27,922 bases of DNA from a virus: the IMG/VR virus record IMGVR_UViG_3300032267_000050, positions 1 to 27,922 of that record. One strand, 5' to 3'. Made by a program: the position numbers and the translations under genes. Position 1 is the first letter of the stretch, and each line of letters starts with the position of its first letter. Below the pieces are notes generated by a model. It worked only from the letters and a program-made list of their open reading frames with translations. It ran no database searches and was not told the origin of the DNA. Positions 1-27,922 of this stretch are shown here, piece by piece.

Positions 1-888
1 GTGCCGCGAGACATGGATGTCTGCATCAGCTTGGATATCGACGAAGTTCTCCAGCCTGGCTGGAGGGAGGAGATAGAGCGTGTCTGGATCAAGGGAGAGA
101 CCACCCGCCTCCGTTACATGTTTGATTGGGGCTGCGGCATCGCGTTCTATTATGAGAAAATCCACGCCAGAAACGGCTATATGTGGCACCATCCCTGCCA
201 CGAATATCCTATACCTGACGGACGCATTACAGAAGTCTGGGCGCAAACGGACTTCCTCTTGGCGGTCCACAAACCAGACCCAACCAAATCGCGCGGACAG
301 TACATGGATTTATTGGAGCTTTCTGTAAAGGAAGACCCCCAGTGCCCCCGCAATGCCTTTTACTATGCCCGTGAGTTAAGCTTTCACTCCCGCTGGTTGG
401 AGGCTATTGAAGCTTGCAAAAACTATCTCAAGCTTCCCCGTGCAACATGGCAGAATGAGCGGTGCTATGCGTACCGTGTGATGGGACGTTGCTACAATGA
501 AGTTGGGCAACCCTTCGAAGCAGAAAAAGCTTTTCAAATGGCAGCATCTGAGGCCCCCAATACACGGGAGCCTTGGTGTGAACTTGCTATGCTTATGTAC
601 AGGCAGTCCCGCTGGGAGGAATGCTTCGCCTATGCCATGAGAACCTTGCGAATCACCGACCGGGAAAGGGTGTATACTTGCGATCCCGAAGTGTGGGGTT
701 ACAAAGCCCATGATTTAGCTAGTATATCCGCATATCATCTTGGCTTGTTAAGTATTGCTCTTGAGCAAGCAAAAAAAGCATCAGAAATGTCACCAGACGA
801 TCTTCGTCTTTCGGGCAATGTGGTGTATATTCAAGACAAGATTACTGGCTCTCAGGTAGGTTGCGATGGACCCCCAGATGTTGTTTAA
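1..888 (+). CDS. Glycosyltransferase (GT-A type) with C-terminal TPR repeats, 5' partial
   Basis: The visible 295 residues begin in the middle of a glycosyltransferase fold: the acidic SLDIDE segment (about residues 10-15) looks like the DxD metal/nucleotide-sugar binding motif of family 2-like enzymes, which normally lies about 80-100 residues in, so the N-terminus lies upstream of the window and the GTG at position 1 is probably not the start. From about residue 100 to 275 the protein is helical with TPR-like pairs (for example AFYYARELSFHSRWLEAIEA and WCELAMLMYRQSRWEECFAY). Family knowledge: glycosyltransferase plus TPR proteins occur in phages and may modify virion or cell-surface glycans; the substrate cannot be read from the sequence. 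Its 3' end overlaps the next gene by 23 bases, suggesting co-transcription with the lysis genes. Confidence 0.75.
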   Translation: MPRDMDVCISLDIDEVLQPGWREEIERVWIKGETTRLRYMFDWGCGIAFYYEKIHARNGYMWHHPCHEYPIPDGRITEVWAQTDFLLAVHKPDPTKSRGQYMDLLELSVKEDPQCPRNAFYYARELSFHSRWLEAIEACKNYLKLPRATWQNERCYAYRVMGRCYNEVGQPFEAEKAFQMAASEAPNTREPWCELAMLMYRQSRWEECFAYAMRTLRITDRERVYTCDPEVWGYKAHDLASISAYHLGLLSIALEQAKKASEMSPDDLRLSGNVVYIQDKITGSQVGCDGPPDVV

Positions 889-1111
889 CCTTGCTGCTGG
901 GCTAATTGTTGGCGGCATTGGTTGGTTTGCCCGCCAGATTTGGGACGCGGTTCAAAAGCTTCAGGCAGACCTTCATTCATTGGAGGTAGACCTACCAAAA
1001 ACATACGTTAGCAAGACGGAATACGGTGAAGATTTCAAGGAAATCAAAGAGATATGCCGCCAAATCTTTGAAAAACTTAGTAGTTTAGAGCAACGCAAAG
1101 CAGACAGATAG
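866..1111 (+). CDS. Small membrane protein with coiled-coil tail, candidate holin or lysis accessory
   Basis: An 81-residue protein with one N-terminal hydrophobic helix (about residues 6-22, LFNLAAGLIVGGIGWFARQI) followed by a charged amphipathic helix of about 50 residues. The start is supported by AGGTAGG five bases before the ATG. It lies immediately before the endolysin and overlaps the preceding glycosyltransferase gene. Small proteins with this layout are frequent next to phage endolysins; position and topology suggest a role in lysis, either as a holin-like or an accessory membrane protein. With a single membrane segment and no diagnostic motif, holin function is an inference only. 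Confidence 0.6.
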   Translation: MDPQMLFNLAAGLIVGGIGWFARQIWDAVQKLQADLHSLEVDLPKTYVSKTEYGEDFKEIKEICRQIFEKLSSLEQRKADR

Positions 1112-1121
1112 GGATTTCACC

Positions 1122-1850
1122 ATGTTGGCAAGCCGCGAAGCATTAGACATTATCAAAGAGTTTGAAGGTTGCCGCCTTGCTGCTTACCCTGATCCCGGCA
1201 CGGGCGGGGCTCCTTGGACCATTGGGTATGGACATACCAAGGGCGTTTCACGCGGGATGCTGATAACGCAACAACAAGCCGAAGACTTTCTTCACATTGA
1301 TATTTTGGAGTTTGAAAAAGGCGTTGATGAGTTAGTCAAAGTTGAACTTAAGCAGCACCAATTTGATGCTTTGGTGTCCTTTGCGTTCAACTGCGGCATT
1401 GGCAATCTTCGGTCATCTACCCTCTTGAAGATGGTCAATGCTGGCAATTTCGATGCTGTCCCGGCTCAGTTCATGCGGTGGACGCGCGCGGCTGGCAAAG
1501 AACTTCCCGGCCTTGTTCGCCGCCGCCGTGCGGAAGCCGCTCTGTGGCGTGGTGTTGATGAGGCAGCAAAGGTAGACCATAGCGAATCAGGCTCCAAGCC
1601 GGATGCTCTGCCTCCTGCCAAGACTATGGCGGATAGCAAGCAAGGAAATGCCGCGTTTGTCACTGGTGGGTTGGCTGTCATGGGTGCCGCCAAGGAAGCT
1701 ACCAACCAAGCCAAAGACGCATCGGACATGATTGATGCGCTTACCTCAGTTGTGTCTGGCCCGAACTTCTTAATATTGGTGGCAATCGGGGCTCTGGCGG
1801 GCGCAATTTGGTATTGGCGTTACCGCAACATGGAGGAACACGGTGTTTAG
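1122..1850 (+). CDS. Endolysin, GH24 lysozyme with C-terminal membrane anchor
   Basis: Residues 1-145 match the phage-type (T4/P22-like) lysozyme family: KEFEGCRLAAYPDP then WTIGYGHT gives the expected Glu15, Asp24 and Thr33 catalytic set, and FNCGIGNLRSSTLL with the LVRRRRAEAALW block completes the fold. It hydrolyses the glycan strands of peptidoglycan. Unlike standalone endolysins of about 150-170 residues, it carries a further 95 residues: an Ala/Lys-rich linker and a hydrophobic helix near residues 215-232 (FLILVAIGALAGAIWYW) followed by a short basic/acidic tail. The anchor has no N-terminal signal peptide, so a tail-anchored or pinholin-triggered release can be considered. The final eight bases overlap the spanin gene that follows. 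Confidence 0.93.
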   Translation: MLASREALDIIKEFEGCRLAAYPDPGTGGAPWTIGYGHTKGVSRGMLITQQQAEDFLHIDILEFEKGVDELVKVELKQHQFDALVSFAFNCGIGNLRSSTLLKMVNAGNFDAVPAQFMRWTRAAGKELPGLVRRRRAEAALWRGVDEAAKVDHSESGSKPDALPPAKTMADSKQGNAAFVTGGLAVMGAAKEATNQAKDASDMIDALTSVVSGPNFLILVAIGALAGAIWYWRYRNMEEHGV

Positions 1851-2076
1851 CCTGCTGTTCACACCTATTGGTAGGTATGCGATCTTGGGTGTTATTGCCG
1901 TCTTGACCATATTTGGCATCTACATGAAGGTTCGATCTGACGCCATAGCTGGGGCTGAAGCTAAAGCCACCCTAGATGCCCTTGAAAGGACTGAAAATGC
2001 GATACGTTCTGGCGATGCTGTTGACACTTCCGCTGGCGGGCTGCGCCAGCACGACAAGTTCCAGCGTAACGACTAA
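1843..2076 (+). CDS. Inner-membrane spanin (Rz-like)
   Basis: This 77-residue protein starts at GTG 1843, six bases after GGAGG, overlapping the endolysin stop. It has an N-terminal membrane anchor at about residues 11-28 (YAILGVIAVLTIFGIYMK) followed by a short helical, Glu/Ala-rich periplasmic segment. The out-of-frame lipoprotein gene that begins within it identifies the pair as i-spanin/o-spanin, which fuses inner and outer membranes at the last lysis step. It is shorter than lambda Rz (153 residues) and has weak sequence signal, so the call rests mostly on topology and gene order. Confidence 0.75.
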   Translation: MFSLLFTPIGRYAILGVIAVLTIFGIYMKVRSDAIAGAEAKATLDALERTENAIRSGDAVDTSAGGLRQHDKFQRND

Positions 2077-2194
2077 ATCGGCTTGCGTTGTTTGGCGGGA
2101 TATTTCTTGGTCTGCCAAGGATACTGACCAGACGATCCGCGAAATCAAAGTAAACAATGCCCGCAGAGAAGGTTGGTGCGCTGGCCTTAATTAG
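1997..2194 (+). CDS. Outer-membrane spanin lipoprotein (Rz1-like), overlapping Rz
   Basis: A 65-residue lipoprotein with signal peptide MRYVLAMLLTLPLAGC; the LAGC lipobox puts the lipidated cysteine at residue 16. I chose the ATG at 1997 because AAAGGA lies six bases upstream; an in-frame ATG at 1976 lacks a ribosome site and would place seven extra residues before the signal peptide. The gene starts in the +1 frame inside the i-spanin gene and extends 118 bases beyond it, the classic overlapping spanin arrangement. The mature part is Thr/Ser-rich then charged, with two further cysteines (SACVVW and EGWCAG) that could form a disulfide. Confidence 0.87.
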   Translation: MRYVLAMLLTLPLAGCASTTSSSVTTKSACVVWRDISWSAKDTDQTIREIKVNNARREGWCAGLN

Positions 2195-2195
2195 G

Positions 2196-2204
2196 TGCTA
2201 TAAT
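2196..2204 (+). promoter_or_regulatory. Extended -10 promoter ahead of the virion module
   Basis: TGCTATAAT is a perfect TGn extended -10 element. No good -35 lies at 17 bases; TTGGTG at 2173-2178 is 20 bases away. The predicted start near 2211 would give a leader of about 15 bases containing the AAGGAG ribosome site at 2213-2218. Confidence 0.5.
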
Positions 2205-2225
2205 GGACCGGCAAGGAGATAGGCA

Positions 2226-2969
2226 TTGACTACTGGTCTTTCATACGCCGGAACTGTGGCGGGCACCAACAGCTATGTGGATCAGATTGCCACTATGGCG
2301 GTGGTGTCGCCTAGCGATTCTGCGTACCTCACCATCTTGCCGCAGATGATAACCTACGCTGAAAATAGGATGTACCGTGATCTGGATTTCTTGTTTACAT
2401 CTATTTCCACCACAGCCTATGGCCTCACGGCAGGAAACAGGATCATTGCGGTCCCTGCGGGGACTTTTGTGGTTCCTGAACAAATCAACGTCCTGACGCC
2501 TAGCGGCTCCAGCAATCCAGATACAGCTACTCGCGTTCCATTGTTGCCAACAACTAAAGAATTTATCGACGCAGTATATGGGTCTGGCGCAACTGCAAAC
2601 CGTGGCGTTCCACAGTATTTTGTGCCATTTGATGACTACACGTTTCTGGTTGGTCCCTATCCAGATGCCAACTATACTTGTGAGATTGTTGGCACCTACC
2701 GCCCAAATAGCCTTTCCGCAACAAATACCACAACATTTATCAGTCTTTACTTGCCAGATGTGTTTATCATGGCGTCTATGATCTACATCAGTGCCTATCA
2801 GCGCAACTTTGGCCGCGCCAATGATGACCCGCAGATGGCGATCACCTATGAAAGCCAGTATCAGGCACTTCTCAAGTCAGCCATGATGGAAGAGAACCGC
2901 AAAAAGTTTGAAGCCGCAGCGTGGTCTTCGCAGTCGCCGTCTACCGCAGCCACACCAACGCGAGGGTAA
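2226..2969 (+). CDS. Head-tail adaptor protein (SU10-adaptor-like)
   Basis: The 247-residue protein starts at TTG 2226, seven bases after AAGGAG. The N-terminal part has YLTILPQMITYAENRMYRDL, the helical pattern seen in podoviral adaptors (SU10 adaptor / T7 gp11-like family), followed by a beta-rich middle and a C-terminal helical block (about residues 180-235) that would pack on the portal. The family forms the ring linking portal to nozzle. Order fits: the nozzle-like gene follows after one inserted gene. The exact family name is from recall of pattern, not a search. The TTG start and the extended -10 promoter just upstream mean this gene likely heads its own transcript. Confidence 0.65.
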   Translation: MTTGLSYAGTVAGTNSYVDQIATMAVVSPSDSAYLTILPQMITYAENRMYRDLDFLFTSISTTAYGLTAGNRIIAVPAGTFVVPEQINVLTPSGSSNPDTATRVPLLPTTKEFIDAVYGSGATANRGVPQYFVPFDDYTFLVGPYPDANYTCEIVGTYRPNSLSATNTTTFISLYLPDVFIMASMIYISAYQRNFGRANDDPQMAITYESQYQALLKSAMMEENRKKFEAAAWSSQSPSTAATPTRG

Positions 2970-2972
2970 ACC

Positions 2973-3614
2973 ATGTTCTATGTTTACGAACATTGGAGAC
3001 CGGATCGTGATGAGCCTTTCTATGTTGGCAAAGGTCGGGGAGGGCGCGCCAATTTGATGGCAAGAAGGAATCTTCACCACAAAGCAATTCAAGCAAAACT
3101 TCACAGAAGCGGGTTAGCCGTGGAAGTGCGAATTGTTGCTTCAAATTTAACAGAACAAGAAGCTTTTGATTTAGAAAAAACTCAAATTGCAATGCACAAA
3201 AACAACGGAATTGATTTATCTAATATGACTGATGGAGGGGAGGGTCCTGCCGGGAGAGTTGGGCTTCGCGGCGAAAAAAATCCTAATTTTGGAAAGCCAA
3301 GCCCAATGCGCGGTAAAAAAATGTCTGAAGAACAGCGCAAAAAAATGTCAGATGCCAAAAAAGGCAAAAAACCAAGGCTTGGCGCTTTTCTTTCTGAAGA
3401 GACAAAAAAGAAAATTTCAAACGCTAATAAGGGTAAACCTTCGCGGTTAAAGGGTATTCCAAAATCTGAAGAACATAAAGCAAAAATATCGGCTTCTGTG
3501 TCCATGGGACAAATGGGAGAAAAAAATCATTTTTATGGAAAAAAACATACTGATGAAACCAAAGCAAAAATTTCCGCAACTAAAAGGAACGCATTATGCC
3601 CCATAGTTCCCTGA
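2973..3614 (+). CDS. GIY-YIG homing endonuclease with NUMOD3 repeats
   Basis: The N-terminus has the GIY-YIG core (FYVYEHWRPD then FYVGKGRGGR; tyrosines 3, 5 and 17, arginines 22 and 25), a site-specific endonuclease fold. From about residue 100 onward there are at least three NUMOD3-type DNA-binding repeats (NPNFGKPSP, KKMSEEQRKKMS, KSEEHKAKIS, HTDETKAKISATK). The gene is visibly AT- and lysine-rich compared with its neighbours, a mark of recent transfer. It lies cleanly between adaptor and nozzle genes without a detectable intron, so it is free-standing. Its last 19 bases overlap the start of the nozzle gene and supply that gene's ribosome site (AAAAGGA). Confidence 0.9.
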   Translation: MFYVYEHWRPDRDEPFYVGKGRGGRANLMARRNLHHKAIQAKLHRSGLAVEVRIVASNLTEQEAFDLEKTQIAMHKNNGIDLSNMTDGGEGPAGRVGLRGEKNPNFGKPSPMRGKKMSEEQRKKMSDAKKGKKPRLGAFLSEETKKKISNANKGKPSRLKGIPKSEEHKAKISASVSMGQMGEKNHFYGKKHTDETKAKISATKRNALCPIVP

Positions 3615-5878
3615 AGTTGCTCGCGGGCGTGGATCAAACTAAGACCCCCACGCTTAATGAAGCTGCCATTTCCTACAGCCAGCTTATCCGGTTTGTGCCG
3701 GATAGAACCCTTGGTGGGTTGGTCCAGAAGCTTGGCGGTTGGACCAAGTTTTTCGTAAGTGCAATCGGCTCCTATGTCAGATGCCTTTGGGCATGGGAAG
3801 ACACTAATGCAAATTCCTACCTTGCCGTAGGTGCTGATGGCAAAGGGCCTATCACTGTAACAGGCGCAAGCGGCAACGGCACAACGGCTACACTGACCTA
3901 CACCGACCTATTTACCTTCATAACAGGACAGAAGATCATTGTCTCCGGCATAACTCCAGCCGGGTACAATGGAACATACACAGTGACTGGCACCACCCCT
4001 AATTCGGTGTCGTACTTGAGTGCAACAACAACGGCATATACATCTGGCGGCACCATCGTTGGCGGCGGCGGTTCTCTTAATGTCATTATCGGTGGTGGCA
4101 TTAATGATATTACGCCACAATCACGAACCGTAGATGTTGCTGTTAATTTTTCAACTACAGCCGGAAGCAATGTAGTAACAATTACAGATACCGGAAGAAA
4201 AGTAGACCCTTATGACGTTGTAAATATAAAAACACAAGTTGCAGTTGGCGGCATTGTTTTGTTTGGTCAATACCAATGCTATAACTATGGCGCTTCTGTT
4301 AATACTTACACAATACTTGCAACTGACGCCCTTGGCAACAACGCAAACGCTACATCTACAGTTGTTAATGGTGGCGCTGTTCCAGTTTTCAACACTACAC
4401 TAGATAGTGATTTTGCAACTGTTACCTTAGCGAACCACGGTTATCTTGCTGGTGATACGTTTCCGGTTCTGGTTGCCTCAACAATTGGAGGGATCACGTT
4501 CTATGGGAACTTCACAGTAATATCAGTATCAAGCACAAGTCAGTTCTTAATTTCTGGGCCATCCATTGCTACATCGACAACCAGCGGTTCTGAAAATTCG
4601 GGCAATGTAAGGTTTCTTTATCACAACGGCATTGGGCCGGGGGACGCTGCCACAGTATATGGTGCTGGCGGGTACGGCTTAGGCGCTTATGGCAGCGGCG
4701 TGGGGGCTGAAACTGGCTCAGGCGTGCCGATCAACGCAACTGATTGGACTTTGGACAATTGGGGCGGATTTCTTCTTTCTTCCCCATTTGGCGGGCCAAT
4801 CTACCAATGGGACCCCAACTCTGGCAATCCAATTGCGCTAGTGATACCGAATGCCCCGCCAGTGAATAACGGCATGTTTGTGGCAATGCCACAGCGCCAA
4901 GTTGTGGCGTGGGGCTCCACCTTTACCGGCATTGTTGATCCAATGCTGATCCGGTGGTCAGACGTGAACGATTATGACCAATGGATCGGGCTAATAACTA
5001 ACCAAGCAGGCAGCTATAGGCTTCCCAAGGGCTCGCGAATTGTTCAGTGCATCCAAGGCCCGCAACAGGGCCTTGTTTGGACGGACCTTGGCATATGGGC
5101 TATGCAGTATTCTGGGCCTCCATATGTCTATCAATTCAATGAACTTGGAACCGGCTGCGGGTTGATTGGCTCCAAAGCGGCGGGGTCGGTAAACGGAATT
5201 GTTTATTGGATGGGGCAAAGCCAATTCTATCGCCTATCTGGAGACGGCGTGACGCCAATCCGATGCCCCGTCTGGGATGTTATCTTCCAAGACCTAGACA
5301 CAACCAATCTGGACCGGATTAGGTTTGCAGCCAATTCTAGGTTTGGTGAGATTGCTTGGTATTACCCGACATATGGAAACGGTGGCGAAAACAGCCATTA
5401 CGTCAAATATAGCTTTGTGCTGGATCAATGGGATTACGGCGCATTGGGCCGCACTGCTTGGATCAACGAATCAGTTCTTGGCCCTCCAATTGGCGCTGGT
5501 GACAATACTTACATCTACCAGCATGAAACATCGCCCAATGCTGATGGGAGCCCAATGCTTTCGTCTTTTCAGACGGGCTATTTTGTCATTACAGAAGCTA
5601 ATGAAAAGATGTTTATTGACCAGATTTGGCCCGATATGAAATGGGGCTATTATGGTGGAACGCAGGGCGCAAACGTGCTAATTACGTTCTACGTTGCTGA
5701 TTATGCTGGTCAAACTCCACTGCAATATGGGCCGTACACCATGACGCAAGCCACCACGTTCTTGACGCCAAGGTTTAGGGGCCGCCTTGTTTCTGTGAAG
5801 ATTGAAAGCAACGATATTGATTCCTTTTGGAGGCTTGGGAATATTCGCTACCGCTTCCAACCAGATGGACGTTACTAA
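3596..5878 (+). CDS. Tail nozzle / DNA-stabilisation-like virion protein
   Basis: A 760-residue beta-rich protein. The opening (LLAGVDQTKTPTLNEAAISY ... RTLGGLVQKLGGWTKF) is characteristic of podoviral proteins annotated as P22 gp10-like packaged DNA stabilisation or nozzle proteins: the polypeptide binds the adaptor ring and closes the tail channel. About residues 80-345 form a Thr/Gly/Ser-rich insertion with Ig-like stretches (YNGTYTVTGTTPNSVSYL and FYGNFTVISVSSTSQFLI), which is more AT-rich in places; the remainder is Trp/Tyr-rich propeller-like sequence (WSDVNDYDQWIG, WTDLGIWAMQY, YSFVLDQWDYG). The start ATG at 3596 has AAAAGGA upstream. The stop overlaps the next ATG by one base (TAATG). 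Confidence 0.65.
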   Translation: MPHSSLKLLAGVDQTKTPTLNEAAISYSQLIRFVPDRTLGGLVQKLGGWTKFFVSAIGSYVRCLWAWEDTNANSYLAVGADGKGPITVTGASGNGTTATLTYTDLFTFITGQKIIVSGITPAGYNGTYTVTGTTPNSVSYLSATTTAYTSGGTIVGGGGSLNVIIGGGINDITPQSRTVDVAVNFSTTAGSNVVTITDTGRKVDPYDVVNIKTQVAVGGIVLFGQYQCYNYGASVNTYTILATDALGNNANATSTVVNGGAVPVFNTTLDSDFATVTLANHGYLAGDTFPVLVASTIGGITFYGNFTVISVSSTSQFLISGPSIATSTTSGSENSGNVRFLYHNGIGPGDAATVYGAGGYGLGAYGSGVGAETGSGVPINATDWTLDNWGGFLLSSPFGGPIYQWDPNSGNPIALVIPNAPPVNNGMFVAMPQRQVVAWGSTFTGIVDPMLIRWSDVNDYDQWIGLITNQAGSYRLPKGSRIVQCIQGPQQGLVWTDLGIWAMQYSGPPYVYQFNELGTGCGLIGSKAAGSVNGIVYWMGQSQFYRLSGDGVTPIRCPVWDVIFQDLDTTNLDRIRFAANSRFGEIAWYYPTYGNGGENSHYVKYSFVLDQWDYGALGRTAWINESVLGPPIGAGDNTYIYQHETSPNADGSPMLSSFQTGYFVITEANEKMFIDQIWPDMKWGYYGGTQGANVLITFYVADYAGQTPLQYGPYTMTQATTFLTPRFRGRLVSVKIESNDIDSFWRLGNIRYRFQPDGRY

Positions 5879-6234
5879 TGAGCGCAAGTCTTTCTGACAT
5901 TCTTACTACCCAGAAGAATGGCGTCATTGCGCTAAACAACATTTCTGCGTCCAATCTGCGTGGGCAAGGAACCCAAACATCGTCCACCGTCACAGGTTCT
6001 ACCCTTGTGATCGTTGGAAAGGGATATTTGGTCAACTATGCAGTGGTTGTTGCGGGCAGTTCAGCCGGGACGATCAATAACGCATCGACAACCGCCTTGG
6101 CGGCTGCGGGGAACGTCTTGTGCGCTACACCGGCCACTGTAGGAGTGTATCAAACTGGTCAGTTTTTTAACGCCGGGCTGGTGATCGTCCCCGGCACAGG
6201 CCAATCTATCAATGTCACCTATTCTCCGGGGTAA
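5878..6234 (+). CDS. Small beta-rich virion-associated protein, function unknown
   Basis: A 118-residue protein starting at the ATG that overlaps the nozzle stop (TAATG); a longer in-frame reading from 5827 would run 51 bases into the nozzle gene and is less likely. The sequence is Thr/Ser/Ala/Gly-rich with a KNGVIALNNISASNLRGQGT opening and alternating small and hydrophobic residues ending in GLVIVPGTGQSINVTYSPG, which suggests a beta-sandwich or trimeric decoration domain. Position between nozzle and internal virion genes points to a minor structural protein. I do not recognise a named family. Confidence 0.75.
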   Translation: MSASLSDILTTQKNGVIALNNISASNLRGQGTQTSSTVTGSTLVIVGKGYLVNYAVVVAGSSAGTINNASTTALAAAGNVLCATPATVGVYQTGQFFNAGLVIVPGTGQSINVTYSPG

Positions 6235-6237
6235 ATC

Positions 6238-6657
6238 ATGGTTCCTGCCAAGCCACAAACCCAAGGTATTAAGCCGCACATTGGCCCCATCCACAGTGCT
6301 GTGGCTGGCCGCACGGACCATTTGCCAATGCACGTTCCGTCAGGGTCTTACGTTATCCCGGCAGACATAATCTCTGCAATGGGAGAAGGTAATACGATGG
6401 CTGGGTTTAGGATCATGAATGACATTACCAACCAATATGGCGGGCAAACATCGGGATATGCCACTGGTGGGTATGCAGGCCAGTTGGTCCCTATCGTTGC
6501 CGCTGGTGGAGAATATGTAATCTCCCCCGAAGTGGTGGCAAACATGGGAAATGGCGACATGGATGTCGGTCATGGTGAATTAGACTTATTTGTCACGAAA
6601 ATGAGAGCTAAAACCGTGGATACGCTGAAAAAGCTTCCCGGACCTAAGCAAAGTTAA
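6238..6657 (+). CDS. Small virion-module protein with duplicated GG-YVI-P motif
   Basis: A 139-residue protein with an internal repeat: VPSGSYVIPADIISAMGEGN (about residues 34-53) and AAGGEYVISPEVVANMGNGD (about residues 83-102), separated by a Gly/Tyr/Ala linker (GYATGGYAG). The motif resembles short GEFVI-type segments found near the ends of phage tape-measure and internal proteins. The last 25 residues are basic. Function is unknown; its place just before the ejection proteins suggests an internal virion or assembly role. Confidence 0.75.
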   Translation: MVPAKPQTQGIKPHIGPIHSAVAGRTDHLPMHVPSGSYVIPADIISAMGEGNTMAGFRIMNDITNQYGGQTSGYATGGYAGQLVPIVAAGGEYVISPEVVANMGNGDMDVGHGELDLFVTKMRAKTVDTLKKLPGPKQS

Positions 6658-6670
6658 TGGGGGTATAAGC

Positions 6671-7162
6671 ATGGCTGAAGACTTGGGGGTACGGATTGGG
6701 GTGCCGGAAGATGTGCATCCTATGATGGAATTGGCATTAAGCGCCTGCGGGGAAAACGGGTTTGTAAATCCTGATCCGCAAAAGCTTTTGGCTGAAATTT
6801 GGCCCGCATTGAATCTTGATAAAGGTTTAATGGGTATTATCGAAGGTGAAAATGGTATTTTGGAAGGTGCGGTCCTTCTCAGGGTAGGAACCATGTGGTA
6901 TAGTCAAAGTCCTGTATTAGAAGAAAAGGCCATTTTTGTGCATCCAGAACACAGAAGCGCCAAGGGCGGAAGAGCTAGGCGTCTTTGTGAGTTTACTAAA
7001 CAGGCATCCGATGAATTAGGTTTGCCTTTGATTATCGGTGTACTTTCAAATATACGAACCGAAGCCAAGGTTCGTCTTTATGAGCGTCAATTTGGTAAGC
7101 CTAGTGGCGCGTTTTTCTTGTATAATGCACAGACTGGAGCCTTTGCGGCTCCATCGGAGTAA
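6671..7162 (+). CDS. GNAT-family N-acetyltransferase
   Basis: The 163-residue protein fits the GNAT fold: an N-terminal beta strand and helix (VRIGVPEDVHPMMELALSA), then the beta4 strand EEKAIFVHPEHR and the acetyl-CoA pyrophosphate-binding loop RSAKGGRARRLCEFTKQA, followed by LPLIIGVLSN and a C-terminal strand. GNAT enzymes move an acetyl group from acetyl-CoA to an amine; the substrate is unknown. Such genes recur among virion genes of environmental podoviruses and may acetylate a virion protein or host target. It is more AT-rich than the downstream gene. Confidence 0.85.
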   Translation: MAEDLGVRIGVPEDVHPMMELALSACGENGFVNPDPQKLLAEIWPALNLDKGLMGIIEGENGILEGAVLLRVGTMWYSQSPVLEEKAIFVHPEHRSAKGGRARRLCEFTKQASDELGLPLIIGVLSNIRTEAKVRLYERQFGKPSGAFFLYNAQTGAFAAPSE

Positions 7163-7167
7163 ATGGA

Positions 7168-10100
7168 ATGGGTGGCAAGACAAGCACATCAAGCCAGTCG
7201 GTTAGTATCCCGCCAGAGGTTTTGGCGCGGTACAACTCCGTCAATGCCCGTGCGGAAGAAGTCGCCAAAACACCATTCCAACCCTACACCGACCAGTTTG
7301 TCGCGGGCCTGACGCCCACCCAAACCGCAGGCATTCAAAACACTTCTACATCTGCAACTCAAGCGCAGCCTTACTACAATGCCGCCACCGGCCTTACCTT
7401 GTCCGGGGCGCAGGATGTTGGGGCGCTAAATCAGAACCAGATTGGTTATTATCAGAACCCCTATACGCAAGCCGTCGCCGCACCCACCCTTCAGGCTTTG
7501 CAGCAGCAGCAGGGTCAAGAGCGTTCCCAACAACAAGCGCAGGCTATCAAGTCTGGCGCTGCATTTGGTGAGCGTTCCGGCCTTCAGCGGGCGCAGTTGG
7601 CTGGTCAACAGAACCTTGCTACCGCGCAGGCGCTGGCTCCCATCTACCAGCAGGGCTACCAGCAAGCTGTACAGACGGCACAAGGCCAGCAGGGCGTTGT
7701 TGCCGCCGATCTTGCCCGCAGGATGCAGGCTGGTCAACAAGTTGCTGGCATTGGAACGCAAGCGCAACAGGCTGGCCTTCAAGGCGCGCAAGCCCAGATT
7801 GCCGCTGGCACGGTGGAGCAACAGACACAACAAGCCGATCTTACTGCCCGCTACCAGCAGTTCCTTCAACAGCGTGGCTATGATTTTCAAACCGCACAGT
7901 TCCTTGCCAACATTGCTATGGGCACTGGTTCGTTGTCTGGTTCGACCACAACGACGACGCAGCCGCAAGGGTTCTTCTCTGATGAACGCTTGAAGCATGA
8001 TGCTCACCGAATTGGTGAGACGGATGACGGTCTGCCAATCTACAGCTTTAAGTACAACGGTGACAATAAGACCCAAATCGGCCTTATGGCGCAGGATGTT
8101 GAAAAACGTAAGCCCGAAGCCGTTGGTCTTGCTCCGGCTTCTGACGGCAAGATGTATAAGACGGTTGATTACGACAAGGCTACCCGCAGCAATAAGGACT
8201 ACGGCGGCGGCGTCATGGGCGATTATGACCCGTCTTCGATGGGTGGCGCGGTTGCCCCCGGCCTTGCTGGTGAGGGTTTTGCGGACGGTGGTATGCCGGG
8301 GATGCCAAACACTGGTGGTATGCCGGGCGTAACAGGGTATGTCCCTGCCGCCAATCTGCCCATTGGTAAGTTGATGACTGCGGATGGCCGCTTGTTGCAG
8401 CAGAACAAGTCAGGATTGGGTTCGGCTGTTGAAACCGGGAAAAGCATTGCTGGCCTGTATGACATGGGCAAGACTGGCCTTGTCGGCTCTGCGGCCACCG
8501 GCTCCAGCGGTGAAATGCCGGGCCTGATAGGCGGCGGCGGCAAGTTCAAGGGTGAGAACGTCTTTGACTTTGCCAAAAAGCAGTTTGCTGCCAGCGGGGG
8601 TTTGATTGTCCCCCGTCATGGATATGCTATGGGCGGTGGCGATGATGAAGAGCCCATTCCATATAACCCATCCGAAGCGATGAGCGGCGAAGACCCCATG
8701 AAGGATGTCCTTCGCGCGGGGTCGCAGTTCTCCAAAAGCCTGCCCAAGCCCGGCGGCGGTGGTGGCGGCGGTCAGAGCGGCGCAAGCCAACTATCGTCCG
8801 CGCTTGGCCTTGGCACGGCAGCAATGAACTTTGGTCAGCAAGTCCCTGAATTTTTGGCTATGTTTTTGGCTGATGGTGGCAGGACGCCGTTTGCTTATGG
8901 TGGGTTGATCCCGCGCCAAGGATATGACAAAGGTGGGCCAACGGAAGAAGTTTCCGCGCAAGCAACTGATGTTCCTGTTGAACAACCTGTTGATGACCGT
9001 CTTGATCGCACCCTTGGTGCTTTGCGCCGCATTGAGAGCGGGGGCCGCTACGACATTACCGGCCCTGAATCGCGCAAAGGTGATCGCCCTTATGGTGCGT
9101 ATCAAGTTATGGGCGCAAACGTCCCGTCTTGGACGGAGGCGGCTATTGGCCGTCGCATGACGCCAGAAGAGTTTCTTAAGGATAATAAAGCACAGGACGC
9201 CACTGCTAGGCACCGTGCTGGCCTTTATTTGAAACAGTATGACGATCCGCGACAAGTAGCGTCTATGTGGTTGTCTGGCAAGCCTATGGAAAAAGCTGGC
9301 GACGTTGCTGATGTGCTGGGGACAAATGTACCCAAGTATATCTCAATGTTTGATCGGTACTATGATGGGAAAGACCTTGCGCCCCGCCCACCGGGTGTAA
9401 TGGGCCGATCCGAACGCACACCGTCTTCCTATAGCGGCAAGGGCGCTGGTGAGGCCTCCCTTGGCGATGTTTTTAATGAGTATGTCCCGCAGGGAACGCC
9501 CACGTCTGCTAACTTTTGGGTTCCCGCACTGGCTGGTCTTGGCTCCATGTTGGCTTCCAAGAACCCGACATTGTTGGGTGCAGTAGGCGAAGGTCTTGTT
9601 GGCGGCGTGTCTGGCTATCAATCTCAATACAAACAACAGATGGATGCCACAAAGACTGTGTTTGACATCATCCAGAACACTTTCCAAGAGACCCGCGATG
9701 CTAACGGCAACGTGGCCTTTAGGAACAAGCGAACCGGCGATCTTGTTGCGCCGCAACAGGTTCAGGCGTCTGTATCTAAGATGCTTGAGGCAGCGGGGAT
9801 TGACCCGGCGTTTGCTGGCATTTCAAAATCAACCTCTGACGGTCTCATGCCCGCTCAAGCCGAAACTTCTATTGGAGCCGATAAGGGTGCGCCTGCGGCA
9901 GCGCCTACGGTTTCTAGCGGTCCTCCCCGCCCCGAAATTCCTGCTGGCCGTCAACAACCCACACTTGCTGGCGAGGCTCAACCCGTCCCCGCCAAGATAA
10001 CGGACAAACCGCCGGAAGAGTGGAGCGCCACTGAGATTGACCAGCACGTCCGTGAGAACGGGGCGCAGTATGGCCTGACTGGTGCTAATAATCCGATCAC

Positions 10101-10965
10101 CATTCAAAAAAGAGTTGACCAACTGAAGACGCGGGCAGCTTCTTTGGCGGAAGTAAATCCAGCGCAAGCTGGCATTTTTGATAAACAAGCGCAGGAAGAG
10201 CAAGCCCGTTTGGACGCGCTTGTTACCCGTGCCGCATCTAAGCAGCTTGACAACAACAAGAAAATCTCCGAACAGCGCCTTGGAAATGCGAACGACTTTG
10301 TAAACGCTATCGGAAAGCGCGATGAAATTTACAGATCAACATATTCCCAAATGATGGAACTTTCCAGATTGCAGGGCCAAGGTTTGAAGTCTGGATATGG
10401 CGCAGAACTTCAGCGCGACATCAACAGCTTCCTGAAAACAATTGGAGTTGATTATCAAGTTGGGGAAAACAATCCATCCACTTTTGATTACGCTGCCAAA
10501 ATTGCCATGCAACAAATTGTCAGCAATCTTGCGGCTGCCGGGTTGCAGCGCGCCCCAAGAGCAGGCATTGAAGTGGAGAGAAAAATCACTCCCGGCGGAA
10601 GCGTGGACCCCGGAGCCATCTATTCTCTCATCGGCCAAACTTTGGGTGACATGGAATACATCAGGGATAGGGATAGGGAATATCTGGCAAAGCACAGAAA
10701 TTCTGACCCGACCGCCTTTACGTTTAATTACAACGATAAAATGGGAGAGCGCGGGTACAATCAGGCCATCGCCAAGGCTTTCAGCCAGCTTGATTTGCCA
10801 AAAAGCGATGACAAAAACATCGGCAATCTTGTAAGGAACATTTCTGAAAAATACGGCCCGTATGGTTACAAGCCCAAAGGTATAGACACAGGGCAAAATG
10901 ATGTTGCCCCGGCCCCAACATCTGGAAAAAGCACAACCAATGTGCCTTGGAAAGTGGTGCAGTAA
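7168..10965 (+). CDS. Large ejection/internal virion protein with S74 chaperone segment and SLT transglycosylase
   Basis: A 1265-residue multidomain protein. Residues 1-265 are Gln/Ala-rich and helical (repeats such as QQGQERSQQQAQAIKSG). Residues about 268-340 match the S74/intramolecular chaperone family of phage fibres: FFSDERLKHDAHRIG, KYNGDNKTQIGLMAQDVE, with Ser271 and Lys276 in the SDERLK autocleavage motif. Residues 345-600 are Gly-rich low complexity with repeated GGLI-P motifs. Residues about 610-735 resemble a lytic transglycosylase SLT domain: ALRRIESGGRYDITG with candidate catalytic Glu623, then YGAYQVMG. The rest is mixed helical and disordered, ending in long helices. Likely ejected with DNA to breach peptidoglycan. 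S74 in mid-protein is unusual, since it normally ends fibres. Confidence 0.8.
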   Translation: MGGKTSTSSQSVSIPPEVLARYNSVNARAEEVAKTPFQPYTDQFVAGLTPTQTAGIQNTSTSATQAQPYYNAATGLTLSGAQDVGALNQNQIGYYQNPYTQAVAAPTLQALQQQQGQERSQQQAQAIKSGAAFGERSGLQRAQLAGQQNLATAQALAPIYQQGYQQAVQTAQGQQGVVAADLARRMQAGQQVAGIGTQAQQAGLQGAQAQIAAGTVEQQTQQADLTARYQQFLQQRGYDFQTAQFLANIAMGTGSLSGSTTTTTQPQGFFSDERLKHDAHRIGETDDGLPIYSFKYNGDNKTQIGLMAQDVEKRKPEAVGLAPASDGKMYKTVDYDKATRSNKDYGGGVMGDYDPSSMGGAVAPGLAGEGFADGGMPGMPNTGGMPGVTGYVPAANLPIGKLMTADGRLLQQNKSGLGSAVETGKSIAGLYDMGKTGLVGSAATGSSGEMPGLIGGGGKFKGENVFDFAKKQFAASGGLIVPRHGYAMGGGDDEEPIPYNPSEAMSGEDPMKDVLRAGSQFSKSLPKPGGGGGGGQSGASQLSSALGLGTAAMNFGQQVPEFLAMFLADGGRTPFAYGGLIPRQGYDKGGPTEEVSAQATDVPVEQPVDDRLDRTLGALRRIESGGRYDITGPESRKGDRPYGAYQVMGANVPSWTEAAIGRRMTPEEFLKDNKAQDATARHRAGLYLKQYDDPRQVASMWLSGKPMEKAGDVADVLGTNVPKYISMFDRYYDGKDLAPRPPGVMGRSERTPSSYSGKGAGEASLGDVFNEYVPQGTPTSANFWVPALAGLGSMLASKNPTLLGAVGEGLVGGVSGYQSQYKQQMDATKTVFDIIQNTFQETRDANGNVAFRNKRTGDLVAPQQVQASVSKMLEAAGIDPAFAGISKSTSDGLMPAQAETSIGADKGAPAAAPTVSSGPPRPEIPAGRQQPTLAGEAQPVPAKITDKPPEEWSATEIDQHVRENGAQYGLTGANNPITIQKRVDQLKTRAASLAEVNPAQAGIFDKQAQEEQARLDALVTRAASKQLDNNKKISEQRLGNANDFVNAIGKRDEIYRSTYSQMMELSRLQGQGLKSGYGAELQRDINSFLKTIGVDYQVGENNPSTFDYAAKIAMQQIVSNLAAAGLQRAPRAGIEVERKITPGGSVDPGAIYSLIGQTLGDMEYIRDRDREYLAKHRNSDPTAFTFNYNDKMGERGYNQAIAKAFSQLDLPKSDDKNIGNLVRNISEKYGPYGYKPKGIDTGQNDVAPAPTSGKSTTNVPWKVVQ

Positions 10966-13349
10966 TGCCTATCCTTGAAATCATGGGTCGCAGGGTGGAG
11001 GTTGGCGATGAGTTTACTGCGCTGTCACCAGAAGCACAGCAAAGCACCGTAAACGAAATTGCAAGCCAATTTGCCCCGCCGCCTGCGCCCGCCGGAAAGC
11101 CAGTTGCTATTGGGAAGGGCGAAAAGCAGGCTGAATCCGATCTTGCCATGCTGAAGGAGGCGGGGTACTCCCCGGCGGCTCAAACTGCACAGGCGGCTGC
11201 TATTCCGGCGCTAAATGCAGCATTGTTTAACGTACCTTCCCATGCGATTGCTGCAAAAACCTTTCTTACCGGCAATGAGCCGTCCTATACAAAGGTTTAT
11301 GAAAAACAAAAAGAATACGAAGACGCACTTGCCCGGCAGAATCCTTATGCTTCTGGCGCTGGAACGGCTGTCGGCATTGTTGGCGGCCTACTGGTCCCCG
11401 GCGGCGCACTTGCTAGGGGCGCGCAGGCTGCGAAAGCTGCTGCACAGGCTAGGGGCTTTGGCACTGGTGCCACGAAAGCTGCTGAACTTGCCGGTGCTGG
11501 CGCTAGTGCTGGTGCATTGACTGGTATTTCTTCTGGCATCGAAAGCCTTGACCCAGCAAAGGCGGCGCGTGATGCGGCGCTTGGTGCTGGGCTTGGTGCG
11601 GGAGTGCATTACGGCCTTGGCAAGATCATGCCGGGTGCTGTCAAGGGCGCGTCTCCAGATGAACTTCAAGGGCTTATAGATCAAACTGTCGGCAAGGGTA
11701 AGCTTACAGCCCAAGACATTCCCGGTCTTGAAGAGCTTGTAAAGGCCAAAGGCGCAAGCCCTGCCGTCATTAGGGAGGCGCTTGCCCCCGGCGCACCCCT
11801 TAGCACAGTGGCTGGCAAGGCAGCCCCCGCATCCGCCAAGGAAGTTAGCGAACAAGCGGCCCAGCAGGCTCGCGAAGGTCTTGCCGCCCAAGCGGAGAAA
11901 ATGGCTGGTACGGCACCCGCAGAAGACGTTATTGGGGAAGCTCTTCATCGCAAAATAACAGAAGCCAAGCCTATAGTTCGTGCAGGATATGAAAAGCTTG
12001 CTGAAATGGGAAAGGGTGCCACTTTTGATGAAAGCGTCCCTTCAAATTTTATGAAAACAATCAACCCAATGCTTTTGGAAAAACAAATTCCATCTGGGTC
12101 GGAAGAACTTTCTAGGTCTGGTCTTGACCAAGCTGCGAAGGCGATGAAATATCTTGAAGAAGGTATTGCCGTTGATAACCTTCCATTAAAAGATTTAGCA
12201 ACCGGCGTTGCAATGCGTGACGTGGCAAATTACGAAGCTGTCCGCAAGCGTTTGAAAGGGTTTCAAAACAACGCCAAGCGGGAAGATAGATTAGCAACAT
12301 CTATTATCCTTGATGGGTTTGATGAAGTTTACAACAATGCCTTGAAAAACGCCCTTACCAAAGAGGGCGATCCAGATATTGGTAAGAAGCTTACGGAGCA
12401 GCTTACCAAAGCTAGGGAAGGGTCAAAAGATTTTCACCAACGTTTTACAGCCAAGTATGGAACATCAAGCCCCGAATTTATGCGGGTAGTTAACCAAATG
12501 GTTGACCAGAGCACAGGCCAAATTGCGAAGGACATCCCAGTCGGCTCCGCTTCTGCGGCGCAAAAAGTACTAACGGGCAGTATTATGCAGCCGCTGCTAG
12601 GCGAGGCAATGTATGTTCGCTTGGAAAATGCGCTGGGCAAGAATACCCCTGAAATGGCGGCAGTTACGCAACAAATTCGAAACCACGTTTTGACACCGGA
12701 AGTTGGCAAGGATGTGTCTTCGCTTGCTGGGCGAATTGACAAGTTCTTGGCGTACAATCCGCGCGTTGCGGAGCGTGTGTTCTCCGGTGTAGGGGAGCAA
12801 CCGTCAATTTCCGATTTGCGCCGCTTGTCTGAAGGCATAAAGATCATTGCTGCCAGTAAGAAGCCGGAAGCAGAAAAGCAGAGCGAATACATTGCTTTTC
12901 TCAAGGGCGCGGCGCGGTTGGTTGGCGCTGCAAGCGGTGCGACCGCTTTCGGCCCTGTGACGGGTGCGGCAATCTCCATAGCGGAGATGCTTGGCTCAAA
13001 GGCGACCGGCGCTTTACGGTCTGGATCGCAGCAGGCAAAAGAATTGGCAGGGGCTCCTATCACAAAGGAGTCTTTCGATGCGGCTCAAGTCACTGGTCGG
13101 TTGAAGCCTGCGCCGTTCTTTAATGAGACTGAAAAAGAACCCGGATACCAAGACCCGCGCCCTCTTACGATCAATGGCCCCGGAAACCGCATGGGCCGCA
13201 AGGCTGGTGGCCGCGTCTCTGATCGACTGATCCGTGAAGTAGAACGGGCTAAAAAGAGTATCAATTCCAATACCGAATCACTATTAAATACTCCCGACAG
13301 CCATGTGGCACATGCGTTGGAAATCGCCAACAGAAATTTAGAGGGCTAG
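10965..13349 (+). CDS. Internal virion / DNA ejection-type protein
   Basis: The 794-residue protein begins at the ATG overlapping the preceding stop (TAATG); a TTG 18 bases earlier is possible but would encode six residues inside the previous gene. The N-terminus (MPILEIMGRRVEVGDEFTAL, then LSPEAQQSTVNEIA) is typical of podoviral internal proteins. Two Gly/Ala-rich hydrophobic stretches (about residues 125-190, including GTAVGIVGGLLVPGGAL) could insert in membranes, the middle is helical and highly charged, and the C-terminus has GRKAGGRVSDRLIREVERAK. Together with the preceding protein it would form the ejectosome-like core. No enzymatic motif seen. Confidence 0.7.
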   Translation: MPILEIMGRRVEVGDEFTALSPEAQQSTVNEIASQFAPPPAPAGKPVAIGKGEKQAESDLAMLKEAGYSPAAQTAQAAAIPALNAALFNVPSHAIAAKTFLTGNEPSYTKVYEKQKEYEDALARQNPYASGAGTAVGIVGGLLVPGGALARGAQAAKAAAQARGFGTGATKAAELAGAGASAGALTGISSGIESLDPAKAARDAALGAGLGAGVHYGLGKIMPGAVKGASPDELQGLIDQTVGKGKLTAQDIPGLEELVKAKGASPAVIREALAPGAPLSTVAGKAAPASAKEVSEQAAQQAREGLAAQAEKMAGTAPAEDVIGEALHRKITEAKPIVRAGYEKLAEMGKGATFDESVPSNFMKTINPMLLEKQIPSGSEELSRSGLDQAAKAMKYLEEGIAVDNLPLKDLATGVAMRDVANYEAVRKRLKGFQNNAKREDRLATSIILDGFDEVYNNALKNALTKEGDPDIGKKLTEQLTKAREGSKDFHQRFTAKYGTSSPEFMRVVNQMVDQSTGQIAKDIPVGSASAAQKVLTGSIMQPLLGEAMYVRLENALGKNTPEMAAVTQQIRNHVLTPEVGKDVSSLAGRIDKFLAYNPRVAERVFSGVGEQPSISDLRRLSEGIKIIAASKKPEAEKQSEYIAFLKGAARLVGAASGATAFGPVTGAAISIAEMLGSKATGALRSGSQQAKELAGAPITKESFDAAQVTGRLKPAPFFNETEKEPGYQDPRPLTINGPGNRMGRKAGGRVSDRLIREVERAKKSINSNTESLLNTPDSHVAHALEIANRNLEG

Positions 13350-13350
13350 T

Positions 13351-13926
13351 ATGACTAGTACGTTTACTACTAACAAAGTACTGGAACTACCAGCCAATGG
13401 CGATTACGTCGATACTTGGAACGTCCCCGTCAACGGCGACTTGACCATCATCGACCAAGCCTTTGGCGGCGTCACTAGCCTTAATGCCACGTCAGGCAGC
13501 GTCACGTTGACGGCAGCGCAATACCGGTCACTGATTCTTTCGATTTCCGGTGCGATTTCCAGCGACGTTACATACACCATCCCCATTGGTGTGGGTGGTC
13601 AATGGGTAGTGAACAACGCAACGACGACCAGCAATGCTTCACGGGTGATTATCGCGTCTGGCAGCGGCGGCGGGACACAGGTTGCTCCGCGTGGAGCGCA
13701 AGTTGTTGTTGCTTGCAATGGCACGGATGTTTGGAATGTCGCTTCGGTGGGCACATCTGTTCCCACTGGCGGCGGCACTGATGCCATTTTTTACAACAAC
13801 GGGCAGACGGTGACGACAGACTATACTATTCCAACTGCTAACAATTCTGGTACATTTGGGCCTCTTGTGATAAATTCAGGTGTGACAGTAACTGTTCCCA
13901 CTGGCTCAACTTGGACGGTGATCTAA
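13351..13926 (+). CDS. Short tail fibre-like protein
   Basis: A 191-residue Thr/Ser/Gly/Val-rich protein. The opening TTNKVLELPANGDYVDTWNV, then PVNGDLTIIDQAFGGV, is shared by many phage fibre N-terminal regions that dock on the tail; it ends in a fibre segment that is common in phage tail fibres (NNGQTVTTDYTIPTANN, GPLVINSGVTVTVPTGSTW). It is the first of a run of fibre genes and overlaps the next start by one base. I infer that it is the proximal fibre or a docking protein for those that follow. Confidence 0.7.
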   Translation: MTSTFTTNKVLELPANGDYVDTWNVPVNGDLTIIDQAFGGVTSLNATSGSVTLTAAQYRSLILSISGAISSDVTYTIPIGVGGQWVVNNATTTSNASRVIIASGSGGGTQVAPRGAQVVVACNGTDVWNVASVGTSVPTGGGTDAIFYNNGQTVTTDYTIPTANNSGTFGPLVINSGVTVTVPTGSTWTVI

Positions 13927-14885
13927 TGCCTGTAGCAATCAAAGGTTCCGGCGGCGGGTCTGTCACGCTTACTGCGGGCGCGGCTGCTACTGACACAACG
14001 CTGACGCTGCCCAATACCAGCGGAACGCTTCTCCAGTCTGGCACTGCGGTGACTGCGGCGCAGGGCGGCACGGGGCTTACTTCGCCGGGCACTGCGGGCA
14101 ATGTACTCACCAGCACGGGATCGGCTTGGGCCTCATCGGCCCCCACTGGCGGCGCAATCAACGTCCAGACCTTCACCTCATCCGGCACATGGACGAAGCC
14201 TGCGTATGCTGCTGGCTCGCGCGTTCTGGTGCAGTGCTGGGGCGGCGGGGGGAGTGGCGGAAAGAACAGCGCGGGTAATTCAGCAGGCGCTGGCGGCGGC
14301 GGGTATAATGAACGCTGGCTCTCTCTTTCTCAAATGGGGGCAACAGAAACGGCCACAGTTGGCGCTGGCGGAGCTGCCTTATCAGCCAACGGAACCGGAA
14401 ATACTGGTGGTACGACTAGTCTTGGTTCTCTTATATTTGCGTATGGGGGCGGGGGTGGCGGAAACGCTGCAACCACCAACGGTACTGGCGGGGGCCAACT
14501 AAGTGCAGGAAGCACCGGATCACCGTGGCTTCCGGGTTATCCCCTTATATCCGTGACTGGTGGCGGTGGATATTTCGCTCTTGACGCTTGGCAAGGCTCC
14601 GGGGGTTCTGGTGGGGTGCTTAGCCAAGCTTTTTTCCACGGAGGTGGCGGAGCCCAAACGGGCGCTGGTTCTGTTGCTAACCCATCCGTTTGGGGCGGCG
14701 GGGGCGGCGGCGCTACCGCAACAAATACTTCTGGCGGTGTTTCTTCATACGGTGGCAACGGCGGCGCAGGCGGCGCAACAGGCACCGCAGGAACTCAGCC
14801 CGCAGGCGGCGGCGGTGGCTCAACTTCCGGTAACTCTGGGGCTGGCGGCGCAGGCCAGATCATCGTAACCGTCTTCCCGGCTTAA
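13926..14885 (+). CDS. Tail fibre with glycine-rich receptor-binding domain (cassette 1)
   Basis: A 319-residue protein started at the ATG overlapping the previous stop. Residues 1-70 form a fibre shaft/linker with the [14 protein letters not shown] repeat shared with two later fibres. Then a TFTSSGTWTKP segment introduces a glycine-rich domain to the C-terminus, with many GGGG-type runs and the closing GAGGAGQIIVTVFPA, as in the phage Gly-rich fibre-tip domain (compare poly-glycine adhesin tips of S16 gp38). Likely the receptor-contact domain. Followed by the accessory gene at 14896 with a strong AAGGAGA site. Confidence 0.8.
   Translation: MPVAIKGSGGGSVTLTAGAAATDTTLTLPNTSGTLLQSGTAVTAAQGGTGLTSPGTAGNVLTSTGSAWASSAPTGGAINVQTFTSSGTWTKPAYAAGSRVLVQCWGGGGSGGKNSAGNSAGAGGGGYNERWLSLSQMGATETATVGAGGAALSANGTGNTGGTTSLGSLIFAYGGGGGGNAATTNGTGGGQLSAGSTGSPWLPGYPLISVTGGGGYFALDAWQGSGGSGGVLSQAFFHGGGGAQTGAGSVANPSVWGGGGGGATATNTSGGVSSYGGNGGAGGATGTAGTQPAGGGGGSTSGNSGAGGAGQIIVTVFPA
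14085..14130 (+). repeat. Fibre linker repeat, copy 1
   Basis: Starts CCGGGCACTGCGGGCAATGT and encodes the [15 protein letters not shown] segment. Similar DNA at 15467-15512 and 16734-16778. Confidence 0.75.
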
Positions 14886-14895
14886 GGAGAAACGC

Positions 14896-15333
14896 ATGTC
14901 AACTTATGCTGTCATTATCACCGCAACCAACATCTGCGATAACACCATCGTCTGGGACGACACGCTTGGCCCTTGGTCGCCGCCCGCTGACCACTACACG
15001 GTCAACATCGACGAACTCAGCGTCGGCATCGGTTGGCACTACGACCCCGCCACGGGCGTGTGGGTTGGTCCTCCGTCCATCGAAGCAAACTTCTCCCCTG
15101 CCCCGATCTTCGTCAGCCAGATGACGACGCTATTGTGGACAAGCCAGAATGTGGACAGCGTGACGCTCTCCACGGATGACGGGCAGACGTTCCCCGCAAA
15201 TGGGTTCAAGGATTACACGCCCACAGCCATTGGTAAGTTCACCGTGACGGTGACTGCTACCGGCATTGCGGGCAGCACCAGCACCAAGGCCACCGTGACT
15301 GTGGTGGCGTCTCAAGCTGAACTGGGGGCATAA
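14896..15333 (+). CDS. Fibre accessory protein with Ig-like domain (cassette 1)
   Basis: A 145-residue protein with two parts. Residues 1-60 ([37 protein letters not shown]) resemble the N-terminal portion of small tail fibre accessory or assembly proteins. Residues 65-140 read as an Ig-like beta-sandwich ([39 protein letters not shown]). It follows the first fibre gene by ten bases with AAGGAGA six bases before its ATG. It could be a structural decoration or a chaperone for the fibre; the sequence does not decide. Confidence 0.7.
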
Positions 15334-15334
15334 G

Positions 15335-16306
15335 GTGTCCACACTCAAATCCATCAACGTCATCCACCCCTCCAGCGCGACGAACAACATCGTCAATGAC
15401 GCCAGCGGCAATGTGGCGATAGGCGGGACGCTTACTGTTGGCGGCGTAACTAATTCACTTGGCACTCCGGGCACCGCAGGCAATGTGCTGACCAGCACAG
15501 GATCGGCTTGGACTAGTTCTGCGCCAAGCAGTGGCATTAACCTTCAAAACAGGCTCTGGACCGGCTTCAGTTCTACTGGCTCCATTTCTGGGACAACCCT
15601 GACGGTAACGGCTGTGGCCGGTGGGCTTCTGACGATTGACTCCGTTATTACTGGCACCGGCGTGACTGCCGGGACGAAGATCACGGCGCAGTTGACGGGA
15701 TCGTTTGGTTCGACTGGGACATATACCGTCAGCGCATCGCAGACCGTTTCCAGCACAACCATTTCATCTACTGGCGGAAGCTGGACATGCCCCGCTGGCG
15801 TTACGCAAGTCCGCGCGACAGTGATTGCAGCAGGCTCTGGCGGCTACAATGATGGGACAAATATCTTTAACGGTAGCGCGGGTGGGGTTGCTGTTGGTTA
15901 TTACACAGTTGTGCCGACAACTGTCTATACAGCAACAGTTGGCGCAGCCTCTGCCGGAGTTGCTTCGGGGACATCAGGCGTTGGCGGCTCAAGTTCTTTT
16001 GGGTCTTTTCTTTCTGCCACTGGCGCAACGGGTGCATCTAGCGGCGGAGCTGGCTCCGGCGGCGCAGGATCAGGGGGTAATTTACTTAATAGTTTTTCTA
16101 GCACCGTTAACTCAACAAGCGGATTTGTTCCATATTTCAGAACTGTTGCAAATCAATCGGCGATTGCCGGGGTGTCATCAACTGCTAAATATTGGACCCC
16201 AGTTGCTACTAGTGGGGGTTCTTATGTTGCGGGCGGGGGCGGGGCTGGCTCAAGTGGCCCGAATGGCGGCGTCGGCGGCATCATCTACCTAGAATATGTG
16301 GGGTAA
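15335..16306 (+). CDS. Tail fibre with glycine-rich tip (cassette 2)
   Basis: A 323-residue protein starting at GTG 15335, two bases after the previous stop. The N-terminal [20 protein letters not shown] and [14 protein letters not shown] segments repeat those of the neighbouring fibres. A middle domain ([15 protein letters not shown] ... [14 protein letters not shown]) is a widespread phage-fibre beta repeat. The C-terminal half (from [20 protein letters not shown]) is a Gly/Ser-rich tip ending [13 protein letters not shown]. Likely a receptor-binding fibre alternative or partner to cassette 1. Confidence 0.78.
15467..15512 (+). repeat. Fibre linker repeat, copy 2
   Basis: Starts CCGGGCACCGCAGGCAATGT; differs from copy 1 at scattered, mostly third-codon positions. 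The preceding GGCGGGACGCTTACTGTTGG block is also shared with the third fibre gene. Confidence 0.75.
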
Positions 16307-16310
16307 TGAC

Positions 16311-16616
16311 ATGACACAGCAAGCCCTTATCTCACCCAATGAGCCGGTCTACAACTACGCAACGCCGCCCGCTCAGATTGGTGTCCGCATCGCCCAGACC
16401 GTTCCTGACGGTGATGAGTTCCCTGTTGCTGACCCCCTCTATTGGGTTCCGTGCGCCGACGATGTTGACGCCAGCACCTATTACTGGAACGGGTCTGCGG
16501 CTGTTGTAAAGCCCGCGCCGCCCGCGCCGGTTAGCCCCCCCAAGCCCACCCTTGAAGAGTTGCAGGCACAGCTTGCTGCGCTCTCTGCCCAAATCTCTGC
16601 GTTGGGAGCAAACTGA
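16311..16616 (+). CDS. Small fibre accessory/assembly protein (cassette 2)
   Basis: A 101-residue protein. The N-terminal 65 residues include VADPLYWVPCADDVDASTYY, a pattern seen in short phage tail fibre accessory proteins, followed by a Pro-rich linker and a C-terminal helix LEELQAQLAALSAQISALGA that can form a coiled coil. I chose the ATG at 16311 after GGGG at 16299-16302; the alternative in-frame start 15 bases earlier is inside the previous gene. It overlaps the next fibre start by one base (TGATG). Assembly chaperone is a plausible but unproven role. Confidence 0.7.
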   Translation: MTQQALISPNEPVYNYATPPAQIGVRIAQTVPDGDEFPVADPLYWVPCADDVDASTYYWNGSAAVVKPAPPAPVSPPKPTLEELQAQLAALSAQISALGAN

Positions 16617-17881
16617 TGGCTATCACCCTGAACGGCACTACCGGCATCACCACCCCCGCCGACACCATCACGGGCAACGCCACGGTGGGCGGGACGCTGA
16701 CGGTTAACGGCGTGTCCAATGCGCTTGGCGTACCCGGCACTGCTGGCAATGTCATGGCGTCCAATGGCACGGCTTGGGTTAGTACAGCACCGTCTGGCGG
16801 TGCGGTTACGGGCCAGACCATCCAGTATGGTTCCTCCACCACGCCGTCTGGCTACCTGAAATGCGATGGGTCCACCTACAACATAGCCGCCTATCCTACG
16901 CTGGCTGGGGTGCTGGGGTCGCTGCCTGCGTCACGAGCGCAGTATTACAACAACCTTGGTGGTCAATATATTTCTTATGCTAATAGCAATGTTATTATTA
17001 CAAGCGGCGATGCTACCTTATGGTATTCTTCAAATTCAGGCGCTTCTTTTACGCAAATTGGCAGTAGTGCTACGCCCGGATTTATTAGAAAAGTTGTGTG
17101 GACTGGAACAAATTATGTTGGCCCGGCCAGAAGAATAAATGCCTGTTGTGGGATTGATTTTAATCTTGGATACGTTTCATCAATTTCTTCTGCCGTTAAT
17201 TTTACTAGCGTTGGTTATGGAGATCAGCCAGCTAACTTAATTGTTTATACGGGGTCTAGGGTTGTAATTAGCTACTCTGCTACTTCATCTTTATATAGTA
17301 CAAATAACGGTGTTTCTTGGGTTGCCGGTGGAAATATAGGTTTTTTTGCTCAGACAGGAGCTTTTGGAGCTAGTATAATTGTAGCTGCTGGAGGGTCAAC
17401 CGCATCAACACCCGTCCCGGTAATTTCAACGTCGCCGGACGGCGGAACATGGACAAGTAGAACGGTCCCGGCGGGCATGAATGGTTCATACATTCTTTAC
17501 GTTTCTTTTACAAATAGCTTGTTTGTCGCAGTAGATGATCGTGGGAATGTATGCTCCAGCCCTGATGGCATCACTTGGACCTACAAGGGAAACGCTGGCG
17601 TTTATGGGAATGTCTCATATCTGGCCGCAACAAGCACATATTACATGAGTGGAAGATATAGTTCCGACTTGATTAATTGGTTTATTTTGCCAGTTTCTAA
17701 TGGATATGGAGCGTTTACTACAGCCAGAATGGTAACTGATAATACAAGAATTTACGGGTTATCCGGCACTGCATGGAATCCGTTGCCTTACACAACCGGC
17801 ACCCAATTCACTGTTCCAGACTTTGGCGGCAACGCCTTGGGGCTAGGAACTTGGGGCGCTTACAACTACATCAAGACGTGA
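16616..17881 (+). CDS. Tail fibre: collar domain interrupted by Asp-box propeller-like domain (cassette 3)
   Basis: A 421-residue protein. Residues 1-65 repeat the fibre linker (GGTLTVNGVSNALGVPGTAG). Residues about 66-105 begin a phage tail-collar domain (GQTIQYGSSTTPSGYLKCDG, AAYPTLAGVLG) and residues about 393-421 complete it (TQFTVPDFGGNALGLGTWG). Between them are about 287 residues with at least five S-x-D/N-x-G-x-x-W-type Asp-box motifs (SSNSGASF, STNNGVSW, SPDGGTW, SPDGITW, SSDLINW), spaced as in BNR-type beta-propellers. The inserted DNA (about 16931-17790) is clearly richer in A and T than its flanks. Probable receptor-binding, carbohydrate-contacting module. Confidence 0.8.
   Translation: MAITLNGTTGITTPADTITGNATVGGTLTVNGVSNALGVPGTAGNVMASNGTAWVSTAPSGGAVTGQTIQYGSSTTPSGYLKCDGSTYNIAAYPTLAGVLGSLPASRAQYYNNLGGQYISYANSNVIITSGDATLWYSSNSGASFTQIGSSATPGFIRKVVWTGTNYVGPARRINACCGIDFNLGYVSSISSAVNFTSVGYGDQPANLIVYTGSRVVISYSATSSLYSTNNGVSWVAGGNIGFFAQTGAFGASIIVAAGGSTASTPVPVISTSPDGGTWTSRTVPAGMNGSYILYVSFTNSLFVAVDDRGNVCSSPDGITWTYKGNAGVYGNVSYLAATSTYYMSGRYSSDLINWFILPVSNGYGAFTTARMVTDNTRIYGLSGTAWNPLPYTTGTQFTVPDFGGNALGLGTWGAYNYIKT
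16734..16778 (+). repeat. Fibre linker repeat, copy 3
   Basis: Starts CCGGCACTGCTGGCAATGTC and encodes PGTAGNVMASNGTAW; the most diverged of the three copies. Confidence 0.65.
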
Positions 17882-17889
17882 GGTGAGCT

Positions 17890-18135
17890 ATGCCAACGAT
17901 CTATAACTTCGATCCCAACCGCATCTACACCTATCAGACCCGCGAGATCGCGGAGGATGCCGGTGCGCCACCTGACTGGACATTCAACGCGCCGCCCAGC
18001 TTCCCGGCTGACAAGTTCGCGTCGTTCCGTGGCCCTGATTGGGTCATCTTGGATGAGTATCCCAAGACCTACGCACCGGCTGAACCTGTTGCGCCCAACC
18101 CGGCGGATGCGATCACTGAGCCGGTGGTAATCTGA
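17890..18135 (+). CDS. Small fibre accessory protein (cassette 3)
   Basis: An 81-residue protein (MPTIYNFDPNRIYTYQTREI; Pro-rich C-terminus) preceded by GAGGTGA. It follows the third fibre by eight bases, as the other two fibre genes are each followed by a small gene. Short proteins with this opening accompany phage fibre genes; role presumably in assembly or attachment. No enzymatic motif. Confidence 0.7.
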   Translation: MPTIYNFDPNRIYTYQTREIAEDAGAPPDWTFNAPPSFPADKFASFRGPDWVILDEYPKTYAPAEPVAPNPADAITEPVVI

Positions 18136-18136
18136 C

Positions 18137-18403
18137 ATGATGCAGACGATCCCCATCCAGTACGGAATCATCAACGGGGCGGTCTACGACTTCCCCGAAG
18201 TCGATGACGTTCTGCCTATGCACACCCACACCGATGCGGATGTACACATATCCATCGTCGCCAAGGGGAGCTTTAGGGCGCATGGGGACGGCTGGGAACG
18301 CACACTGGTGTGTGGGAATGTGGTAGACTGGCCCGCGCATTACCCGCATGAGTTTGTGGCGCTGGAGGCGGGTAGCCGCCTCGTAAACATTCGCAAAGCA
18401 TAA
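18137..18403 (+). CDS. Cupin-fold protein
   Basis: An 88-residue single-domain cupin: metal-binding type motif 1 at about residues 28-48 (MHTHTDADVHISIVAKGSFR), with His residues in an H-x-H arrangement, and motif 2 WPAHYPHEFVALEAGSRLVN. Small cupins can bind metal or sugars; the partner here is unknown. It starts one base after the preceding stop and ends the rightward virion operon just before the terminator hairpin. Its location suggests virion or host-surface glycan relation, but this is inference. Confidence 0.82.
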   Translation: MMQTIPIQYGIINGAVYDFPEVDDVLPMHTHTDADVHISIVAKGSFRAHGDGWERTLVCGNVVDWPAHYPHEFVALEAGSRLVNIRKA

Positions 18404-18433
18404 AAAACCCCGGCCTGACCGAACAGACCGGGG
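18402..18433 (-). terminator. Rho-independent terminator of the leftward operon
   Basis: CCCCGGCCTG, loop ACCGAA, CAGACCGGGG forms a 10-bp stem with one mismatch. Six A residues lie to its left (18402-18407), giving a U-tract for leftward transcripts. The rightward side has no T-run, but convergent rightward transcripts may also stop here. Confidence 0.8.
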
Positions 18434-18442
18434 CAAGTAGGT

Positions 18443-18559
18443 TCACGACAAATCATGGGGTTGGGCTACACAGGCGGCATACGCATAACCTTCGCCGCAA
18501 GTAAGCCAAAGACCATTCTTTGACTTGCCGATTATGGCAGACTCACCAGAACCATGCAA
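18443..18559 (-). CDS. Candidate 38-residue microprotein
   Basis: A short reading frame starts at TTG 18559, nine bases after a GGAG that overlaps the amber stop of the upstream gene, and ends at 18443 just before the terminator. The product contains GKSKNGLWLTCGEGYAYAAC, with a composition (Gly, aromatic, two Cys) that looks protein-like. It is in the same frame as the upstream gene, so read-through of that TAG would fuse the two. No family recognised; it could be chance. Confidence 0.4.
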   Translation of the reverse strand: MHGSGESAIIGKSKNGLWLTCGEGYAYAACVAQPHDLS

Positions 18560-18571
18560 GCCATTTGACTC

Positions 18572-18784
18572 CTACAGTTGCACAAATTCACTGCTTGTAG
18601 ACCGCCCATATGTGATATTGGTCTGGCCCCTGATGTCGGTGTTTTGCCAGCACCAGCACTGCCCATCGGCTTGAAAGACTATCCAAATCAGATCATGGTC
18701 ACTGCCATAGTCCACTAGGATGTGGGCAAGAGCTTTGCCCTTTGGGGTGACAACGGGGATCGGTGGGTTAAGCTGTAACAGCAT
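18572..18784 (-). CDS. Small conserved phage protein, function unknown
   Basis: A 70-residue protein with opening MLLQLNPPIPVVTPKGKALA, then HILVDYGSDHDLIWIVFQAD and CWCWQNTDIRGQTNITYGR. This pattern recurs in many phage small proteins of unknown function. The ATG has AAGGAAA seven bases upstream and overlaps the gcrA-like gene 3' end by 17 bases. Near the promoter-distal end of the leftward operon. Confidence 0.8.
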   Translation of the reverse strand: MLLQLNPPIPVVTPKGKALAHILVDYGSDHDLIWIVFQADGQCWCWQNTDIRGQTNITYGRSTSSEFVQL

Positions 18785-19238
18785 GTGGCTTTTCCTTTAG
18801 CTTAGAGGACGGCGTATAGCAAAGCTTGTGGTGTGTTTTGCAGTATGATGATGCGCCTTTTTGCTCACCGCAGAACAGTGCTTCATCATCTGCATTTCTG
18901 CCGATAATGTACCGGCAAGAACTTGGTTTTAGCTTCATCAGCGTGATGCCACTGGTTGGTCCGTTACTAGGTAAATCTCCACCAGCAACTGCTATGTGCA
19001 GAAAATTGCTGACTACAGATACCCTTTTGCGCTCATTGTCCGCAATCTTAGCCCTGACGGATATGATGCGTTCCGCACCCATCCGGTAGTCAATTTTACC
19101 AGAAGCCCGGCATCTGCCCAGAATACCCATAACGGTGTTTCTGGTAATGCCAAGGTTTCTAGCAATCTGACTCCCGGTTAGGCCCGATCTCCACATCTCA
19201 ACGATAGCGTCTGTATTTGGGTTTATTGGGGTTCCCAT
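18768..19238 (-). CDS. gcrA: GcrA-family transcriptional regulator
   Basis: A 156-residue GcrA-like protein. N-terminal HTH (about residues 10-45: AIVEMWRSGLTGSQIARNLG, then ITRNTVMGILGRC) matches the family's DNA-binding region. The C-terminal part (about residues 100-142: LMKLKPSSCRYIIG, EALFCGEQKG, SYCKTHHKLCYTP) matches the conserved Cys/His-containing sigma70-interacting end (Cys108, 123, 133, 140). In Caulobacter, GcrA binds RNA polymerase sigma70 and promoters with CcrM-methylated GANTC sites. Here it would redirect host RNA polymerase to phage or host promoters. Overlaps its upstream neighbour by 16 bases; ATG preceded by AGGAAA. Confidence 0.87.
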   Translation of the reverse strand: MGTPINPNTDAIVEMWRSGLTGSQIARNLGITRNTVMGILGRCRASGKIDYRMGAERIISVRAKIADNERKRVSVVSNFLHIAVAGGDLPSNGPTSGITLMKLKPSSCRYIIGRNADDEALFCGEQKGASSYCKTHHKLCYTPSSKLKEKPHAVTA

Positions 19239-19528
19239 TTGGTTTCCTGTTCGTTTTTTGGTAGTTCGCCTTTCAAGAAATAGGCGGCAATAGCCATGTA
19301 GTTAATGCCGTCTATGTAGTTGTCAAGGTGGTGCTTGCTTTCCTGCATACGACCAAGCTTGACGGCAAGCAACATCATGGCAATTTCGTAATTGCTGACG
19401 TGCTTGCCTAACATGACAGAAGCTATAGTACTGATCCTGTCAAAGTTTTCCTCTAGATGTCCATACTCCCCCCCGCGCTGGGTCATTATTTCGGCGCACT
19501 GAGCCAGCATTTCCTTGGGCGTCATCAT
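19223..19528 (-). CDS. DUF6378-like phage protein
   Basis: A 101-residue helical protein. RGGEYGHLEENFDRIS followed by ISNYEIA-like and MMLLAVKLGRMQES-KHHLDNYID-INYMAIAA pattern matches the family DUF6378 (generally Y-G-x-x-x-E-N-F ... K-x-x-R ... K-x-x-D-x-x-x-D). Members occur in phages and may be nucleotide-related (the fold resembles all-alpha NTP pyrophosphohydrolases), but function is unknown. I chose the ATG at 19528 (a second follows at 19525); the longer in-frame opening to 19570 is basic and lacks a ribosome site. The start lies inside the preceding gene. Confidence 0.75.
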   Translation of the reverse strand: MMTPKEMLAQCAEIMTQRGGEYGHLEENFDRISTIASVMLGKHVSNYEIAMMLLAVKLGRMQESKHHLDNYIDGINYMAIAAYFLKGELPKNEQETKWEPQ

Positions 19529-19787
19529 TGATCTTCTCTTCCATGTCGATAAACTCTTGGACCTTCCCAATATGGGAAGTGTTCAGGATGGTCATGCCGC
19601 GATCTTCCCAGAAGATGCTATCGTCGTAGTTCTTCCGGCGATACCATTGACGGCCCATGATGAACTCTTCACCGTTCATCAGTTCGCAAAATTCTTCTGT
19701 AGATTTGACTTCTTCAACGTCCATAGTCACATGATGGACCAAGTTGCCGGAAGTACTGGGCATATTCATCGTAATCAGGAATCTCAT
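19440..19787 (-). CDS. Hypothetical protein with long 3' overlap
   Basis: A 115-residue protein starting at ATG 19787 (GGAGA upstream, immediately after the previous stop). It begins MRFLITMNMPSTSGNLVHHV, suggesting a beta-alpha fold, then acidic residues and MGRQWYRRKNYDDSIFWEDR. The last about 30 residues (from INDDAQGN) lie in the overlap with the next gene and look low-information, so the ancestral protein may have ended near there. Family not recognised. Confidence 0.65.
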   Translation of the reverse strand: MRFLITMNMPSTSGNLVHHVTMDVEEVKSTEEFCELMNGEEFIMGRQWYRRKNYDDSIFWEDRGMTILNTSHIGKVQEFIDMEEKINDDAQGNAGSVRRNNDPARGGVWTSRGKL

Positions 19788-19788
19788 T

Positions 19789-20247
19789 TTATTCTCCTTC
19801 GATGTCAATTCTGATGAATTTGACATGTTCTATTGGGCAAGCGTAAAAGCTTTCTTCCTTGCGGGTGTTACTAGCCCATTTTTTGATTACCTTCCAATGT
19901 TGTTTTGTGTCTGGCAGTATCAGTGCCGCATGGGTCATCGCGGCGTTCAGTATAACGTAGTGCGGATCATCAGCCAATGCCCTATTTACGGCAGCTTCAT
20001 TGGAAACCAGCATATCTTCGTAAGGCCAGTCATTCGCGCATGTAAATACAACATTGCGTCCTTTGACTTCAATACGTTTCACTGGTGTGTCTGGCTTGTT
20101 GGCAAATATATCCCCCAAGTCTATAACACCCGTTTCGGCAGGAATCTTTACATCATAGCCTTTCCGGTGAAGCCACTTAGCCACAACAAAAACAGCGTGG
20201 ACGGAGTCCTTCAACCTATCTTGAAACCCCGTTTCACTGGTCGTCAT
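19789..20247 (-). CDS. PD-(D/E)XK-like nuclease candidate
   Basis: A 152-residue protein. Residues 26-63 read HRKGYDVKIPAETGVIDLGD, a short loop, and RIEVKGRN: Asp43/Asp46 followed by Glu60-x-Lys62 is the hallmark pattern of PD-(D/E)XK nucleases. The remainder has a strand-helix layout (DPHYVILNAAMTHAALILPD). The ATG at 20247 is nine bases after AAGGA and overlaps the HNH gene by 14 bases. Family fold includes resolvases, repair and restriction nucleases; no specific role is visible. A role in DNA processing during recombination or host DNA breakdown would fit the operon. Confidence 0.6.
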   Translation of the reverse strand: MTTSETGFQDRLKDSVHAVFVVAKWLHRKGYDVKIPAETGVIDLGDIFANKPDTPVKRIEVKGRNVVFTCANDWPYEDMLVSNEAAVNRALADDPHYVILNAAMTHAALILPDTKQHWKVIKKWASNTRKEESFYACPIEHVKFIRIDIEGE

Positions 20248-20596
20248 GGCCCTCATTCCTTCTGACAACAGACCCATCCATCTTCTTTTTCCACATGGAG
20301 TTTCGCCCGCCCGGCATTTGAGACTTGGGGCGCTTGGCACCGATGTGCTTTTGATGGATGCGTTTGACCTTGGCGATTAGCGGGATGTCCACTTTGCTAG
20401 TATGGGTGCGATGACACTTGCGATGAGCAACCAGCCAATTAGTATCATCGTCCTTACCGCCAGCTTCCAATGGGATTTCATGGCTAACGTCCCAATCTTC
20501 TCCCGGAACAACCTTCATGCGGCACAAATGGCAGACGCCACTATGCCGCAGAAAGATGTCAGCCCGCATCTTGGCAGTAATGCGGACCCGTTTCAT
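20234..20596 (-). CDS. HNH endonuclease
   Basis: A 120-residue protein with zinc-binding CHLC (Cys22, Cys25), the HNH core DVSHEIPLEAGGKDDDTNWL with His39 and Asn53, and AHRKCHRTHTSK supplying the last His and Cys61. It is a small nuclease of the McrA-like type; in phages such genes often act near terminase or in DNA processing. It sits between a helical unknown and the PD-(D/E)XK gene; its start overlaps the upstream stop by one base. The basic C-terminus (about residues 70-115) may bind DNA. Confidence 0.88.
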   Translation of the reverse strand: MKRVRITAKMRADIFLRHSGVCHLCRMKVVPGEDWDVSHEIPLEAGGKDDDTNWLVAHRKCHRTHTSKVDIPLIAKVKRIHQKHIGAKRPKSQMPGGRNSMWKKKMDGSVVRRNEGHDDQ

Positions 20597-20928
20597 TAGT
20601 GCTTCATCATATTCTTGTGAAACTCATCATCAAGTTCTTGGTCTTCGTCATGCTCATCCATAGCTTCTTTCATGGCATTAGCGGCCATTTGGATTCCCCA
20701 AACAAGGTTGTAAGACACAATAGCCGCATGGGAGCGGGCTTCGTTTGTGTCGTCCGAATATTCCATGATGGCATTCAGCATTGCCGTTGAAAGCGTGGAC
20801 ATTTTCATAGAGAAATCATACTTACCAATGATCTTTTCCACTTCTAGGAAAAGTTTAGATACCTCTTTGGCTTCTCCCTTTGGCATTTTGGCGATTTCGT
20901 CCTCAAATTTCTTAAATTTGTCTTTCAT
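20596..20928 (-). CDS. Helical hypothetical protein
   Basis: A 110-residue predominantly helical protein with an acidic C-terminus (EHDEDQELDDEFHKNMM). A ribosome site GGAGAT lies seven bases before the ATG. Its overall composition (Met-rich, charged) and location in the recombination operon suggest a small partner or regulator; no family recognised. Confidence 0.75.
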   Translation of the reverse strand: MKDKFKKFEDEIAKMPKGEAKEVSKLFLEVEKIIGKYDFSMKMSTLSTAMLNAIMEYSDDTNEARSHAAIVSYNLVWGIQMAANAMKEAMDEHDEDQELDDEFHKNMMKH

Positions 20929-20937
20929 GGGTATCTC

Positions 20938-21252
20938 CTATAAGCGCATTTCAGCGCGGTTGTTTGCTTCGGCGGATTGCCATTCTTGGAACCGCATTTT
21001 GATGTAGTCTACCTTGACCTTTAATAGCGCCGCTTTCTCACGCGCCGCCAACATTTTTTGCAAATGATCCATCCAAGCATCTGATGCTTTGACGTTCATT
21101 TCTGCGCGGCTTACGGCAATGTCACCGTAAGCCGCCATCATGCGAGACAGAACAGCACCCTTAGTCTCTTCCAGCAAGTTAGCAACAGAATCAGCGTCTA
21201 CCCACTCTTCTGCTGCGAGTCGGAATTGTTCTGATAAGGGCGCGTTTTCCAT
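20938..21252 (-). CDS. Conserved helical protein of recombination operon
   Basis: A 104-residue helical protein (LEETKGAVLSRMMAAYGDIA, AEMNVKASDAWMDHLQKMLA, VKVDYIKMRFQEWQSAEANN). This pattern recurs, in my recollection, beside the single-strand annealing and exonuclease genes of phages of alphaproteobacteria. A GAGGTGA ribosome site precedes the ATG. It follows the SSB-like gene in the transcript and may help the exonuclease/annealase complex, but no biochemical role is known to me. Confidence 0.8.
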   Translation of the reverse strand: MENAPLSEQFRLAAEEWVDADSVANLLEETKGAVLSRMMAAYGDIAVSRAEMNVKASDAWMDHLQKMLAAREKAALLKVKVDYIKMRFQEWQSAEANNRAEMRL

Positions 21253-21260
21253 AGTTCACC

Positions 21261-21524
21261 TCAAAAGGGAAGGTCGTCGTCCGCAAGTTCAGCGGCTGAC
21301 TGGCGGCTAGGTGCGGGCCTTCCGCCTGTAGCCATGTCTCCATCCTTGCGCGTCACGGCAAAGCTAATCCACTTTTCGTTGTTTTTGTCTACCTTGGTCC
21401 AGCCGCTCACCCAATATTCCACGCCGTCGATCATGGCGTTCCCGGTCAAGTTAGGCTGCTTGTCGGTTTCCTTGCGGGTGTTTTTGAACATAGCCCCGGT
21501 ATTGTCACGCTTTTCATATGCCAT
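21261..21524 (-). CDS. SSB-like protein with acidic DDDLPF tail
   Basis: An 87-residue protein. The N-terminal core (EKRDNTGAMFKNTRKETD, DGVEYWVSGWTKVDKNN, KWISFAVTRKDG) resembles small phage OB-fold-type DNA-binding proteins. The C-terminal segment is a disordered linker ending in LADDDLPF, which mirrors the acidic tip of bacterial single-stranded DNA-binding protein that recruits host replication and repair proteins. The start overlaps the exonuclease gene end by 11 bases. It would coat single-stranded DNA produced by the exonuclease or during replication. Confidence 0.72.
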   Translation of the reverse strand: MAYEKRDNTGAMFKNTRKETDKQPNLTGNAMIDGVEYWVSGWTKVDKNNEKWISFAVTRKDGDMATGGRPAPSRQSAAELADDDLPF

Positions 21525-22149
21525 TGTCTTCCCCTTCCACGTTGAAAGCTGCGTCCAGCAGAGCGATCTTGTCGCCCATCTCTTTAAGGAAAAGGTTTAC
21601 TTCCTTCTCCAGATTCGCAATCATAGCGTCATCGCGCGGAACCCGTTGAATGAAGATTTGCATCTTCTCAGGCAAGCGCGGGTCGTATGATATGAAGTCA
21701 CACCACTGACGGCCTGTGCAAGCCATCTGCCACTGCATTTGCGTGACGTATTTGGCTGGTGGAATACTAGCCAGAACCGTGTCCAAATGGGTGGACGTGT
21801 TTGGGCACTTGATTTCAATCAAGCCGTCATGGTCCACAAGCCCGTCAGGACTAGCGCCAGCGGCTTCGATAGTAGGGTGGGGGACAAACCCAACCCCCTC
21901 CACCAAATTGCCGGTCTTGGCCTCATAAGCCAGCGCCGCCATTGGTTCGGTGTTCGTCCCCCACGCCATTGCGGCAGTCATAAACAGGATGGTACGTTTT
22001 CCTGTCAGACGCTCGCAAAGCAATTCGTTCATGTAGTTGTCACGGCTGCTGCTATAGCCACTCTTTGTCTTGGCGATAATGTCAGCCACGCGGGACGCAG
22101 TTACGCGCCCCAGCCTAGCCGCAAACCATTCATCACTGCGCTGTTCCAT
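21514..22149 (-). CDS. YqaJ-type viral recombinase exonuclease (lambda exo-like)
   Basis: A 211-residue protein of the lambda exonuclease/YqaJ family. It has the N-terminal QRSDEWFAARLGRVTAS motif, a MAWGTNTEPMAALAYE helix with a conserved Glu, the catalytic block GASPDGLV then LIEIKCP (Asp102, Glu112, Lys114), and YVTQMQWQMACTG. It resects one DNA strand to give 3' single-stranded tails used by the annealase. I chose ATG 22149, seven bases after AAGGAAA, which overlaps the annealase stop (TGATG); a GTG three bases upstream is also possible. Directly follows the ERF gene. Confidence 0.93.
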   Translation of the reverse strand: MEQRSDEWFAARLGRVTASRVADIIAKTKSGYSSSRDNYMNELLCERLTGKRTILFMTAAMAWGTNTEPMAALAYEAKTGNLVEGVGFVPHPTIEAAGASPDGLVDHDGLIEIKCPNTSTHLDTVLASIPPAKYVTQMQWQMACTGRQWCDFISYDPRLPEKMQIFIQRVPRDDAMIANLEKEVNLFLKEMGDKIALLDAAFNVEGEDNGI

Positions 22150-22733
22150 CACTTGGTTTCCTTCTTTGGATCAGATTGGGCGGCAAGAGCCTTCAATTCA
22201 GCGATAGCTTCTACATCAAACACTTTCCTTTGGTCTTGTGTCAAGCCCTTCCAAAACTCACCAAGGGCGGCAGTTCCCTTCTCCGCAACCTTGATTGCTT
22301 TCAAACCCAATGCGCGTTCTGCGGAACTGGGCTCCTTTGGCGGCTGTGCGGCTTGTGCAGCGTTGCCATCATCATCGTCCGCAGCAAGATTTGCAATGGA
22401 CATAAGGGCATATCGGCGGGCATAGGAAATACCGGAGCCAATCGGATGTATTTCGGACTTGACGGGCAGGAACAAGGTTTCAGCCATGAACTCACCAGAT
22501 GAGTGCATGAGCATGGTTTCAACCTCAATGCCACCCTGAACGGTGCGGGGAAACTGAACAACGGACAAGCCGTTGTCAGCAAATGGCTTACGGATTGCCG
22601 CACGAACGGACGACAAGTCAGCGTATTTCGCCTTGTAGAAGTCGTTCTTACGATCCTTCACAGCGTCGTCAATCTGGCCCTGTGCGATGGATAGGGCGGT
22701 CGAAAGCTGGTTGATGGTGTCTGACATTTTCAT
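22149..22733 (-). CDS. ERF-family single-strand annealing protein
   Basis: A 194-residue ERF superfamily recombinase. The motif FYKAKYADLSSVRAAIRKPF (about residues 32-51), followed by NGLSVVQFP, is diagnostic, and PIGSGISYARRYALMSIANL with the acidic ADDDDGN loop completes the core. The C-terminal part is a charged helical region (KGLTQDQRKVFDVEAIAELK). It anneals complementary single strands, pairing with the exonuclease and SSB-like protein in a Red/Erf-type recombination system. The ATG is preceded by AAAGGAC, with spacing of about six bases. Confidence 0.93.
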   Translation of the reverse strand: MKMSDTINQLSTALSIAQGQIDDAVKDRKNDFYKAKYADLSSVRAAIRKPFADNGLSVVQFPRTVQGGIEVETMLMHSSGEFMAETLFLPVKSEIHPIGSGISYARRYALMSIANLAADDDDGNAAQAAQPPKEPSSAERALGLKAIKVAEKGTAALGEFWKGLTQDQRKVFDVEAIAELKALAAQSDPKKETK

Positions 22734-22744
22734 TGGGTTGTCCT

Positions 22745-23098
22745 TTAGTATTCGCCATCACGGCGGGCTTGCAGTCTAAAGTCGGCAGCGTCGTCTTCCG
22801 CCGCCCACATACCTTCGCGGGCGCAGTCGTCGAAGATGTCGTTCATAAGCTTTTCATCGCGGTTTAGCATGGTCCACACGGCACATGCAATCGGGTCGTT
22901 GTCCTTGCCCTTTTCGAAAATCACTTCGGTGCGCTCTTCATTTTCTTCGCCAAGGTTCACTACACGAACCAGTTCGAAAGAGTCAATGAAAGGCATATCG
23001 TCCACATGGTCGATGAGAACGTCAAGTTTGCCGTACAGATAAGTGTCGGGGGTGAGCGGGTGTTCGTCTAAGGTGTATTGGATTGGGCTAAGGTTCAT
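22745..23098 (-). CDS. First gene of leftward operon, acidic protein of unknown function
   Basis: A 117-residue strongly acidic protein (VNLGEENEERTEVIFEKGKD; DIFDDCAREGMWAAEDDAAD). Start ATG 23098 lies five bases after GGAGAG and about 20 bases from the predicted start of transcription. As the first product of the leftward early transcript it may be a host-interaction or DNA-mimic-like protein, but the charge alone does not prove that. Family not recognised. Confidence 0.75.
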   Translation of the reverse strand: MNLSPIQYTLDEHPLTPDTYLYGKLDVLIDHVDDMPFIDSFELVRVVNLGEENEERTEVIFEKGKDNDPIACAVWTMLNRDEKLMNDIFDDCAREGMWAAEDDAADFRLQARRDGEY

Positions 23099-23125
23099 TT
23101 CTCTCTCCTGTGGTAGGATGTCCAA

Positions 23126-23153
23126 AACATACCAGAACCTGATTTGGAGTCAA
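23126..23153 (-). promoter_or_regulatory. Leftward early promoter
   Basis: Reading leftward, -35 TTGACT (complement of 23148-23153), 16-base spacer, -10 TATGTT (complement of 23126-23131). A GAGTC (GANTC) site at 23147-23151 overlaps the -35. Confidence 0.7.
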
Positions 23154-23178
23154 CCCCTCTTGACGAAGAATCTGGTTC
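23135..23178. promoter_or_regulatory. 44-bp imperfect palindrome joining divergent promoters, candidate operator
   Basis: Dyad centred at 23156.5. Left arm GAACC-T-GATT, four bases, GTCAA; right arm TTGAC, four bases, AATC-T-GGTTC. GAACC, GATT and GTCAA match exactly on both sides. The outer half-sites fall in the spacer of each promoter, the inner ones are the -35 elements. Could bind a dimeric regulator; the 60-residue HTH protein at 25032 and the GcrA homologue are candidates. Confidence 0.6.
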
Positions 23179-23188
23179 GACGCATAAT
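23160..23188 (+). promoter_or_regulatory. Rightward early promoter
   Basis: -35 TTGACG (23160-23165), 17-base spacer, -10 CATAAT (23183-23188), five of six consensus bases in each. Predicted transcription start 23194-23197 coincides with the rusA ATG at 23195. A GAATC (GANTC) site lies at 23168-23172 in the spacer. Confidence 0.75.
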
Positions 23189-23194
23189 GCGCCC

Positions 23195-23554
23195 ATGATC
23201 GAACTGTCCATTCCGTTCCCCCCTAGCGTCAACCGTCTCTGGAGGGCCACAAAGACTGGTAAGGTGTATCGGTCAAAGGAATATGTAGATTGGACAAAGG
23301 AAACCCTATGGGAAATCAAGGAACAAGCCAAGCGGCGGCGCATATCTGGTCAGTACAAACTCACCATTGAAGCCGTCAGGCCAGACAGACGTAAACGTGA
23401 CATTGGAAACTTAGAGAAGGCAATCAACGACGCGCTGGTTCATTCGGGGATTGTGGACGACGATCATCTGTGCGAATGGATCGTGGCAAAGTGGGTGCCA
23501 GAAGGACCGCCATGTTTGATAACTTTGGAAGCTATCCCACCTACTTCAGCCTAA
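23195..23554 (+). CDS. rusA: RusA-family Holliday junction resolvase
   Basis: A 119-residue RusA-like protein: IELSIPFPPSVNRLWRAT, YRSKEYVDWTKE and the catalytic region RPDRRKRDIGNLEKAINDAL, then GIVDDDHLCEWIV. Conserved acidic residues are Asp69, Asp79 and Asp88-90. The DxD of E. coli RusA (Asp70/Asp72) reads DIG here, so the second Asp is replaced, as I recall for some phage relatives. RusA cuts Holliday junctions, resolving branched DNA during replication or recombination. No ribosome site precedes the ATG; the promoter predicts a leaderless mRNA. An in-frame TTG at 23144 lies inside the promoter region and is rejected. Confidence 0.9.
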   Translation: MIELSIPFPPSVNRLWRATKTGKVYRSKEYVDWTKETLWEIKEQAKRRRISGQYKLTIEAVRPDRRKRDIGNLEKAINDALVHSGIVDDDHLCEWIVAKWVPEGPPCLITLEAIPPTSA

Positions 23555-23763
23555 CATACCGCCTTCTGCGGATAGGTCACAATCTAAAACGTAAAGTTAC
23601 AATTCGTGATCGCAAAACCGCACAGGAAGCCGCAGCTTACATCATGAAGCTTGAACGGGCATTGGAAGACATTTCCAGATTGCCCTTAGCAGACGCGCAT
23701 CTTGGATTAGAAATTGCCACACAGGTCTTGGGGGATGATGATGGGCAAGAGGTCGAACTTTGA
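23512..23763 (+). CDS. Small hypothetical protein overlapping rusA
   Basis: An 83-residue protein started at ATG 23512 because AGAAGGA lies five bases upstream; this overlaps rusA by 43 bases. Its C-terminal half (RKTAQEAAAYIMKLERALED, then AHLGLEIATQVLGDDDG) is helical and acidic. An in-frame ATG at 23470 has no ribosome site. Family not recognised; it also overlaps the methyltransferase gene start. Confidence 0.6.
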   Translation: MFDNFGSYPTYFSLTYRLLRIGHNLKRKVTIRDRKTAQEAAAYIMKLERALEDISRLPLADAHLGLEIATQVLGDDDGQEVEL

Positions 23764-24274
23764 ACGCATGGAGCGGGACTTCTACCCCACTCCTTTGGCT
23801 GCGGTAACGCCACTGGTGAGTCATTTACCAATGGGCGCGCGTTATTGCGAACCCTGTGCTGGCGCTGGTGATCTGATTCGTAGCCTTAAATTTTTGGGCT
23901 ATGAGTGTACATCAGCGTTTGACATAGAGCCAATGGCTGATGGCATTTGGCAGCATGACGCCACACAGATCACGTTAGATGACTTGCAGGGTGCTGATTA
24001 CATTGTTACCAACCCGCCTTGGGATAGGCCCGTGCTGCATCAAATCATAGAACGATGCAGCATTTTGAAGCCTACATGGCTGTTATTCGATGCCGATTGG
24101 GCGCACACCCGTCAATCATCGGTTTACATGGAGTATTGCCACGCTGTAGTTTCTATAGGGCGTGTCAAATGGATTGAAGGCAGCGCCAGCGTTGGTAAGG
24201 ACAACTGCGCTTGGTATCTGTTCGATAACACAAGGCCGCGCCTATCAACTGTATTTTATGGAAGGAGTGCATAA
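23741..24274 (+). CDS. SAM-dependent DNA methyltransferase-like protein (NPPW motif)
   Basis: A 177-residue class I methyltransferase. The N-terminus RDFYPTPLAAVTPLVSHLP precedes the SAM-binding motif I YCEPCAGAGDL (about residues 35-45) and motif IV TNPPW (91-94), typical of N6-adenine/N4-cytosine enzymes. Downstream, WLLFDADWAHTRQSS and RVKWIEGSASVGKDNCAWYL are conserved in phage relatives. It is short and lacks an obvious target-recognition domain. Function may be methylation of phage DNA to evade restriction; the target sequence cannot be read. ATGs at 23735, 23738 and 23741 all follow GGGGG; the last gives MGKRSNFER. Confidence 0.83.
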   Translation: MGKRSNFERMERDFYPTPLAAVTPLVSHLPMGARYCEPCAGAGDLIRSLKFLGYECTSAFDIEPMADGIWQHDATQITLDDLQGADYIVTNPPWDRPVLHQIIERCSILKPTWLLFDADWAHTRQSSVYMEYCHAVVSIGRVKWIEGSASVGKDNCAWYLFDNTRPRLSTVFYGRSA

Positions 24275-24275
24275 C

Positions 24276-24758
24276 ATGCCAAGAAAATACACCAAAAAAC
24301 CGGCACAAAATCGGTTTATGGCAAAAGTTTTTGTACCAAATGACCCAGACGCTTGCTGGGAATGGAAAGCTGCCAAAAGAAATGATGGTTATGGACAGTT
24401 TTCCTTAAACAGAAAACCAATTGGTGCCCACATAGTTTCATATCAATTTTTCTGCGGGGAAATTTCAAAAGGAATGTGTGTTTGTCATAAATGCGATAAT
24501 CGAAGTTGCGTAAACCCAAAACATTTATTTTTAGGTACACATAAAGAAAATATGGCCGATATGGTGCGAAAGAAACGTCAAAGTGATCGCAAAGGAAGTA
24601 AAAACAGTAGAGCAATACTAAAAGAAGATGATATATTAAAAATACGAAAATTATTTGAAACAAAGCTAACTCAAACAGAAATAGGTAAAATGTTTGGGGT
24701 GAGTTACGAAGTAATTGGCATGATAAAACGCGGAAGAAATTGGTCTCATGTTCAATAA
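24276..24758 (+). CDS. HNH homing endonuclease with C-terminal HTH
   Basis: A 160-residue protein. HNH core of the homing type: CWEWKAAKRNDGYGQFSLN, AHIVSYQFFCGEISKGMCVC, HKCDNRSCVNPKHLFLGTH, with the His/Cys/Asn set of HNH_3-like nucleases. The C-terminus (LKEDDILKIRKLFE, LTQTEIGKMFGVSYEVIGMI, KRGRNWSHV) is an HTH DNA-binding segment found in such mobile endonucleases. The gene is AT- and Lys-rich relative to its neighbours. It starts two bases after the methyltransferase stop with GGAAGGAG upstream. Free-standing; no intron seen. Confidence 0.87.
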   Translation: MPRKYTKKPAQNRFMAKVFVPNDPDACWEWKAAKRNDGYGQFSLNRKPIGAHIVSYQFFCGEISKGMCVCHKCDNRSCVNPKHLFLGTHKENMADMVRKKRQSDRKGSKNSRAILKEDDILKIRKLFETKLTQTEIGKMFGVSYEVIGMIKRGRNWSHVQ

Positions 24759-24984
24759 AATTAACATAAACGATCAAGTAGCCGCTCTTGAGGACGTAGT
24801 TCGCAACCACCGTAGCTACATTAATTTGGTGCGCCGGTATGTTGCAAAAGGTGAACGTCCTCAAGAAATCCTTGATGACACAGAAAAAAGATTACCCGCC
24901 GTTGAAGCTGCATTAAAGACCCTGAAATGGGTGCAGCAAAATAGGGAAATTATAATTACGGCACAAAAGTCCCTTGATAAATGA
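24748..24984 (+). CDS. Small helical hypothetical protein
   Basis: A 78-residue helical protein (DQVAALEDVVRNHRSYINLV; LDDTEKRLPAVEAALKTLKW), starting inside the HNH gene end (11-base overlap). No signal peptide or known motif. Its location between a mobile endonuclease and an HTH regulator suggests it belongs to the early operon; function unknown. Confidence 0.65.
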   Translation: MFNKININDQVAALEDVVRNHRSYINLVRRYVAKGERPQEILDDTEKRLPAVEAALKTLKWVQQNREIIITAQKSLDK

Positions 24985-25031
24985 CAATGTGTCTGATTAA
25001 ATGCCAAACTGTCACCAAAAATGAGGCAAAT

Positions 25032-25214
25032 ATGACTGACAATTCCAACGGCGAAAAGCTGAAAAAGATGATTCGCGAACTGCGAATGGACTACGGGTTT
25101 GCTGCTGACTACCTTGGCGTGTCGGAGCGGACATTGTTCCGTTGGATGGCTGGGGACACAAAATTCCCCCGCGCCATATTTCTTGCGCTTGAGCTTTACA
25201 ACACAGGAAAATAA
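25032..25214 (+). CDS. Small HTH DNA-binding protein (Cro/XRE-like)
   Basis: A 60-residue protein containing one HTH: MIRELRMDYGFAADYLGVSE, then RTLFRWMAGDTKFPRAIFLA. The recognition helix SERTLFRWMAG is typical of XRE-type regulators. The ATG at 25032 follows GAGG with suitable spacing; an in-frame start at 24981 would add 17 residues and lacks such a site. It could regulate the divergent early promoters through the palindrome at 23135-23178, an inference not tested here. Confidence 0.72.
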   Translation: MTDNSNGEKLKKMIRELRMDYGFAADYLGVSERTLFRWMAGDTKFPRAIFLALELYNTGK

Positions 25215-25217
25215 TCC

Positions 25218-25535
25218 ATGTCATTTCAAGCGATGGCTTGGGCCGTCAAGCAATCAATCCCATGCTCAGAAAAAATGGTGCTGCTTATGTTGGCAAACTA
25301 CGCCAATGACGCAAATCAATGCTGGCCGTCTGTTGGCCGTCTTGCGGCTGATTCGGGTCTGTCTGCATCCAAGGTGAGGAAGTGTATTGTCTGGTTGGAG
25401 AAGGCCGGAATGGTGCAGCGCGTAATGCAGATGCGGGTTTATGGGCAGACTGCCAACGTCTACACGTTGGACTTGAGCGTGGCATTTGATGCGGGTACGC
25501 CACCCCCACTCTATTGGAGTGCCCCCCCACTCTAA
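25218..25535 (+). CDS. HTH_36-type candidate replication initiator
   Basis: A 105-residue protein with a winged-helix of the HTH_36 type: QAMAWAVKQSIPCSEKMVLL, ANYANDANQCWPSVGRLAAD, GLSASKVRKCIVWLEKAGMV. In phages such proteins commonly serve as replication initiators and are often longer. The C-terminus (TPPPLYWSAPPL) is encoded by the first and the beginning of the second 21-bp iteron; a T-to-A difference in the second copy turns TAT (Tyr) into the TAA stop. This recalls lambda O, where origin iterons lie inside the initiator gene. Followed by the helicase gene. Confidence 0.75.
   Translation: MSFQAMAWAVKQSIPCSEKMVLLMLANYANDANQCWPSVGRLAADSGLSASKVRKCIVWLEKAGMVQRVMQMRVYGQTANVYTLDLSVAFDAGTPPPLYWSAPPL
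25453..25470. repeat. 18-bp palindrome inside the initiator gene
   Basis: CCAACGT, four-base loop CTAC, ACGTTGG: a perfect seven-base inverted repeat 33 bases upstream of the tandem repeats. A possible additional initiator site, or a chance coding effect. Confidence 0.5.
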
Positions 25536-25544
25536 TGGAGTGCC
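25503..25544. repeat. Two tandem 21-bp iteron-like repeats
   Basis: Copies at 25503-25523 and 25524-25544 differ at one base of 21. Each contains CACTC, five bases, GAGTG, a short palindrome, with C-rich flanks. The 21-base period is two helical turns and exactly seven codons. Confidence 0.8.
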
Positions 25545-25620
25545 ATATACTATCATTAGAAACTATCAGTATCCTCTGGAAGATACATACCAATAGGATA
25601 CTTGAATAAGATACTATAAT
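25545..25620. other. AT-rich segment beside iterons, candidate unwinding region of origin
   Basis: By hand count about 28% G+C over 76 bases, against a much more balanced surrounding. It holds three GATAC elements (25582, 25597, 25610) and GTATCC-GGATAC inverted repeat, and ends in TATAAT (25615-25620) before the helicase gene; this may double as a weak promoter, though no -35 is evident. Together with the iterons this fits a replication origin. Confidence 0.5.
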
Positions 25621-25650
25621 AGGGAAAACCCCGACAACAGGAACTAGACA

Positions 25651-27126
25651 ATGGAACTCAGGGACTACCAAACAGACGTTATCGACAAAATCCGTGAAGC
25701 ATTGGCGAATGGCTACCGTAGGCCGGTCGTTCAGGCCCCTACCGGCAGCGGCAAGACGGTCATCGCCGCTGCGCTGGTCAACATGGCCCGCCAGAAGGGT
25801 AAGCGGGTGATGTTCGTCGTTCCGGCTCTCAGCTTGATTGACCAGACTGTGGAAAGGTTTCGACAGAACGGAATCTTCGATCTTGGCGTAATCCAAGCCA
25901 GCCACGAAATGACTGACATCAGCCAACCTGTTCAAGTGTGTTCGGTGCAGACTTTGACCCGCCGCAATCTGCCAAAAGCTGATTTGGTCATCGTCGATGA
26001 GTGCCATGTTGGGTTTAGCCTGTACGAACGCTGGATGCAGCTTCCTGAATGGGAGAACGTGCCATTCATTGGTTTGACAGCAACTCCTTGGGCTAGGGGC
26101 ATGGGCGCTCCCGGCAAATGGGATCACCTGATCGTCGGTATAACCACTGGTGAGTTAATCGACAGGAAGGCTCTATCTTCCTTCAAAGTGTTTGCCCCGG
26201 CACATCCTAACTTGAAAGGCGTCAGGATGGTGGCTGGCGACTTCGACTTGAAGGGATTGGGCCACGCAATGGACAAGGGCCATCTGGTCGCTGACATTGT
26301 TTCGACTTGGCTAGAACGTGGCAACAGTGAGCCTACAATATGTTTTGCTGTTAACAGGGTACATGCCAAGCACATCCAGCAGCAGTTCCTTGATGCCAAA
26401 GTGCCAGCAGAATACATGGACGCTTACACTGATCTTCCTGCCCGGCGGGAGATTGTAGACAAGTTTGCAAAGGGCGAAGTGAAGATCATCTGCAATGTGG
26501 GCGTACTCACCACAGGGTTTGACGCTGACGTTCGGTGCATCATTCTGGCCCGCCCTACCAAGTCTGAGATTTTGTATACACAAATGATCGGCAGGGGATT
26601 GCGGACTGCGGAAGGCAAGGAGTCATGCATCATCTTGGATCACTCCAGTACTACGCTTAACCTTGGCTTTGTCACTGACATCCATCATGACAAGCTTGAT
26701 GATGGGAAGGCCAAGAGGGTCGAAGGTGCCCCGAAAGAGAAGCTGCCAAAGGAATGTTCCAAGTGCCACTTCCTAAAGCCGCCAAAGGTACTGGATTGTC
26801 CCGCCTGTGGACACCGCCCAACCCCCCAAGACAAGGTACAAGTAGAAAGCGGAGAGTTATACGAACTTGCCAGTAGGCATTCTGCCAAGCCAGATCAGAA
26901 GCCAACCGCTGATGGTCAAAGATGGTACGCGCAACTGATCCTTTATGCAAATCTTCGTGGCTATAAGGCAGGCTGGGCTTATTGGGCATATCAAGACAAA
27001 TTCAAATCAAAGCCACCGCGACATTTTTCCGGTGAACCCGCTAGACAAATGACTCCAGAAGTGGAATCATGGATTCGTCACCGCAACATTCGCAAAGCCA
27101 AATCCAACGACAGGAGATCAGCGTGA
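25651..27126 (+). CDS. SF2 helicase (RadD/YejH-like) with zinc-binding motif
   Basis: A 491-residue superfamily 2 helicase: Walker A APTGSGKT (29-36), DECH box (116-119), motif III GLTATPW (141-147), and QMIGRGLR motif VI (311-318). A C-terminal CSKC...CPAC pair (Cys369, 372, 383, 386) is a predicted zinc ribbon, as in RadD-like proteins. These enzymes use ATP to remodel branched DNA or protein-DNA complexes. It lies just after the candidate origin, so replication fork or recombination roles are plausible; a hexameric replicative helicase is not seen in the window. The ATG follows AGGAAC; the end overlaps the next gene (GTGA). Confidence 0.92.
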   Translation: MELRDYQTDVIDKIREALANGYRRPVVQAPTGSGKTVIAAALVNMARQKGKRVMFVVPALSLIDQTVERFRQNGIFDLGVIQASHEMTDISQPVQVCSVQTLTRRNLPKADLVIVDECHVGFSLYERWMQLPEWENVPFIGLTATPWARGMGAPGKWDHLIVGITTGELIDRKALSSFKVFAPAHPNLKGVRMVAGDFDLKGLGHAMDKGHLVADIVSTWLERGNSEPTICFAVNRVHAKHIQQQFLDAKVPAEYMDAYTDLPARREIVDKFAKGEVKIICNVGVLTTGFDADVRCIILARPTKSEILYTQMIGRGLRTAEGKESCIILDHSSTTLNLGFVTDIHHDKLDDGKAKRVEGAPKEKLPKECSKCHFLKPPKVLDCPACGHRPTPQDKVQVESGELYELASRHSAKPDQKPTADGQRWYAQLILYANLRGYKAGWAYWAYQDKFKSKPPRHFSGEPARQMTPEVESWIRHRNIRKAKSNDRRSA

Positions 27127-27431
27127 GCTTGGAGCAAACAGCAGACTGCCATTGCGGGCAACATAGCAAGTTGAAGACAGAAGATGGGCGGATGGTTTGC
27201 ACTAGCTGCCATAGCGTCCTGTGGCAACCAATCGACACCGCGCCGAAGCGCCCTGACAACTATAACTGGCAAGATGATCTGCCGTCATTCTTGGTTTGGG
27301 ACGGCAAAAGGATATACTGTGCTGATGCTAACTTGTATCCAATAGACAACGGCTGCGGCTGTTGCTCAAAACAGATCAAAGCCACCCATTGGATGCCTTT
27401 GCCCGCGCCGCCTAAGAAAGGAAATGAATGA
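27123..27431 (+). CDS. DUF551-like protein with N-terminal zinc ribbon
   Basis: A 102-residue protein starting at GTG 27123, six bases after AGGAGA and overlapping the helicase stop (GTGA). An N-terminal C-x-C ... C-x-x-C ribbon (CHCGQHSKL, MVCTSCHS) is followed by the DUF551 pattern: WQPIDTAPKRPDNYN, FLVWDGKRIYC, KATHWMPLPAPP. DUF551 proteins are widespread in phages, function unknown. A start at 27069 inside the helicase gene is less likely. Confidence 0.8.
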   Translation: MSLEQTADCHCGQHSKLKTEDGRMVCTSCHSVLWQPIDTAPKRPDNYNWQDDLPSFLVWDGKRIYCADANLYPIDNGCGCCSKQIKATHWMPLPAPPKKGNE

Positions 27432-27799
27432 TGATTGACATCAACAAGCAGTACCGCACTCGCGGCGGCCGTGAAGTCCGCATCTATGCGACGGATGGGG
27501 GTGATCTTTTCGAAGATAGAACTATTCATGGGGCTGTTAAAAACCGCGATAGGTGGGTTTTCGCTGTTTGGAACGCAAAGACGGGGAGATGTTTTGCAAG
27601 CGTAAAGGAAGAAACTGCAATGGACCTCATCGAAGTCCGCCCCCGCCACAAGCGGACGGTGTGGGTGAATATGTATGAACAATCCACCAGCATCTGGGAC
27701 AGCAAAGAACACGCCGATTCACGGGCGGCTAGGGCTTCTTGTGACCGCATCGCCTGCATCAAGGTTGAACTGGATTTTGAAAAGGGGGAAGGACTGTGA
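27431..27799 (+). CDS. Phage hypothetical protein, first of a tandem pair
   Basis: A 122-residue protein with opening MIDINKQYRTRGGREVRIYA, then TDGGDLFEDRTIHGAVKNRD, a small beta-rich layout, and a conserved W-x-W-like aromatic pattern. It starts at 27431, seven bases after AAGGAA, overlapping the previous stop (TGATG; an ATG three bases earlier is possible). Function unknown. The neighbour downstream is a paralogue, implying a duplication. Confidence 0.75.
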   Translation: MIDINKQYRTRGGREVRIYATDGGDLFEDRTIHGAVKNRDRWVFAVWNAKTGRCFASVKEETAMDLIEVRPRHKRTVWVNMYEQSTSIWDSKEHADSRAARASCDRIACIKVELDFEKGEGL

Positions 27800-27922
27800 T
27801 CGACATCAGCAAACAATACCGCACCCGCGATGGCCGCGAAGTCCGCATCTATGCGACGGATGGGGGGCTTGAGAACTGCATGGTTCATGGTGCTATGAAA
27901 AACAAAATGGGTTATTGGGAAA
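27796..27922 (+). CDS. Tandem paralogue of the previous gene, 3' partial
   Basis: Starts at GTG 27796, overlapping the preceding stop (GTGA) with GGGGGAAGGA upstream; the window ends within it. The visible 42 residues begin MIDISKQYRTRDGREVRIYA, near-identical to the preceding protein's N-terminus, then diverge (LENCMVHGAMKNKMGYWE). At DNA level the block encoding IYATDGG is identical. Too short to assign a function. Confidence 0.75.
   Translation, partial: MIDISKQYRTRDGREVRIYATDGGLENCMVHGAMKNKMGYWE

Follow-up and report, generated by a model that had tools for sequence, protein, structure and literature searches.

Conserved GANTC sites in the face-to-face early promoters of some gcrA-bearing phages suggest a response to host DNA methylation

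Our analysis showed that the two face-to-face early promoters of a gcrA-bearing phage carry one GANTC site each. These sites, and a further one in a sister type of promoter, are very probably kept by selection. Such conservation suggests that the phage reads the methylation of the host DNA to time the expression of its first genes. The window, i.e. the whole stretch of DNA that was analysed, is an IMG/VR virus record of 27,922 bases, probably from a freshwater phage with an alphaproteobacterial host. A first-pass annotation had proposed that both early promoters contain GANTC, which we confirmed with both promoters recovered in a consensus scan. The elements of the divergent gap and the genes on its two sides are the following:

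23126–23153, minus strand: leftward early promoter TTGACT-16-TATGTT, found by consensus scan, with homologous leftward promoters in related loci.
23147–23151, plus strand: GAGTC (GACTC on the minus strand), overlapping the leftward −35 (TTGACTC), at about −32 to −28 of the leftward start.
23160–23188, plus strand: rightward early promoter TTGACG-17-CATAAT, found by consensus scan.
23168–23172, plus strand: GAATC in the rightward spacer, two bases behind the −35, at about −27 to −23.
22745–23098, minus strand: gene of 117 aa that opens the leftward operon, from a family without Pfam or PHROG match.
22149–22733, minus strand: Erf-like single-strand annealing protein (PF04404).
21514–22152, minus strand: YqaJ-like exonuclease (PF09588).
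18768–19238, minus strand: gcrA homologue of 156 aa (PF07750), on the strand and in the operon of the leftward promoter.
23195–23554, plus strand: RusA-like Holliday junction resolvase (PF05866), first rightward gene.

The gap spans 96 bp, from the ATG of the 117-aa leftward gene (23098) to that of rusA (23195). The leftward promoter is the predicted promoter of a recombination and gcrA operon, which starts with the 117-aa gene (at 23098), continues with the Erf and YqaJ genes, and includes gcrA. Promoter registers are counted from predicted, unmapped starts placed seven bases after the −10. Both sites lie within −40 to +40 of these starts, the interval in which GcrA/CcrM-dependent promoters are expected to carry the motif, and their registers agree with the earlier estimate of about −23 to −32. 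The distance of 17 bases given with that estimate does not hold: 16 bases separate the sites and their starts are 21 apart. At least three of the five bases of the leftward site are explained by the −35, because the two overlap, and neither gap site matches the extended motif YGAKTCK (A-GAATC-T and T-GACTC-C). On the rightward side, the predicted start is the A of the rusA ATG and the −10 ends six bases before this codon, so that the rusA mRNA is predicted to be leaderless; the spacing between −10 and ATG (23188–23195) is preserved in close relatives.

The presence of two GANTC in the gap is by itself weak evidence, because the pair is only mildly unusual; it is its conservation that makes it significant. 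The Poisson probability of at least two sites in 96 bp, before correction for the choice of the region, is about 0.01 if the observed density is used and 0.03 with that of dinucleotide shuffles. The window is poor in GANTC, with 39 occurrences against 80.6 ± 8.6 in these shuffles, and the chance frequency of about one per 256 bases assumed by the first-pass annotation has to be set against an actual one per 716 bases. Coding genes contain 35 GANTC when 56.9 ± 6.3 are expected from shuffling synonymous codons (z −3.5), but this avoidance is not specific, since CTNAG is avoided even more in the same genes (36 vs 73.8 expected). Among all gcrA phages, GANTC is modestly enriched between genes (2.13/kb vs 1.48/kb within genes), which resembles the genomes of CcrM-bearing bacteria, where the motif is depleted overall and relatively richer between genes (PMC3973325). 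An over-use of TTGACTC as −35 (9/156 vs 30/1394) was too weak to be claimed, and a scan of the collection with the 14-mer CTTGACGAAGAATC was of no use, swamped as it was by chance matches. The 3′ end of the helicase gene also holds three GANTC within 26 bp (27051–27076), kept in three relatives, which is uninformative because the stretch is highly similar anyway.

Conservation was assessed in the window group, which includes the window and four gcrA-bearing IMG/VR contigs (G001–G004, 80–97% DNA identity to the window), aligned over positions 18400–24262 (5.9 kb). Both promoter sites (23147 and 23168) are intact in all four relatives. Across the five genomes there are 31 GANTC columns, only five of which are kept in every genome (18540, 18567, 22980, 23147 and 23168): these are four of the five intergenic columns and one of the 26 coding ones (Fisher p = 0.00077). 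The only coding site kept in the aligned region (22980–22984, plus strand) is probably held by the protein sequence. Overall invariance is equal in the two classes of column (0.681 intergenic, 0.682 coding), and none of seven control palindromes of the same composition shows intergenic-only retention.

The other two conserved intergenic sites belong to a second locus, directly downstream of the gcrA operon:

18403–18527, minus strand: candidate structured small RNA of about 125 nt with an intrinsic terminator.
18531–18559, minus strand: predicted small-RNA promoter TTGCAT-17-CATAAT.
18540–18544, plus strand: GACTC in the spacer of this promoter (TGAGTCT on the minus strand), with GANTC kept in five of five genomes.
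18567–18571, plus strand: another GANTC, ahead of the small-RNA promoter and likewise kept in all five genomes.

At the 18540 site the N differs between close relatives while GANTC is retained. The RNA has a 5′ hairpin with compensatory changes; 19 sequences together give eight pairs with such changes, and none of 500 shuffles reaches the covariation observed. Its covariance model scores 123.6 bits in the window and has 27 matches in 76 sources, counting the window and with some sources overlapping; no Rfam family matched positions 18403–18527. It closes the gcrA operon in many related phages, and examples outside the window include L046 (10712–10835), L066 (11199–11323), L240 (10057–10183) and L277 (7986–8108). 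The 80 bases around the small-RNA start contain 14 GANTC in 1,520 bases over 19 sequences (9.2/kb), seven of them supplied by the window group. The predicted small-RNA start falls on a GANTC or closely behind one in L240, L241, L243, L246, L265 and L059, the motif being GAGTC or GATTC depending on the lineage.

A search with the family of the 117-aa gene returned 38 loci and revealed a sister type of promoter, in which the leftward promoter reads TTGACA-N-GAATC. This type accounts for 19 of the 38 loci, with the GAATC invariant in all 19 despite upstream identities of 63–99% (median 76%). The site sits one base behind the leftward −35, and the next eight columns of the spacer vary. Over an alignment of 1.1 kb, the promoter site is the only one of 13 GANTC columns present in 19/19, the other 12 being present in one to three of the 19. 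It occupies about −28 to −24, and 18 of the 19 loci match YGAKTCG; gcrA belongs to the operon under this promoter. The leftward promoters of L240–L268 have a perfect −35, a 17-bp spacer and a non-canonical, conserved −10 (mostly GAGAAA). A −10 as poor as that of the sister type is what an activator-dependent promoter would be expected to have.

GANTC promoters are a property of some lineages, namely the window group and this one sister type, and not of all gcrA phages. Many other relatives have the same gene order, face-to-face −35 boxes and gcrA, with no GANTC in the divergent promoter; a contig binned with a metagenome-assembled genome (MAG) of Beijerinckiaceae is among them. We therefore rejected the idea that carriage of gcrA predicts GANTC in the divergent promoter. 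Conservation in related gcrA-bearing phages, which the first-pass annotation had put forward as a check, therefore gives a mixed picture, with GANTC kept in the window group (5/5) and the sister type (19/19) and absent from many other relatives. The protein tree and the promoter types are discordant at several supported forks, so the promoter module seems to have been exchanged. In some 20 gcrA-bearing lineages, mostly seven to eight bases separate the face-to-face −35 boxes as judged by eye; two polymerases could hardly bind together at this distance, which would make the arrangement a built-in either/or switch.

The phage encodes a GcrA homologue, as the first-pass annotation had it. The protein scores 66.1 bits against PF07750 (cut-off 26.9), covering positions 8–151 of the 155 of the profile, and its best solved relative by sequence is the GcrA of Caulobacter. 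The top three PDB matches of its predicted fold are also Caulobacter GcrA, with a TMt of 0.77 for the sigma-interacting domain, at a modest model confidence (pLDDT 70) and with no E-value under 0.001. It retains the TRN-V recognition helix and the sigma-interacting domain. Its score of 52 bits is far short of the 280 required by the NCBIfam equivalog model, which indicates a divergent phage member of the family. A methyltransferase-like protein had been reported as well:

23741–24274, plus strand: methyltransferase-like protein matching PHROG 799 (phage methyltransferase), not of the CcrM type.

No Pfam or NCBIfam model matches the protein, and we rejected it as a CcrM, which would have N6_N4_Mtase and RAMA matches. 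The 15 related phage records tested yielded no RAMA protein of the CcrM type either, so that the host would have to supply the methylation.

The host can be approached through one related phage contig, sharing early and structural genes, that was binned in a Beijerinckiaceae MAG. The link hints at a host without assigning one. The MAG (about 2 Mb, completeness not given) has a cellular GcrA and no match to RAMA or N6_N4_Mtase; a RAMA protein is present in 57 of 60 Beijerinckiaceae genomes. A host CcrM is deduced only from the binned contig and from these genomes of the family. The G016 contigs C17 and C18 (L277 and L276) are two different gcrA-bearing phage contigs in one Beijerinckiaceae MAG with a cellular gcrA.

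The best explanation of the conserved GANTC is that the early promoters respond to GcrA and CcrM, a proposal to which we give about an even chance of being right. Host CcrM would methylate GANTC in both face-to-face sigma-70-type promoters, and host GcrA, later also phage GcrA, would recruit sigma-70 RNA polymerase to them or activate it, so that early transcription would follow the methylation and GcrA state of the cell. With gcrA in the leftward operon, phage GcrA would act back on the promoter of its own gene. What was computed comprises the sites and their position relative to predicted starts, the selective conservation, and the presence of a GcrA homologue encoded in the operon; that the sites are methylated and bound by GcrA, that this activates rather than represses, and that it follows the cell cycle is inferred. 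Consistent with the proposal are the conservation in the window group and in the sister type, the Caulobacter-like register, the match to YGAKTCG, the membership of the phage protein in the GcrA family, the distribution of GANTC, and the GcrA-dependent prophage operon of Brevundimonas (PMC7987155). Against it count the gcrA-bearing relatives without GANTC, the departure of the window sites from the extended motif, the overlap with the −35, the avoidance of CTNAG, the lack of positional asymmetry of GcrA sites in a published scan of phage genomes (PMC9437464), and the MAG without RAMA.

The main rival, which we consider rather unlikely, is that the GANTC bases belong to the operator of a phage repressor, a Cro-like helix-turn-helix (HTH) protein, or to an extended −35 and resemble the CcrM site only by coincidence. 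Most related phages do have a Cro-like HTH gene in first rightward position, the discordance between promoter types and protein tree looks as if promoter and regulator moved as a module, and the GAATC of the sister type never varies at the N. Yet within the sister type GAATC is constant although the HTH proteins vary around their recognition helix, and proteins with similar helices are also found in lineages without GANTC. Moreover, the window group has rusA in place of an HTH gene at the rightward promoter and still keeps both sites, and the small-RNA promoter keeps GANTC while its N varies. It is quite improbable that CcrM methylation itself changes promoter strength or repressor binding, without GcrA. 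The GACTC of the window group overlaps the −35 hexamer, and promoters with GANTC within the −35 to −10 interval are reported to differ in cell-cycle profile from those with it elsewhere (PMC4287350), but the register and extended motif of the sister type fit activation by GcrA better, and gcrA lies in the controlled operon. Finally, a pair arising by chance and kept by shared ancestry because the whole promoter changes slowly is very unlikely: the window group has only five genomes and two GANTC in 96 bp are expected at the 1–3% level, but intergenic and coding columns are equally conserved and yet only intergenic GANTC columns are kept, and the sister type shows a separate conservation in 19/19.

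GcrA- and CcrM-responsive early promoters would have precedents in a GcrA-dependent prophage operon, CtrA-controlled phage promoters, and the gcrA of phiCbK. The closest likeness is with Caulobacter crescentus, where GANTC lies at about −24 to −29 of sigma-70 promoters (−28/−29 in ctrA P1 and −24 in podJ P2, PMC4287350). The sister type, unlike the window sites, also shares YGAKTCG, which has been proposed as the motif of Caulobacter promoters activated by GcrA (PMC7987155); the extended preference, YGAKTCK, is that of Caulobacter and is not found in Brevundimonas. The promoters described here differ in being predicted early promoters of phages on metagenomic contigs. In Brevundimonas subvibrioides, a 26-gene prophage operon was measured to be GcrA-dependent (PMC7987155). 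It likewise places phage genes under apparent GcrA control, here predicted, and differs in that it encodes structural genes of a prophage thought to be non-functional (PMC7987155). Phage phiCbK and other alphaproteobacterial phages have CtrA-controlled promoters, and a scan of phage genomes found no positional asymmetry of GcrA sites (PMC9437464). These phages also read a host cell-cycle regulator, as we propose here, though a different one. The gp222 of phiCbK is a gcrA homologue, so that phage-borne gcrA is common to both, but phiCbK is an unrelated large siphophage, and GANTC is not mentioned in its description (PMC3556154). Among the papers searched, some report phages that read CtrA, and none reports conserved CcrM/GcrA sites in an early promoter of a phage. 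Host DNA methylation is known to act on phage promoters in the Dam-regulated Mu mom and P1 genes, which differ by relying on Dam and GATC, in enterobacteria, and on other regulators.

A broader reading is possible, if doubtful: a family of freshwater alphaproteobacterial phages may use the CcrM methylation of the host to time its early switch. In the face-to-face early promoters, methylated GANTC would tentatively be read by host GcrA and then by phage GcrA from the same operon, in a feed-forward loop. Just as speculatively, the small RNA under GANTC promoters would be a further output of the switch, and lineages may have rewired the site among leftward, rightward and small-RNA promoters. If phage early promoters do respond to CcrM and GcrA, promoters with and without the site would provide a natural set for studying the effect of GcrA and methylation on promoter strength, and there would be a reason for the carriage of gcrA by many alphaproteobacterial phages.
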